From Acidobacteriota bacterium (lineage in GTDB: Bacteria > Acidobacteriota > Vicinamibacteria > Fen-336), in the NCBI GenBank assembly GCA_022340585.1, contig JAJDNS010000061.1, forward strand, positions 47,957-111,956: DNA of 64,000 nucleotides, in the 5' to 3' direction. Below, one piece after another: positions 1-64,000 of this stretch. Each line of letters begins with the position of its first letter. Positions within the stretch are counted from its first letter, which is position 1. The notes beneath the pieces were generated by a model. It did no database searches. It was not told the origin of the DNA and saw nothing but the letters and a program-made list of their open reading frames with translations. A program made the translations under genes and the position numbers.

Positions 1-2
1 AC

Positions 3-317
3 GCCATGGACAAGCTCCTGCGGCAGGCCCAGCGCCAGCAGCAGAAACGGCGCGAACGCAGGGGCCCGTCCACGGCCCGGCGGCCGTCTGCTCCCCCACC
101 GACCGGGGCCCGCCCCGACGAGGACGACGCCGAGGCCCCGCGGATCATCCGCAATCGCCGCCGGGCGGTGAAGCCGATGACCCTCGACGAGGCCACCCTC
201 GAGCTGGAGTCCCGGGCGGAGGGCGTGCTCGTGTTCCGTGACGCGAAGACCGAGCGGATGCGGATCCTCTATCGTCGGGAGGACGGGAACCTGGGGCTCA
301 TCGAGCCCGAGGCCTGA
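3..317 (+). CDS. hpf: Ribosome hibernation promoting factor (long HPF), C-terminal part; truncated by window start
   Basis: C-terminal S30AE motif IIRNRRRAVKPMTLDEATLELESRAEGVLVFRDAKTERMRILYRREDGNLGLIEP; frame open to window edge. Confidence 0.85.
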   Translation, partial: AMDKLLRQAQRQQQKRRERRGPSTARRPSAPPPTGARPDEDDAEAPRIIRNRRRAVKPMTLDEATLELESRAEGVLVFRDAKTERMRILYRREDGNLGLIEPEA

Positions 318-1501
318 TGCCCGGCCGCGCGAAGCGGGGCGAGGACCCGCTGCCACTGGCCGCGGCGGAGGGGCCGGGCGTGCCGGTGGCGGAGATGCTC
401 GACGAGGGCGCGGCGAGCCTGCGGCTCGAGCTCGTGGCCGGGCAGGTCGGACTCGACCACCGCGTGCACCTGGCTCGGGTCCAGCGCCCGGGCCTGGCCC
501 TCACCGGCTACACCGACTACATCAGCTACGGCCGGGTCCAGATCGTGGGCAGCAGCGAGATCGGCTACCTCCACAAGCTGGCCCCGCGCCGCCGCTCGGC
601 CATCCTGGCCAAGCTGTGCCGCTGCCGGATCACGTGCTTCGTGGTGACGAAGGCCCTCGCCCCGCCCCCGGAGCTGCTCGAGGCCGCCGGAGCGGCGGGG
701 ATCCCTGTCCTCACCTCTTCCCTCGAGTCGACGAAGTTCATCAAGCTCATGTCCGCGTTCCTCGAGGATCGCCTGGCCACGCGCCTTCACCTCCACGGGG
801 TGCTCCTCGACGTCTTTGGCGTCGGGTCGCTGATCCTGGGAGACAGCGGGATCGGGAAGTCCGAGTGCGCCCTCGACCTGATCGACCGGGGGCACCGGCT
901 CGTGGCCGACGACGTCGTCGCGATCAAGAGGATGGGCGACCTCCTCGTGGGGGCCTCGCCGGACCTGACCCGCTACCACATGGAGCTGCGCGGTCTCGGG
1001 ATCCTGAACATCCGGGACATGTACGGTGTCTCGTCCATCAGCCTGTCCAAGCAGATCGGGCTGGTGATCCAGCTCGAGCGCTGGCAGGAAGGACAGGAGT
1101 ACGATCGGCTGGGGCTGGCCGACGAGACCTTCATGATCCTGGGGATCGAGAGGCCCCTCGTCCGCATGCCGGTGGCCCCGGCCCGGAACATCGCGCTCCT
1201 CGTCGAGGTGGCGGCGCGCAACCAGCTGCTCCGCAGGGGCGGCTATGATGCCGGTCGCCGCTTCGTCGAGCGGGTCGATGCCATGGTGGGCCCCCCGGAG
1301 CGAAAGAAGACGGTGAAGCGACGCGCCAAGGGCACGTCGTCGCCGAGGGCTCGTGCCCTTGGCCAGGGCAGCCGGCCGAAGGCCGGTAGCGGTCCCGCCA
1401 AGGGCTCCTCGTCGCCGAGGGCTCGCGCCCTTGGCCAGAGCAGCCGGCCGAAGGCCGGTAGCGGTCCCCGCCGGAAGGCCGCGCCGAGGAAGCGATCATG
1501 A
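317..1501 (+). CDS. hprK: HPr kinase/phosphorylase with extra C-terminal 24-aa tandem repeat
   Basis: Walker A GDSGIGKSECALDLI, HprK signature region; sits in hpf-hprK-rapZ-EIIA-ptsH-ptsI order. Confidence 0.92.
   Translation: MPGRAKRGEDPLPLAAAEGPGVPVAEMLDEGAASLRLELVAGQVGLDHRVHLARVQRPGLALTGYTDYISYGRVQIVGSSEIGYLHKLAPRRRSAILAKLCRCRITCFVVTKALAPPPELLEAAGAAGIPVLTSSLESTKFIKLMSAFLEDRLATRLHLHGVLLDVFGVGSLILGDSGIGKSECALDLIDRGHRLVADDVVAIKRMGDLLVGASPDLTRYHMELRGLGILNIRDMYGVSSISLSKQIGLVIQLERWQEGQEYDRLGLADETFMILGIERPLVRMPVAPARNIALLVEVAARNQLLRRGGYDAGRRFVERVDAMVGPPERKKTVKRRAKGTSSPRARALGQGSRPKAGSGPAKGSSSPRARALGQSSRPKAGSGPRRKAAPRKRS
1325..1468 (+). repeat. Two tandem 72-bp units of a double-hairpin repeat family, in frame in hprK
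   Basis: Units 1325-1396 and 1397-1468 nearly identical; encode AKGTSSPRARALGQGSRPKAGSGP / AKGSSSPRARALGQSSRPKAGSGP. Confidence 0.9.
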
Positions 1502-2376
1502 GCCGGCCGGAGGTCGAGGGGCCGCAGCTCCTGGTGATCACCGGCCTGTCGGGCTCGGGGAAGACCCACGTCTCCCGAGCCCTCGAGGACGTGGGCTGGT
1601 CCTGCGTGGACAACCTGCCCACGGCGATGGTGCCCGCGTTCGCGGAGCACATCGAGCGCTCGCCCGAGCTGCGTCGCTCGGCGCTCGTCGTCGACGTGAG
1701 GGAGCGGGGGTTCCCGGACGCCTTTCCGCCCGTGTACCGTGACCTGAAGCCGGACTCCCTGACCACCAGCCTGCTCTTTCTCGAAGCCGACGACCGAACG
1801 CTGGTGCGCCGCTTCAGCGAGACCCGCCGTCCCCACCCCTTCTCCGGAGGAGACGCAGCAATCGAGGGAATTCGCGCCGAGCGCGAGGCCCTGCGGCCCA
1901 TCCGGAAGATGGCGGACCTGATCCTCGACACGTCGCGGTTGACGGTGCATCAGCTGCGCGACTACGTGCGGGAGCGCTACGACGTCCGGGTCGCGGGCAA
2001 CCAGATGGTGGTGTCGGTCCTGTCGTTCGGGTTCAAGTACGGTGTGCCCGCCGAGGCCGACATGGTCTTCGACGCCCGCTTCCTCCCCAACCCGAACTTC
2101 GTGCCGCGCCTCAAGCGGCTGACCGGGGGGGACGCCCGGGTGGTGCGCTATCTGAACGCTCAACCCGACACCGGGACCTTTCTCCGCCGGATCCTGTCCC
2201 TGGTGCGCTTCGTGCTGCCTCGTCACGAGGCGGAGGGGCGTACCTACGTGACCATCGCGGTGGGGTGCACCGGAGGACGCCACCGGTCGGTGATGCTCGC
2301 CAACGAGGTGGGGGCGGCGGTCGAGAAGAAGGGATACGTGGTGCGGGTGTACCACCGGGACGTGAAGGAGGGGTGA
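1498..2376 (+). CDS. rapZ: RapZ/YvcJ-type nucleotide-binding protein
   Basis: LLVITGLSGSGKTHVSRALEDVGWSCVDNLP; C-terminal VGCTGGRHRSV; ATGA overlap with hprK. Confidence 0.92.
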   Translation: MSRPEVEGPQLLVITGLSGSGKTHVSRALEDVGWSCVDNLPTAMVPAFAEHIERSPELRRSALVVDVRERGFPDAFPPVYRDLKPDSLTTSLLFLEADDRTLVRRFSETRRPHPFSGGDAAIEGIRAEREALRPIRKMADLILDTSRLTVHQLRDYVRERYDVRVAGNQMVVSVLSFGFKYGVPAEADMVFDARFLPNPNFVPRLKRLTGGDARVVRYLNAQPDTGTFLRRILSLVRFVLPRHEAEGRTYVTIAVGCTGGRHRSVMLANEVGAAVEKKGYVVRVYHRDVKEG

Positions 2377-2380
2377 GAGG

Positions 2381-2779
2381 ATGATCGGCATCGTCGTGGT
2401 GACGCACGGCCGGGTCGCCGAGGAGCTGGTCAACGCCGCCCGCACCATCGTGGGAGAGATCCCGGCCATCGTCGCGGTCTCGATCGGCTGGGGGGACGAC
2501 CCCGCCGCCGCCAACGCGGCCATCGAGAAGGGACTCGAGGACGTGGGAGCGGGAGAGGCCCTGATCCTCACCGACATGTTCGGGGGCACCCCGACGAACC
2601 TGAGCCTGCCCTACCTGTCGGCGGAGGTGGAGATCGTCACCGGGGTCAACCTGCCCATGCTCATCAAGGCGAGCGGTCTGCGGGAGGGGGTGCTGCCCCA
2701 CGTGGCGCGCCAGATCCGGGACCAGGGCAAGGACGCGATCTACGTGGCGAGCGAGATCCTGGAGGATCGGGCGCGGTGA
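2381..2779 (+). CDS. PTS EIIA component, mannose family
   Basis: MIGIVVVTHGRVAEELV with active His; DMFGGTPTNLSL. Confidence 0.9.
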   Translation: MIGIVVVTHGRVAEELVNAARTIVGEIPAIVAVSIGWGDDPAAANAAIEKGLEDVGAGEALILTDMFGGTPTNLSLPYLSAEVEIVTGVNLPMLIKASGLREGVLPHVARQIRDQGKDAIYVASEILEDRAR

Positions 2780-3045
2780 CCCGACGAACGGTGAAGATCC
2801 AGAACCGCCTGGGGCTGCACGCGCGAGCCGCCGCGCGCTTCGTGCACACCGCCGCGCGGTACCAGGCCCGGGTGACCGCGGGCCGGGACGGACGGGTGAT
2901 GGACGGCAAGTCCATCCTCGGGATCCTCCTGCTCGGGGCGTCCCGGGGAACGACCATCGAGATCACCGCGGACGGTGAGGACGAGGTCGAGGCGGTCGAG
3001 GCCCTCGTCGCCCTCGTCGAGGGCAACTTCGGAGAGGTCGAGTGA
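2776..3045 (+). CDS. ptsH: Phosphocarrier protein HPr
   Basis: NRLGLHARAAARFV (His15 site) and DGKSILGILLL (Ser46 site). Confidence 0.92.
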   Translation: MTRRTVKIQNRLGLHARAAARFVHTAARYQARVTAGRDGRVMDGKSILGILLLGASRGTTIEITADGEDEVEAVEALVALVEGNFGEVE

Positions 3046-4787
3046 GCAGGCTCCAGGGAACCGCGGTGTCGCCGGGCATCGCGGTGGGACGGGCACTGGT
3101 CGTGGAGCGGGATGCCGCGCCGGTCTTCCGCCTCTCCCTCGAGCCGGGGGCGGTCGCCGGCGAGGTGGCCCGGCTGGAGACCGCCCTCGAAGGGTCGCGG
3201 GAGCAGCTCCGGGCGGTGAAGGACCGGCTCTCCCGCGAGGTTGGGACGCCGCACGCCTACATCTTCGACGCCCACCTGCTCATGCTCGACGACCCTCTCC
3301 TGCGCGCGCGGGCGGTGGAGGTGGTCGAGACCGAGCGGGTGAACGCGGAGTGGGCCCTCCGGACGGTGTCGGAGGAGCTGCACGATCTGTTCGACCAGTT
3401 CTCGGACGAGTACCTCCGGGAGCGGAGCACCGACCTCGACGACGTCATCGGACGCGTCCAGCTGAACCTGCGGGGCTCGCCGGATGCGCCGTCGCTGGAG
3501 CGCCTGCCGGGTCCGGTCATCCTGGTGGCCAGTGACCTCGCCCCCTCCGAGGCGGCCGAGCTGGACTGGGAGAAGGTCCTGGCGGTGGCGACGGACGTGG
3601 GCTCCTCGACCTATCACACCGCGATCATCGCCCGCTCCCTGGGCATCCCGGCAGTGGTGGGGCTGAAGGACGCCACCCGGCGCACGCCCTCCGGGAGCCT
3701 GGTGGTTGTGGACGGTACCCACGGCGAGGTCGTCGTGGACCCATCAGAGTCCACGCTCGAGGAGCTCCGCGTCGCCCAGGAGGAGTACCGCCTCGAGGAC
3801 GAGCGCCTGCGCACGACCCGCGAGCTTCCGGCCCGCACCGACGACGGGGTGGAGGTCCGACTCGAGGCGAACGTCGAGTTCCTCGAGGAGGCGGCCACGG
3901 GCCGGCTGTACGGCGCCCAGGGCATCGGGCTCTTCCGCTCCGAGTACCTCCTGGGGCGCGGGCTGCCCTGGCCCACCGAGGAGCAGCAGCTCGACGTCTA
4001 CCGACGGCTCATGGAGCAGATGCACCCCCACCCGGTCACCGTCCGCACCTGGGACATCGGCCTCGAGGCCCTGGGCTCGAGGGGCCCCTCCAGCCCCAAT
4101 CCGGCCCTGGGCGAGCGCGCCTTGCGCCTGCTCCGACGGTCGCCGGAACCCTTCCGGGTTCAGCTCCGGGCACTCCTGCGCGCCGGGGAGCACGGGCCGG
4201 TGCGGATCATGTTCCCCTTCGTCGGGGGGGTCGGCGACCTGCATCTCGCCCTCGCCCTCCTCGAGGAGGCGCGGGAAGAGCTCCGTCGGGCCGGCGTGCC
4301 CTTCCGGGAGGACGTGCCGGTGGGGATCAACCTCGAGGTGCCCAGCGCCGCGGTCGTGGCCGACCTCCTCGCACCGGAGGTGGACTTCTTCAGCGTCGGG
4401 ACGAACGACCTCATCCAGTACCTGCTCGCGGTGGACCGGACCGACCCCCGGGTCTCCGGCCTGTACGAGCCGCTCCACCCCGCGGTGATGAGGACCCTCG
4501 CGCAGATCGCGACGGCGGCGCGGGCCCACGAGCGTCCCCTGTCCGTCTGCGGTGAGATGGCCGGCCAGCCCCTCGAGGCCGTTCTGCTGGTGGGGCTCGG
4601 CTTTCGCGAGCTCTCCATGGCCCCCACCGCGATTCCCCGGGTCAAGGAGGCGGTGCGGGCGGTCCGCGAGGTCGACGCCCGGCGGCTCGCGGAGCACTGT
4701 CTCTCGCTGCGCACCTGCGACGACATCGTCCGGTTCGTGCGCCAGGAGCTCCCGGAGGCCGCGGCGAGCTCGAGGGAGCCGGCCTAG
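3042..4787 (+). CDS. ptsI: PTS enzyme I (phosphoenolpyruvate-protein phosphotransferase)
   Basis: [46 protein letters not shown]. Confidence 0.93.
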
Positions 4788-6964
4788 TACCGCGCCAGGT
4801 CCCGGATGGCCCTGGCGAGGTCGCCGACCTGGGGCAGGATCGCTTCCTCCAGGACCGGGTGGTAGCCCACGAAGGTGTCGAGGGCAGCCACCCGTCTGAC
4901 CGGCGCGTCGAGGTACTCGAACAGCTCCTCCCCGATCCGCGCGGCGATCTCCGCACCGTAGCCCCAGGACCGGGCGTCCTCGTGTGCCACCACGACCTTG
5001 CCCGTCTTCCGAACGCTGGCGGCGATGGCCTCCCAGTCGTAGGGGCTCAGGGTGCGCAGATCCAGGATCTCGACGTCGATTCCGTCGACAGCCGCCTGCT
5101 TCGCGGCCACCTGGGAGCGGTGGACGAGGGCGCCGTACGTGACGAGGGTCAGGTCCCGGCCTTCTCGGACGCGTGCGGCCCGGCCGAAGGGGATCATGTG
5201 GTCGGGACCCGGGTAGGCGCCCTTGTTGTGGACCTGCCGGTAGAGGTGCTTGTGCTCCAGGAAGAGGACGGGGTCCTCGCAGCGGATCGCGGTGCGGAGG
5301 AGTCCGTTGGCGTCCTGGGCGTTCGAGGGGATCACGACCCGAAGACCCGGGGTGTGGGTGAAGAGGACCTCGCCGCACTGGCTGTGGTAGACCCCTCCGC
5401 CCTGGAGATAGCCACCGTAGGTCACGCGGACGACCACCGGACAGGAGAAGGCGCCGTTCGAGCGCCAGCGGACGAGGGCCAGCTCGTTGCGGATCTGCAT
5501 GAACGCAGGCCAGATGTAGTCGAAGAACTGGACCTCGACCACCGGCTTGAGGCCACGCACCGCCATCCCGATCCCGCGGCCGACGATGGCCGCCTCGGCC
5601 AGCGGGGTGTTGTAGACGCGCCGGGAGCCGTGGCGGCGCTGGAGGCCGTGAGTGACCTTGAAGACCCCGCCCTTGCCCTTGACCTCGTCCAGGCTGGCCT
5701 CGCGGGAGCAGTCGGCCACGTCCTCACCGAGGACGACGACCCGCGGGTCGCGGGTCATCTCGTCGTGGAGGCACGCGTTGAGCAGGTCCACCGTCGTCTT
5801 GGGAGGCCCGTCGAGGGCGGGCTCGCTCGCGAAGGCGGCCGAGCACGGGTCCACGGTCTCGGAGTAGACGTGGCGGGTCACGCTCGCAGGGTCCGGAGCG
5901 GGGGCCGCGAGGGCGGCGTCGGTCGCCGCCGCCACCTCCCGGTCGACGGCCTCGCGCAGGCCGGCCAGCTCTCCCTCGGTGGCGAAGCCCTCGGTCTGGA
6001 GCAGCTGGGGAAAGGTGGTGAGAGGATCGCGCCGGGCGTCGGCCTCGCGCTCCGAGGCCGGCCGGTACTGGGCCTCGTTGTCGGAGAGGGAATGGGAGTA
6101 GGGTCGGATCACCTTCGCGTGGACCAGGGCGGGCCCTTGCCGCGACCGGCACCAGGCCGCCGCCTCGCTCAGGACGCCGAGGCTGGCCACCGGGTCACAC
6201 CCGTCGACCTCCCGCACCAGGAGGTTCGGGAACGAGCGGAGGAGTCTCGAGATGCTCCCGCCCGGCGTCTGGACCTCCACCGGAACGGAGATGGCGTAGC
6301 CGTTGTCCTGGATCAGGTACAGGACGGGGAGGCGCAGGTTCGTGGAGGCGCTGATGCTCTCCCAGAACTCACCCTCGGAGGTCGTTCCCTCTCCCGCCGA
6401 GCAGAGGACCACCTCGTCGGTGGCGAAGGCCGGGGGGGGAGCCTCGGGGACGAGCCCGGCGGCGAGGTGACGCCCCCCTTCGGCACACCCCACGGCCTGG
6501 ACGAACTGCGTTCCGGTGGGTGACGACGTCGTGATCACGTGGCGGCCGGGATGCCCCCAGTGCGAGGGCATCTGCCGCCCCCCCGAGCTCGGGTCGTCCT
6601 TCGAGCCCACCGCCCCGAGCAGCATCTCGAAGGGGGTCATCCCCAGCTGGAGGAGGAGAGCGCGGTCGCGGTAGTAGGGGCAGAACCAGTCGTGGGCGGG
6701 CCGGAGGACCATCCCCGCCGCTACCTGGACGGCCTCGTGACCGGCGCCGCTGATCTGGAAGAAGGCGCGGTTCTGACGCTTGAGCTGGATCTCCTTGTCG
6801 TCGATCCGCCGGGAGAGGTACATCGTTCGGTAGATCGAGAGCAGCGTCTCGCGGTTGAGACGGAGCCGACGCTCGACCGACGGTGATGCCAAACTCTCTC
6901 CTCGGGAACACTCCGCCCCGGGACCGCGGCGGGCGGGACAATTGGGCCATTTTACTCCAGCCAC
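4784..6964 (-). CDS. Fused E1 alpha-beta subunit of a 2-oxoacid dehydrogenase (pyruvate / branched-chain type)
   Basis: N-terminal E1 alpha (ThDP domain, [36 protein letters not shown]) and C-terminal E1 beta ([40 protein letters not shown]) in one ORF. Confidence 0.88.
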
Positions 6965-7130
6965 CCGAATGGGGCCAGGCTCTCGCGGTGTGATCTCCTC
7001 CGTCGGGGCGGTGATCGCGCCGCCTTCCGTCCCCCGTTCCGGTGCTCTTTCCGCCCTATCCCCCCGGTCCTCTCTCTCTCCCTCCAGGCCGCGCGGGACG
7101 GCGGCGCCCCTCGTGCACCCCCTCCCCGAC

Positions 7131-8345
7131 TCAGGGCCTCAGCAGGGCCCAGAGGAAGCGGGGGCCGAAGGCGGTCCGGGCAGGGACGAAGTCGCCGGCG
7201 ATGCCGACCAGCCGGTCGGCGAGGTCAGGACGCCGCTCCAGGCGCCGGGCCAGGAGGTTTGCCGCGTCGGGCCAGCCCACCGCGACCTGCAGGAGGCGGT
7301 TGAAGCGGAACTTGTCGCGGGTGGCGGCGCGCCGGGCACTCTCGTAGCCTCCCAGGCGCTCGGGGAGGGCGCGGTCTCGGGCGTCCAGGGCCTGGGAGAT
7401 GGCCCGGGCGGCGATCTCGGCCGTTCGCAGGGCGAGGGTGATGCCTTCTCCGGTGAAGGGATCGTAGAAGCCGGCGGCGTCGCCGACGAGAAGGGCTCCG
7501 GGGGCGGCGACCGCCCGCGCTTCCACCGCCAGGGGCCCAACGGCCCGCGGGGTCTCGACGAGGCGGCCTCGCTCCAGGCGCTCCCAGAGGCGGGGCCAGC
7601 GGTGCCGCAGGGCGTCGCGGTAGAAGCCCTCGAGGTTTCCCCCCGCGGACGCCATCTCGCGCTGGTGGAGGACGAAGGCCACGTTGGCGAGGGTGGCGGA
7701 CAGCGGGGCGACCCCGCAGTAGCCCCCGCCGCCGACGTGCATCTCGCCGTGGTCCCCCAGGCCCTCGACGCCCTCCCAGTACCCCCGGACCGCGAAGCGG
7801 CGCAGGCGGTGATGAAGCCGCCCGAGGTGGAGGCGCGCGGCGACGACGCTGTGGCGCCCATCTGCCCCGACGACGAGGCGCGCGGTCCACCGGCGGCAGG
7901 AGCCGTCCCGGCCCTCCGCCTCGACCCCCTCGACGCCCTCGGCTCGCCGCAGCAGCCCGGTCACCCGGGTCCCCTCGTGGACCTCGGCGCCCTCCGCGCG
8001 GGCCTGGGCGAGCAGCGCCGTGTCGAGGTCCCGGCGCCGGGCGGCAAAGCCGCGCCGATCCCGGGAGTAGCGTCCCTGGAAGCTCGTCCCATCGGGCGAG
8101 GTCAGCTGCATCCCGCCGAGGGGGTGGGGGTGGAGCTGGCCCACCCGCTCCGCCGCGCCCATGGCCTCGAGAAGGGGCCAGGCTTGCGGCGACGCCGCCT
8201 CTCCACAGACCTTGTCCCGAGGAAAGCGAGCGGCGTCGAAGAGGACCACGTCGTGTCCGCGCTGGCACAGGAAGCAGGCGAGGGCCGAGCCCGCGGGACC
8301 TCCCCCGACGATGGCCACGTCGCGTCTCCCCGAGCCCGTTTCCAC
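7131..8345 (-). CDS. FAD-dependent oxidoreductase (geranylgeranyl-reductase-like), GTG start
   Basis: [55 protein letters not shown]. Confidence 0.85.
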
Positions 8346-8347
8346 GG

Positions 8348-9031
8348 TCAGGACCTCTCGGGGCGGCTGGCGACGGCCAGAAGGCGATACGGGAAGCAGC
8401 GTTGGAGCCGGACGTGGGAGATCCCGGCCTCCTCGAAGGCGACGCGGAGCTCCGAGGGACGGAAGCCTCGACGGACGGAGACGAGACCGTCGTTCACGCT
8501 CACCGGGCTCCGGAAGAGGAGTGGAAAGACGGCCTCGCCGAAGAGGTGGGGCACCACGGCGCGGTGGAGGTCGCTCACCACCAGGGCGCGCCGGGCCAGG
8601 CGATAGAGGCGCCGCAGGAGCGGGGCCACGTCGTCGAAATGGTGCAGAAGGAGCGAGGCCGTCACGACGTCGAAGGCGGCCTCGGGGAAGGGGAGGGCCC
8701 GCACGTCGGCGACCACCGGGCGCACCTCGGCCGGGACGTCCCGAAGGTGAGCGAGCTTCAAATCCAGGCCGACGGCGAAGACCGTCGAGGGGAGCCGCCG
8801 GAGGAGGAAGGCCGGCTGGTCGCCCGACCCGCAACCGACGTCGAGCAAGGTCCCCCCGGTCTCGAGGTACGGTTGGACCGCGGCCAGGAGACGGTGTCGA
8901 GCCCCGAGCCAGCGATTGACGAGACGCAGGTCCGCCAGGTTCCGGGGAATCTCCGTGTCGGGCACTCCGGCGTCGAGGAGCTCGGGCTCGGTGGACCGCC
9001 GCCGCAGGTCGGGAAGGCGGGGCAGTCTCAA
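8348..9031 (-). CDS. SAM-dependent class I methyltransferase; TTG start overlapping the upstream PKS stop
   Basis: GTLLDVGCGSGDQPAFLLRRLP motif I; ADVRALPFPEAAFDVVTASLLLHHF. Confidence 0.82.
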   Translation of the reverse strand: MRLPRLPDLRRRSTEPELLDAGVPDTEIPRNLADLRLVNRWLGARHRLLAAVQPYLETGGTLLDVGCGSGDQPAFLLRRLPSTVFAVGLDLKLAHLRDVPAEVRPVVADVRALPFPEAAFDVVTASLLLHHFDDVAPLLRRLYRLARRALVVSDLHRAVVPHLFGEAVFPLLFRSPVSVNDGLVSVRRGFRPSELRVAFEEAGISHVRLQRCFPYRLLAVASRPERS

Positions 9032-10095
9032 AGGAACTCGAGCAGCGCCAGCTCGGCGGCGAACCCCGGGCCGAACGCCCCGAGCAGGCCACGGGCGCCG
9101 GGCTCCGGGCGGTGGCGTCGCAGGATCTCGTCCAGCACGAACAGCACGGTCACCGAGCTCATGTTGCCGTGCTCGGCCAGCACCGCCTCGGTGGGGGCGA
9201 GGTCCTCGGGCCCCAGACCCAGGCTGTCGCTCATCACCTCGACGACCTTGCGTCCCCCGGGATGCAGGATCCACCGCTCGATGTCGCTCCGCCCCAGTCC
9301 CAGGGGCGCCAGGAAGGCCTCGACGGCGGGCACGATCTCCCGGCGGACGAAGGGGGCGAGCTCCCGGTCGAGGACGATCTGGAGCCCCTGGTTCCGAAGC
9401 TCGAAGCCCATGAGGTGGGTGGTCCCGGGGAAGAAGATGCTGTCCGCCTCGCCCACGCGGGCGAGGCCCTCTCCGGCCCGCGGGTGGGCGGAGCCGACGA
9501 GAACGGCGGCGGCCCCACCGTCGCCGAAGATCGCGGTGGACACGATGTTCGTTGCCGAGCGATCCCACCGCTGGAAGGTGAGGCTCGACAGCTCCACGGC
9601 GAGGAGGAGGACGACGCGATCGGGGTGGGCCGCGAGGTGATCCCCGACGCGGGCGAGCCCGACGACCCCGCCGGCGCAACCGGCCTCGGTGATGGGCAGT
9701 CGGCCGAGGCGCGGGCCCATGCCGAGGGCGTTGGCCACGTGGGCGTCGACGGCGGGGATCATGAAGCCCGTGCAGGACACGCTGACGACGAAGTCGACGT
9801 CGCTGGGCGCGAGTCCGGCGGCCTCGAGGGTGCGACGAGCGAGGTCGGTGGCCGCGTCGGTGGCGATCTCACGGAACCGGCGGTTTTGCGTCTCGAAGTC
9901 CCCGGGGTGGAAGACCTCCTCGATGGGCACGACGCTGGCGCGCCGCTTCACTCCGGCGGCGGCGAAGACCGAGAGGAGGCGGCGTGAGGTGGCGGCGGGC
10001 TCCTCCTCGAGCCAGTCGCGGACCCACCGCTCCACCACGTCCTGCTCGTAGCGGTGGGGGGGGAGGTAGCGCTCGAGGGCGAGGAGGGTGGCCAT
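9028..10095 (-). CDS. Type III polyketide synthase (chalcone/stilbene synthase-like)
   Basis: Catalytic Cys in EAGCAGGVVGL, His in WILHPGG, Asn in EHGNMSSVTVLFVL. Confidence 0.92.
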   Translation of the reverse strand: MATLLALERYLPPHRYEQDVVERWVRDWLEEEPAATSRRLLSVFAAAGVKRRASVVPIEEVFHPGDFETQNRRFREIATDAATDLARRTLEAAGLAPSDVDFVVSVSCTGFMIPAVDAHVANALGMGPRLGRLPITEAGCAGGVVGLARVGDHLAAHPDRVVLLLAVELSSLTFQRWDRSATNIVSTAIFGDGGAAAVLVGSAHPRAGEGLARVGEADSIFFPGTTHLMGFELRNQGLQIVLDRELAPFVRREIVPAVEAFLAPLGLGRSDIERWILHPGGRKVVEVMSDSLGLGPEDLAPTEAVLAEHGNMSSVTVLFVLDEILRRHRPEPGARGLLGAFGPGFAAELALLEFL

Positions 10096-10102
10096 CGGAC
10101 GG

Positions 10103-10139
10103 CATGGGAATCGCCGCGCGGGGCGGCGATTCCCATGCT
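10103..10139. terminator. Perfect 16-bp-stem, 5-nt-loop hairpin between ssb and the PKS gene
   Basis: GCATGGGAATCGCCGC-gcggg-GCGGCGATTCCCATGC; no T tract, so terminator role is inferred. Confidence 0.6.
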
Positions 10140-10144
10140 GCACG

Positions 10145-10591
10145 CTAGAAGGGAACGTCGTCGTCGGTGGCCTGGAAGCCGCCACCGTCATCTTCTTCCT
10201 GGCTGGGCGGGCCGTCGGGCCCGGAGGAGCGACCGCCCCCTCCGTCGCCCCGGCCCCCGAGCATGACGAGGCGCGAGTTCGGGCCACTCACGCGGATGCG
10301 GGTGGTGTTGCGCTTGTTCCCGTCCTTGTCCGTCCACTCCTCGTAGCGGATCTGGCCCTCGATGTACACCGACCGGCCCTTGCTCAGGTAGTCCCGCACC
10401 ACCTGGGCCGTCTTGCCGAAGACCTCCACCCGGTGCCACTCCGTCCGCTCCTGCTTCTCCCCCGACTTGCTCGTCCACCTCTCGGAGGTGGCGAGGGAGA
10501 AGTTGGCGATCGGCTCGCCGGCCTGGGTGTAGCGGATCTCGGGGTCGCGGCCGAGGTTGCCGATCAGGATCGCCTTGTTGACGCTCGCCAT
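10145..10591 (-). CDS. ssb: Single-stranded DNA-binding protein
   Basis: MASVNKAILIGNLGRDPEIRYTQAGEPIANFSLATSERW; acidic tail ending DDDVPF. Confidence 0.95.
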   Translation of the reverse strand: MASVNKAILIGNLGRDPEIRYTQAGEPIANFSLATSERWTSKSGEKQERTEWHRVEVFGKTAQVVRDYLSKGRSVYIEGQIRYEEWTDKDGNKRNTTRIRVSGPNSRLVMLGGRGDGGGGRSSGPDGPPSQEEDDGGGFQATDDDVPF

Positions 10592-10623
10592 GCTTCTTCC
10601 TCTTTCTCCTTCGGACTCACGGT

Positions 10624-11403
10624 TCAGGGATTGAGCCTCTCCCGGGCGATGCGTGCGGCGGGGGAGGTGGGGTAGCGGTCGACCACGTAGCGGTACTCCA
10701 CGAGGGCCTGGCTGCGCCGGCCGAGCCTCTCGAGGGCCATCCCCTTCTTGACGCGCCCGTCGGGCAGCTTGTCGCTGGAGGGGTGGTCGCGGAAGAGGGT
10801 GTTCCAGGCCTCGATGGCCTCGGCGTACTGCTTCTCTCCGTAGAGGCACTCCCCGATCCAGTACTGGGCGTTGTCGGTGAAGTCGGTGTCCGGGTAGTGG
10901 GTCATGTACTCGGTGAAGCCCTGGATCGCGAGGTCGTAGTTGCCCCGGGCGAAGTCCGCGTAGGCCTGGCTGTAGAGCTCCCGGGGAGCCGGCACTGGCG
11001 CGCTGGGCTCGCCGGTGAGGGGATCGACGGCGCCCCCGGCCGGCGTCGGGCCCAGCGCCGCCCCGGCGGCGACGGGAGCGGCGATGTTGCCGGCGACCCG
11101 GAGGGCGTCGAGCTCCTCGCTGACCCGCGAGACCCGGTCTCCCAGGTCCCTCATGCTGGTGAGGATGGCCTCGTCCTGCTGGTGCCCCTCGTCGAGAGCC
11201 CGCTTGAGAAGGGCGTTCTGCTCGGCGATGAGCTCGGTCAGGCGCCGCAGCTCGGTGAGGTTGTCGGCGGCCTTGCGCTGCATGTCGGCGATCTGACCCT
11301 GCAGCGCCGTGACCTGGACCTGCATGCGTTGGCAGTCCTTGTCGGCCCGGGCGGCGGGGGCGGCGACGGCGAGCAGGGTAGTGAGAAGCGCGATTCGTCT
11401 CAT
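10624..11403 (-). CDS. CpoB/YbgF-like Tol-Pal system protein
   Basis: Signal peptide, coiled coil, TPR region AYADFARGNYDLAIQGFTEYMTHYPDTDFTDNAQYWIGECLYGEKQY; position downstream of pal. Confidence 0.85.
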   Translation of the reverse strand: MRRIALLTTLLAVAAPAARADKDCQRMQVQVTALQGQIADMQRKAADNLTELRRLTELIAEQNALLKRALDEGHQQDEAILTSMRDLGDRVSRVSEELDALRVAGNIAAPVAAGAALGPTPAGGAVDPLTGEPSAPVPAPRELYSQAYADFARGNYDLAIQGFTEYMTHYPDTDFTDNAQYWIGECLYGEKQYAEAIEAWNTLFRDHPSSDKLPDGRVKKGMALERLGRRSQALVEYRYVVDRYPTSPAARIARERLNP

Positions 11404-11467
11404 GAGGATACTCCTCCGGCCAGTGGAGGCTGCGATGATATCAGACGGCGCGGGCGCACGAGGGCCG

Positions 11468-12058
11468 CTACTGCGACACCGAGAAGTGCGCCCGCCGGTT
11501 CTTGGCGTAGGCCGCTTCGTTCTCCGAGGGATCGAGGGGCTGCTCCTTCCCGTAGGATACGGTGCGCAGACGCTCGGGGGCGACGCCGAGGCCCACCAGG
11601 TAGTCCCAGACCGCGCGGGCCCGCTGCTCGCCCAGGGCCAGGTTGTACTCCGTGGTGCCCCGTTGGTCGCAGTGCCCCTCGATGGTGACCCGGACGTCGC
11701 GTCGACCCTGCAGCCAGAGGGCATGCTTCTCGAGAGTGGCCCGCGCCGCCTCGGTGAGGGCGGAGCTGTCGTACGCGAACTGGACGTCCGCGAGCGGGCT
11801 GCCCTGCTCGTAGGCCGACGCGTAGTCGCTCTCGAGGTCGGAGCCGGCGGCGGACTCACCTTCCATCGCCACCACGTCGGGCCCCTCGTCGATGGGCTGG
11901 GTGGGCAGGGTGTCGTCCAGCCCGGACCCGGCGGGCGGGGGCGGCGGCGGCGCGGCGGTCAGGGCCGGCGGTCTCTTCTTCCCCCCGCAGGCGGCGAGGG
12001 AGAGACACGCGGCGAGCACGAGCAGGCTCGCGGGGTGGCGGTGGCGCAGGAGCGACAT
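11468..12058 (-). CDS. pal: Peptidoglycan-associated lipoprotein Pal
   Basis: Lipobox LSLAAC; OmpA-like VTIEGHCDQRGTTEYNLALGEQRARAV. Confidence 0.93.
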   Translation of the reverse strand: MSLLRHRHPASLLVLAACLSLAACGGKKRPPALTAAPPPPPPAGSGLDDTLPTQPIDEGPDVVAMEGESAAGSDLESDYASAYEQGSPLADVQFAYDSSALTEAARATLEKHALWLQGRRDVRVTIEGHCDQRGTTEYNLALGEQRARAVWDYLVGLGVAPERLRTVSYGKEQPLDPSENEAAYAKNRRAHFSVSQ

Positions 12059-12081
12059 GGATCCTCCTCGGATCGTTGGGA

Positions 12082-13452
12082 TCACGGCCCCCAGTCGGGC
12101 TGGACGTTGTTGCCCGCTCCGGTGGCCAGGCTCTGAAGGGAGCGGCCCTCCCGGTCCGAGACCGTGATCGTCCAGGTGCCGCTGCGCTTGCAGGAGAACA
12201 CGAGGTGGCGCCCGTTGGGCGCCCACGACGGGTACTCGCAGGAGCCGCGGCCCTGAGAGATCTGGCGGACCTGCCGGGTGGCCAGGTCGATGACCGCGAT
12301 GTCGAGGCCCCCGGCCTCGAGCTGGGCGGTGTAGGCGATCTCTCCGTACTGCCGGGCCGGGTTCCAGGCGCAGCCGTCGTTCCAGGCGCCGACGGTGGTG
12401 AGACGGCGGACGTTGAGGCCCTCGGCGCTCATGACCCACAGCTGGGGCGTCCCCGTCCGGCTCGAGGTGAACGCGATCTCCTGCCCGGTCGGGCTCCAGC
12501 AGGGAGCCGTCTCGGAGGCCCGCGTGTTGGTGATCTGCCGGGGCTCGCTGCCGTCGGCGTTGGCGACCCAGATGTCCATGTTCCCCGAGCGGTTGGAGGC
12601 GAAGGCGATCTTCTCCCCGTCCGGGCTGAAGGCGGGGGCGAAGGCCTGGCCGTCCTCGCGCTCTCCGGTGACGTTGGGCACGCTCTTCCCCTCGAAGATG
12701 CGGGCCAGATAGATGAGCGGCGTACCGCGGCGGTAGGACACGTAGCCGAGCGAGGTGCCGTCGCGCGACCAGGCGGGAAGAATGTTCAGGGAGCCGTTCA
12801 CCGTGACGCGGCGGGGATTGAAGCCGTCGTAGTCGACGATGTAGAGCTCCTTGGACGAGCGCTCGGCGGTGGAATCGCGATCGGAGGCGAAGGCGATGCG
12901 GGTGCGGGCGACCCCCTGGTACTGGGTGAGGGTCATGATGTCGTCGGAGGCCTGGTGAGCGAAGATCCGGGGGTTGTCGGCCCGCCCGGAGTACTGGCGG
13001 GCGAGCATCGTCTGCCCGGAGTCCACGAAGTAGACCCGCACCTCGACCTTGAGCTCGTCGCCGGTCAACCCGGCTCGGGTGACGACCAGGATTCGCGCGC
13101 CGATGCCCTGCCAGTCCTCGAAGTTCGGCGCCTCGGGGTCGAGGGGGGGGATCGCGGTGAGCATGCTGTCCGAGACGAACTGGAACAGGCCCGGGAAGCG
13201 GAGGTCGTTCCGCAGGACCTGGGTGATCGTGCGGCAGGCCGCCTCGGTGCGCTGGTCCCGGGTCCGGGGCACGCACTCGGGCACGGCGAACCTCGGGGTG
13301 ACGCCGCCAATGACGATCTGCTCGATCGGCTCCTGGGGCGAGGCCAAAAGGGCCCCCCCGCCGACCCCGGCGACGAGCGCTGCGAGCGCGAGGACGGCCC
13401 TAGCCCCCGGTCGGGCGGAAGACGGCCTGGATGGTCTTTCGGTCGGTTTCAT
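12082..13452 (-). CDS. tolB: Tol-Pal system beta-propeller TolB
   Basis: Repeated FSPDGEKIAFASNRSGNMDIWVANADGS blades; operon context. Confidence 0.9.
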   Translation of the reverse strand: MKPTERPSRPSSARPGARAVLALAALVAGVGGGALLASPQEPIEQIVIGGVTPRFAVPECVPRTRDQRTEAACRTITQVLRNDLRFPGLFQFVSDSMLTAIPPLDPEAPNFEDWQGIGARILVVTRAGLTGDELKVEVRVYFVDSGQTMLARQYSGRADNPRIFAHQASDDIMTLTQYQGVARTRIAFASDRDSTAERSSKELYIVDYDGFNPRRVTVNGSLNILPAWSRDGTSLGYVSYRRGTPLIYLARIFEGKSVPNVTGEREDGQAFAPAFSPDGEKIAFASNRSGNMDIWVANADGSEPRQITNTRASETAPCWSPTGQEIAFTSSRTGTPQLWVMSAEGLNVRRLTTVGAWNDGCAWNPARQYGEIAYTAQLEAGGLDIAVIDLATRQVRQISQGRGSCEYPSWAPNGRHLVFSCKRSGTWTITVSDREGRSLQSLATGAGNNVQPDWGP

Positions 13453-14167
13453 ACTGCCTCGGGAGGGGGCCGAAGGGCGCCGCGTTCAGCACCGCGCGCT
13501 TGGCGGCCATGTCCAGGAGCGATGCGCCGCTCGGCTGGGTGACGTCGACGTCGGCCACGTTACCGTCGGCCAGGATCGTGAACCTCACGCCGATGGGGTG
13601 GGTGAAGCCGGTCTTGATCTGCTGGTTCCAGAGGATCCAGATCTTCTGCTGCACCCCGGCCAGGTACCAGTCGCCGCCAGTGTCGGTGCCGTCGGGCACG
13701 CCGGGCCCGGGGGGGCCGAACTCCAGCCCGGGAGTGACCCCTCCGGCCGCCGAGGTCGGCCCCCGGCCGGCCGCCACGCGGGGGGGTGGGGTCGCCCTGG
13801 GCGTGCGGCGCCTGGAGTCCGGCTCGGGCAGGGCGTCCGGGGGCGGGGCCTGCTCCCGCGGGGGCTTCAGCACCTTTGGGGGAGGCTCGGGGGCGGTCTC
13901 AACCGGCTCGGGCTCGACCTCCGGCTTTGGCTCGGGCTTCGCCGCCGGCGGGGCGGTGGCCCGGGGGGAGCCGCCCCCGCCCCGGGGGAGCGCCACCGCG
14001 AACCCATCGGCCACCCGGAGCAGGGGCTCGCGAGGCATCAGCAGCGGGGCCGCCACCGCCACCGCGACGAGGACCAGGTGGCCGGTGAGGGAGACCAGGA
14101 ACGAGGTCGAGAGGCCGGCGTCGAGGCGGCCCCTCTCGACGATGACCCGGTCGACGGCCTCGTTCAC
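13400..14167 (-). CDS. TolA/TonB-like energy transducer
   Basis: Single N-terminal TM, Pro-rich PKPEPKPEVEPEPVE linker, TonB/TolA C-terminal domain. Confidence 0.8.
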   Translation of the reverse strand: MNEAVDRVIVERGRLDAGLSTSFLVSLTGHLVLVAVAVAAPLLMPREPLLRVADGFAVALPRGGGGSPRATAPPAAKPEPKPEVEPEPVETAPEPPPKVLKPPREQAPPPDALPEPDSRRRTPRATPPPRVAAGRGPTSAAGGVTPGLEFGPPGPGVPDGTDTGGDWYLAGVQQKIWILWNQQIKTGFTHPIGVRFTILADGNVADVDVTQPSGASLLDMAAKRAVLNAAPFGPLPRQYETDRKTIQAVFRPTGG

Positions 14168-14619
14168 CGGGCCTTCTCCTCGGGCAGCTGGTACACGAAG
14201 CCGATGCGGTTGATGCCCGCGGTCTTGATCAGGTCGACGACACGGATGACCTCGCCGTAGCGCAGGCTCTCGTCGGCGGCGAGGTAGACCACCGGGTCGG
14301 CGCTCCCCGCCGTCATCGAGCGCAGCTGGTCCTCGAGGAGGGCGAGGTTGACCACCTTGTTGCTGACGAAGACCCGGCCGTCGGCCCTCACCGAAACCGT
14401 GATGCGATCCTGGGGGTCGATCTGGGGCTGGTTGGCCACGGGCAGCGAGACGTCGATGCCCCGGCTCATCATCGGCGCGGTGACCATGAAGACGAGGAGC
14501 AGCACCAGCACCACGTCCACCATGGGGGTGACGTTGATCTCCCCCATCATGGAGACGCCCCTTCGCGAACGGAGGCCGCGATAGAAGGAACCCGCGCTGC
14601 TCTCGCCGCCGCCCTTCAC
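14164..14619 (-). CDS. tolR: TolR/ExbD-type biopolymer transport protein
   Basis: EINVTPMVDVVLVLLLVFMVTAPMM. Confidence 0.9.
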   Translation of the reverse strand: MKGGGESSAGSFYRGLRSRRGVSMMGEINVTPMVDVVLVLLLVFMVTAPMMSRGIDVSLPVANQPQIDPQDRITVSVRADGRVFVSNKVVNLALLEDQLRSMTAGSADPVVYLAADESLRYGEVIRVVDLIKTAGINRIGFVYQLPEEKAR

Positions 14620-14636
14620 CTTGCCGCTCCTGCTCC

Positions 14637-15353
14637 CTACGTGAAGTTCCGCTCGACGATGTTGAGGAACTCGAGGGAGAAGTCGTCCATCATCGAGTTC
14701 AGGACCCTCACCCGGCTCGCGTAGTGGTTGTAGAAGACCGCCGCGGGGATCGCGGCGAAGAGTCCCATTGCGGTGGTGATGAGCGCCTCCGAGATCCCCG
14801 GGGCCACCACCTGGAGGTTGGCGGAGCCCATGCGGCCGATCTCACCGAAGGCGTCCATGATGCCCCAGGTCGTCCCGAAGAGCCCGATGAAAGGCGTGAC
14901 CGACGCGGTGGTGGCCAGGAAGCTCAGACGCCGCTCGAGGCGTGTGACCTCGCCGGTGGCCGCCCGCGCCAGGGAGCGGGAGAGGGACTCGAGGCTGCGC
15001 ACCACCGGGCGCCCCTCGCCCTGCCCGGAGCGGACCTGCTGGTTCACCTCGACGTAGCCGGCCTGGAACACCCCCACGAGGGGACTCGCCTTCAGCTGGG
15101 GTGCGACCGAGTTCACCTCGGAGAACTTGGAGCTCTTCCGAAACACCCGGAGGAAGGTGTCCGACTGCGCCCGGGCGCGGTGCAGCACCAGCCCCTTGTA
15201 GACGATGATCGCCCAAGACACGAGGGAGAAGACGAGCAGGATGAGGAGGACGCTGCGGGCCACCCAGCCACTGTGGGCGATGAGGCCGCCCACGCCTCCC
15301 GAGAACGCCTCGGGCTGAACCTGGGCCAGAAGGGGCGCAAGGAGCAATGACAC
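14637..15353 (-). CDS. tolQ: TolQ/ExbB-type MotA/TolQ channel protein (GTG start likely; ORF opens to 15428)
   Basis: TASVTPFIGLFGTTWGIMDAF; GISEALITTAMGLFAAIPAAVFYNHY. Confidence 0.9.
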   Translation of the reverse strand: MSLLLAPLLAQVQPEAFSGGVGGLIAHSGWVARSVLLILLVFSLVSWAIIVYKGLVLHRARAQSDTFLRVFRKSSKFSEVNSVAPQLKASPLVGVFQAGYVEVNQQVRSGQGEGRPVVRSLESLSRSLARAATGEVTRLERRLSFLATTASVTPFIGLFGTTWGIMDAFGEIGRMGSANLQVVAPGISEALITTAMGLFAAIPAAVFYNHYASRVRVLNSMMDDFSLEFLNIVERNFT

Positions 15354-15468
15354 CTCTCTAAGTTGCGTTAACGTTTGAGAATCCCACAACAGATTGTGGT
15401 TGTCAAACCACCAGACGCAGCACCCCATTGTGCGGTCCCCGCCTGTCCTTGAGACGTGTCATGATGCA

Positions 15469-15498
15469 TTTACAGTTGCCTGCGAGTTGTGCTATTCT
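15469..15498 (+). promoter_or_regulatory. Putative sigma70-like promoter for recN
   Basis: TTTACA - 18 nt - TATTCT in an AT-richer divergent gap. Confidence 0.5.
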
Positions 15499-15518
15499 CG
15501 CCGTTCGCTCCCAGCCGT

Positions 15519-17198
15519 ATGCTTAAGTTATTACGTATCAACAACATCGCGCTGATTCCGTTTCTGGAGCTCGAGCTGGGCTCGGGGCTCACCCTCCTCA
15601 CCGGGGAGACCGGGGCCGGGAAGTCGATCCTCATCGATTCCCTCGGACTTCTCCTCGGCCGGCGGGCCTCCACCGACCTGATCCGCTCGGGCGAGGACCG
15701 GGCCGTGGTGGAGGCCGTGGTCGAGTGGGAGAACGCCGGGGAGCGACTCGAGGCTCACGGTCTGCCCGTCGACGGGAGCGAGGTCGTCCTCCGGCGGGAG
15801 ATCCAGGCGAGCGGGAAGGGGCGGGCGACCGTCAACGGTGCCCTGGTGCCGGTGGCCCTCCTGCGTGAGCTGGCGCCCGGCGTGGCGGTCGTCCACGGGC
15901 AGCACGAGCCCCAGGGGCTTCTCGATCCCGCCCGTCACATCGACCTGGTGGACCGGTTCGCGGCCGCGAAGGAGGGACCGGCCCTCGGCCGGGTCTACCG
16001 CGAGCTTCGCGAGGTGGAGTCCGCCCTGGAGCGGCTGCGGCGCGACCGGCGCGAGGCCGAGCGCCACCGGGAGATGCTCGAGTTCCAGGCCGGGGAGATC
16101 GAGGCGGCCGCCCTCGCCCCCGAGGAGGAGGAGCACCTCCGCCTGGAGAAGGCCCGCCTGGCCAACGCCGGGCGTCTGGCCGAGCTGTCCGGCGAGGCCT
16201 ACTCGCTGCTCTACGACGACGAGGCGGCCGCGCTCGGGCGCTTGAGCCAGGTGTTCCGCCGCGTGGAAGACCTGGCCGCCATCGACCCGGAGTTCCGACC
16301 GCACCTGGAGACCCGGACGACCCTGGTACCCCAGCTCGAGGAGCTGGCTCTCCAGCTGCGCGGGTACCAGGACCGCCTCGAGGTCGCCCCGGGACGCCTG
16401 GACGAGATCGAGTCCCGGCTCGCCCTCATCGAGCGCCTCGAGCGCAAGTACGGGGCCTCGGTGGAAGAGGTCCTGGCCTTCGCCGAGGAGTGCCGGGGTG
16501 AGCTCGCCGAGCTCGGCAGCCCCGAGGAGCAGGAGACCGCCCTGGAGGAGCGCCGGGGGGAGCTCGCCTCCCGGTACCTCGAGCAGGCGCGGGCGCTCTC
16601 CCGGCGCCGCCGGGCGGCGGCCGGCGAGCTCCAGGCCGCGGTAGAGAGAGAGCTGGCCCAGCTCGCCATGGAGCACACCCGGCTCCGGGTCGCCTTCGAC
16701 CCGGAATCCACCGAGGACGCCGAAGCGCCGGACCGGTGGACGGAGCGCGGCCTCGAGAGGGCGGAGCTGCTTCTTTCGCCCAACCCCGGCGAGGACCTCC
16801 GTCCCCTGGCTCGCATCGCTTCGGGCGGAGAGCTGTCGCGGATCATGCTGGCCCTCAAGTCGGTGGTCCACGCCGACACCCCCGGAGTGACCCTCGTCTT
16901 CGACGAGGTGGACGCCGGCATCGGCGGGGGAGTCGCCGAGGTCGTGGGGCGCAAGCTGCAGGCGGCGGCCGCCGACCAGCAGGTCCTGTGCGTGACGCAC
17001 CTGCCGCAGATCGCCGCCCTGGCCGACCACCACATCGGGGTGCGGAAGCAGGCCGAGGGGGACCGAACGATCACGACCGTCGAGGTCCTGGGCCGGGACG
17101 AGCGGGTGGAGGAGATCGCCCGCATGCTGGGTGGCGAGGTCGTCACCGACGCCGCCCGCCGCCACGCCCGAGAGATGCTGAAGCACAGCCTGCGCTGA
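15519..17198 (+). CDS. recN: DNA repair protein RecN
   Basis: LTGETGAGKSILIDSLGLLLG; VTHLPQIAALADHH. Confidence 0.93.
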   Translation: MLKLLRINNIALIPFLELELGSGLTLLTGETGAGKSILIDSLGLLLGRRASTDLIRSGEDRAVVEAVVEWENAGERLEAHGLPVDGSEVVLRREIQASGKGRATVNGALVPVALLRELAPGVAVVHGQHEPQGLLDPARHIDLVDRFAAAKEGPALGRVYRELREVESALERLRRDRREAERHREMLEFQAGEIEAAALAPEEEEHLRLEKARLANAGRLAELSGEAYSLLYDDEAAALGRLSQVFRRVEDLAAIDPEFRPHLETRTTLVPQLEELALQLRGYQDRLEVAPGRLDEIESRLALIERLERKYGASVEEVLAFAEECRGELAELGSPEEQETALEERRGELASRYLEQARALSRRRRAAAGELQAAVERELAQLAMEHTRLRVAFDPESTEDAEAPDRWTERGLERAELLLSPNPGEDLRPLARIASGGELSRIMLALKSVVHADTPGVTLVFDEVDAGIGGGVAEVVGRKLQAAAADQQVLCVTHLPQIAALADHHIGVRKQAEGDRTITTVEVLGRDERVEEIARMLGGEVVTDAARRHAREMLKHSLR

Positions 17199-17211
17199 CG
17201 GGGGATACCAT

Positions 17212-18537
17212 TTGAGCAGGAAACGAAAATCGCGGTTCTTCGTCCAGACGTTCGGCTGTCAGATGAACGTCAACGACTCGGAGAAGGTCGCGGGCGTGCT
17301 GCGCGCGCGGGGACACGAGCCGGCGCCGGACGCGGAGAGCGCGGACTTCGTCTTCATCAACACCTGTGCGGTTCGGGAGAAGGCCGCCCAGAAGCTGGAC
17401 CACTCTCTCGACCGACTCGGCTGGCTCAAGCGTCGGCGGCCCGAGCTCCGCGTGGGCGTGGGCGGCTGTGTCGCCCAGCTCGACGGTCGCGCCATCCTCG
17501 AGCGGGCCGGGCACGTCGACGTCCTGGTGGGGACGCACAATCTCCGGCGGGTTCCCGACCTGCTCGACCAGGCCATCGAAGAGGGAGCGCCAGCGGTGGA
17601 CCTGGACCGCAAGGCCGACGCCTTTGCCGTCCCCGCCGGGGACATTGCCCACGGCAGCCCGGTCCGTGCTTACGTGACGGCCATGGAGGGCTGCAATCAC
17701 GTCTGCAGCTTCTGTGTGGTCCCGCGCACTCGGGGCCCCGAGGTGAGCCGTCCTCCGGAGCAGATCGTGGCCGAGGTCGAGTCCCTGGTGCGTCGGGGAT
17801 ACCCGGAGGTCATGCTGCTCGGGCAGACCGTGAACGCCTACCGCCACCGAGACGTCGGGTTCGCCGATCTCCTGGCTCGTGTCGACGCGGTGCCCGGCCT
17901 GTCCCGGCTCCGCTTCACCACGTCGCACCCGGAGCACGTGGACCGCTCCCTGGGCTCGGCGCTCCGCGACCTGGAGCGCCTGTGCCCCTATCTCCACCTC
18001 CCGTTCCAGTCGGGTTCTGACCGTGTCCTCCAGTCCATGCGTCGAGGCCACACGCGGGCTCGGTACCTCGAGATCATCGACGGGCTCCGTGAGGCCGTGC
18101 CCGACCTGGCGCTCTCGAGCGACGTGATCGTCGGCTACCCCGGCGAGACGCAAGGGGAGTTCGAGGACACGCTCGCGGTGCTGGAGACGGTGAGGTTCGA
18201 CTCCCTGTTCGCCTTCGCCTACTCGCCCCGTCCCGGGACGGCGGCGGCGCTCGCCCCCGACGACGTGCCGGCCGCGGAGAAGCAACGTCGACTGCAGGTG
18301 GTCCTCGACTACCAGCAGAGGCGGCAGCGGGAGCAGCACGCGGCCCGGGTGGGTCTCACCGAGGAGGTGCTGGTCGACACCATCGACGGGGGCGGGCGAG
18401 TCTCGGGCCGGACACCTCACTTTCGCATCGTGCACTTCGACGGCGAGGAGGGCCTCCTGGGCCAGCTGGTGAGAGTGAAGGTCACCGGCGCGGGCCCGAA
18501 TGCGTTGAGCGGCCAGCTCACGCAAGCGATTCATTGA
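17212..18537 (+). CDS. miaB: tRNA-2-methylthio-N6-dimethylallyladenosine synthase MiaB
   Basis: FFVQTFGCQMNVNDSEK, radical SAM GCNHVCSFCVVP; TTG start. Confidence 0.9.
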   Translation: MSRKRKSRFFVQTFGCQMNVNDSEKVAGVLRARGHEPAPDAESADFVFINTCAVREKAAQKLDHSLDRLGWLKRRRPELRVGVGGCVAQLDGRAILERAGHVDVLVGTHNLRRVPDLLDQAIEEGAPAVDLDRKADAFAVPAGDIAHGSPVRAYVTAMEGCNHVCSFCVVPRTRGPEVSRPPEQIVAEVESLVRRGYPEVMLLGQTVNAYRHRDVGFADLLARVDAVPGLSRLRFTTSHPEHVDRSLGSALRDLERLCPYLHLPFQSGSDRVLQSMRRGHTRARYLEIIDGLREAVPDLALSSDVIVGYPGETQGEFEDTLAVLETVRFDSLFAFAYSPRPGTAAALAPDDVPAAEKQRRLQVVLDYQQRRQREQHAARVGLTEEVLVDTIDGGGRVSGRTPHFRIVHFDGEEGLLGQLVRVKVTGAGPNALSGQLTQAIH

Positions 18538-18562
18538 CAAGCAGTTCCACCGCTCCTATATT
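18534..18562 (+). promoter_or_regulatory. Sigma70-like promoter overlapping the miaB stop codon
   Basis: TTGACA - 17 nt - TATATT. Confidence 0.7.
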
Positions 18563-18590
18563 GTGCGAGGACATGGAGGAAGCCCGCGGC

Positions 18591-19076
18591 ATGCAGATCG
18601 AGATGACGATTCGGGGACTGATGGTGGACCCCATCACGAACATGCCCATCGTCGTCCTGCGCGAGAGCGACGGCTCCCGGGTGCTGCCGATCTGGGTGGG
18701 CGTCTTCGAAGCCAACGCCATTGCCCTGCAGATCGAGAACGTCGAGACTCCACGTCCCATGACTCACGACCTCCTGAGATCCGTCATCGCCGACCTGAGC
18801 GGCGAAGTCGACCGGGTGGTCGTGTGTGACCTGAAGGAGAACACCTTCTACGCGACGATCGACATCCGCTCTCCCCAGGGCACGGTCACGGTCGATGCCC
18901 GGCCGTCCGACGCCATCGCGTTGGCCCTCCGCACCGGGACCCAGATCTTCGTCGAGGAGTCGGTCATCCAGAGCGCCCGCAGCGTCGAGACCGACTCCGA
19001 GTCCGTTGACGTCGGGCGTCTCCAGAAGTGGCTGGAGGGTCTTTCCGACGACGAGCTGGGCAAGTACAAGATGTAG
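18591..19076 (+). CDS. Bifunctional nuclease family protein (DUF151)
   Basis: VLPIWVGVFEANAIALQIENVETPRPMTHDLL; ARPSDAIALALRTGTQIFV. Confidence 0.88.
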   Translation: MQIEMTIRGLMVDPITNMPIVVLRESDGSRVLPIWVGVFEANAIALQIENVETPRPMTHDLLRSVIADLSGEVDRVVVCDLKENTFYATIDIRSPQGTVTVDARPSDAIALALRTGTQIFVEESVIQSARSVETDSESVDVGRLQKWLEGLSDDELGKYKM

Positions 19077-19083
19077 TGTCGTA

Positions 19084-19110
19084 CGGTTGGACGACCCCAA
19101 CCGGTTTCTT
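19084..19110 (+). terminator. Intrinsic-terminator-like hairpin after DUF151 gene
   Basis: CGGTTGG-acgacc-CCAACCG followed by gtttctt. Confidence 0.6.
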
Positions 19111-19112
19111 GC

Positions 19113-19141
19113 TTGACCCCCCGTCGTCGTTCCTCTAACAT
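19113..19141 (+). promoter_or_regulatory. Putative sigma70-like promoter of parAB
   Basis: TTGACC - 17 nt - TAACAT. Confidence 0.55.
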
Positions 19142-19188
19142 CCGCTCACCGTCAACCCGCGTGACCGCGCGAGAAAGAGGTCAGCCAT

Positions 19189-19936
<748 letters not shown>

Positions 19937-19944
<8 letters not shown>

Positions 19945-20779
19945 CCCCCGTCGCCTCGGTCTGCCCAACACCGTCCGCATGCGGCACGACACCCACTTCG
20001 TGGACCAGTTGGCCCGCCCCAGCGGAGAGTCCATCGGAAGGCTGGTTCCGATGGAGGAGATCATCCCCAATCCGGATCAGCCTCGCCAGACTCTCGGCGA
20101 CCTGTCGGACCTGATCTCCTCGATCCGGGAGAAGGGCGTCCTCGAGCCCCTCCTCGTTCGAAAGGTGGGGGGACGCTTCCAGATCATCGCGGGGGAGCGG
20201 CGGTTTCGCGCCGCGATGGAAGCCGGCCTCGACGAGGTCCCGTGTGTCGTCCGGGAGAGCTCGGACGCCGAGATGATGGAGCTCGCCCTCGTCGAAAATC
20301 TCCAACGCAAGGACCTGACACCCTTCGAAGAAGCGGACGGGCTCAAGGTGCTGGCCGACAGCTACGGATACACTCACGAGATGATGGCGGAGAAGCTGGG
20401 GAAGAGCCGATCCTCGGTCACCGAAACGCTAGCGCTCGCCGCCATGCCGGAGGACGTTCGGGAGCTGTGTCGGCGGGCCGACATTTACTCGAAGTCTGTT
20501 CTTCTTCAGATAGTTAGGCAGACTACTCCGGAAAAAATGAGAGCTCTTCTGGAGCGCCTGGAGAAGGAGGGAACAACTCGAGCGGAGGCCCGCCGTCTGG
20601 CGAAGGAACGTTCGTCGCGTCGGGGTCGGGGCCGCCCCCGTCACTACGTCTTCAAGTACCAGCCGAAAGGCGGGGGCTTCGCCCTCTCCCTCCAGTTCAA
20701 GAAGGCCCAGGTGCCACGGGCCGAGGTGATCCAGACGCTCGAGTCCATCCTCGAGGAGCTGAGGCGCGAGGATCGCTGA
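19937..20779 (+). CDS. parB: ParB-family protein, GTG start overlapping parA
   Basis: IIPNPDQPRQ, GERRFRAAMEAGLDEVPCVV, ENLQRKDLTPFEEA, HTH KLGKSRSSVTETLAL. Confidence 0.9.
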
Positions 20780-20926
20780 AGCAGCCAGAGCGTCACCGTC
20801 TATATTCTTTATTTTCAGTATGTTACGGTGAGATCGGGCGAATCGGGTGGAAGAGCGTCAGTCGTCGATGGGACGACGGCCGCCCGAGACGCCGAGGAGT
20901 GGGGTGCGCGGGGGCCATCGGGGGCG

Positions 20927-21724
20927 ATGACGCCGCTGCGTGCGCTGGTCACCGGCGCCTCGAGCGGCATCGGGGCCGCGTATGCTCGTGCCCTGCGCGC
21001 GCGGGGGGAACGCCTCATCCTCGTGGCCCGGCGGGCCGCCCGGCTGGCGCAGCTGGCGGAGGAGCTGGGCGGAGACCAGTGGGCCGTGGCGTTTCCGGTG
21101 GACCTGCGGGACCCCGGTGCGGTGCTCGAGCTCCGCGAGCGGGTCGCGGGGCGCGGGTTCGCTGTCGATCTGCTGGTCAACAACGCCGGACTCGGCCACA
21201 CCGGGCCCTTCGAGGAGCAGCCCGCCGAGATCGTCCGCGCCATGGTCGACGTCAACGTGCGTGCGGTGGTCGAGCTGACGCACGTCTTCCTGCCCGCGAT
21301 GAAGGAGCGGGGCCAGGGGCGCATCGTGAACGTCGCGTCCAACGCGGCCTTCCAGCCCGTCCCGTTCCTCGCGGTCTACGCCGCGACGAAGGCCTTCGTC
21401 CTGTCCTTCACCGAGGGGCTGGCCGAGGAGCTGCGGGGAAGCGGGATCCAGATCCAGGCGCTGTGCCCCGGGCTCACCCGGACCGAGTTTCTCGAGGTGG
21501 CGGGGACACACGAGGGGCTTCGAGTGACCCGCACTCCGATGCTGACGGCCGAGGAGGTCGTTGCCGCCTCGCTCCGGGGGCTGGACCGCGGGCGCCTGAG
21601 GGTGGTGCCGGGATGGACCAACCGCCTCGCGGCGATCGGCCAGCGTTTTCTGCCGGCCTCCGTGCCGCGACGGCTGGCGGCGGAGCTCCACCGGCCACCC
21701 CCGGGAGGAGCACGTTCCCGGTGA
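20927..21724 (+). CDS. Short-chain dehydrogenase/reductase
   Basis: LVTGASSGIGAAYARALRARGERLILVAR; YAATKAF active site. Confidence 0.88.
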   Translation: MTPLRALVTGASSGIGAAYARALRARGERLILVARRAARLAQLAEELGGDQWAVAFPVDLRDPGAVLELRERVAGRGFAVDLLVNNAGLGHTGPFEEQPAEIVRAMVDVNVRAVVELTHVFLPAMKERGQGRIVNVASNAAFQPVPFLAVYAATKAFVLSFTEGLAEELRGSGIQIQALCPGLTRTEFLEVAGTHEGLRVTRTPMLTAEEVVAASLRGLDRGRLRVVPGWTNRLAAIGQRFLPASVPRRLAAELHRPPPGGARSR

Positions 21725-21863
21725 CGCCGCGCGAGCGACCGGGATTCTTCGCTACGTGCCGGCGGCCTGCTATGATACATCGTTTATCGCCGAATAAGCC
21801 GGGCGCCTCACTCCTTCGGGCCCGGGCGACGATCATCCAAGAAGGAAGGGAGAAGGATCAACC

Positions 21864-23144
21864 ATGGAGCCGGCCCACAACAAGGCGGGGGCGAAGCCGG
21901 GGTTCGAAGAGTACGACTACTCGAATTTCTACTACGGTGCCGGAGACGATCCCCTCAACCTCCTGACCCCCTTTGCGAGGTGGTGGCGCGACGCCGTTCC
22001 CAACGGCTACTACCTGTACCAGGAGGCCCTCGAGGACGCGCCCACCACCCACGTCCGCGTCCGCAACGGGAAGACGAAGCAGGTCCAGGACCTCCTGAAC
22101 CTCGCCTCGTACAACTATCTCGGCATCTCCTACCGTCCCGAGGTCAAGCAGGCGGCCATCGAGGCGGTGGAGAAGTACGGCCTGGGGGCCTCGGGATCCC
22201 CGATCCTCTCGGGCACATTCGGCATTCACGAGAGGTTCGCGGAGGAGCTCGCCGCCTTCAAGGGGAAGGAGGCGACGATCATCTTCCCAACCGGGTACAG
22301 CGCCAACGTGGGGTTCATCTCCGCGCTGATGCGGTCCGGGGACACGGTCTTCCTCGACCAGTACTCCCATGCCTCCATCGTCGACGGGGCCATCCTCGCC
22401 AAGTCCAAGACCGTCTTCTTCCGCCACAACAACCCCCTGGATCTCGAGCGGAAGATGGCCCGGGTCAAGGGCAAGAAGCTGGTCGTGGTCGAGGGCGTCT
22501 ACTCCATGGACGGGGACGTCTGCACTCTCCCCGAGATCCTCGAGGTGACGAAGCGTCACGGGGCGCGGATGCTCATCGACGAGGCCCACTCCACGTTCCT
22601 CTTCGGACCGAACGGCCGGGGCGTGGCCGAGCACTACGGCCTCGACAAGGAGGTCGACTTCCACCTGGGCACGTTCTCCAAGAGCCTCGGAGGGCAAGGC
22701 GGCTTCGTCTGCGGCTCGCAGGACCTGATCGACTACGTGGTGGCGTTCAGCCGCTCGCGCTTCTTCTCATGCAACCTGTCCCCGGTCCTGGTGGCCGGGC
22801 TGAGGGCGGGGCTGCAGATCGCCAGCGAGGAGCCCGAGCTCAGGGCGAAGCTGTGGAGCAACGTTGCCTTTCTCCGGCGCCGCTTCGAGGAGGAGGGCGT
22901 GGACATTGGCAAGTCCAACTCGCAGGTCATGCCAGTGATGGTGAACAACGACGCCAAGGTCTTCGCGGTGGCGGAGAAGATCCAGGACCGGGGGCTGTTC
23001 CTGAACCCGGTGACCTACCCGGCGGTGCCCAAGCACAAGTCGCGCCTGCGGATCTCCGTCTCCGCCGCTCACAGCGAAGAGGATCTCGAGAAGGCGGTCG
23101 GCATCATCGCCGGCGTGCTGCGCGAGGAGGACATTTGTCGCTGA
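21864..23144 (+). CDS. Serine palmitoyltransferase-like alpha-oxoamine synthase (PLP)
   Basis: LNLASYNYLG, YGLGASGSPILSGTFGIHERFAEELAAFKGKEATIIFPTGYSAN, PLP-Lys GTFSKSLGGQGGFVCG. Confidence 0.85.
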   Translation: MEPAHNKAGAKPGFEEYDYSNFYYGAGDDPLNLLTPFARWWRDAVPNGYYLYQEALEDAPTTHVRVRNGKTKQVQDLLNLASYNYLGISYRPEVKQAAIEAVEKYGLGASGSPILSGTFGIHERFAEELAAFKGKEATIIFPTGYSANVGFISALMRSGDTVFLDQYSHASIVDGAILAKSKTVFFRHNNPLDLERKMARVKGKKLVVVEGVYSMDGDVCTLPEILEVTKRHGARMLIDEAHSTFLFGPNGRGVAEHYGLDKEVDFHLGTFSKSLGGQGGFVCGSQDLIDYVVAFSRSRFFSCNLSPVLVAGLRAGLQIASEEPELRAKLWSNVAFLRRRFEEEGVDIGKSNSQVMPVMVNNDAKVFAVAEKIQDRGLFLNPVTYPAVPKHKSRLRISVSAAHSEEDLEKAVGIIAGVLREEDICR

Positions 23145-23800
23145 CCCGCTACGGCTACCGCAACGCCATCAACGGCTTCTTCGAGTTTCCCACCGAGAAC
23201 GCGCGGCGGATCCTGCCCCGGGGGATCGAGCCGGTCGAGCCCCACCACGGCAGCAGCGTCCTGGCGGTGACCGTCTTCCACTTTCACGAGAGCGAGGTGG
23301 GCGAGTACGGCGAGGTCGTCTACGCGATCCTGACCCCGCCCCGGGTGGAGGACGGCCGCCTTCCCCAGGGGGCCTTCTTCCCCTGGCAGGTGGCGACGAC
23401 ATCGAAGGCCTCGCGCGAGCACGCCATCGAGCGGTGGCACCTGCCCCACTGGATGGACGACGTCGGGGTGGACTTCGAGCCCTCCAATGAAGGGCGGAGC
23501 CTCACCGCCCGGGTCGAGGCCGAGGGCAGCCTCGCTCTCGAGATGACCATCACCGACCACTCGTGGAACGAGGTCTCCCACCTGTACCAGTCCTTCCAGC
23601 AGGACGACGAAGGGCGGTACATGTGCAACATCCTCTTCGAGGGTGAGAAGAGCGAGCACGAGGAGGAGACGGGCAGAATCAAGCTGCACGAGCACCCCTT
23701 CAACAGGGACATCGAGATCTCCGAGGTCTTCGAGCAGCCCTTCCGCGAGATGTGGATGCGGGATGGCCACCAGCTCTTCGACCCGCTCCGCACGCTCTAG
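23135..23800 (+). CDS. Acetoacetate-decarboxylase-like fold protein; TTG start overlapping previous gene
   Basis: VAVTVFHFHESEVGEYGEVVYAILTPPRV pattern; overlapping start with the SPT-like gene. Confidence 0.5.
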   Translation: MSLTRYGYRNAINGFFEFPTENARRILPRGIEPVEPHHGSSVLAVTVFHFHESEVGEYGEVVYAILTPPRVEDGRLPQGAFFPWQVATTSKASREHAIERWHLPHWMDDVGVDFEPSNEGRSLTARVEAEGSLALEMTITDHSWNEVSHLYQSFQQDDEGRYMCNILFEGEKSEHEEETGRIKLHEHPFNRDIEISEVFEQPFREMWMRDGHQLFDPLRTL

Positions 23801-23844
23801 GATCGCGTGGCGCGGGCTCGGAGATCGGCGGCCCCGGGACCCTA

Positions 23845-24747
23845 GTGAACGACCGCATCTTCGTCGTCTTCAACCCGCACGCCGGGAAGGGCCGCGGTGC
23901 CCAGTTCGTGGCCCCGGTCCTCGAGGCGCTGTCCGCCGGCGGGGCCACGGTCGAGCATGGCCTGACCCGGTCTCCTGGCGACGAGGCCCGGCTGGCCCGG
24001 GCGGCGGTCGAGCGTGGCTTCGGCCGGATCGTGGCCGTGGGCGGCGACGGGACGTGGGGCAACGTCGGAAACGCGATCCTGGACTCGGGCCAACCGGCGG
24101 AGCTCGGGCTCATTCCAGGAGGCACCGGCTGCGACCTGGCAAAGTCCCTGGGAATCCCAGCCCGCGACGTCCACGGGTGCTGCCAGATCATCCTCGATGG
24201 CTCCACGCGGGCCATCGACGTGGGGAGGATCGAGGACAAGCACTTCCTCAACATCGCCGGGTTCGGATACGACGTGGCGGTGCTCGAGGATTCCTGGAGC
24301 GTCGGGTATCTCGAGGGGAGCCTCCTCTACCTCTACTGTGCCCTGCGCCAGCTCGGGTCGTACCGGGGGTTCCGGGTCGAGGGCGAGGTGGACGGACGCT
24401 CTCTCGGTCGGCGCGAGATGCTCATGGTGATCGTGGCCAACGCCCGCATCTTCGGCGGGGGCTTCAAGGTCGCGCCGTGGGCCGAGGTCGACGACGGCCG
24501 TCTCGACGCCGTCTCGTTCGCCAACATGGGCCTCGCGGGCCGGGTGAGCGCGCTGGTAAGGCTGCTGCTCGGCCGCCACACCTCCCACCCCCGGGTGAGC
24601 CGGGAGGCGGCCTCGCGTCTGGTGTACCGCTTCGAAGCCCCACCGACCTACGAGACCGATGGTGAGTGGAACCAGGCCCGGGGCAACGAGCTGGTGATCG
24701 AGGCCGTTCCCCGTGCCCTGCGGGTCCGGGTCCCGCGTGAGCCGTGA
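23845..24747 (+). CDS. Diacylglycerol/sphingoid-base kinase family protein (LCB5/DagK-like)
   Basis: VVFNPHAGKGRG, VAVGGDGTWGNVGNAIL, GLIPGGTGCDLAKSLGIP; GTG start. Confidence 0.88.
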   Translation: MNDRIFVVFNPHAGKGRGAQFVAPVLEALSAGGATVEHGLTRSPGDEARLARAAVERGFGRIVAVGGDGTWGNVGNAILDSGQPAELGLIPGGTGCDLAKSLGIPARDVHGCCQIILDGSTRAIDVGRIEDKHFLNIAGFGYDVAVLEDSWSVGYLEGSLLYLYCALRQLGSYRGFRVEGEVDGRSLGRREMLMVIVANARIFGGGFKVAPWAEVDDGRLDAVSFANMGLAGRVSALVRLLLGRHTSHPRVSREAASRLVYRFEAPPTYETDGEWNQARGNELVIEAVPRALRVRVPREP

Positions 24748-24835
24748 GCCGCGAGTCGCCGACATGTGGACAGCGATGACGAGGCGCGCGCCGTCGCCGG
24801 GGCGGTCGGGGCCATGACGGAGCCGTCCCGAGGAC

Positions 24836-24900
24836 CGAACCGGCCTGGGGCCGGATACCCTGGCCAAGGACACGATTCCGCCACGGCAATCGTGTCCTCA
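24836..24900 (-). repeat. Copy of the dispersed double-hairpin repeat family
   Basis: Reverse strand: GTGTCCTTGGCCAGGGTATCCGGCCCCAGGCCGGTTCGG; adjoining perfect 11-bp stem AGGACACGATT/AATCGTGTCCT. Confidence 0.8.
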
Positions 24901-25890
24901 GCGGGCGCCGCGCTCCGCGAGGCGGTGGCCGCACGTGCGCTGTCGCCCGGGGACGACCTCGCTCTCGACGAGGTGGCGGAGCGCCTGGCCGTCGCGGCCG
25001 GAGGGACCCTCGACGGGCTCATCTTCTTCGGGTCCCGGCGCACCGGGGCGGCCCGGTCCAACGCCTTCAGCGCCTACGACCTGTTCGTCATCGTCGGGGC
25101 CTACCGGCCGTTCTACGAGGCGATGTCGCGGGCGGGGCTCAGCGGCAAGGGCCCGGGGGCCCTGTCGCTGGTGAGCCACTGGCTGCCGCCGACCCAGTAC
25201 TCCCTCCGGCTCGAGGGCTCGCCGGTCCACGTCAAGGGCTCGGTCATCCGGACCGACACCTTCCACCGGGAGACCTCCCGGCGCCGCCACGATCACTTCT
25301 GCATCGGGAGGCTCTTCCAGCCGAGCCGGATCCTGTACGCGAGGGACGAGGACACGAGAGCGGCGCTCGTCGACGACCTCACCTCGGCCCACGCCGCCAC
25401 GTGGCAGTGGTCGCGGCCATGGCTGCCGTCGGTGTTCGACGCCGGAGAGTACGGGCGCAACGCCCTGGTGGTGTCGATGTCGTGGGAGGTGCGGCCCGAG
25501 CCCGCGGGACGGGCCGAGGCCCTCTGGGCGGCCCAGGAGAAGGAGCAGACGCCGGTCTTCGAGGCGCTCCTGTCAGATCTCGCCGCGAGCGGAGAGGTAG
25601 TGCCGGCCCCGAGAATGCGCTCCTGGAGCGCGGTCCAGTCGGTCGGAGACATGGAAGCCCTCCGCCTGAAGCTCTACTTTCGCCGCTCGATGGCCCGGTC
25701 CACGGCCCGGTGGCTGAAGCACGTCGTGAGCTTCGAGGGCTGGGTCGACTATCTTGTGCGCAAGGCGAACCGTCACGCCGGGGAGCCCCACGAGCTCTCC
25801 GCGCGCGAGCGGCGTTGGCCGCTGGTCTTCTTGTGGCCGCGGGTCTTCCGGTACCTGCGAGCCAGGAACCGCGAGGGGAGAGCTCCATGA
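24892..25890 (+). CDS. TAM41/Mmp37-like nucleotidyltransferase (candidate CDP-lipid synthase); start uncertain (ORF opens at 24766)
   Basis: FFGSRRTG...AYDLFVIVG, LPPTQYSLRL, VKGSVIRTDTF...HFCIGRLFQPSRILYA resembles recalled TAM41 motifs; between lipid kinase and CDP-alcohol phosphatidyltransferase. Confidence 0.55.
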   Translation: MSSAGAALREAVAARALSPGDDLALDEVAERLAVAAGGTLDGLIFFGSRRTGAARSNAFSAYDLFVIVGAYRPFYEAMSRAGLSGKGPGALSLVSHWLPPTQYSLRLEGSPVHVKGSVIRTDTFHRETSRRRHDHFCIGRLFQPSRILYARDEDTRAALVDDLTSAHAATWQWSRPWLPSVFDAGEYGRNALVVSMSWEVRPEPAGRAEALWAAQEKEQTPVFEALLSDLAASGEVVPAPRMRSWSAVQSVGDMEALRLKLYFRRSMARSTARWLKHVVSFEGWVDYLVRKANRHAGEPHELSARERRWPLVFLWPRVFRYLRARNREGRAP

Positions 25891-26624
25891 GCCCGGGTCT
25901 TTCGATCTTGGTCACCGTCCTCGGCATCGCGATCCTGTCCATGCCCGTCTTCGCGGTCACGCGGCGGGGACAGAAGGACGCGGATGCCGAGCGCAAGGGC
26001 TCCCGGTTCCTCCTGGGCGTGGGGGACTTCCTGATCCACTGGTTCATGTGGGCGATCGGTCCCGTGGAGCGCTTGCTCCTGAAGATCGGAGCCACGCCCA
26101 ACCACATGAATGCCTTCGGTCTCCTCTTCGGGCTCCTGAGCGGGATCCTCATCGGCACCCGGCACCTCGAGGCCGGGGGGTGGGCCATCGCCCTCGCCGG
26201 AATCTGCGACATCCTCGACGGGCGCCTCGCCCGCGCCCAGGAGGTCGCGTCGCCCTACGGGAAGTTCATCGATTCCACCCTCGACCGCTTCGTCGAGACC
26301 TTCGCCTTCCTGGGCTTCGCGGTTTACTTCGGCGGGCAGACAATCGGCGCCCTCATCGTGGCCGCGGGACTGGGGGGATCGCTCCTCGTCAGCTACGCCC
26401 AGGCCCGGGGGGAGACGGTGGGCGTCTCGGGCTCGGGAGGGCTGATGCAGCGAGCGGAGCGGCTGGTCCTTCAGATCCTCGCCTGCCTCGTCGATCCCAC
26501 CGTGACGCGGGTCGCGGGCTGGGAGGAGGGGACGCTCCTGCTCTGGGTCCTCGCGGTGATGGCGGTGGGATCGATGGGGACCGCGATCTACCGGACGGCC
26601 TGGATCGCCCGCAAGCTGCCGTAG
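25887..26624 (+). CDS. CDP-alcohol phosphatidyltransferase family protein
   Basis: Motif DILDGRLARAQEVASPYGKFIDSTLD; multiple TM helices; ATGA overlap with upstream gene. Confidence 0.9.
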   Translation: MSPGLSILVTVLGIAILSMPVFAVTRRGQKDADAERKGSRFLLGVGDFLIHWFMWAIGPVERLLLKIGATPNHMNAFGLLFGLLSGILIGTRHLEAGGWAIALAGICDILDGRLARAQEVASPYGKFIDSTLDRFVETFAFLGFAVYFGGQTIGALIVAAGLGGSLLVSYAQARGETVGVSGSGGLMQRAERLVLQILACLVDPTVTRVAGWEEGTLLLWVLAVMAVGSMGTAIYRTAWIARKLP

Positions 26625-26632
26625 GGGAGGGC

Positions 26633-26702
26633 GGGGTCTGGCCCCGTTTCTTGCGCCGCCCCGACGTTCTCGCCCGCGGTGCAATGAAAGGGGCCTGACC
26701 CC
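26633..26702. repeat. MITE-like element, ~70 bp, terminal inverted repeats
   Basis: GGGGTCTGGCCCCGTTTC ... GAAAGGGGCCTGACCCC. Confidence 0.75.
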
Positions 26703-26846
26703 TTCCGTTGTTCCCTGCCCATTCGCCCCGCGGCAGGCGCCGGGCCCAGACGAGACCGGGCCGTGTGTCCCTCGCCCGCTTGCACGCCTCGCCGTTCGGC
26801 GGCAGAATGCCGCTTCACCACCCAGAAGAGGACAAGGAGGCACGCG

Positions 26847-28796
26847 GTGTCCGACCTGTATCCTGTCAAGCCCCACGTTGCCGATCGGGCCCACGTCGGC
26901 AGCATGGCCGAGTACGAACGGCTGTATCGACTCTCCCTCGACAACCCCGAGTGGTTCTGGGCCGAGCAGGCGAAGGCCATCGACTGGTATCACCCGTGGC
27001 AGAACGTGTTCGACGCCGACTACGACGAGGTGGACTTCGCCTGGTTCTCGGGGGGGCGTCTCAACGCGTCCTTCAACTGCGTGGACCGGCACCTGAGCGA
27101 GCGGGGCGACCGCACCGCGATCATCTGGGCCCAGGACGAGGTGGGGGCCTACCGTCACATCTCCTATCGGGAGCTGAAGCACAACGTGAGTCGGGTGGCC
27201 AACGTGCTCCTGGCCCACGGCGTCCGGCGGGGCGACCGGGTGTGCGTGTACATGGGCATGATGCCGGAGCTCGCCTACACCATGCTCGCCTGCGCGCGGA
27301 TCGGGGCGGTGCACTCGGTGGTGTTCGGCGGGTTCAGCGCGGAGGCCCTGCGCGACCGGATCGTCGACGCCCGCTGCAAGGTGGTGGTCACCGCCAACGA
27401 GGGCCTGCGCGGCGGCAAGCACATTCCCCTGAAGAAGACCGTGGACCGGGCCATCGACGGGATGTCCATGGTCGAGACGGTGCTGGTGGCCCGCCGCACC
27501 GACAACGAGGTCCCCATGAGGCCGGGGCGGGACCACTGGCTCGACGAGGAGTGCCACAAGCAGCGCTCGACCTGCACCGCGGAATGGATGGGAGCCGAGG
27601 ATCCGCTCTTCATCCTGTACACGTCGGGGAGCACCGGGAAGCCCAAGGGGCTGCTGCACACCACCGGGGGCTACCTCGTCTACGCCGCCCACACCCACAA
27701 GTTGGTCTTCGACTACCACCCCGGCGACGTGTACTTCTGCGCGGCCGACGTGGGCTGGATCACCGGCCACAGCTACATCGTCTACGGGCCGCTGGCCAAC
27801 GGGGCCACGACCGTGCTCTTCGAGTCGACCCCGACGTACCCGGACCCCGGGCGGTACTGGAGGATCGTGGACGATCTGGGGGTGGACATCTTCTACACCG
27901 CACCGACCGCGCTCCGGGCCCTGGCCCAGTCCGGGGACGAGTGGGTGAAGCGATACAAGCGCAAGTCGCTCCGGGTCCTGGGGACGGTGGGGGAGCCGAT
28001 CAACCCCGAGATCTGGCGCTGGTATCACGACTCGGTGGGAGACGAGCGTTGCGCGGTGGTCGACACCTGGTGGCAGACGGAGACCGGCGGCATCCTCATC
28101 ACCCCCCTGCCCGGGGCCACTCCCACCAAGCCCGGCTCGGCCACCCTGCCCTTCTTTGGCGTGCAGCCGGTGGTCCTGGACACGAACAACGGGAAGGTCC
28201 TCGAGGGCAACGACGTGAGAGGGGCACTGTGCCTGGGGGCGCCGTGGCCCGGGCTGGCACGCACGGTCTGGGGCGACCACCAGCGATTCAAGGAGACGTA
28301 CTTCAGCCAGTACCCGGGGTTCTACTTCACGGGGGACGGGGTGCGGCGCGACGAGGACGGCTACTACTGGATCACCGGGCGGATCGACGACGTCCTCAAC
28401 GTCTCGGGCCACCGCCTGGGCACCGCCGAGGTGGAGAGCGCGCTGGTGGCCCACGACTCGGTGGCCGAGGCCGCGGTCGTGGGGTGCCCACACCCGATCA
28501 AGGGGCAGGGGATCTACGCCTACGTCAGCCTGACCTCCGAGTACACCGACCAGGACCCCGAGCAGGTGAAGGGGGCCCTCAAAGAGCAGGTCCGCCACGT
28601 GATCGGGGCCTTCGCCGCCCCCGACGTCATCCACGTCGCGTCGGGACTTCCCAAGACCCGCAGCGGCAAGATCATGCGGCGGATCCTGAGGAAGATCGCG
28701 GCCTCCGAGTACGACGGCCTCGGGGACGTCAGCACCCTGGCCGAGCCCGACGTGGTGGAGCGTCTGGTGGAGGAGCACAAGGCGGCCCAGGAGTAG
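26847..28796 (+). CDS. acs: Acetyl-CoA synthetase
   Basis: [59 protein letters not shown] start likely. Confidence 0.93.
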
Positions 28797-28805
28797 AGAG
28801 ACGCT

Positions 28806-28913
28806 GGGGTCAGGTCTGTTGAGAGGAATGAGGGTTTGGTGCGGGGGGAGAGGCTTGGCGGGAAAGTCGAGAAGGTGCGGGCGCGGTGTGGGATGAGCTC
28901 ACGACCTGACCCC
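28806..28913. repeat. MITE-like element, ~108 bp, terminal inverted repeats
   Basis: GGGGTCAGGTC ... GACCTGACCCC, 11-bp perfect ends. Confidence 0.75.
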
Positions 28914-28959
28914 TTCGAGGCTCTCGGACGATGGCCTCTGAGCCCTGGGCTGTGAGCTC

Positions 28960-29394
28960 CTAGTCCTGGGCCTCCATCGAGCCGTCGAGGACACGGTTCA
29001 GGAGCTCGTTCTCCCTGGACTCGTGCTCGTCCAGCTGGGCGAGGAGCTCCCTCACCTCCCGGGTCCAGGCTTCGCTCGCCCGGGCTTCGGCGCTGGCGTC
29101 CCGCAGCTCGTCCAGCTGATTGAGCAGGCCCCGGTGCTGGTCGCACAGCCGCGCGCACTCGTGGGCCTGCTCGGGAGCGAGCTCCTGGATCTGCTCGAAG
29201 AGGCCGGACTCCTCCTCCCCGTCGAAGTGGGCGTCGAGCTGGTCCCGGAGGGTGCCGAGGCGGGCGACCAGGGCCTCGCCCGCACCGCCCGGGTCGACGG
29301 TGGCCTCCTGGATCTCCTGGAGAAGAGCGTGGAGGGCGCGGTGCTCGGCCAAGGTCCTCTCGGCGGGGGTGTCGGATCCGGTGGCCTGGGGCAT
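28960..29394 (-). CDS. Hemerythrin-like HHE domain protein
   Basis: EHRALHALLQEI, LDAHFDGEEESGLFEQI, HRGLLNQLDEL, LDEHESRENELL. Confidence 0.75.
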   Translation of the reverse strand: MPQATGSDTPAERTLAEHRALHALLQEIQEATVDPGGAGEALVARLGTLRDQLDAHFDGEEESGLFEQIQELAPEQAHECARLCDQHRGLLNQLDELRDASAEARASEAWTREVRELLAQLDEHESRENELLNRVLDGSMEAQD

Positions 29395-29508
29395 GGGAGA
29401 CCTCCTCGGCCCCAAACTTAGGCGGGGCGGGGCGGAAGCGTCAAGGGCCGCGGCGTCCCGGCGAATCATGACCGCCGGGCCCGTCCGCGCCCCGTGCTAT
29501 GTTGGCGA

Positions 29509-30054
29509 GTGCCCTTCGCGTACTACGACCGCCTCTCGTCGAGGAGCAAGGCGATCTACCGTCGCAGCGACGCGGTCACGGCTGTGAAGCTGTCCCACCC
29601 GGAGCTTCTCCACCCGCTGGTGGGCGCCCTGGAGGAGGCCCTCGCCCGGGAGGACCGGAGGGCGGTGGAGCGGGCGGCGGGCCTTCTCGCCCGGGGGCTC
29701 CTTCAGATGCTGGCGCTCTCGCCGATCGCGGTGCGGGTCCTGGCCGTCCGTCCGTCCACGAGCGACGGGGAGCTGCACGGGCTCTATACTCGGGAGGAGG
29801 GACAGCCCACCCGCATCCAGCTGTGGATGCGGACGGCTCGACACAAGCGAGTCGTGGCCTTCCGGACCTTCCTCCGGACCCTTCTCCACGAGCTCGGGCA
29901 TCACCTCGACTACGAGCTGTTGGGGCTCGCCGACTCCTTCCACACCGAAGGCTTCTTCCAGCGGGAGTCGAGCCTCTTCCGGCAGGTCGTGCCCGGGGAG
30001 GAGGAGAAGCGACGGGCTCAGGGCTTGGAGTCGCCCCCGCCCGATCGGAAGTAG
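29509..30054 (+). CDS. HExxH zinc metallopeptidase-like protein, family uncertain
   Basis: TLLHELGHHLDYELLGLADSFHTEGFFQRES. Confidence 0.6.
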   Translation: MPFAYYDRLSSRSKAIYRRSDAVTAVKLSHPELLHPLVGALEEALAREDRRAVERAAGLLARGLLQMLALSPIAVRVLAVRPSTSDGELHGLYTREEGQPTRIQLWMRTARHKRVVAFRTFLRTLLHELGHHLDYELLGLADSFHTEGFFQRESSLFRQVVPGEEEKRRAQGLESPPPDRK

Positions 30055-30371
30055 GGGACGGGGAAGGCGGACACGTTCTCGCCCCTGGCGGCTTCGGTGA
30101 TCCGGCTCTGGCCCTTCTTCTCGACCTCGTCGATGCGGATCACCGAGTGCATGGGGAGGTAGGAGCGCTTGACTCCCTCGAACTCCCTCTGCAGGCGCTC
30201 CTCGCTCGGGTCCACCACGACCGAGGTCTTCTCCCCCCAGACCAGTCCCTCGACCTCCACGAAGCCCAGCAGGCCCCCCTGGTTCACGCGGCGGGCGTAG
30301 ACCTCGTAGACCTGGCCCTGGCTGAGGAAGGTGACCTTGTAGAGACGTCGTGGGCTCGCCATCAGACCCAT
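30018..30371 (-). CDS. DUF1820 family protein
   Basis: LYKVTFLSQGQVYEVYARRV, GFVEVEGLVWGEKTSVVVDPSEERLQREFEGVKRSYLPMHSVIRIDEVEKKG. Confidence 0.85.
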   Translation of the reverse strand: MGLMASPRRLYKVTFLSQGQVYEVYARRVNQGGLLGFVEVEGLVWGEKTSVVVDPSEERLQREFEGVKRSYLPMHSVIRIDEVEKKGQSRITEAARGENVSAFPVPYFRSGGGDSKP

Positions 30372-30456
30372 GATAGGTCGAAAAGGCCCCGGCGGCGGGC
30401 ACGCCCGAGAGCGAGGACGAGGCCCTTGGGCCAGGAGCGGTCGAGGGCGGACGGCC

Positions 30457-31158
30457 TCAGGACTGCTCCTCGGGGGGATCGAAGCGCCAGGGCCCCGGCC
30501 GAGTGGGTTCCTCGATGGCCTCCCGCAGTGCGGCGAGGAAGGCGCGGCGGGGCCACTCCTGGGCTCCGAACCGGGCCAGGTGCTCGGTGTAGACCTGGCA
30601 GTCGATGAGGCGGATGCCCCACCTCCGGAGCTGCTCGGCGAGGGCCACGAGCGCCACCTTGGACGCCTCCGGCTCCTCCGCGTACATCGACTCTCCGAAG
30701 AAGGCGGCGCCCAGCGACACCCCGTAGAGGCCGCCCACGAGGCGCTCGTCTCGCCACGTCTCGGCCGAGTGGGCGAGGCCGCGGCGGTGGAGCTCGACGT
30801 AGGCCGCCTTCATCTCGCCGGTGATCCAGGTGCCGGCCTGTCCCGGCCGAGGGGCGGAGGCGCAGGCGTCGACAACCCGGGCGAAGGCGGCATCGAGGGT
30901 GAGACGGAACCTGCCCTTTCGCCGAACGCGCCGCACGCTCCGCGGGACCCGGAGCTCGTCGGCGAGGAGGACCATCCGGGGGTCGGGAGAGTGCCACTGG
31001 ATGGGCTCGCCCGGTCCGTACCAGGGAAAGATGCCCATCGAGTAGGCGAGGACGAGTCGATCCGGGTGGAGGTCCCCTCCCACCGCGATGGGCCCGGCGG
31101 GGGGAGCCCGCTCCGGGGGAGGGAAGACGTGGCGCTCGTCGAGCAGGTACACGGTCAC
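30457..31158 (-). CDS. aat: Leucyl/phenylalanyl-tRNA--protein transferase
   Basis: FPPPERAPPAGPIAVGGDLHPDRLVLAYSMGIFPWYGPGEPIQWHSPDPRMVL. Confidence 0.92.
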   Translation of the reverse strand: MTVYLLDERHVFPPPERAPPAGPIAVGGDLHPDRLVLAYSMGIFPWYGPGEPIQWHSPDPRMVLLADELRVPRSVRRVRRKGRFRLTLDAAFARVVDACASAPRPGQAGTWITGEMKAAYVELHRRGLAHSAETWRDERLVGGLYGVSLGAAFFGESMYAEEPEASKVALVALAEQLRRWGIRLIDCQVYTEHLARFGAQEWPRRAFLAALREAIEEPTRPGPWRFDPPEEQS

Positions 31159-31184
31159 GCGGTCAGCTGGCGCGGGCGGCGGAG

Positions 31185-32081
31185 TCAGGCATGCCGCTTG
31201 AGCGCGGCCACGATCTCGGCGATCTGGGCGTCGGCGGTGGCGGCGGGCAGGACGCACGCGCCGGCCCCGGGTTGGCCGCCGCCCCCGTAGAGCGACATCA
31301 CGATGCCGATGTTGGCGCGGCTGGTGCGGTTGAAGATCGAGCGTCCGCCGCTCACCGACACCGTGTCGGGCGCCCGGCCCCGCTGGATCCGGAGCGAGAG
31401 CGTCGCGTCGGGGAACACGGTGTAGATGAGGAAGCGGTTGCCGACGGGCAAGGGATCCAGCGAGCGGAAGTCGGTGATGATCAGCGGGCCGTCGAGCTGC
31501 GAGTGGGCCAGCGCGGCTTCGCGGAACTGGCTGTCCTGCTCCCTCAGGCGGGCCGCCCGCTCGCGGACAGAGGGCAGCTCCATGACCTCCTCGATGGGCT
31601 TGGTGGCGATTGCGGGAACGAGCTCGAGGAAGTACTCGCGGGGGTCCCCGAGCCCGCTCTTGGAGTCGAGGGTGAAGCCGAGAAGCGTGTACCCGTCCGG
31701 CGAGAGGACGTCTTCCAGCTCGAGCTGGGCGGAGTCGAGGCGGTCGGTCTCGCGGATGAGCTCCTCGTATGCGTTGAGCTCCGGGTGGGTGGGCGCGTAG
31801 TGCTCGTACACGAGGCGCGCCGCGCTCGGGGCCTGCCCGTAGCGGCCCCGGTAGTCCTGGGGGGGAGTCGACTGGGAGTCGGTGAGGAGATGGTTGTCGA
31901 ACCACATCCCGCACGCGGGTTGATAGGGCACGTTGACCAGGATGTCGTTCTCTCCGATCACCACCTCCCGGTCCCGCACCTGCTGGGGGTGGACGAGCTC
32001 GTAGGAGTCCACTGCCTCGCAGTGCGAGAGCAGCACCGCGCAGGTGAGGCCGTCCAGATCGGGGCGTGTGACCAGGCGCAT
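31185..32081 (-). CDS. DHH-family phosphoesterase (exopolyphosphatase-like)
   Basis: MRLVTRPDLDGLTCAVLL, WFDNHL; DHHA1-like tail NIGIVMSLYGGGGQPGAG. Confidence 0.75.
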   Translation of the reverse strand: MRLVTRPDLDGLTCAVLLSHCEAVDSYELVHPQQVRDREVVIGENDILVNVPYQPACGMWFDNHLLTDSQSTPPQDYRGRYGQAPSAARLVYEHYAPTHPELNAYEELIRETDRLDSAQLELEDVLSPDGYTLLGFTLDSKSGLGDPREYFLELVPAIATKPIEEVMELPSVRERAARLREQDSQFREAALAHSQLDGPLIITDFRSLDPLPVGNRFLIYTVFPDATLSLRIQRGRAPDTVSVSGGRSIFNRTSRANIGIVMSLYGGGGQPGAGACVLPAATADAQIAEIVAALKRHA

Positions 32082-32141
32082 GGGTGCGAGTGAAGCACGA
32101 AGGAGAGACGGAGACAAGGCCGATGGGCCTAGAATGGGGCG

Positions 32142-32660
32142 ATGCCCGACGACCCCCTCGACTACGCTCGGCTCGTGCGCGAGGCGCTTCTCGACGTGCC
32201 GCGTGGTGCACTCCGCTTCATTGCCCGCGAGGGCCTGCCCGGGGAGCACCACTTCTACGTGTCGTTCCGGACCACTCACCCGGGCGTCTCGATCTCGCCG
32301 TCGCTCCGGGCCCGTCATCCCGAGGAGATGACGGTGGTGCTGCAGCACCAGTACTGGGATCTCGCGGTGGGCGACGACGCCTTCTCCGTGACCCTTCGTT
32401 TCGGCGGGGTTCGGGAGCGCCTCCACGTCCCGTTCGGCGCCCTGACTGCCTTTGCCGATCCGGCCGCCGAGTTCGGCCTTCGATTCGATCAGCCGCGCGA
32501 GGCCCGGGTGGTTCAGGAGCCCCGGGGGGGTGGATCGGCCCCGGCCGACGCCGAAGGCGGGGGAGACGGCGAGGACCGGGGAGGGAATGTCGTCGACATC
32601 CGCGCGTTCCGCCGGCCGGAGGACGAGGAGGGAGGAGGCGAGCCGGAGCCCCCGGCCTGA
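32142..32660 (+). CDS. sspB: SspB-family ClpXP adaptor
   Basis: GLPGEHHFYVSFRTTHPGVSISPSLRARHPEEMTVVLQHQYWDLAVGDDAFSVTLRFGGVRERLHVPFGALTAFADPAAEFGLRF. Confidence 0.88.
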   Translation: MPDDPLDYARLVREALLDVPRGALRFIAREGLPGEHHFYVSFRTTHPGVSISPSLRARHPEEMTVVLQHQYWDLAVGDDAFSVTLRFGGVRERLHVPFGALTAFADPAAEFGLRFDQPREARVVQEPRGGGSAPADAEGGGDGEDRGGNVVDIRAFRRPEDEEGGGEPEPPA

Positions 32661-32690
32661 CCATTCCCCGAGTCCCCCTTCCGCCCTCGC

Positions 32691-33740
32691 CTAGGTCGCC
32701 GGGACCTCCCGCGAGAGCTCCTTGCGGTCTCGCCCGAGGCCGAGAAGCAGGAAGCCGACCGCGATCCAGAAGAGGTCCTTGCCCCTCTTGAGGAGCACGA
32801 AGGCCGCACCCACGGTCACGGCGTCTTCGACGCCGAGGCCCTTCAAGCTCAGAACGTAGCCCGCGTCCTGGACCCCGAGCCCGGCGGGGACCGGGACCGC
32901 CATGGCTCGGACGAGGATCAAGGCCGTCTCCATCACCATCGCCCCGGCCAGGGCGATGCTCACCCCGAGGAGGCCGAGGAAGAGAAGGGTCTCCGCCGCG
33001 CGGGCCAGCCAGGCGAACAGGTAGCACGCCAGCGGGGGGACGAGGCCCGCCGGCCGGTGGGTGAAGAACGTGGCCAGGTGCTCGTCGGCGGCCTCGAAGC
33101 GGAGGGCGTTGCGCTCCAGCCAGCCCCCGAGCCACCGGCCCCCGAAGCGGTCGAGGATCCGGTGCAGCCGGTCGGCGATGTTCCCGTGGACGCCGAGCGC
33201 CACCAGCGCGAGGGCCGCGACGACCAGTGCCGCCGCCCCCGCGAGCACCAGGAAGGGCAGCCCCCCACGTCCGATGGCGGCGCGCGAGGCACCCTGCAGC
33301 AGCGGCCAGGCCAGGAAGACGGAGAGGCCCAGGAAGAGGCCGTGAGACATCACCACCAGGAACTTCCGCCCGATGCCGGCGATGATCCCGACCTCGAAGG
33401 GCACTCCGCAGCGGCGCTTCAGGAGGTAGGGCTGCAGCGACTCGGAGATCACCGCCCCCGAGGGGAGGCCCAGCATCACCGCGTCGGTGATGATCCGCAC
33501 CCTCAGGAGTGAGCGAAAACGCGGACGCCCTCCGAGACGAGCGAAGGCGATCCACCACCCGAGGGTCTCCGAGAGGGTGGCCACGAAGGTCGGAAGGAGG
33601 AGCAGGGGGATCCTCCAGCCGAGGGACTGGACGAGGGCCAGAGACCGGTCGATGTCCGCCGAGCGCAGGGTGAAGGCCAGAAGGGCGAGCGCCAGCAGCG
33701 CGGGCAGGAGCTGGGACGCATGGCGGAGGAGGCGCTTCAT
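32691..33740 (-). CDS. Lysylphosphatidylglycerol synthase TM-region / YbhN-like flippase
   Basis: Multi-TM; SGAVISESLQPYLLKRRCGVPFEVGIIAGIGRKFL; GVQDAGYVLSLKGLG. Confidence 0.7.
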   Translation of the reverse strand: MKRLLRHASQLLPALLALALLAFTLRSADIDRSLALVQSLGWRIPLLLLPTFVATLSETLGWWIAFARLGGRPRFRSLLRVRIITDAVMLGLPSGAVISESLQPYLLKRRCGVPFEVGIIAGIGRKFLVVMSHGLFLGLSVFLAWPLLQGASRAAIGRGGLPFLVLAGAAALVVAALALVALGVHGNIADRLHRILDRFGGRWLGGWLERNALRFEAADEHLATFFTHRPAGLVPPLACYLFAWLARAAETLLFLGLLGVSIALAGAMVMETALILVRAMAVPVPAGLGVQDAGYVLSLKGLGVEDAVTVGAAFVLLKRGKDLFWIAVGFLLLGLGRDRKELSREVPAT

Positions 33741-33886
33741 GGGCTCAAGGGTCGCAGGGAGTTTACGCGGGCCCTTTCGCCGGCGCCAGCCGGGGAAGCT
33801 CTTCATTGCCCCTGGGGCGCCGCGGGGCATACACTGGGAGGCACGCTGCGTCTTGCGCAGAGCACCCCCTGGATAGGAGGACCACC

Positions 33887-34876
33887 ATCTCGGACCCGGC
33901 CACGAAGGACGACATCTTCGACTCCGAGTTCCTGTCGGAGCTCGAGGGGTTGGTCGCCGAATCCGGCATGGCGGTGTCGTCCGCCCTCGGCGACCTGGCC
34001 CTGGACGCCGGGCTTCAGGAGGCGGTGGACGCCTTCTCCTATGGGCCGGAAGGCGTGGCCCGGCTGACCGAGGAGACCTTCCTCACCCTTCCTCCCGCCC
34101 TCCTCGCCGAGCGCTGCAACTCCCTGATCGAGTCCTGCCGCCGAAGCCCGCGGCAGGAAGCGGCCCAGGCCGTCGAGAGCTTCGTGGTCTTCTTCCAGAC
34201 GCTGCTGCCGACCCTGGGCAAGGACGCGGCGGAGGAGGTCAAGGCGACGTTCTTCCGGCTGGCCCCGACCCTCCTGCAGATGGCCTGGGACGACTACGGG
34301 GAGCGGGCCGACCGCCGCGAGGACGGCCGACTGGCGCTGCGCCAGATCGAGACGCTGCTCCTCGAGGTGGCGAGCGTGAAGCTTGCACCGGCGGAGAGCG
34401 AGCTCCTCTTCCGCAGTCTCGACCAGCTGGGCACCCTCATCAAGGGCGGCGAGTACGCCCTGGCCCGGGACCTCGTGGCGGGGCCCCTCGTCGACATCCT
34501 CCGCAAGAACCGGGTCGCGCGGTCGCTGTTCCGCCTCATGGAGGTCGAGGTCGCCATCCAGCGCTACCTGAAGGAGCGCCTGGGCTACACGACACCCCAG
34601 CTGCGCCTGCCCGACGACATCGCCGCCCTCTCGGAGTTCGGGCCGGTGCGGGTGTTCGGCGAGAAGGGCTTCGACGGGACCCACCGCCAGTACCTCCAGC
34701 TTCAGCTGCCGGACATCCCCATCCTCAGCGACATCGTGGTCCACCTCGCTCCGGATCCCGGGACCGAGCAGCGCGACCTGCGCCTCGACGGGCTGGGCAG
34801 CGTCGAGCTGGACGTCCCCCCGGGCCTGTACCGGATCGGGCTGGGCTATGCTCCCGAGGACACCCGGGGCCTCTGA
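33887..34876 (+). CDS. Conserved-looking protein of unknown function; start unresolved
   Basis: Long ORF with natural composition (TTISDPATKDDIFDSEFLSELEGLVAESG...); SD-like AGGAGG 6 nt before an ATC codon; ORF opens at TTG 33806. Confidence 0.6.
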   Translation: MSDPATKDDIFDSEFLSELEGLVAESGMAVSSALGDLALDAGLQEAVDAFSYGPEGVARLTEETFLTLPPALLAERCNSLIESCRRSPRQEAAQAVESFVVFFQTLLPTLGKDAAEEVKATFFRLAPTLLQMAWDDYGERADRREDGRLALRQIETLLLEVASVKLAPAESELLFRSLDQLGTLIKGGEYALARDLVAGPLVDILRKNRVARSLFRLMEVEVAIQRYLKERLGYTTPQLRLPDDIAALSEFGPVRVFGEKGFDGTHRQYLQLQLPDIPILSDIVVHLAPDPGTEQRDLRLDGLGSVELDVPPGLYRIGLGYAPEDTRGL

Positions 34877-34917
34877 CCCGGCGGCGGCGGAATCACCGGC
34901 CGGCTTTCCCGACGCGC

Positions 34918-35661
34918 CTACCCCAGCCAGAGCTTCACGGCGAAGACGACGATGGCGATGGTGACCACGCCCTGGACCCAGGCGTGGCCCTTGAGGACGG
35001 TCAAGCGCACCCCGAGGAGGCTGCCGGCGAAGCTGCCGACGGCCAGCGCCGCCCCCGCGACCCAGTCGACCTTGCCCGCCCAGGCAAACAGGGCCAGGGC
35101 GAGGCAGGTAGTGAGAAGGATGACGAGGAGCTTGACCGCGTTGCCCCGGACGAGGTCCAGGCCGGCCACGGTGGTGAGCGCCAGCACGAAGAAGCCCACC
35201 CCGGCCTGCACGAACCCGGCGTAGACACCGGCGACGGCGAACGCGGTGGCGAGGATCAGGCGCTGGTGGGGGAAGCGCCGGAGCGCGGCGGCGGCGCGGC
35301 CCCCGCGGTCGAGGAGCGTCCAGAGGGTGACGACGACCATGAGGGTGGCCAGGATTCGTCGGAAGTCCTGGTCGGCGACCCGGAGGGCGAGCCAGGCTCC
35401 GAGGGCGGCGCCGGCGAGAGCTGGGAGCGAGGCCCGGAGCGCCCAGCCCCAGTCGAGGACCCGGTGCCGGTGGAAGCCCCAGACCCCTCCCACGTTCTGG
35501 GCGATGATCCCGAGGCGATTGGTGCCGTTCGCCTCGACGGCGGGCAGGCCGAAGAAGATGAGCAGGGGCAGGGTGAGGAAGGACCCCCCTCCGGCGATCA
35601 CGTTCAGGACCGAGGCCAGGAAGCCGACGGTCGTCAGGGCCAGGAGCTCGAGGATGGACAT
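34918..35661 (-). CDS. TauE/SafE family (TSUP) membrane permease
   Basis: TTVGFLASVLNVIAGGGSFLTLPLLIFFGLPAVEANGTNRLGIIAQN. Confidence 0.88.
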   Translation of the reverse strand: MSILELLALTTVGFLASVLNVIAGGGSFLTLPLLIFFGLPAVEANGTNRLGIIAQNVGGVWGFHRHRVLDWGWALRASLPALAGAALGAWLALRVADQDFRRILATLMVVVTLWTLLDRGGRAAAALRRFPHQRLILATAFAVAGVYAGFVQAGVGFFVLALTTVAGLDLVRGNAVKLLVILLTTCLALALFAWAGKVDWVAGAALAVGSFAGSLLGVRLTVLKGHAWVQGVVTIAIVVFAVKLWLG

Positions 35662-35915
35662 CGTGGCTGGCGCGATCATACGTCGGGCCCCCGGGCTCCC
35701 CAAGCCGAGTGCCGTGCTAGGCTGGGCACCGATTCGTCCCTTCAGCGGCCTGGACAAGGAAGGCCGAGACGCGTGAGGAAGAGTCTACGCGTTCGGTGTT
35801 CGGCGCCGGGCGAGATCGCTCGGGGCGACGAGTTCCTGGAGGCGGCCCCGGGGATTGACGCACCCAGACATCCAGCCGGAACCGGCCACCGCCGGTTCCG
35901 GCTCGGGAGGCAGAG

Positions 35916-36806
35916 ATGATCATCAGGGGCATGGCCCTCGCGGCCGCGTTCCTCACCCTGGCCGGCAGCGTGGCCGAGGCCCAGCTGGGCATGTTCTCGA
36001 AGGAGCAGCGCGAGGCCCTCACCGCGGAGTGGACGGGGGAGCGTTTCGAGGACGGGAGGCCCAGGGTGCCGTCCGACGTCCTCGAGCGCATGACGGAGGT
36101 CACCGCCGAGGAGGCCTGGGGGGTGCTTCGCAAGGCCGGGTACACCCTCCAGTTCGAAGGGGGCTGGAAGGAAATCAACGCGGGCGAGCCGGGACGACGC
36201 CTGGTGGGCCGCGTGGTGACCGCGGTCTTCATGCCGAAACGCCCCGACATGAACGGCATGATCAATCGGTTCGCCGAGGCCGAGGGCCGGGTGGGAGGGG
36301 GTCAGAACTCCTGGGTGATCGACACCCTGAGGCCCGGGGACGTCCTCGTGGTGGACATGTTCGGGAAGATCAAGGACGGGACCTTCGCCGGTGACAACCT
36401 CGCCACCTCCATCTACTCCAAGAGCGGCACCGGACTCGTCGTCGACGGCTCGGTGAGGGACCTCTCGGGGATCCTCGAGATCGATGGCTTCCTGGGCTAC
36501 GTCCGGGACTTCGATCCCAGCGCCATCGCCGACGTGATGATCGCGGGGATCAACGTTCCCATTCGGATCGGGGAGGTCACGGTGCTTCCCGGCGACGTCC
36601 TCCTGAGCGACCCCGAGGGCCTCACCTTCATCCCGCCCCACCTGGCGGCGGAGGTGGCCGACGTCTCGGAGGACATCCGCTTCCGCGACGAGTGGGGCCA
36701 CACCATGCTCCGCGAGGGGAAGTACACCCCGGGTCAGATCGACACCAGGTGGACCCCGGAGATGGAGGTGGAGTTCGAGGCCTGGAAGAAGGAGCGGAAG
36801 AGGTAA
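35916..36806 (+). CDS. Exported RraA-family protein
   Basis: N-terminal signal peptide MIIRGMALAAAFLTLAGSVAEAQ; RraA core GDVLVVDMFGKIKDGTFAGDNLATSIYSKSGTGLVVDGSVRDLSGI. Confidence 0.78.
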   Translation: MIIRGMALAAAFLTLAGSVAEAQLGMFSKEQREALTAEWTGERFEDGRPRVPSDVLERMTEVTAEEAWGVLRKAGYTLQFEGGWKEINAGEPGRRLVGRVVTAVFMPKRPDMNGMINRFAEAEGRVGGGQNSWVIDTLRPGDVLVVDMFGKIKDGTFAGDNLATSIYSKSGTGLVVDGSVRDLSGILEIDGFLGYVRDFDPSAIADVMIAGINVPIRIGEVTVLPGDVLLSDPEGLTFIPPHLAAEVADVSEDIRFRDEWGHTMLREGKYTPGQIDTRWTPEMEVEFEAWKKERKR

Positions 36807-36853
36807 CGACGTCGCCACGGCCGAGGCCCGACCAACGCCGACGTCACCCGACC

Positions 36854-38056
36854 CTACGCCGGCACCGACGCGCGGGCGAAACGGCCCTCGCCCTCCACGG
36901 TGTAGCTGCGCGTCGAGGCGGGGATGAACACCGTCCGCCCCGCGCCCAGGGGGCGTTCGATGTCGCCAGAGCGAAGCATGCACGATCCCTCGAGCCCGAG
37001 GAGGATCTCCACTCCTCGTCCCGGCGCCGGGGTGAACGGCCCCGACCCCCCCAGCTCGACGAGCCCCAGCTCGAACTCCCGAGCCTCGGTGCGGAAGACC
37101 CGCTGGCCCGGTCCGGCGTCGTCGCCGCGCAGCACCTCGGGCGGGCGGGTCTCGAAGCTCAGGATGGCCAGGAGGGCCGGAAGGTCGACGTTCTTGGGGG
37201 TGAGGCCGCCCCGCAGCACGTTGTCCGAGTTGGCCATGATCTCCAGTGCGGTGCCCTCGAGGTAGGCGTGCAGCTCCCCGGCCGGGAGGAAGAGCGCCTC
37301 CCCGGGGGCCAGGGCCAGGAGGTTGAGGTAGAGGGGGCTCAGGCTGCCGACGTCGCCGGGATACCGGGCGTGGAGGCGGGCGACCCAGTCCCAGGCGGGG
37401 TCGTCCTGTCGGGCCGACTCCTCCCGGGCGCGGGACAGCACGGCCGCCCTCTCGTCCTCCTCCAGGGTCATGAGGCGCGTGAACAGCGCCCGGAGGGATT
37501 CCGGTGTGCGCTCCCGGGCGAGCCGACCGATCTCCCGGTCGAGCTCCTCGCCGGCCACCGGCTCCAGGAGGCGGGCGACGCTGTCCGGAGGCCGGAAGCC
37601 CTTGAGGGCGGAGAACGAGGTGAGGGCGCACACGAGCTCGGGCTTGTGGTTGGGGTCGCGGTAGTTGCGGTGGGGGGCGTCGAGCGGGGTTCCCTCGGCA
37701 TTCTCCCGAGCCCAGCCCGCGCGGGCCTGCTCGTGGTCGGGGTGAGCCTGGATGGAGAGAGGCTCGGCCGCGGCCAGGACCTTGAAGAGGAAGGGCAGCT
37801 CGTTGCCGAGGCGCTCGCAGACCTCGGCGCCGAGCAGGCTCACCGGGTCGTCCTCGATCACCTTGTCGAGAGGGCCGAGGCCCGGTGGCTGTGTGACCAG
37901 CGACGGGGCCCTGGGGTGGGCGCCGATCCACAGCTCGGCCTCGGGCAACTCGCTGGGACTGGGGCGACCGAGGAGCTCGGCGAGGGCGGTCCGCGATCCC
38001 CAGGCGTAGTTCTGGATGGGGTTCTCGAGCACGAGCGGTGGCAGGCCGGCGCCCAT
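36854..38056 (-). CDS. manA: Mannose-6-phosphate isomerase, class I
   Basis: NPIQNYAWGSRTALAELLG, LSIQAHPDHEQA, NHKPELVCALTSFSALKGFRP, GELHAYLEGTALEIMANSDNVLRGGLTPK. Confidence 0.92.
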   Translation of the reverse strand: MGAGLPPLVLENPIQNYAWGSRTALAELLGRPSPSELPEAELWIGAHPRAPSLVTQPPGLGPLDKVIEDDPVSLLGAEVCERLGNELPFLFKVLAAAEPLSIQAHPDHEQARAGWARENAEGTPLDAPHRNYRDPNHKPELVCALTSFSALKGFRPPDSVARLLEPVAGEELDREIGRLARERTPESLRALFTRLMTLEEDERAAVLSRAREESARQDDPAWDWVARLHARYPGDVGSLSPLYLNLLALAPGEALFLPAGELHAYLEGTALEIMANSDNVLRGGLTPKNVDLPALLAILSFETRPPEVLRGDDAGPGQRVFRTEAREFELGLVELGGSGPFTPAPGRGVEILLGLEGSCMLRSGDIERPLGAGRTVFIPASTRSYTVEGEGRFARASVPA

Positions 38057-38126
38057 CGTGCGCCGACTATACGGTGCCCACCCAGGGGTGTCGAGAGCCC
38101 CGCGACCGGTGTGCCATGATGCCGGT

Positions 38127-38987
38127 GTGGGAGGAAGAGCAGGGCGTGTCGGGGCGCTGGTGACGGCGCTCAACCTCGCGCTCGCTGGGCTGGCGGCGGC
38201 GGACGGTGCCCGCGTGGTCTCCCGCGAGGAGATCCTCCAGGCCATGCGTCACAGCCAGGGATACGCCCTCACCGCGACCTCCAACGGTCCGCGGCTGCAG
38301 GCCGAGGTCTTGCTCCGCCTCATCGGCCGGGCGCGAGAACAGGACCCGGAGCGACGGCCCCTGTTCGTCGGCCACCAGGAGTGGTACGAGGCCTTCCTCG
38401 AACGCACCGGGCTCTCTCCGGAACGCGCCCCCCTCTACGTCCGGAAGGCCTGGGAGATCGGCCAGGACCTGGTGCTCGACTACCGCTGGGAGCGGGTGGT
38501 CGAGCATGTCGTGAAGGGGCCCCGCCCCCGGACCGTCGCCAACGTGGAGATCTTCTGGCGCGATCGTCCCGGCCGCCCGAAGAAGCTCTCGTACGACGAC
38601 CTGCAGTCGGACCCGACCCTTCGGGTCACCCAGAAGCAGCTGATCCGCTACCGCCTGGTCGACTACGCGGACCGTCGATGGTATGCGGACGTGAGCGGCC
38701 TCCACGGGCGCCCGACCTCGGGGCCCCTCGGGCTTCTCTTCAAGGTCCTGGGGGAGGCCCGGGTGGTCGAGAGCCGCAGCGCCCTCTCCGCCGACGGCCT
38801 GCACATCGTGCGTGGCCGTGGGCGCAAGCTGGGCCTCACCCGGGTGGGCACCGCCACGGTCTGGCCCGACGGGCACGCGCGCAAGGGCGTGCCCCGCGGC
38901 CGACCCGACCTCCGGGCCCTGGTCAGGCGTCTGAAGGAGCCCCTCGAGATTCGCTTCCGGCCGTTCGAGGCGCCGGGGGCGGAGTGA
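38127..38987 (+). CDS. Putative secreted protein of unknown function
   Basis: Signal-like N-terminus LVTALNLALAGLAAADG; 286-aa ORF, GTG start. Confidence 0.5.
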   Translation: MGGRAGRVGALVTALNLALAGLAAADGARVVSREEILQAMRHSQGYALTATSNGPRLQAEVLLRLIGRAREQDPERRPLFVGHQEWYEAFLERTGLSPERAPLYVRKAWEIGQDLVLDYRWERVVEHVVKGPRPRTVANVEIFWRDRPGRPKKLSYDDLQSDPTLRVTQKQLIRYRLVDYADRRWYADVSGLHGRPTSGPLGLLFKVLGEARVVESRSALSADGLHIVRGRGRKLGLTRVGTATVWPDGHARKGVPRGRPDLRALVRRLKEPLEIRFRPFEAPGAE

Positions 38988-38991
38988 CGGG

Positions 38992-39858
38992 CTATGGGGC
39001 GGGGCGCTCCGCGGGGGCGGCCAGCGCGGCCTTGATCTCGCGCAGCCTGGCCTGGACCGCCTTCACGTTGCGGGGGCCCATGCGCAGGAACTGCTTCTGG
39101 GCCGGGGAGAGCTGCTCGTAGCGGGGATCGGCGTAGCGAAACGTCGTGGCGTGAGGCACGAGCTCGACCTCGGCGTCGAGGACCGGGACCGCCAGCAGGT
39201 TGTCGATCGCCCGGTTGAGGATGGTCCGGAAGCGGACGTCGGGCATCCCGAAGTCCTGGAAGGCGATCTCGAAGAGGGGCTCGAGGGAACGGTAGGTCTG
39301 CACGGTGGCGCCGGCATCGAGGGAGGCGATGGCGTTCGCCATCACGTCGTAGCCCGCGAAGCCCGCCGGATCCGGGACGAAGGAGCGCCCGACTCGCCTG
39401 GGGACGAAATGCGCCTTGGGCTCGAGGAAGAGGAGGTGAGGCCGGGGGGACTCGCCGGTGGCCACGTTCACCGTGACCACGGTGGTGGTGCGGATGAGGC
39501 CGCTCTGGGCGAGCCAGCGGGCCAGCTCCGGGTTCGTCGACACCGCGGTCAGCAGGTCGCGGACGAGGCCGTCGCTCTCGTCGAGGGAGGGCAGGACGAG
39601 AGGGGTCGTTCCGGGGGCGGGAGTGGGAGGTGGAGTGACGGCCACCGGAGGTGGCGTGGCCGCGACCTCCGGCTCCGGCGGGGTCCGGAAGAGCAGGTAG
39701 AGCGCGGCCAGAAGACCGATGGCGACGATGGCCACCAGGGCCAGCATGGCCGGGAAGAAGAGGCCGCCCTCCTTCTTCTCCGGACCGGGGCGGTACGGCG
39801 GGGGCGGCTCGTCGGGCGACCCGGTGTGCTCCAGCTCGTACTCTTCGAGATCGGACAT
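38992..39858 (-). CDS. DUF3014 family protein
   Basis: TM anchor, Pro-rich linker, LLTAVSTNPELARWLAQSGLIRTTTVVTVNVATGESPRPHLLFL; YEQLSPAQKQFLRMGPRNVKAVQARLREI. Confidence 0.75.
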   Translation of the reverse strand: MSDLEEYELEHTGSPDEPPPPYRPGPEKKEGGLFFPAMLALVAIVAIGLLAALYLLFRTPPEPEVAATPPPVAVTPPPTPAPGTTPLVLPSLDESDGLVRDLLTAVSTNPELARWLAQSGLIRTTTVVTVNVATGESPRPHLLFLEPKAHFVPRRVGRSFVPDPAGFAGYDVMANAIASLDAGATVQTYRSLEPLFEIAFQDFGMPDVRFRTILNRAIDNLLAVPVLDAEVELVPHATTFRYADPRYEQLSPAQKQFLRMGPRNVKAVQARLREIKAALAAPAERPAP

Positions 39859-40068
39859 GTCTGCCTCTCCGGGGAGACTACGCCAAAGCGCCGCCCGGGC
39901 GCCAGGAGTGCCTCCACCGGAGTGAACGACCGGGCGCGCCGCAGGGTTCCCCGGGACCGTCCGAGGTCCGCTCCCCCCTCGGGACGAGGTGCGGTGCCGG
40001 AGGAGGGAAAAGCAGGCTAAGATTGTGGTTTCGAACTCAACCGATCACGGAAGCGGAGGACAGACGGG

Positions 40069-40401
40069 ATGGCTCACACCTACGAGGAGCTGCACAAGAA
40101 GACGGTGGCGGAGCTGCGGGACATCGCCAAGGACATCGACCACGAGGCGGTCCAGGGCTACACCCAGCTGAACAAGGAGCACCTGCTCCCGGCGATCTGC
40201 AAGGCCCTCGACATCAAGATCGAGAAGCACCACCACCACGAGGCGACGGGCATCGACAAGAAGAAGGTCAAGGACGAGCTCAAGGAGCTGAGGGCCGCCC
40301 GGCAGAAGGCGATCGAGTCCGGCGATCACACCGAGCTCAAGGCGATCCGCCGGAAGTACCACCGTCTCAACCACCGGATCCGCGCCGCCTCGGTCGCGTA
40401 G
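40069..40401 (+). CDS. Small protein with SAP/Rho-N-like N-terminal helix-extended-helix and His-rich linker
   Basis: MAHTYEELHKKTVAELRDIAKDIDHEAVQGYTQLNKEHLLPAICKALDIKIEKHHHHEATGIDKKKVKDELKELR. Confidence 0.65.
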   Translation: MAHTYEELHKKTVAELRDIAKDIDHEAVQGYTQLNKEHLLPAICKALDIKIEKHHHHEATGIDKKKVKDELKELRAARQKAIESGDHTELKAIRRKYHRLNHRIRAASVA

Positions 40402-40407
40402 TCGTCC

Positions 40408-42258
40408 CTACGGCCACTCCTCGCCGCAGAGGCAGTGGCCGTAGAGGCCTTTCGGGTCGTTCCAGAGCGCCAGGCGGCCCAGCTCGTTCTCGACGGAGCG
40501 GAGTCCCGCGCCGACCGGGCTCGCCGAACCCGCCCGCGGAGCGCTCGTCCCCTTCGCGCTCAGGAGCCATTCCAGGATCCGGTCACGCAAGCTCCGCTCC
40601 TCTTCCACGTAGAACACCCGGTAGCCCTCCCCGAGCTCCGCGCGCTTCGCCGCCGACTCGATGGCCTCCGGCAGGCCCCCCAGTCGGTCCACGAGCCCCA
40701 GCTCCAGGGCGTCGGCGCCGCTCCACACCCGGCCGCGGGCGATGCGGTCCACCTCGTCCCACGTCTGGCCCCGGGCCTCGGCGACGCGCGCCACGAAGTT
40801 CCGGTACGAGTCGTCGATCCACAGCTGCATGGCTTCCTCCACCCGGGGGTCCAGGGGCCGACCGGGGTTGAAGACGCCGGTGTAGCTCGTGGTCCCCACG
40901 CCGTCCAGGTGGACGCCGAGGTACTTCGCCAGGGCCCGGTCCACGGTGGGGAAGAGGGCGAAGATCCCGATGGAGCCGGTGATCGTGGAGGGGCGGGCCC
41001 AGATCTCGTCGGCGGCGCTCGAGATGAAGTAGGCGGCCGAGGCCGCGGTGCTGCCCATGGACACCACCAGGGGCTTGCCTTCCTCCCGCACGAGCTCACA
41101 CTCGCGGCGGATCAGCTCCGAGGCGAAGACGCTCCCGCCCGGGCTGTCGACGCGGAGCACGATGGCCCTCGCGCTCTCGTCGTTCCGGGCGCGGCGGATG
41201 AGATGCGAGGTCGAGTCTCCGCCAATGGACCCCGGGGGCTGTCGGCCGTCGAGCACGTCTCCGGCGGCCACGACCACCGCCACGCCGTCGCCCCGCCCCT
41301 TGGGCCGGCGGTCGCCGTCGTGGGCGGCGAGAAAGGTCCGCCAGGAGACCTGCTTGAAGGTCTCCCCCTCGTCGTCCTCGCCGACGAGCTCGATCATGCG
41401 TTGCCGGACCTCGTCGCGCCGGGCGAGGCGGTCGACGAAGCCGGCGTCGAGCGCCGCCCGGGCCAGGTCCCCTCGCGCGGCCCGGAGCTGCTCGAGGGTG
41501 GTGTCGATCCACTCCTGGACCTGCTCGGGGCGACGCCCCCTGGCCGAGGCCACGTCTTCGAGCCAGGTGGCCCACAAGTCGCCGTAGACGTCGAGGGCGG
41601 CCTCCCGGGCCTCGGGTGACATGTCGTTCCTCAGATAGGGCTCGACCGCCGACTTGTACTCACCGACCCGGAAGACGTGGACGTCGATCCCGTAGCGGTC
41701 GAGTCCTTCCCGGTAGTAGGCCCGGTACCCGCCGAAGCCCTCCAGCACGAGCAGCCCCTCGGGGTGCAGGACGGCTTCGTCGGCGTGGGCCATGAGGTAG
41801 TAGGGCCGTTGGGTCAGGGCCTCGGAGTAGGCGACGACGGTCTTCCCGCCGGCCTTGAAGTCGAGGAGGGCCTCGCGCACCGCCCGCAGCTTGCTCATGC
41901 CCCCGCCCCGGAAGCCGTCGAGATCGAGGTAGAGGGCGGCAATGCGCTCGTCGTCCTTCGCGAGCCGGAGCGCGTCGAGGACATCACGCAGGAGGGCCTG
42001 GGCCGGCCGCGTCGACAGCCCCAGGAGGGGCCCGGCGAGGTTGGGTGTTCTCTCGCCGGAAAGCTGCTCCACGAGGACCCCCTTCGGGTCCAGGACCAGG
42101 GCTGCTCCCTTCGGGACGCGAGGGCGGGAGCGATACGCCGCCACGGCGAGAGCGACGAGAGCCGCCAGGAGTCCCAGGAAGAGCAGGTGGGCGGTGGCGC
42201 GCGTGAGGGTGTCGAGAGCGCGGCCGAGGCGGTTCAGGGCGGAAGGACGCTCGGTCAT
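40408..42258 (-). CDS. sppA: Signal peptide peptidase SppA, long (67 kDa-type) form
   Basis: VLRVDSPGGSVFASELIRRE, VVSMGSTAASAAYFISSAADEIWARPSTITGSIGIF; upstream Lys in RNDMSPE region. Confidence 0.88.
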   Translation of the reverse strand: MTERPSALNRLGRALDTLTRATAHLLFLGLLAALVALAVAAYRSRPRVPKGAALVLDPKGVLVEQLSGERTPNLAGPLLGLSTRPAQALLRDVLDALRLAKDDERIAALYLDLDGFRGGGMSKLRAVREALLDFKAGGKTVVAYSEALTQRPYYLMAHADEAVLHPEGLLVLEGFGGYRAYYREGLDRYGIDVHVFRVGEYKSAVEPYLRNDMSPEAREAALDVYGDLWATWLEDVASARGRRPEQVQEWIDTTLEQLRAARGDLARAALDAGFVDRLARRDEVRQRMIELVGEDDEGETFKQVSWRTFLAAHDGDRRPKGRGDGVAVVVAAGDVLDGRQPPGSIGGDSTSHLIRRARNDESARAIVLRVDSPGGSVFASELIRRECELVREEGKPLVVSMGSTAASAAYFISSAADEIWARPSTITGSIGIFALFPTVDRALAKYLGVHLDGVGTTSYTGVFNPGRPLDPRVEEAMQLWIDDSYRNFVARVAEARGQTWDEVDRIARGRVWSGADALELGLVDRLGGLPEAIESAAKRAELGEGYRVFYVEEERSLRDRILEWLLSAKGTSAPRAGSASPVGAGLRSVENELGRLALWNDPKGLYGHCLCGEEWP

Positions 42259-42272
42259 GGGGGTCTCCTGGG

Positions 42273-42683
42273 TCAGTGTCCCGAGTCCTCGGTCTCGGTC
42301 AGGCGGTCGAGGATCAGGCCGTAGAAGCGGCTGTCGCGGGAGCGGAAGAGCCAACCCAGGTGCTCGTGGCAGGCCCGGCAGACCACGATCTGCCAGGCGT
42401 AGCCCGGGAACCAGCTGTGGTACGTGGTCGGCTCGCTCGCCTCGCCGCAGCCCGGCGCGACGGCGAAGCAGCCAACGTGGAAGACGATGCCGGACGGGTT
42501 GGAGAAGGTGTGGGCGTGGCTCCCCGACATCTCGATACGGGCACTCGTGGTCGTGACGGCCCCGAGGCACGCTGCGCACGCCAGGACACGACCGGCGTCG
42601 TCGCGAGGCGCGTCGCGCTTCTCGGGCTTGCGGGCGTCCGCCGGACGGTCCGACGTGCGCTGGAGCAAGCCTACGGGGGGCAT
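42273..42683 (-). CDS. CULT-domain (cereblon-like, thalidomide-binding fold) protein
   Basis: CAAC ... NPSGIVFHVGC ... HSWFPGYAWQIVVCRACHEHLGWLF ... FYGLILDRL; three pocket Trp and two CxxC pairs present. Confidence 0.82.
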   Translation of the reverse strand: MPPVGLLQRTSDRPADARKPEKRDAPRDDAGRVLACAACLGAVTTTSARIEMSGSHAHTFSNPSGIVFHVGCFAVAPGCGEASEPTTYHSWFPGYAWQIVVCRACHEHLGWLFRSRDSRFYGLILDRLTETEDSGH

Positions 42684-42867
42684 GGTGGGCCGGTCCTCCT
42701 CGCCTGTCCCCGGATGTTACCCCGCCGACCGGTGAGCGCGGAGTCCCCTGCGCGACGGCACGGCAAGGACTCGAGGGGCGTGCTCGTCTAGATCATTTGG
42801 ACTAGAGCGTTTGGTGACACAGCCGTGACAGTCCCGGCGCGAGCGAGCCGCTAAGGTGGTTCTCAAT

Positions 42868-44622
42868 ATGCGCGTTACCAGCGACGGTCACCCCCTCCAC
42901 CCCAAGGGCTCGCGGGCCCGCGTCCTCCTGTGCAGCGTGTTCGGGCCCTACGCCCAGGACGACGAGTACGGGAGCCGCTCCGTGAACCCCATGGAGCTCT
43001 ACCAGAACCAGGTCACGCGGATGCAGGGCCCGTTCTCCCTGCGGATGTTCCACCGGTCCTGGGGCATGATGCTCATCCAGGCGAACATCGAGGCGCCGTG
43101 CACGCTCCTCGACTTCCCGGACCTCGAGCGCTTCCGGGCCGAGCTCCGGGAGCACGAGTACGACGTCGTCGGCATCGGCGCCATCGTCCCGAACGTGGGC
43201 AAGGTGGCGAAGATGTGCGCGGTCATCCGCGAGCTCCAGCCGAGGGCGACGATCGTCGTCGGGGGGCACGTGGCCAACCACCAGCGGATCCACGAGCTCG
43301 TGGACGCGGACCACGTGGTGCGGGGCGAGGGCGTGCAGTGGTTCCGGCGCTTCCTCGGGGAGGACCCGACGTTGCCGGTCCGTCACCCCCTCATCCAGTC
43401 CGGCTTCGGCACCCGCATCCTGGGGGTGTACGGCTCGGACGAGGTGGCGGACACCGCCGCCACCGTGATTCCCTCGGTGGGCTGTCCGCTCGGGTGCGAC
43501 TTCTGCGCGACCTCGGCGATGTTCGGAGGCAAGGGGAAGTCCTTCGACTTCTACTCCTCGGGCGACGAGCTCTACGATCTCATGGCCCGGCTCGAGGAGG
43601 AGATGGGCGTCTCCTCGTTCTTCGTCATGGACGAGAACTTCCTCCTGCACCGCAAGAGGGCCATGCGGCTTCTCGAGCTGATGAAGGAGAACGGCAAGGC
43701 TTGGTCGTTCATGGTCTTCAGCTCCGCCAACGCCCTGCGGCTCTACACGATGGAGGATCTGGTGGCGCTGGGGATCTCCTGGGTGTGGATGGGCCTGGAG
43801 GGAGACGGAGCAGCGTATCGCAAGCTGCACAACGCCGACACCCGGGCGCTGGTGCGGGAGATGCAGTCCAACGGCATCCGCGTCCTCGGGTCGAGCATCG
43901 TGGGCCTGCGCGAGCACACCCCGGAGAACATCGACACCGCCATCGACTACGCGGTCAGCCACGACACCGACTTTCATCAGTTCATGCTGTACACGCCGGT
44001 CCCGGGCACGCCCCTGTGGCGGAAGCACGAGGAGGAAGGGACGCTCCTCGACGAGAGCGAGTGCCCGACCGCCGACGTGCACGGGCAGACGAGATTCAAC
44101 TACCGTCACCCCCACATCAAGGACGGCCAGGAAGGGGAGATGCTCGTCCGCGCGTTCCGGCGCGACTTCGATGTGAACGGGCCCAGCATCGTCCGCATGC
44201 TGGGGACGCTCCTCAAGGGGTATCTCCGCCACCGCGACAACCCCGACCCGCGGGTGCGTGCCCGCTTCTGGTGGGAGACGCGCGACCTCCGGCGGACGTA
44301 CGCGGGGATCATCTGGGCGTCGGAGCGCTGGTTCCGCTCGGACCCCGCCGTCCGCGCGAAGGTGCGGGCGGTGCGCGACGACCTCCGAACGGCCTTCGGG
44401 TGGCGAAGCGCGGTGTGGGGCGCTGTGGTTGGCCCGGTGATCCTGACCGCCCTCTGGCTCGAGCAGCGGCGGCTGGACCGTGGGTGGACCTACGAGCCGG
44501 CCACCTTCTACGAGAGCAACAAGCCCCTGGCCGACGCCGGCCGCTCCCGGGGCCGGGTGCCGGCGTTGGCCCGCTGGGTGGAGCCCTCGGTCGTTTCCGA
44601 AGACGAGGCCCGCACCGCGTAG
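42868..44622 (+). CDS. B12-binding-domain radical SAM protein
   Basis: VVGIGAIVPNVGKVAKMCAVIRELQPRATIVVGGHVA; SVGCPLGCDFCATS radical SAM Cys motif. Confidence 0.85.
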   Translation: MRVTSDGHPLHPKGSRARVLLCSVFGPYAQDDEYGSRSVNPMELYQNQVTRMQGPFSLRMFHRSWGMMLIQANIEAPCTLLDFPDLERFRAELREHEYDVVGIGAIVPNVGKVAKMCAVIRELQPRATIVVGGHVANHQRIHELVDADHVVRGEGVQWFRRFLGEDPTLPVRHPLIQSGFGTRILGVYGSDEVADTAATVIPSVGCPLGCDFCATSAMFGGKGKSFDFYSSGDELYDLMARLEEEMGVSSFFVMDENFLLHRKRAMRLLELMKENGKAWSFMVFSSANALRLYTMEDLVALGISWVWMGLEGDGAAYRKLHNADTRALVREMQSNGIRVLGSSIVGLREHTPENIDTAIDYAVSHDTDFHQFMLYTPVPGTPLWRKHEEEGTLLDESECPTADVHGQTRFNYRHPHIKDGQEGEMLVRAFRRDFDVNGPSIVRMLGTLLKGYLRHRDNPDPRVRARFWWETRDLRRTYAGIIWASERWFRSDPAVRAKVRAVRDDLRTAFGWRSAVWGAVVGPVILTALWLEQRRLDRGWTYEPATFYESNKPLADAGRSRGRVPALARWVEPSVVSEDEARTA

Positions 44623-44629
44623 ACGGCCC

Positions 44630-44690
44630 GCCAGGGACACAGTCGTACGACTGTGTCCCTGGCCAATGCAGCCGGCCGCAAGGCCGGTTC
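44630..44690 (+). repeat. Copy of double-hairpin repeat family with a 34-bp perfect palindrome, between convergent genes
   Basis: GCCAGGGACACAGTCGTACGACTGTGTCCCTGGC (44630-44663) then CAATGCAGCCGGCCGCAAGGCCGGTTCGGCC. Confidence 0.88.
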
Positions 44691-44695
44691 GGCCC

Positions 44696-46279
44696 TCAGG
44701 CCTCGTAGCCCTGGGGAGCACGGAAGCCCCCGACGACGTCGGCCATCTCGGCCGCGACGCCGATGGGGGTGGCGTCCTCGAGGTAGGGCCCGAGGATCTG
44801 GATCCCGCACGGGAGCCCGTCGCGGGTCAGACCCACCGGCGCGGTCGTGGCGGGCAGGCCGGTCAACGTCGCGAAGCTGATCCAGAACATCAGGTCCCGG
44901 TACGCCCGCGGGCCCTCGGGGGTGGCGAGGCGACGGGCCTCCATGGGCATCCGGTGGTCGTGGGGAAAGGCGGCCACCAAAGCGGTGGGCATCAGGAAGG
45001 CGTCGTGGGTCCGGAAGTAGTCCTGCCAGGCCGCCCGGGCCACCATTCTCCGGCTGCTCGCGGCCAGGAAGTGCTTGTGCGGGTCCACCCGCGCCTGTGC
45101 GCGCTGGGCGTCGAGGCCTCCGGCGGGGTCCGCGGCGCGGGCCCGCTCCTCCTCCACGTCGTCGTCCTTCAGGTCGAAGGCGAAGAAGGCGCTCAGGAGG
45201 TACCAGTAGGTCTCGAACTGCTCCCGGGGCACCACACCGTCCGGCCAGCCCTCCTCGAGGCGGGCCCCGGCCTTGCGGAGGGCAGCGACCGCGGCCTCGA
45301 GGGTCTCCCGCACGTCCGAGGACGGGGGGCACAGGGGGTCGTCGAGGACGTAGCCGATGCGGTGGTCGGCCAGGCGGTCGTGGCGCGGCGGGGGGAGGGT
45401 CCAGCGGTAGGCGGTGGCGTCGTCGCCGTCCGGTCCGCCGAGCACTTCCAGGGCCAGCGCGAGGTCGCCGGCATGCCGGGCCATGGGACCCGCGACCGGG
45501 AGATCGGTGGGAGGCTGGGGCGGGCTTCCCGGGAGCGGCGGGATCTGGCCTCGCCGCGGAACCACGTTCAGGGTGGGCTTGTGACCGTAGACCCCACAGA
45601 AGTGGGCGGGGGTCCGGATGGAGCCCCCGATGTCGCTGCCCACGGCCACGTACCCGAGCCCCGCGGCCAGGGCCGCGGCGTTGCCCCCGCTCGATCCGCC
45701 GGGGGTGCGCTCCAGGTCCCAGGGGTTGTTCGTGGTGCCGTAGACCTCGTTGTAGCTCTGCAGGTCCCAGAGCAGGAGGGGCACGTTGGTGTTGCCCAGA
45801 ACGATCGCGCCGGCCGCCCGGAGCCGGGCGACGGCCGCCGAGTCCTCCGCGGGGCGGTGATCCGCCAGCGACGGCAGGCCCACGGTCTGGGGCACGCCGG
45901 CGATGCCGAAGGACTCCTTGATGGCCACCGGAAGGCCGTGGAGCGGCCCCCAGCTTTCGCCTCGCGCCCGTGCGTCGTCGGCCGCGCGGGCTCGGGAGAG
46001 GGCGGAGTCCGACAGCACGTTGACGTAGGCGTTCAGAGTCGGGTCGAAGCGATCGATGCGGTCGAGCATCAGCCGGGTGAGCTCGAGGGACGATAGGCGT
46101 CCCTCCGCGAGAGCGCGGGCCGCCTCGACCGCGGAGGCGAAGGCGAGCCCCGACGGGAGGACGTCGCCGGGGGCGGAGGCGCCGCTGCGCGCCAGGGCGG
46201 CCACCACCCCGGCGCCGAGGCCCCGGGACAGAAAGGCGCGCCGCGTGGAGACGGGACGCGGCGGCTCGACGCTGGACAT
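44696..46279 (-). CDS. Amidase-signature family enzyme, probable Tat export
   Basis: Tat-like TRRAFLSRGLG; TPGGSSGGNAAALAAGLGYVAVGSDIGGSIRTPAHFCGVYGHKPT. Confidence 0.9.
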   Translation of the reverse strand: MSSVEPPRPVSTRRAFLSRGLGAGVVAALARSGASAPGDVLPSGLAFASAVEAARALAEGRLSSLELTRLMLDRIDRFDPTLNAYVNVLSDSALSRARAADDARARGESWGPLHGLPVAIKESFGIAGVPQTVGLPSLADHRPAEDSAAVARLRAAGAIVLGNTNVPLLLWDLQSYNEVYGTTNNPWDLERTPGGSSGGNAAALAAGLGYVAVGSDIGGSIRTPAHFCGVYGHKPTLNVVPRRGQIPPLPGSPPQPPTDLPVAGPMARHAGDLALALEVLGGPDGDDATAYRWTLPPPRHDRLADHRIGYVLDDPLCPPSSDVRETLEAAVAALRKAGARLEEGWPDGVVPREQFETYWYLLSAFFAFDLKDDDVEEERARAADPAGGLDAQRAQARVDPHKHFLAASSRRMVARAAWQDYFRTHDAFLMPTALVAAFPHDHRMPMEARRLATPEGPRAYRDLMFWISFATLTGLPATTAPVGLTRDGLPCGIQILGPYLEDATPIGVAAEMADVVGGFRAPQGYEA

Positions 46280-46462
46280 GGCGGTCCTCCTCGGGATCGG
46301 GCGGGAGGGTAGCACGGGCTGGGGAGGTGGTACCGGGTGGAGGGGGGCGAGACAGGCGGTGTGGGGTGCGGGTACCGACCCGTGGAGGGGATGGGCGGGG
46401 CCGAGGATCGAGAGCGTGGTGAGCTGAGCGGGGCTGACGTGCCAGGGAACGGAACGGAGATT

Positions 46463-46494
46463 CCGAGTCCGACGATCGCACGACGCGGACTCGG
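46463..46494 (-). terminator. Hairpin downstream of DUF4097 gene
   Basis: CCGAGTCCG - 14 nt - CGGACTCGG. Confidence 0.45.
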
Positions 46495-46506
46495 GATTAG
46501 AGGAGG

Positions 46507-47325
46507 TCAGGACTCCTCGGACTCGGGTCCTGCTTCGGCCGGGAGGGCGCCCGGCCCCGCGACCACGTCGATGCCGCCGTTGACCGTTTCGAGCTCGAAG
46601 CTCCCGGCGCCCGGGCCGAGGCGGCCCTCGAGGCGCCGCTTCTTCTTGGTCGTGACGTCGAGAGGCAGCTCGCAGCCGATGCCGCCGTTGACCGTGGCTG
46701 CCTTCAAGCGGCCGCCGGTGCCCTCGGGGAGCGACACGTCGATGCCGCCGTTGACCGTGTTGAAGCGGTAGTGCGCGTCCGCCGGCACCCGGGAGAACCC
46801 GGCGTGGATGGCTCCGTTCACGGTCTCGGCCCGGACCTCGCCTCCCAGTTCCGCGAGGTCCAGCCCGCCGTTGACGGACTCGGCCCGGAGGTCGCCCTCG
46901 AGCCCCTCCACGTCGACGTGCCCGTTCACGGTCTTCAGCCGGACCTCGGACCCGCGGGGGACGGTGACCTCGTAGTCGACCTTCCCCCGGTTCCCCGCCA
47001 TGAACCAGCTCTTCCGCCGGGGATAGCGGGTGCGGACTCGGACCGCCGACCCCTCGCCCTCGATCACGATCTCGATGTCCTCGAGCATCTCCTCGTTGAC
47101 CGCCGCCCGCTGCGCCTCGACCCGCACCGAGTCCTGGGTCCAGGAGCGCAGGGTGATGCTGCCGTTGACGTTCTCCAGCTCGAAGAGACCGTCGGGCGCG
47201 AGGGCCCGGGTCTCCTCGAAGACGTCCCGGGCCGTGAGGGGCCCGGCCGGGAAGTCGTGGCAGGCGGACAGGGCGAGGGCCGCCGGCACGAGCGCGGCCA
47301 GGAGCGAGAGCCGATGTCTTGACAT
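46507..47325 (-). CDS. DUF4097-type beta-solenoid lipoprotein
   Basis: Lipobox-like ALALSAC; seven [T/S/N]VNGxx coils (TVNGGIDV, TVNGGIGC, TVNGGIDV, TVNGAIHA, SVNGGLDL, TVNGHVDV, NVNGSITL). Confidence 0.85.
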   Translation of the reverse strand: MSRHRLSLLAALVPAALALSACHDFPAGPLTARDVFEETRALAPDGLFELENVNGSITLRSWTQDSVRVEAQRAAVNEEMLEDIEIVIEGEGSAVRVRTRYPRRKSWFMAGNRGKVDYEVTVPRGSEVRLKTVNGHVDVEGLEGDLRAESVNGGLDLAELGGEVRAETVNGAIHAGFSRVPADAHYRFNTVNGGIDVSLPEGTGGRLKAATVNGGIGCELPLDVTTKKKRRLEGRLGPGAGSFELETVNGGIDVVAGPGALPAEAGPESEES

Positions 47326-47486
47326 GAGCGCGTCCTCCATCATGACCAACGAAGCCGACGCCCTTGGAGTTCCAGGAATCCCGGATTTGCGTCCCCGGGG
47401 CGGGCGCGGGCTAGAATGCGCCGATTCCCCGCCGCCGGGCGCGCCGGAAACTCCCGTCGAGCACCAGCGGCACATCGAGGAGCCGA

Positions 47487-48776
47487 ATGAGCGAGACGAG
47501 ATCGTCCTTCCCGCCGGTCTTCTGGGTCGCCAACCTCATCGAGGTGATGGAGCGGTTCGCCTACTACGGGATCTACTTCGGCTTCGGGATCTACATGAAG
47601 TCCCTGGGCTTCTCGCCGGACCAGCTCGGGTGGGTGCAGTTCATCTTCCTGCTCCTCTCCTACACGATCCCGGTGATCTCGGGGACCTTCGCCGACCGGT
47701 TCGGCTTCAAGAAGACACTGCTCGTGGCGTACATGGCGTATCTGCCCGCCATCCTCCTGCTGATCTTCAACAAGACCTTCTCCGGGATCGCCCTCACGAT
47801 GCTCACGATCGGGTTCGCCGCAGGCATCTTCAAGCCTCTGATCGCGGGGACGGTCCGGGCCGTCACCGACAAGTCGAACAAGACCCTCGGCTTCGGCATC
47901 TTCTACGCCATGGTCAACGTCGGGGGGTCCTTCGGCCCCATCGTGGCCGGAAAGCTCCGGGCGATCTCGTGGGACCACGCCTTCTACGCCGCCGCGGGCA
48001 TGATCGTGTTGATGTTCCTCGTGACGGTCTTCTTCTACAAGGAGCCGCCCCGGCAGATCGAGGGGTTGACGCTCAAGCAGAAGTTCCGGGACCTCCGGAT
48101 CGCGCTATCCGACGCGAAGTTCACGAGCTTCCTGGTCGTCCTCGGCGTCATGTGGTGGGTCCCCTTCTGGGCGTTCTTCAACCTCTGCGCCCTGTACGTC
48201 GACTCCAACGTGGACACCGCCCAGCTCTACCTCGACATTCGCAGCGTCCTCGGTTCGGGGATCGCCGGCTTCCTCTCCCACGTGGACGAGGACGGCACGA
48301 GGCGGGTGCTCGGAGAGTCCATCTCCAACACCGGCTACATCATCGTGATCCTGCAGGTGTTCGTGTCGAAGACCATCGAGAAGTGGCGGGCCCTGCCCAC
48401 CTTCATGAGCGGTCTGGCGTTGTCGGCCGCCGGCTTCGTCATCCTCGGCTACGCGCGGATGTCGGTTGCCTCCATGATCTTCGTGGGCATCTTCTTCTTC
48501 GCCCTCGGCGAGATGATGGCCTCCCCGCGGATCCAGGAGTACATCACCTGGATCGCCCCCAAGGAGAAGGCCGGCCTCTACATGGGCGCCAACTTCCTGG
48601 CCACCGCCATCGGCGCCTTCAGCGGCCCCATCTACACCGGCCTCTACGGCCGCTTCGACGCGGCGGGTCATCCCGAGTACGTGTGGTACACCCTGGCCGC
48701 CCACGTGCTGCTGGCCATCGTGGTCATCAACCTGTTCGTGAAGATCTTCGGGGCCTTCGAGGAGCGGGAGGCCTAG
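47487..48776 (+). CDS. POT/PTR-type MFS transporter (peptide-transporter-like)
   Basis: FWVANLIEVMERFAYYGIYFGFGIYM; FADRFGFKKTLLVAYM; 12-TM composition. Confidence 0.82.
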   Translation: MSETRSSFPPVFWVANLIEVMERFAYYGIYFGFGIYMKSLGFSPDQLGWVQFIFLLLSYTIPVISGTFADRFGFKKTLLVAYMAYLPAILLLIFNKTFSGIALTMLTIGFAAGIFKPLIAGTVRAVTDKSNKTLGFGIFYAMVNVGGSFGPIVAGKLRAISWDHAFYAAAGMIVLMFLVTVFFYKEPPRQIEGLTLKQKFRDLRIALSDAKFTSFLVVLGVMWWVPFWAFFNLCALYVDSNVDTAQLYLDIRSVLGSGIAGFLSHVDEDGTRRVLGESISNTGYIIVILQVFVSKTIEKWRALPTFMSGLALSAAGFVILGYARMSVASMIFVGIFFFALGEMMASPRIQEYITWIAPKEKAGLYMGANFLATAIGAFSGPIYTGLYGRFDAAGHPEYVWYTLAAHVLLAIVVINLFVKIFGAFEEREA

Positions 48777-48778
48777 TC

Positions 48779-48814
48779 GTTCGGCGTCGGCTCTCTGGCC
48801 GACCGACGCCGAAC
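48779..48814 (+). terminator. Perfect 12-bp-stem hairpin after the MFS gene
   Basis: GTTCGGCGTCGG-ctctctggccga-CCGACGCCGAAC; no T tract. Confidence 0.5.
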
Positions 48815-48912
48815 CCCGTTCCCCTTCCTCCAGCATCGGACCCCTCCGCCCCAGCTCTGTGCTCTCGCCACCGCGTGAGACACCGTTCCCGAGGCTGGCA
48901 CGCGCGGGGGCC

Positions 48913-50019
48913 TCAGGCCCCGTCGGGATCCTCGGCTGGGGGCCCGGACCCGGTCTCCGCCCCGGGCTCGGCCTCGGCGGGAAGAAGCGGAGCGGCCTCG
49001 GGGGCCGGGGAGCCTCCGCTCTCCTGGTCGGCCGCCGCCGACTCCTCCCGTGGGTCCGGGGTCTCCGGTGACGTCCGAGGAGCCGGCCACCCGCCCTCGG
49101 GGGGCGGACCTTCTCCGATGTTCACCACGCTGAAGGCCCCTTCCAGCTCGATCTCGTAGCCCGGCGCGTCCGCCCCGATCCCCTCCTGCGTTGATCCCCG
49201 GTCTCCCCACACGAGGGGGAACCCGGGGCCGTCGTAGCGCACCGGTGTTCCCTCGGGAACCTTCACGTCGAAGGTGCTGAAGGCCCCCTGGAAGTGGATC
49301 CTCACCCGCTGTGAGGGAGGGGGCAGACGGAAGGTCCAGGCGTTGAAGGCCCCGCTCACCTTGGAACCGGTCACCCACCCTCGACGCAGATCGAGATCAC
49401 CTCGAACGAACGCCCCGCTGAGATCGAAGTCCAGCGGGAGGCTGTCGGTGACGCCCAGGTCCCAGACCTCTCGGCGCGTCCCGGCGATGATGAACCCGCC
49501 CTGACGCCCCCGGAGCCGGAGGTCGAGCCGGCCCTCGTGATCGTCGACGTCCAGGTGGGGGCTGCCCTCTCGGGAGGCGACCCGGCCCTCCACGAGGAGA
49601 CGAGACCCGAGGGAGCGGGTCTCGAGACCGACCTGGACGCCGGCGACCTCAGCCTCGACGCGGGCGCTCTCGGCGTTCTGCGGCCGCTCGGCGGTGACCT
49701 TGAGCCACTCACCGGGAGGCAGGGGCTCCGGCCGATCACCCCAGGCCAGCCAGAACAGCGTGCCGAGAACGACCAGCGGCCCGAGGACCATGCCCGCGGC
49801 CAGCGAGGTCTTCTCGAAGACGATGCGGATCCCGGCGGAAACGAGGAGGACCGGCCAGAACGAGACGGCGTCGATCCAGAACCCGTCGGGCAGCCCCCGC
49901 ACCGTGGCCGCGAGAAGGAAGACACCCAGCCCGGCCAGGCCCACGCCGTCGGCCACGCGGCCCCAGTCGGTCCGGGTCCGGGGTCGGCCGTCAGCGTCGT
50001 TCCTGGTCTTCCCGGACAT
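48913..50019 (-). CDS. LiaF-like / toastrack-domain membrane protein
   Basis: N-terminal LiaI/LiaF-like TM pairs (VGLAGLGVFLLAATVRG, FWPVLLVSAGIRIVFEK) and C-terminal beta repeat region ending FSVVNIGEG. Confidence 0.65.
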   Translation of the reverse strand: MSGKTRNDADGRPRTRTDWGRVADGVGLAGLGVFLLAATVRGLPDGFWIDAVSFWPVLLVSAGIRIVFEKTSLAAGMVLGPLVVLGTLFWLAWGDRPEPLPPGEWLKVTAERPQNAESARVEAEVAGVQVGLETRSLGSRLLVEGRVASREGSPHLDVDDHEGRLDLRLRGRQGGFIIAGTRREVWDLGVTDSLPLDFDLSGAFVRGDLDLRRGWVTGSKVSGAFNAWTFRLPPPSQRVRIHFQGAFSTFDVKVPEGTPVRYDGPGFPLVWGDRGSTQEGIGADAPGYEIELEGAFSVVNIGEGPPPEGGWPAPRTSPETPDPREESAAADQESGGSPAPEAAPLLPAEAEPGAETGSGPPAEDPDGA

Positions 50020-50127
50020 GGAGGTTTCTCCCTCGTTCACCAGAGCTTACGCGACATCGCCGACCGCCGTTCCGTCACTCACCGATGCCCACCGTGGATC
50101 CGCCGAAACGGGCGGCCGGGTCGGTCC

Positions 50128-52032
50128 TCAGGAGGCCTCGAGGTCGTCGATCAGGCTCCGGTGGGCCGCCACGAAGGCGCCGCCACGGGCCCGCAGGGCG
50201 CGGGCGGCGGCCCGGGCCAGGTCGAAGGCCCCGCCGTCGCGCACGCGCGCGCCGTGCTCCTGTCGGTACCCGGGCGACACCCGGAGCGACCAGTTCACGT
50301 CGTCCACGACCCCCGGCCGGTTGTAGTACTGCTCGAGGCCCAGGGCGTCGGTGAAGAACATCATCACGTTCGACGCCGGGCCGACGAAGAGCTCCGCCAG
50401 CTTGGCTTGCACCAGCGCGTTGCGGTCGCCGGCGGTCCTCCGGATCCAGCCCTCGGCGTCGTCCTCCGGGGCGAGCAGGCGCGTGGCCAGGTACTCGGCC
50501 TGGGGGCGCGAAGCCCCGGACTCGATCCAGTCTCGGGCCACGAGCCAGATCGGGCGCGTGTCGTGGTTGCCCACCATGATCCAGTCCTCGGGCCGCGCGT
50601 TCTCCCCCCGGTAGCCGTCCTCGGGTCGGGCGAGGTCGGCCTTCTGGGTGACGCGGAAGCGTCCCAGCCCGTGCCGGGCCATCACTCGGCCCAGGGGGTA
50701 GGGCTGGGTGCTGAGGATCTCGCAAGCGATGTCCGCGGTGGCGTGACCGTGCGCCTGGGCCGCCGCGACGATGGCGTCGATGAGGACCCCGTAGCGGTCG
50801 ACCTGGTCGTCGTCGAGGCTTCGTACCCAGCCGTCGGCGTGGCGTGGCCCGTCGAGATCGAGCTGGTCGGGCCGGGCGATGGCGAACTTCGCGAGCTCCG
50901 GGTGGTCCGGGAGGTCGGGCGAGGAGAACAGGCGGGCCCCGCTCTGGCCGGCGAAGGCAGGGTCCTCCTGGTCGGCGCGGTACACCCAGGGGCAGACGAA
51001 GCCGTGGGGGTGATCAATCCGCACTCCGTCGAGCTCCGCGAACATCTTCTCCATTCGAGCGTGGAGGAACCGCAGCGCGGCCCCCGGCTCGGGCCCGCCG
51101 TCCACCCCCGCCACCACGAACTGCCGGGGATCGAGCACCGCGTGGTTCCAGGCCTGTCCCTCGGGGTTCGTGCGCGACGGCGGGGCCCCCATCCGGTACC
51201 GCCGCAGGAGGAACGCCTGGGCGGCCCAGTCGTCCCGGGGAGAGAGGCCGATCTGCAGGTCCCCGAACAGCTTCAGTCCGAGGCCGTGCGCCCGCTCCTG
51301 CAGCTCCCGGTGCTGCCGGTGGAGGAGGAACTGCACGAAGGTCCAGGCGTCGACGCCGTCGATGTGCTCGCCCAGGCGTGCGCGCAGCCGTCCGGCCGCC
51401 TGGGCCTCGTCCCCTGGCCGGGGGTCGAAGAGCCGCCGGTCGGCCTCGTCCGGCCACTCGCGCCAGTAGCGGCCGCCGTTGGCAGCCTCGAGGGCCTGGT
51501 AGAGGCCGTCGCGGGCCAGCCACCCGGCGTTCGCGTGGCCGAAGGCATCGAGCTGGGACGCGAGGCGGGCCAGGAGCGGGTCGCGGGCCTGGACGCGGGC
51601 GGCCTTGAACCGCTCCCACAGCACGGCGTGGACGGGGGCCAGCGCGGTGTGCACCCAGGCGTGGGGGACTCGCTCTCGGGGGGCCGGTCGCGAAGCCACC
51701 AGCTCGGCAAGCTCCTCCCCGGGCAAGAGCTCGCCCCAGTCGGGTTGGGTCAGGGGCGCGAGGGCGAGGGACAGTGGGTTGCGCGAGAAGAGGGTGCCGT
51801 CATAGGGCGACGCGTTCCCGGGCGAGGTCGCTCCCTGGGGCCCGAGCTGCACGCCAGTGAACCCGAGCTCGGCGACGAACTCCAGGAAGTCGGCGGCGCC
51901 GGCCGAGTAGGGGGTGCCCCGCCCCACGTCCTCGTCGGCGCGGGAGGGGAATGCGGCGTCGTGAATGCCGAGCAGGAGATTGCGGATGCCCAGCAGCTCG
52001 AGGGCTTGGCGGAGGCGTTCGGGTGCAGGCAC
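50128..52032 (-). CDS. 4-alpha-glucanotransferase-like GH77 enzyme
   Basis: LGFTGVQLGPQGATSPGNASPYDGTLFSRNPLSL; GLGLKLFGDLQIGLSPRDDWA; DGVRIDHPHGFVCPWVY; VGNHDTRPIW. Confidence 0.75.
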   Translation of the reverse strand: MPAPERLRQALELLGIRNLLLGIHDAAFPSRADEDVGRGTPYSAGAADFLEFVAELGFTGVQLGPQGATSPGNASPYDGTLFSRNPLSLALAPLTQPDWGELLPGEELAELVASRPAPRERVPHAWVHTALAPVHAVLWERFKAARVQARDPLLARLASQLDAFGHANAGWLARDGLYQALEAANGGRYWREWPDEADRRLFDPRPGDEAQAAGRLRARLGEHIDGVDAWTFVQFLLHRQHRELQERAHGLGLKLFGDLQIGLSPRDDWAAQAFLLRRYRMGAPPSRTNPEGQAWNHAVLDPRQFVVAGVDGGPEPGAALRFLHARMEKMFAELDGVRIDHPHGFVCPWVYRADQEDPAFAGQSGARLFSSPDLPDHPELAKFAIARPDQLDLDGPRHADGWVRSLDDDQVDRYGVLIDAIVAAAQAHGHATADIACEILSTQPYPLGRVMARHGLGRFRVTQKADLARPEDGYRGENARPEDWIMVGNHDTRPIWLVARDWIESGASRPQAEYLATRLLAPEDDAEGWIRRTAGDRNALVQAKLAELFVGPASNVMMFFTDALGLEQYYNRPGVVDDVNWSLRVSPGYRQEHGARVRDGGAFDLARAAARALRARGGAFVAAHRSLIDDLEAS

Positions 52033-52063
52033 GGCCGAACGTTAGCACGCTCGCCGAGTCGGT

Positions 52064-52966
52064 TCAGCCGGCCTCGGGCACCCCGTACATCTGGTCCGGG
52101 GCCAGCACCTCGGGGAAGCGGGAGCGGAGGGCGTGTCGCGTCTGGTCGCAGAGGTGGCAGGCGTCGGCGTACTCCGGGCGCGGGCGAACCCCGTAACGCC
52201 GCGCCAGCTCCGCCGGTCCGCCGGCCAGGAGCGGGCCGCAGATCGGGTGGGACGACGGCTCGTAACGCTCGCAGAGGTCCTTCAGGCTCTCGGTGAGGAC
52301 GTTGCCGAGGGCGATGCCCTGGCAGACGTGGGCGTAGCCCAGGGGGTCGACGTGCAACCGACCGGGATCCTCGAGGTCCTCGTGGGGGCACGCGTCGAAC
52401 CCGGTCCAAGGCCGGTGCGGGGCCCGGGACGCCAGCGTCTCCGCGGCCCGTCCCCGGAACATCACCCCGCTTTCGCCGTGAGGGAGCTGCCCGGAGCAGC
52501 TCCGGGCCCCGGCCTCGGGCTCGGCGATGGAGACGACGTCCACCGGGATCCCCAGCTTCTCCGCGGCGGTCTGAGCGTTTCGGACCTCGGGACTCAGACG
52601 CTCGCGGCCGTGGTAGAGATCGCTGCTCAAGGACAGATCGGAGATCGGTGACGCCATGGGCTCGAGCCACACCTCCGCGTCCTCCGGGCTCGTGGCCCAG
52701 TACCCGTTGGAGACGAGACCCACGCGGAAGCCGCTCTCGGCCGCTTCCCGGACCCCGCGGACCAGGATGGGGTAGAAGAGGAGGGGCTCGCCCCCCTCGA
52801 AGTAGATCCACTCCACCGTCCCCAGCGCGCGCGCCTCGTTCAGGACGTGGCGGATCGTTGCCAGGGTCATGGTGCCTTCCTGGCGCGGGCTGCCCCAGAC
52901 GAAGCAGTGGTCGCACTCGAACGTGCACTGGTAGGTGAGTAGCAGATGGACGCCAGTGAGCTTCAT
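52064..52966 (-). CDS. Radical SAM protein with C-terminal Cys-rich region
   Basis: LLLTYQCTFECDHCFVWG CxxxCxxC; IYFEGGEPLL; C-terminal CHLCDQTRHAL. Confidence 0.85.
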   Translation of the reverse strand: MKLTGVHLLLTYQCTFECDHCFVWGSPRQEGTMTLATIRHVLNEARALGTVEWIYFEGGEPLLFYPILVRGVREAAESGFRVGLVSNGYWATSPEDAEVWLEPMASPISDLSLSSDLYHGRERLSPEVRNAQTAAEKLGIPVDVVSIAEPEAGARSCSGQLPHGESGVMFRGRAAETLASRAPHRPWTGFDACPHEDLEDPGRLHVDPLGYAHVCQGIALGNVLTESLKDLCERYEPSSHPICGPLLAGGPAELARRYGVRPRPEYADACHLCDQTRHALRSRFPEVLAPDQMYGVPEAG

Positions 52967-53189
52967 GGGAATGCCTCACGGTCAATCTGGCGCTCGTAGA
53001 GTAACAGAGGGTCGTCGCCCACCGCATGATCTTCGCCAGGCCGAGTCCGCGAGACGGGAGGCCGGCCCCGGCGGGGCGCGAAGTCGTCCCCCTGCGGGGA
53101 ACAACATCTCGCCCACTTCCCGTATCACTTAGTGATGACCGGGGCGCGTGCGGATGGCGCGCCGGAACGAGCTTCGAGGAAGGACGGCG

Positions 53190-54764
53190 ATGCCCACCCA
53201 TTCACCGGCCACCAGCGTCCACCCGGATGCACCACCGTCCTCGCAGGTCCCTCTCGTTCTGCTCGCGGCCTTCAGCGTGTGCCTTCAGCTTCTCCCGCTG
53301 CTCAATGCCGAGTACGGGTATTTCCGGGACGAGCTCTACTACATGGCCTGCGCGAAGCACCTCGCCTTCGGCTATGTGGATCACCCCCCGCTGGCCCCCT
53401 TCCTCCTTCGGCTCGTCCTGATCACTCTCGGCGAGTCCGTCCTCGCGATCCGACTCCTGCCCGCCCTGGCCGGTGCGGCCACGGTCTTCCTGACCGGGAG
53501 CATCGCCCGTCGCCTGGGAGGCGGGACCTTCGCCCAGTCCCTGGGCGCGCTGGCCATGGCGGTGGCCCCGGGCTTCCTCATCTTCTGTGGCTTCTACTCC
53601 ATGAACCCCTTCGAGAGCCTGCTCTGGACGGGCTGTGTCTACGTAGTAGTGAGGATCGTCCAGGAGCACGAGCCCCGCCTGTGGGCCCTGGTGGGTGTCC
53701 TGGTCGGCATTGGGCTGCTGAACAAGCACACGCTGATCGTGTATGCCTTCAGCCTCGTCCTCGCCCTGCTGCTCACCCCGGCCCGAAGGCAGGTTCTGAG
53801 CCGGTGGTTCTGGTTGGGCGGCGCCCTGGCGGTGCTCATCGTCCTCCCGAACGTCGTGTGGCAGGTCCACAACGACCTGGCGTCGCTCGAGTTCTACCGC
53901 AACGCGAACCTGCTGAAGAACATCGACACCTCGCCGGTGGAGGTGCTTCTCGCCCAGGTCTTCGTCATGAACCCCCTGGCCTTTCCCGTCTGGTTCGCCG
54001 GGCTCTGCTTCTTCCTCTTCTCCGGGCAGGGGAGGGGGCTTCGAGTCCTGGGCCTCACCTACCTGTTCTTGCTGGCGACGATGATGTGGGCGGGCTCGAG
54101 CCGGCCGGACCGGATGCTGGCCGCCTACCCCATGCTCTTCGCCGGCGGGGGAGTGCTCATCGCGGGCTTCGTCGAGAGACGATCGCGCTGGCTCCTGCAG
54201 ACCGTCGTCGCGGGTGTCGTTCTGGTCGGCGGCGTCCTCTTTGCGCCCATCGCCCTCCCGGTCCTTCCCCCCGGGCCGCTCGCGCAGTATGCGCAGAGGC
54301 TCTCCCCTCCCCGAGTCGAGCAGGGCGCCACCGCGCGGCTTCCCCAGTGGTTTGCCGATCGCTTCGGGTGGGAGGAGATGGCGGCCTCCGTTGCCGAGGC
54401 TCTCGACTCACTGCCCGAGCAGAAGCAAGGGCAGGTCCTCCTCCTCGCCGAGAACTACGGCGAAGCCGGGGCCCTGGAGCTCTTCGGCCCGCGGTACGGC
54501 CTGCCCCCGGTCATCTCGCCGCACAACACCTACCACCTCTGGAGCGCAGAGCATGACGAGGCGCCGACCTACATCGCGATCGGGCTGCCGGAGGAGGAGC
54601 TGAGACGGATCTTCGGCGAGGTCACGCCGGTGGGCGTGCACCGCTGCACCTGGTGCATGGACTACGAGAACGACCTTCCGATCTACATCTGCCGGGACGC
54701 CAGGACGCCGTTCGGGGACTGGTGGCCGACGATGAAGTGGTACGGGGGCGCCCGAAAGTCGTAG
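53190..54764 (+). CDS. GT39/ArnT-like membrane glycosyltransferase
   Basis: EYGYFRDELYYMACAKHLAFGYVDHPPLAPFLLRL; multi-TM. Confidence 0.85.
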   Translation: MPTHSPATSVHPDAPPSSQVPLVLLAAFSVCLQLLPLLNAEYGYFRDELYYMACAKHLAFGYVDHPPLAPFLLRLVLITLGESVLAIRLLPALAGAATVFLTGSIARRLGGGTFAQSLGALAMAVAPGFLIFCGFYSMNPFESLLWTGCVYVVVRIVQEHEPRLWALVGVLVGIGLLNKHTLIVYAFSLVLALLLTPARRQVLSRWFWLGGALAVLIVLPNVVWQVHNDLASLEFYRNANLLKNIDTSPVEVLLAQVFVMNPLAFPVWFAGLCFFLFSGQGRGLRVLGLTYLFLLATMMWAGSSRPDRMLAAYPMLFAGGGVLIAGFVERRSRWLLQTVVAGVVLVGGVLFAPIALPVLPPGPLAQYAQRLSPPRVEQGATARLPQWFADRFGWEEMAASVAEALDSLPEQKQGQVLLLAENYGEAGALELFGPRYGLPPVISPHNTYHLWSAEHDEAPTYIAIGLPEEELRRIFGEVTPVGVHRCTWCMDYENDLPIYICRDARTPFGDWWPTMKWYGGARKS

Positions 54765-54843
54765 GCGGCGTGGCCTCGAGACTCTGGCGTTCCGCCGGAA
54801 GCAGTTATAGTCTCTGCGCGATCGACGGCCAGGAGGGTGCCCC

Positions 54844-55910
54844 ATGGCGTTGTCGGCCGGAACACGCCTCGGCTCCTACCAGATCCTCGAGCCCCTCGGG
54901 GCCGGGGGGATGGGGCCGTGGCCACGACGGTCTGGCGGCTGCAGCCGCCAGAGCTCCCTCCGCCAACCGTCGTGCAGCTCACCTCGGCGCGGCAGGCTCA
55001 CAACCCCTCGTTTTCGCCCGATGGCGACCGGATCGCCTTCGCCTCCGCGGGACAGCGCGGAGACAACTGGGACATCTGGCTGAAGATCATCGGCGCGGAC
55101 GGGGCCCGGCGCCTGACCACCGACCCCGCGGTGGACGACAACCCCGCGTGGTCTCCGGACGGCCGGCGCATCGCGTTCACATCGTCTCGGGCCGACGAAC
55201 GGAGCGAGATCTGGCTGGCCGAGGCCGACGGGACCAGACCCACGCGCCTGACCCACGGTCCCGGCCGCCACCAGGGAGGACCGCGATGGTCTCCAGACGG
55301 GAGTCTGGTGGCCTTTGACTCCTATGCCGATGACGGTCACGCCGACATCTGGGCGATCGGGGTCGACGGATCGGGACTCCGGCAGGTCACACACGATCCG
55401 GGCGATGCGATCCTTCCGAGCTGGTCGCGGGATGGCCGCTTCCTCTACTTCGTCTCCAACCGGACGGGTCGGGACGAGATCTGGCGGATTGCGGCGAGCG
55501 GTGAGGGGGACGAGCAGGTGACGGACGCCGGCGCCCAGGGACCCATCGTGGAGAGCGCCGACGGCCGCACCCTGTACTATCGGGGACCCACACAGGGGGG
55601 CTTCGGCGGGGCGCTCCTCTCACGGCCCACCGCGGGCGGAGAGCGCCGGATGATTCTCCCCTGCCTCACCGCCTACGATATCGGCCGGCGCGGTCTCGTC
55701 TACATGGAGTGTCCCCGCGAGGGTGCCGGTCCCGCCGAACTCCGGCTGCACGAGCGCGACGTGGGTACGGGAGCAGACCGGCCGGTCGCAACGATCGGGA
55801 CCACTCTCAGCATCGGCTTGAGCGTGTCCCCGGACGGCCAGACGATCATCTATGACAGCTCGAGCTCCTGGGGCACCTCCGACGTCATGATGATCGACAA
55901 CTTCCGCTGA
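54844..55910 (+). pseudogene. Remnant of Ser/Thr kinase-TolB-propeller fusion: kinase N-terminus in one frame, propeller in another; kinase core absent
   Basis: 54844.. MALSAGTRLGSYQILEPLGAGGMG then frame lost; propeller ORF (54837..55910 frame) NPSFSPDGDRIAFASAGQRGDNWDIW ... SDVMMIDNFR. Confidence 0.75.
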
Positions 55911-56102
55911 GCCCCCGCGAGGGAGGCGATGTGGCGATTGGTGTCCCTGTTTGCTGGGGAAGCTCGCCCCGGGGCGGGTTTCCACAGGGTGCCGCCATTT
56001 GCCCCTGCACTGCGCGATGCGGGGAGTCTTCCCCCGCCTCCTCGCCGGAGTTAGGATCTGCGGTGATCCCGGCCGCGTCGCGGTGCTGGGCGGGAGCACG
56101 GG

Positions 56103-56936
56103 ATGGTGAGCAGGAAGTACGCGGGCGACGTCGCGGCCATTCTGGCCAGGCGGCACGACAACGGGGCGGACTTCTGGGCCAGCGCCGATGGTCGCCTGGC
56201 CGTCGGCGACCCGTTCAGCACCCTCACGTCCCTCCTGGTCCTCCATGAGCTGAAGGTGGCGCGCACTCACGAGGCGGTTCGCGGCGCCCTCGAGCTGGTC
56301 CGCGGGGCGCGGCGGGACGACGGCCGCTACCGTCTCGCCCCAGGTGGAGCTCTCTATCCCTGCTCCACGGCTGCGGCGGCCAGGGTGCTGTGTCGGTTCG
56401 GCCGAGCGCCCGACGAGGAGCTGCACCAGACCCTGGTCCACCTGCTGGAGACGCAGCACGACGACGGCGGCTGGCGCTGCAGGAAGTTCCCGTACGGGCG
56501 GGGACCGGAGACCGAGTTCTCCAATCCCGGCGTGACCCTGTTCGTGCTGGATGTCTTCCGCTTCACGGATCACCTGAACAAGAACCCGGATCTCGACAGG
56601 GCGGTGGACTCCCTCCTGGACCACTGGGTGGTCAGGCGCCCCATGGGGCCTTGTCACTACGGAATCGGCACCCTCTTCATGCAGGTGGAGTATCCGTTCC
56701 TGCGCTACAACCTCTTCTCCTACGTCCACGTGCTGTCCTTCTACGATCGAGCCACGAACGACCCGCGCTACCTCGAGGCGCTCGGCGTGCTCGAGTCCAA
56801 GCTCGACGCACGCGGTCGAGTCGTGGTCGAGCGCCCGAACCGCCGGCTCGCCGGGTTATCGTTCTGTGCAGCGGGGCGCCCGTCCGACCTGGCGACGGCC
56901 CGCTACCGGGAGATCGTCCAGCGCCTGGAGGGGTGA
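56103..56936 (+). CDS. Alpha/alpha-toroid (prenyltransferase/squalene-oxidase-repeat-like) protein
   Basis: LLETQHDDGGWRCRKFPYGRGPETEFSNPGVTLFVLDVFRF. Confidence 0.6.
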   Translation: MVSRKYAGDVAAILARRHDNGADFWASADGRLAVGDPFSTLTSLLVLHELKVARTHEAVRGALELVRGARRDDGRYRLAPGGALYPCSTAAAARVLCRFGRAPDEELHQTLVHLLETQHDDGGWRCRKFPYGRGPETEFSNPGVTLFVLDVFRFTDHLNKNPDLDRAVDSLLDHWVVRRPMGPCHYGIGTLFMQVEYPFLRYNLFSYVHVLSFYDRATNDPRYLEALGVLESKLDARGRVVVERPNRRLAGLSFCAAGRPSDLATARYREIVQRLEG

Positions 56937-56973
56937 CGGGTCGCTCTGGCTGAGGGACCGACCATCCCGGTCG

Positions 56974-57008
56974 CCCACCACGCGTTCCCGACTGGGCTGC
57001 GTGGTGGG
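56974..57008 (+). terminator. 10-bp-stem hairpin downstream of the toroid gene
   Basis: CCCACCACGC - 15 nt - GCGTGGTGGG. Confidence 0.4.
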
Positions 57009-57122
57009 TCCGGCAAGCGGAGTCGCGGGGGGGTGGAGCTTGAGACGGGTCTGCTACTCGGAGGCCATGAGCCTGGCCCCGGACGACGATGCGGGGGGCG
57101 ATCCCGGCTCGGAGCCCGGAGC

Positions 57123-57548
57123 GTGAGGATCCGGCCGTTCCAGGAATCCGACACCGACCGGGTCGTCGATCTGTGGGACCGCTGCGGGCTCCTCCGGCCC
57201 TGGAACGACCCCCGGAAGGACATCGCGCGGAAGCTCGAGGTCCAGCGGGAGCTCTTCCTGGTCGGCGAGATCGACGGGCTGGTGATGGCGGTGGTGATGG
57301 CCGGGTACGAGGGGCACCGTGGCTGGGTGAACTACCTCGCGGTCGAGCCGGAGCTGCAGGGCCAGGGCCTCGGACGGCAGATGATGGCCGCGGTGGAGCG
57401 AGGCCTGGCCGCGCTTGGCTGCCCGAAGGTGCAGCTCCAGATCCGGCGGGGCAATCTCGACGTCGTGAGGTTCTACCGTGCGCTCGGGTACGCCGAGGAC
57501 GAGGTCATCAGCATGGGCAAGCGGCTCGTGTTCGACGACGGAGGGTGA
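57123..57548 (+). CDS. GNAT acetyltransferase (YpeA-like)
   Basis: VRIRPFQESDTDRVVDLWDRCGLLRPWNDPRKDIARKL; NYLAVEPELQGQGLGRQMM; NLDVVRFYRALGY. Confidence 0.88.
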   Translation: MRIRPFQESDTDRVVDLWDRCGLLRPWNDPRKDIARKLEVQRELFLVGEIDGLVMAVVMAGYEGHRGWVNYLAVEPELQGQGLGRQMMAAVERGLAALGCPKVQLQIRRGNLDVVRFYRALGYAEDEVISMGKRLVFDDGG

Positions 57549-57756
57549 CTCCGCGGATGCTCCAGCTCGAGCGGCTGTGTGTCAATGATGAACCTGCGCA
57601 CCCGGGAGTCGCGGAGTGCGGTCCCGTCAGGCGCTGGCGTGGCGGGCCCCCGAGGACGCGAGCGCGGCGCCTCGGCGGGTCTCCGGTGCCCATCATGGGG
57701 GGCGGGCTCCGCCACGCGTGCGTTATAGTCCGGTCGAGAGGCGTGGGGGGCCCTCG

Positions 57757-58695
57757 ATGAACGACGACCTGCGGCGGCGATTGCCCGCCCTCAAGGCCCA
57801 GCTCGGCCGAGTGATCCTGGGCAAGGAAGAAGCCCTGGACCACGTGCTGGTGGCGCTCTTGAGCGGCCACCACCTCCTCCTCGAGGACGTGCCCGGGGTG
57901 GGGAAGACGACCCTCGCCAAGGCCCTGGCCCGCTCCTTCGACGGTCACTTTCGCCGGGTGCAGTTCACCCCCGACCTCCTGCCCACCGACATCCTCGGCT
58001 CCGCCGTGTACAACCCCCGGGACGGCGGCTTCAGCTTCCAGGAGGGGCCGGTCTTCACCCACGTCCTCCTCGCCGACGAGATCAACCGAGCCTCGCCCCG
58101 CACCCAGTCGGCGCTCCTCGAGGCGATGAGCGAGGGGCAGGTCTCGGCCGACGGGGTGACGCGGCCCCTGCCCTCGCCGTTCCTGGTGGTGGCGACGCAG
58201 AACCCGGTGGAGTACCACGGGACGTATCCCCTGCCCGAGGCCCAGCTCGATCGCTTCGGGCTCCGCCTGAGCCTGGGCTACCCCGGGGCCGAGGAGGAGG
58301 TGGACGTCATCTTCAGCCAGGCCGAGAGGCATCCCGTCGACACCCTCGAGCCGGTCCTCGGCGCCGAGGACGTCCTGGCCCTGCAGACCCTCGTCCGGAA
58401 GGTGCGAGTCGAGCGCCGGCTCGGGCGCTACGTGGTGGCCCTGGCCGAGGCCACCCGCCGTCACCCCTCGATCCAGCTCGGCTGCTCGCCGCGCGGCACG
58501 CTCATGCTCGTTCACGCGGCCCAGGCTCGGGCCTTCGTCGCCGGGCGCGACTTCGTGACCCCCGAGGACGTCAAGGCCGAGGCCGTGCCCGTTCTCGCCC
58601 ACCGCCTGGGCCTCGAGACCAAGGCCCGGTACTCGGGGGTGTCGAAGGAGGAGACCGTGCGCGACCTCCTCGCCTCGGTGCCCATCGGCATCTGA
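57757..58695 (+). CDS. MoxR-family AAA+ ATPase
   Basis: HHLLLEDVPGVGKTTLAKALA; LLADEINRASPRTQSALLEAM. Confidence 0.93.
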   Translation: MNDDLRRRLPALKAQLGRVILGKEEALDHVLVALLSGHHLLLEDVPGVGKTTLAKALARSFDGHFRRVQFTPDLLPTDILGSAVYNPRDGGFSFQEGPVFTHVLLADEINRASPRTQSALLEAMSEGQVSADGVTRPLPSPFLVVATQNPVEYHGTYPLPEAQLDRFGLRLSLGYPGAEEEVDVIFSQAERHPVDTLEPVLGAEDVLALQTLVRKVRVERRLGRYVVALAEATRRHPSIQLGCSPRGTLMLVHAAQARAFVAGRDFVTPEDVKAEAVPVLAHRLGLETKARYSGVSKEETVRDLLASVPIGI

Positions 58696-60047
58696 TGGCC
58701 ACCGCCGCGCCCCGGGCCGGCCGGAGCGGGCCGGCCGCCGTCGTCGCCGCGGTGGGGTGGGTGGGGGACGGCCTGGCGGCCCTGTGGCGTTGGTCGCTCG
58801 ACTCCTCCCACCTCTACCGCCGTCTCCGCCGTCTCTGGCGCGAGCGCTTCACCGCCCGGGGTCGCTTCGTCTTCCTGCTGTGCGTCGTCGTGGGCTTCGC
58901 CGGCGTCGACACCCGGCAGGCCCTCGTCTACCAGCTGTTCGCCCTGGCCGTCGGGCCCCTGCTGGTGGCCGGGGTCCTGGCCCTGCGCCGGCCGCCCCGG
59001 GTCCGTCTCGTGGGCGGTCTGCCCCGGCGCCTGACCGCGGGTCGGCCGCTGGCCGCGAGCGTCGACGTGGAGACCGAGGGACCGTGGGAGAGCGGAAACC
59101 TCGTCGTCTCGTGGACCGGGCCCTCCCACACCGGGCGTGGCGTGACCGTGGAGCCAATCGACTCCTTCCTGGACTGTGCTCCCGGGCGACCCGGCCACGC
59201 GCAGATCCGGGTGGCGGCCGCGCGCCGGGGACGGTACGTGGTTCCCGGACTGGGTGCGAGCGGCACCGACCCCCTGGGTCTCCTGGCCACCCGACGCTCC
59301 TTCCGCCAGCCGAGCCAGGCGCTCCTCGTCTACCCTCGCTTCTTCACCCTCGACGATCTCCGGCTCCCGGTGGGTCGGCGTTATCAGCCGGGGGGCATCC
59401 CCCTCGCCGCGAGCCTGGGCGACTCCAACGAGTTCGTGGGCACCCGGGAGTACCGGGAAGGCGATCCCCTGCGCAAGATCCACTGGCGCTCGTGGGCCCG
59501 GCGGGGCCTGCCCGTCGTCAAGGAGTACCAGGAGGAGTACTTTTCCCGCATCGCCCTCGTCTTCGACACCTTCCTGCCCCGGCGCCCGCGAGCGGTCGAA
59601 CGGAGGGGCTTCGAGGCGGGGGTCTCCCTCGTCGCCTCCATCGCCGACCTGTTCAGCCGGAGCGAGCAGATCGTGGACCTCTTCGCCGCCGGCCCGGACA
59701 TCTACCAGCTGAGCGCAGGACGGAGCCTCGCCTATCTCGCCAACGTCCTCGACGTCCTCGCCTGCCTCGAGCCGTGTCACGAGCCCCCGTTCGACGAGGT
59801 GGGCCCGGTCCTCCACGAGAACCTCGCCCAGCTCACGACGGTGGTGGCGGTGGTGCTCGACTGGGACGAGCAGCGCGAGGCCTTCCTGCTGGGGCTCCGC
59901 GAGCTGGGGGTCGCGGTTCGGACCTTCATCGTGCACCCCGGACCCACCGGGCGGCGGTGGGACCGGGTGGCCCCCGCGCTCGGAGAGATCACCCTCGTCT
60001 CGCCGGACGAGGTGGAGCGGCGCCTCGTCGTGGGGGAGCAGAGGTGA
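58695..60047 (+). CDS. DUF58 (vWA-like) protein
   Basis: [33 protein letters not shown]. Confidence 0.9.
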
Positions 60048-62146
60048 GCCAGGATCCCGCGTCGACCATGCCTCCGCGCCCGGCGGGAACGGGGGTCCTC
60101 TCCCGGTGGGCGCTGCACCTGGCCCTCGTCGCCGCCCTCGGCGCGTTCGTCGTGGCCCGGGACGACCGGTCGGTCCTCCTCCTCCTCGTCCCCCTCGCCC
60201 TCGCCCCGGCGCTGCGGTGGCGCCGGGCCCCGGGGTGGGTGGTGGCGCTGCTTCCCGCCGTCGCCCGCGTGGCCCTGCTGCTGACCTTCGTCCTCGCCAT
60301 CCTGTGGAGGCAGATGCTCTTCGTTCGTCCCGACGTGGGCCACGCGTGGGGAGGCGTCCTGGGTTGGGTGGTGGCGGTCCTCGCGGTCGTCTTCATCTTC
60401 GGCCACCGGATCTGGCCGGTGAACGCGACGCTCGTGCCGGTCATCGTCGGTCTCCTCGCGCTCAGCGGTTTGGACCCGACGGTGAGCCTGTTCTCCTCCT
60501 TCGCGGGCCTGGGGGCCCTCGGGCTCTGGGCCTTCACGTTCATGTCCGGGGGACCGCGTCGGCTCGGGTGGCCGCTGGCCGCGTTCCTTCTGGCCTCGGT
60601 GGTGACGGTGGTCGGCGTCACGCGCTTCCTGCCCTGGGCCCAGCCGCGCGTGGAGCGGGCGGTGGCGAGCACCTTCGCGGAGGGCACGACGGGCCTCTCC
60701 GAGGAGTCGCGCCTGGGCGACTTCGGGGACCTGGCGGTGTCGAACCGGGTAGTCCTGCGCGTGTGGACGACCGAGCCCCGTCTGCTCCGCGCCTACGTTC
60801 ACCACCAGTTCGACGGTCGGCAGTGGTCCTCGCCGACCCGGGCGGACATGCCGGCCCTCCCGCCGCTGCGCCCGGCGACCGGCCGCGCGGCTGGGACGTG
60901 GTTGGCCGGGGTTCCCGGCTCGGTGTTCGTGATTCCCCCGGGGGAGAGCCCGTCCGCCGGGGCGCCGGGCCTCGTCGAGACGCGGGTCCTCCAGACCGAG
61001 GTGCGGGACTGGCCCCTGCTCCTCCCCGCCGCGCCCTACCTGGTGCGGGCCCCGACCTCGCAGCTCACCCGGAGTCGCACCGGGGTGCTGCGGTGGCCTC
61101 CCTACGAGCCGGCGCTCCTGTACGGGGTGGTGCACGACGGGGGCGGGGCGTCGCGCGGAGAGGAGGAGACCCTCTCGGCCCGAGCCGTCGCCCTCGGGCT
61201 GCCAGGTCGGCTCGATCCTCGGGTGCGCGTTCTGGCCTCGGTGCTGGGCAGTGAGGCCTCCTCGGCGCGGGGGCGGCTCCGAAACACGGTGGAGTGGCTG
61301 CGATCCGGCTACACCTACAGCCTCGACGTGGGCGAGTTCGAGACCGACGACCCCCTGGCGGAGTTCCTGTTCGACAAGAAGAAGGGGTACTGCGAGTACT
61401 TCGCCACCGCGGCCGCGGTGCTCCTGCGCCTCCAGGGGGTTCCCACTCACTACGTCATGGGCTTCAGCGTCGGGCCCCAGAATCTCGTGCCGGGTCGCTT
61501 CGGGGTTGGAGACCACCACCTCGTTCGAGAGTCCGACGCCCACGCCTGGGTCGAGGCGTACGTCGACGGCGAGGGGTGGATCGAGGCCGACCCCACACCC
61601 CCGGCGGGCTTCTCCCGGGTCCACGGGCCCGCCACCGGATGGCTCGCTCCCCTGGTCGAGGCGGCCCGGGTGCACGGGGCCCGAGTGTGGGCGCGGCTGC
61701 GGCACGAGGGACTCGCCGGCCTCGCGACCGCACTCTCGAGCGCGGCCGGCGCTCTCCTCGCCGGCCTGTGGCAGCACCGCCTGGTGACCGGCACGGTTCT
61801 GGCGGTGCTCCTCGTGGCCGCGTCGTGGCCATGGTGGCGGGCGCTGGGGCGGAAGCTCCGCGCACGTCGCCGCGCCCGCCTCGATCGGCAGGCCGCCCTG
61901 CCCGGCGAGCTGGGGACGCTGCTCTCGTCCGTCGAGCGTCACTGGGAGCGGCAGGGGCGACCGCGGCCCCCGTGGCGGGGGTTGCGCGAGCACCTCGACG
62001 ACCTGCCCACCGGGGTCCTCACCCCGGCGGCCCGCGAGGCGAGTGCCGCCGTCGTCGATGCCTGCTACCGCTCGGCTTTTGGCGGGCGGCCTCCTTCTCC
62101 GTCGAAGGTGGACGAGCTGCGCCAGGCCGTGGCCCGGATGAGCTGA
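60044..62146 (+). CDS. TgpA-like transglutaminase-domain membrane protein
   Basis: N-terminal TMs; transglutaminase core KKGYCEYFATAAAVLLRLQGVPTHYVMGF, DAHAWVEAYVDGEGWIEADPTP. Confidence 0.9.
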   Translation: MSQDPASTMPPRPAGTGVLSRWALHLALVAALGAFVVARDDRSVLLLLVPLALAPALRWRRAPGWVVALLPAVARVALLLTFVLAILWRQMLFVRPDVGHAWGGVLGWVVAVLAVVFIFGHRIWPVNATLVPVIVGLLALSGLDPTVSLFSSFAGLGALGLWAFTFMSGGPRRLGWPLAAFLLASVVTVVGVTRFLPWAQPRVERAVASTFAEGTTGLSEESRLGDFGDLAVSNRVVLRVWTTEPRLLRAYVHHQFDGRQWSSPTRADMPALPPLRPATGRAAGTWLAGVPGSVFVIPPGESPSAGAPGLVETRVLQTEVRDWPLLLPAAPYLVRAPTSQLTRSRTGVLRWPPYEPALLYGVVHDGGGASRGEEETLSARAVALGLPGRLDPRVRVLASVLGSEASSARGRLRNTVEWLRSGYTYSLDVGEFETDDPLAEFLFDKKKGYCEYFATAAAVLLRLQGVPTHYVMGFSVGPQNLVPGRFGVGDHHLVRESDAHAWVEAYVDGEGWIEADPTPPAGFSRVHGPATGWLAPLVEAARVHGARVWARLRHEGLAGLATALSSAAGALLAGLWQHRLVTGTVLAVLLVAASWPWWRALGRKLRARRRARLDRQAALPGELGTLLSSVERHWERQGRPRPPWRGLREHLDDLPTGVLTPAAREASAAVVDACYRSAFGGRPPSPSKVDELRQAVARMS

Positions 62147-62153
62147 GGACCAC

Positions 62154-63695
62154 ATGGAGCTGGCTCGCGTCGTCGACCTGGTCGCCCGGGTGCGGGCGAC
62201 CTCCCGCAAGACCGACAAGGTCGCCCTCATTGCCGACGTCCTGGGCCAGACGAGGGGCTGCGAGACGGAGCTCGTGGCCCTCTACCTGACCGGTCGCCTT
62301 CCCCAGGGCCGGGTGGGCATCGGCTGGCGCACGATCCAGGCCGCGATGCCGGAGGGGCCGGCCGTGGGCGAGACCGTGCCCCTCGCCGAGGTGGACCGGG
62401 TGCTCGAAGCGGTGGCCCGGGAGCGAGGGGCGGGGTCGACCGAGCGAAGGAGGGCCGCGCTCCGTGGCCTGCTGGAGCGAGTCGACGAAGGCGGTCGCCG
62501 GTTCCTGGCCCAGCTCCTTCTGGGCGAGGTGCGGCAGGGGGCCCTCGACGGGCTGGTCCGGGATGCCGTGGCCCGGGCGGCGGGGTTGCCGGCGGCCCGG
62601 GTCCGCCAGGCGGGCATGTTCGCGGAGGACCTGGGGCAGCTCGCTCGTGCTGCTCTCGGCCACGGGGAAGAGGGCCTCGCGCGCTTCTCCCTCCGCCTGC
62701 TCTCGCCGGTGGCGCCCATGCTGGCCAGCCCCGCCGACGACGTGGAGGCCGCCCTGGAGCGACTGGGCGAGGCGGCCTTCGAGTACAAGGTCGACGGGGC
62801 CCGCATCCAGGTCCACCGGGCCGGAGACGAGGTGCGCGTCTTCACCCGCCAGCTCCAGGACGTCACCGACCGTGTGCCGGAGGTCGTGGAGTGGGCCCGC
62901 GGCCTGCCGGCCCGTGAGGTGGTGCTGGAGGGGGAGGCCCTCTGTCTCCGCGAGGACGGCCGGCCCCATCCGTTCCAGACCACCATGCGTCGGTTCGGGC
63001 GGTCCAAGGACGTGGCCGCGGCGCGGCGGGCGCTGCCCCTCGCCGGGTTCTTCTTCGATTGCCTCTTCCTGGAGGGGGACGGTCCGCTCGTCGCCCTGCC
63101 GTATGCCGAGCGGGCCGAGCGCCTGGCCGCCCTGGTGCCCGGCGACCGCCGGCTGCCGCGTCTGGTCAGCGCGGACGGGGCGGAGGCGGCGGGGTTCCTG
63201 GCCCGAGCGCTCGAGGCCGGCCACGAAGGCCTGATGGCCAAGTCCCTCCAGGCGCCGTACGTCGCCGGCCAGCGAGGGTTCCACTGGCTCAAGCTCAAGC
63301 CGGCCCGCACCCTGGACCTGATCGTCCTCGCGGCCGAGTGGGGGAGCGGTCGGCGCCGGGGCTGGCTCTCGAACCTGCACCTGGGCGCGCGCGATGCGGA
63401 GAGCGGGCAGCCGGTGATGCTGGGCAAGACGTTCAAGGGTCTGACCGACGCGATGCTCCGGTGGCAGACGGAGAGGCTCCTCGCGCTGGAGACGGGACGC
63501 GACCAGTGGACCGTCCACGTTCGCCCGGAGCTGGTGGTCGAGGTCGCCTTCAGCGACGTCCAGGAGTCGCCCCGTTACCCCGCCGGCCTGGCCCTGCGCT
63601 TCGCCCGCGTGAAGCGGCACCGGCCCGACAAGCCCGCCGCGGAGGCCGACACCGTGCAGACGGTCCGAGCCCTCTTCGAAGCGCAGCGGGCCTGA
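62154..63695 (+). CDS. ATP-dependent DNA ligase (archaeal/LigB-like)
   Basis: Motif I EYKVDGARIQVHR; LEGEALCL; GHEGLMAKSLQAPY; HWLKLKPA. Confidence 0.92.
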   Translation: MELARVVDLVARVRATSRKTDKVALIADVLGQTRGCETELVALYLTGRLPQGRVGIGWRTIQAAMPEGPAVGETVPLAEVDRVLEAVARERGAGSTERRRAALRGLLERVDEGGRRFLAQLLLGEVRQGALDGLVRDAVARAAGLPAARVRQAGMFAEDLGQLARAALGHGEEGLARFSLRLLSPVAPMLASPADDVEAALERLGEAAFEYKVDGARIQVHRAGDEVRVFTRQLQDVTDRVPEVVEWARGLPAREVVLEGEALCLREDGRPHPFQTTMRRFGRSKDVAAARRALPLAGFFFDCLFLEGDGPLVALPYAERAERLAALVPGDRRLPRLVSADGAEAAGFLARALEAGHEGLMAKSLQAPYVAGQRGFHWLKLKPARTLDLIVLAAEWGSGRRRGWLSNLHLGARDAESGQPVMLGKTFKGLTDAMLRWQTERLLALETGRDQWTVHVRPELVVEVAFSDVQESPRYPAGLALRFARVKRHRPDKPAAEADTVQTVRALFEAQRA

Positions 63696-63848
63696 TCGGC
63701 GCCGTCGCACCCGGGCCCTGGATCTGCGTCCCCGGTGGAGTTGCGGGAGACTCGAGGCCGTCGGGCCCGGAGCCCCCGGGCCGTCCAGACGAGGCCGAGG
63801 CAACGAAACCTCCGGGCGGATCGTCTACAGGAGAGAAAAAGGAGTCCC

Positions 63849-63885
63849 TTGACGGAACTACTCAGGTAGTATTACCGTAGTAGTT
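63849..63885 (+). promoter_or_regulatory. Putative promoter with overlapping BlaI/MecI-like operator dyad
   Basis: TTGACG then AACTACT-16 nt-AGTAGTT dyad (63856-63885). Confidence 0.55.
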
Positions 63886-63899
63886 GAAGGAGGACGAGG

Positions 63900-64000
63900 A
63901 TGCCACGGCAGACCCTGGGCGACCTGCAGCACGCGATCATGGCGGTCCTGTGGGATCGGGGTGAGGCCACCACCGCCCAGGTCCACCAGGCGCTCCAGGC
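63900..64000 (+). CDS. BlaI/MecI/CopY-family repressor, N-terminal part; truncated by window end
   Basis: MPRQTLGDLQHAIMAVLWDRGEATTAQVHQALQ; AAGGAGG RBS at 63887. Confidence 0.82.
   Translation, partial: MPRQTLGDLQHAIMAVLWDRGEATTAQVHQALQ

Follow-up and report, generated by a model that had tools for sequence, protein, structure and literature searches.

A run of six genes in the genome of a soil acidobacterium raises the question of whether a bacterium may activate a sphingolipid with CTP before attaching its headgroup, as an original prediction made from the DNA alone had proposed. The window that we analysed, a stretch of 64,000 nucleotides from a MAG of the Vicinamibacteria (Acidobacteriota), does indeed carry six consecutive genes with overlapping ends in a single plus-strand run (positions 20927-26624). 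We consider it fairly likely that these genes specify a pathway devoted to phosphosphingolipids, built along the same lines as glycerophospholipid synthesis and passing through CDP-ceramide.

Gene content of the locus

Pfam and NCBIfam searches confirmed four of the six annotations, among them the kinase and CDP-alcohol transferase calls of the original prediction. The run opens with a classical SDR (20927-21724, +; PF00106, 3.9e-53), a candidate 3-ketosphinganine (or 3-ketoceramide) reductase, followed by an alpha-oxoamine synthase of the serine palmitoyltransferase (SPT) type (21864-23144, +) with its PLP lysine at Lys273 in GTFSKS. A protein of the acetoacetate decarboxylase (ADC) fold is encoded at 23135-23800 (+), and a lipid kinase of the YegS/DagK family, a candidate sphingoid-base or ceramide kinase, at 23845-24747 (+; PF00781, 1.8e-29), for which we refined the start to GTG 23845. 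The kinase scores 161 bits against TIGR00147 (cut-off 118.65), and its VAVGGDGT motif is invariant. A Tam41-fold nucleotidyltransferase (24892-25890, +) and a class I CDP-alcohol phosphotransferase of the phosphatidylinositol phosphate (PIP) synthase type (25887-26624, +) complete the run. Both overlaps described previously are real: the TTG start of the ADC gene at 23135 lies within the end of the SPT gene, which stops at 23142-23144, and the last two genes share an ATGA at 25887.

The nucleotidyltransferase probably starts at GTG 24892 or 24925 rather than at 24766. The latter start is unlikely because 24800-24900 is a dispersed repeat, so that the N-terminal 45 codons would fall inside an element matching more than 50 other places in the genome. 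Blastn within the same genome aligned this palindromic copy (24800-24901, no strand assigned) at 85-91% over 69-88 bp with loci L002-L008 and L110. The repeat is absent from the corresponding place in one relative (G001) and occupies the spot where relatives have a gene for a PlsC-type acyltransferase.

The PLP enzyme and the reductases

The best PDB matches of the PLP enzyme are SPTs (3a2b/8guh, 4.5e-87), and the window enzyme carries the PLP-lysine motif GTFSKSLGGQGG and DEAHS, as do 3a2b and 2jg2. In two trees built with SPT, KBL and BioF references, the cluster clade joined the SPT references (ufboot/SH-aLRT 99/96 and 97/95), which rules out KBL or BioF and bears out the SPT-like identity proposed earlier. 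The other alpha-oxoamine synthase in this genome is a clear KBL. An enzyme condensing alanine, glycine, cysteate or another amino acid, and hence a different amino lipid, would be in keeping with the position of the clade on its own long branch, with the GTFSKA found in some distant cluster members, and with a reference set lacking cysteate, HemA (ALAS) and CqsA sequences. The NCBIfam SPT cut-offs were also missed (NF047599, 347/500 bits; NF047600, 358/640; NF047603, 271/670), these models being group-specific, and the bioF model scores the enzyme as high as SPT. However, the clade falls with the SPTs, the top structural matches are SPTs, and on chemical grounds a base derived from glycine or alanine would lack the primary hydroxyl needed by the kinase and CDP steps, whereas a serine-derived base would have one. 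We therefore regard such an alternative amino acid substrate as improbable.

The SDR gene is syntenic, lying upstream of SPT in Vicinamibacteria-type clusters. In many other phyla a zinc alcohol dehydrogenase gene adjoins the kinase instead, and one locus (L088) has an extended SDR.

Predicted folds of two divergent proteins

Two of the proposed annotations, ADC-like and TAM41-like, could be substantiated by AlphaFold and Foldseek. Pfam gave the ADC protein a sub-threshold PF06314 match (7e-6) and a sequence search with the family profile returned no match; its AF2 model (pLDDT 90) gave 24 Foldseek matches at E≤0.001, every one of them an ADC-fold enzyme. The family has no invariant lysine, and its gene is tightly coupled to SPT. 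For the nucleotidyltransferase, PF09139 was not found above cut-off (the best family member reached E 0.037, with no match in the window genome) and a profile search against the PDB by sequence found nothing, so structure prediction was needed. The AF2 model (pLDDT 87) matched Tam41 in five of five Foldseek hits at E≤0.001. The window protein has the predicted fold of the Tam41/TAMM41 CDP-DAG synthases (PDB 6ig4, 7ecd; TM up to 0.69 of target) and their GS...D nucleotidyltransferase motif, but is only 11-13% identical to them and without an above-cut-off Pfam Tam41 match.

The Tam41-like protein is also homologous to the product of the CpgC-position gene in Proteobacterial ceramide-phosphoglycerate loci (tblastn 1e-12), and hhalign aligned it with that of a Pseudomonas plasmid cluster over 287 columns (P 99.7, E 1.1e-25). 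The CpgC assignment is positional, taken from the Roseomonas order phosphoesterase-CDP-AP-kinase-hit-SPT-ACP and not from the CC_1161 sequence itself. On Proteobacterial plasmids this gene adjoins the kinase and SPT. Genetic work has shown that a phosphosphingolipid depends on CpgC (PMC11324152). Context points to a sphingoid rather than a diacylglycerol substrate. A role as the only CDP-DAG synthase of the cell is ruled out, since CdsA is present in the genome.

Conservation and linkage

Co-conservation of the genes had been set beforehand as a test, and it was found: another 13 genomes have these genes side by side, as do 41 named loci from several phyla, so the arrangement is not due to chance. 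SPT, ADC, kinase, nucleotidyltransferase and CDP-alcohol enzyme travel together, and the set recurs in Vicinamibacteria, Gemmatimonadota, Eisenbacteria, Krumholzibacteriota and Gammaproteobacteria. Among 40 genomes, 13 have both a cluster-type SPT and the Tam41-like gene, two the SPT only, one the Tam41-like gene only and 24 neither (Fisher p 1.1e-7, with kinship ignored); in the single Tam41-like-only genome the cluster is cut by a contig end. Where Gemmatimonas-type clusters lack SPT, three of the four genomes encode a cluster-type SPT elsewhere, accompanied in all three by a second ADC gene. One genome (G046) has a classical proteobacterial SPT in addition to that of the cluster.

A phylum-wide search found the Tam41-like gene in only 5 of 247 sampled Acidobacteriota, and the system is therefore patchy. 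In G005 (98% complete), SPT, ADC and CDP-alcohol genes are present with no kinase or acyltransferase nearby, and the Tam41-like gene was not found anywhere in the genome; the donor must therefore come from elsewhere in at least one genome.

The transferase and the likely headgroup

All 35 cluster CDP-alcohol enzymes have the complete DxxDGxxAR...GxxxDxxxD signature together with the residues that align with Mt S132, R155 and R195 (residue roles from PMC4634129), and the window transferase keeps both inositol-phosphate-binding arginines. The position of PIP synthase K135 is R in 34 of the 35 and Q in one, the window genome. The transferase profile matches PIP synthases and related structures, and the PIP-synthase models themselves were missed (NF045883, 99/170 bits; NF040950, 122/180; NF052561, 99/350). 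An inositol-phosphate synthase (MIPS) is encoded in the window genome and in 35 of 40 genomes.

These enzymes might instead make an ordinary glycerolipid beside an SPT operon. The kinase, PlsC, Tam41-like and CDP-alcohol proteins all belong to families with glycerolipid members, CDP-DAG is the normal substrate of PIP synthase, and Bacteroides makes inositol ceramide from PI-DAG via an IPC synthase (PMC9246714); diacylglycerol could likewise be turned into, for example, phosphatidylinositol phosphate here while sphingolipids are finished separately, by transfer from PI or otherwise. However, the window genome already holds separate CdsA, PgsA, PssA, ClsA-like and further PIPS-like genes, leaving the cluster set free for another lipid. 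Moreover, the Tam41-like gene tracks the cluster-type SPT and shares homology with the CpgC-position gene of ceramide clusters, G005 retains the CDP-alcohol gene beside SPT-ADC without other lipid genes, and the clusters showed no PAP2-type IPC synthase. A glycerolipid product thus appears unlikely, though it is the most credible of the competing explanations.

A candidate acyltransferase outside the window cluster

The original prediction recognised no ceramide synthase. This holds for the window cluster itself, but a candidate does belong to the system and has been relocated. A PlsC-type acyltransferase gene lies between the kinase and Tam41-like genes in 11 of 13 relatives, and 38 of the 41 loci include it in the cluster; the window genome encodes it outside the cluster (C117:7411-8190). 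We propose it as a seventh member and candidate ceramide synthase. A PF03798 (TRAM/LAG1/CLN8) search gave no match in 21 genomes, with no control matched either.

The cluster might also act without N-acylation before activation, giving a CDP-sphingoid base and a headgroup on the free base. Such a route would suit the window cluster, which has no acyltransferase gene, and the order in the window genome, G001 and G006, where the Tam41-like gene directly follows the kinase. However, all three keep a PlsC-type gene elsewhere, and its usual place between those two genes in the relatives makes this route very unlikely.

Proposed pathway

The SPT-clade trees and the co-conservation of the genes support the CDP-activated reading, with CDP-ceramide as the candidate intermediate. 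The SPT-type enzyme would condense serine with an acyl thioester, the SDR would reduce the ketone, and the YegS-type kinase would phosphorylate the primary hydroxyl of a sphingoid base or ceramide. The PlsC-type acyltransferase may then add the second acyl chain to give ceramide-1-phosphate, to which the Tam41-fold enzyme, a candidate CTP:ceramide-1-phosphate cytidylyltransferase, would move CMP from CTP, yielding CDP-ceramide. Finally, the PIP-synthase-type transferase would replace CMP by an alcohol phosphate, inositol-1-phosphate being the likeliest, and the resulting ceramide phosphoinositol phosphate would be trimmed by a phosphatase. We infer all substrates, the order of the second to fourth steps and the headgroup; what is established here is to which enzyme families and folds the proteins belong, how the genes are ordered and inherited together, and which active-site residues are conserved.

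More tentatively, and with rather less than even confidence, we suggest that sphinganine is phosphorylated first, that the PlsC family N-acylates sphinganine-1-phosphate, that the Tam41 family forms CDP-ceramide and the PIP-synthase relative ceramide phosphoinositol phosphate, and that CpgC of Caulobacter is likewise a CDP-ceramide synthase. In this phosphorylation-first ("Kennedy-style") route, the PlsC family would stand in for a GNAT or LAG1 ceramide synthase.

Comparison with known systems

The proposed pathway is a specific route to sphingolipids that can be put to the test in Acidobacteriota, Gemmatimonadota and other groups, and it makes PlsC-type proteins candidates for a new class of ceramide synthase. 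Bacteroides thetaiotaomicron (BT_1522-BT_1526; PMC9246714) is likewise a sphingolipid maker with MIPS and a PIP-synthase-type CDP-alcohol enzyme, but there the enzyme makes PI-DAG, from which an IPC synthase passes the headgroup on to ceramide. The window cluster, by contrast, has its CDP-lipid maker and transferase in one operon with SPT and showed no IPC synthase.

The CPG/CPG2 locus of Caulobacter crescentus (CC_1152-CC_1168; CpgA, CpgB, CpgC and CpgD; PMC11324152, PMC10331486, PMC12275187) shares with the window cluster an SPT beside a lipid kinase, a candidate CTP-dependent lipid nucleotidyltransferase and a CDP-alcohol enzyme. The earlier claim that known loci lack a kinase, CDP-lipid synthase and CDP-alcohol transferase was therefore wrong, because this locus has all three kinds and an NDP-activated ceramide had already been contemplated for Caulobacter (PMC11324152). 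The window nucleotidyltransferase is homologous to the Roseomonas and Pseudomonas versions of the CpgC-position gene. The window kinase and CDP-alcohol enzyme are only remotely similar to their counterparts in the Pseudomonas plasmid CPG2-type cluster. The acyl-AMP ligase, dedicated ACP, GNAT-type bCerS, CerR-type epimerase, LptF/G and CpgD of Caulobacter are absent from the window cluster; acyl-AMP ligase, ACP, CerR, bCerS and a CpgB-type kinase were not found there or in the inspected loci of relatives. In their stead stand the ADC-fold protein, YegS-type kinase, PIP-synthase-type transferase and, in relatives, the PlsC-type acyltransferase. Our literature search found no paper using the term CDP-ceramide. 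This intermediate has so far been only a speculation. Here, the gene of a predicted Tam41-fold CTP enzyme immediately precedes that of a PIP-synthase-type transferase and has SPT as a neighbour, an arrangement present in several phyla, and the link to the CpgC-position gene makes the function of CpgC a question testable in vitro.

Gene content and conservation of the cluster

The genes at 20927-26624 were called as six genes on the + strand, between parAB upstream (19189-20779) and an acetyl-CoA synthetase gene downstream (26763-28796), in a 6.26 Mb Vicinamibacteria (Acidobacteriota) MAG of 231 contigs whose contig 66 carries the window. Pfam/NCBIfam matches gave the order SDR, alpha-oxoamine synthase (the serine palmitoyltransferase, or SPT, candidate), a weak acetoacetate decarboxylase (ADC) match, YegS/DagK-family kinase, a nucleotidyltransferase with no Pfam match and a CDP-alcohol phosphotransferase. 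The gene calls and family matches thus confirm the consecutive same-strand run of the original prediction, and its overlaps were also found: the ADC start falls within the 3' end of the SPT gene, and ATGA joins the final two genes.

The nucleotidyltransferase had been labelled TAM41-like. Its AlphaFold model, built from a 12-sequence alignment (pLDDT 87), bears out this predicted fold, as all five Foldseek matches in the PDB (E<=0.001) were Tam41 CDP-DAG synthases, both eukaryotic and bacterial. The genes are co-conserved: the Tam41-like gene adjoins the other cluster genes in 13/13 relatives carrying it, where the contig allows, the two halves being divergently oriented in the most distant. 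When 40 genomes of the class were compared, 13 held both the Tam41-like gene and a cluster-type SPT (>700 bits) and 24 held neither; two had SPT only and one the Tam41-like gene only, in a cluster interrupted by a contig end (Fisher p 1.1e-7, kinship not corrected for).

Scanning 84,980 species' genomes yielded 41 loci in Vicinamibacteria, Gemmatimonadota, Eisenbacteria, Krumholzibacteriota and Gammaproteobacteria, with either a collinear layout (SDR-SPT-ADC-kinase-PlsC-Tam41-CDP) or a divergent one, (SPT-ADC-kinase) / (PlsC-Tam41-CDP). Where Gemmatimonas-type clusters lacked SPT, it was found with a second ADC elsewhere in the same genome in three of four cases; the fourth genome gave just a weak partial SPT match. 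At the Gemmatimonas-type loci L127, L128 and L129, SPT and its own ADC paralogue lie apart from the cluster, whose second ADC adjoins the kinase. Since the system is patchy in Acidobacteriota (5/247 sampled genomes), horizontal transfer is likely.

Candidate enzymatic steps

The closest solved structures to the PLP enzyme are SPTs. In two trees the cluster proteins formed a single clade (support 100/99-100) that joined SPT references (97-99 bootstrap), separate from KBL and E. coli BioF, a placement that favours the SPT assignment of the original prediction. The enzyme did not pass the NCBI SPT models, which are group-specific. KBL (621 bits, above the cut-off) is the sole other alpha-oxoamine-family member in the window genome.

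The window SDR is a generic reductase. Ketone reduction may have recruited new enzymes on more than one occasion, because a zinc alcohol dehydrogenase gene follows the kinase in divergent clusters. For the protein at 23135-23800, structure prediction and comparison confirm the ADC fold previously suggested; an alignment of this family held no invariant lysine. The ADC-fold protein is conserved nearly as well as SPT, and always adjoins it where assembly allows.

In all 35 cluster transferases the CDP-alcohol signature is intact and the counterparts of S132, R155 and R195 of Mt PIP synthase are retained, the two arginines being proposed ligands of the phosphate of inositol phosphate (PMC4634129). 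Myo-inositol-phosphate synthase is encoded in the window genome and in 35/40 genomes searched. As the K135 position is R in cluster enzymes, and Q in the window genome, a different acceptor, also phosphorylated, is conceivable from these alignments.

In 11/13 relatives and 38/41 loci the cluster contains a gene for a PlsC-type acyltransferase with the motifs NHQSxxD and, in most cases, EGHR; in the collinear layout this gene sits between the kinase and Tam41-like genes, its start coinciding with the kinase stop or lying close to it. It is retained outside the cluster in the window genome, G001 and G006. The original prediction recognised no ceramide synthase; none lies inside the window cluster, but a candidate is kept at G000:C117:7411-8190, on another contig of the window genome (312 bits, versus 48 for the next-best PlsC), and we infer that the PlsC-type protein could be the N-acylating enzyme. 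Its vacated place, the gap between the kinase and Tam41-like genes, is filled by a dispersed palindromic repeat copy (24800-24901). Copies of this repeat, which has the core GGACACGAT...ATCGTGTCC and measures some 70-90 bp, are numerous in the window genome and include those at 1351-1395, 1423-1470 and 44653-44700 in the window and at loci L002-L008 and L110 elsewhere.

Relation to known sphingolipid pathways

Plasmid tblastn found nucleotidyltransferase homologues in two Pseudomonas plasmids (hhalign P 99.7, 287 columns, for the protein of one of them), directly after an 'acylglycerol kinase' and within full ceramide clusters holding acyl-AMP ligase, epimerase, ACP, SPT, N-acetyltransferase, LptF/G, phosphoesterase, CDP-alcohol enzyme and cytidylyltransferase. 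A Roseomonas relative has consecutive genes for phosphoesterase, CDP-alcohol enzyme, kinase, nucleotidyltransferase homologue, SPT and ACP. Because this order is that of Caulobacter CC_1158 to CC_1163, position and gene content suggest that the homologue occupies the place of CpgC (CC_1161). CC_1161 is needed for ceramide phosphoglycerate, and the paper describing it suggested that ceramide is NDP-activated and that a transferase is missing (PMC11324152). Ceramide or CPG2-type (Caulobacter ceramide-phosphoglycerate) gene sets, whole or partial, were seen on Pseudomonas pPNP1 and pBYT5-2 (L141, L142), Diaphorobacter pDCB2 (L143) and Roseomonas p546-2 (L144). As pBYT5-2 and pDCB2 are typed conjugative, sphingolipid synthesis may be mobile via plasmids.

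Two genomes weaken this picture. G005 (98% complete) carries an SPT-ADC-CDP trio (L125 6632-9410), with no Tam41-like gene in the whole genome and no kinase or acyltransferase at the locus; the trio may draw CDP-lipid from another synthase. Gammaproteobacterial G046 (L116, L120) has both cluster-type and classical proteobacterial SPT.

To conclude, the predicted CDP-activated phosphosphingolipid pathway, in which every substrate is a candidate, is supported in its main line, to which a PlsC-type seventh gene and the CpgC link are added. Since defining parts of the Caulobacter and Bacteroides phosphosphingolipid pathways are missing or different in the cluster, it is a member of neither, although it appears to work like both.
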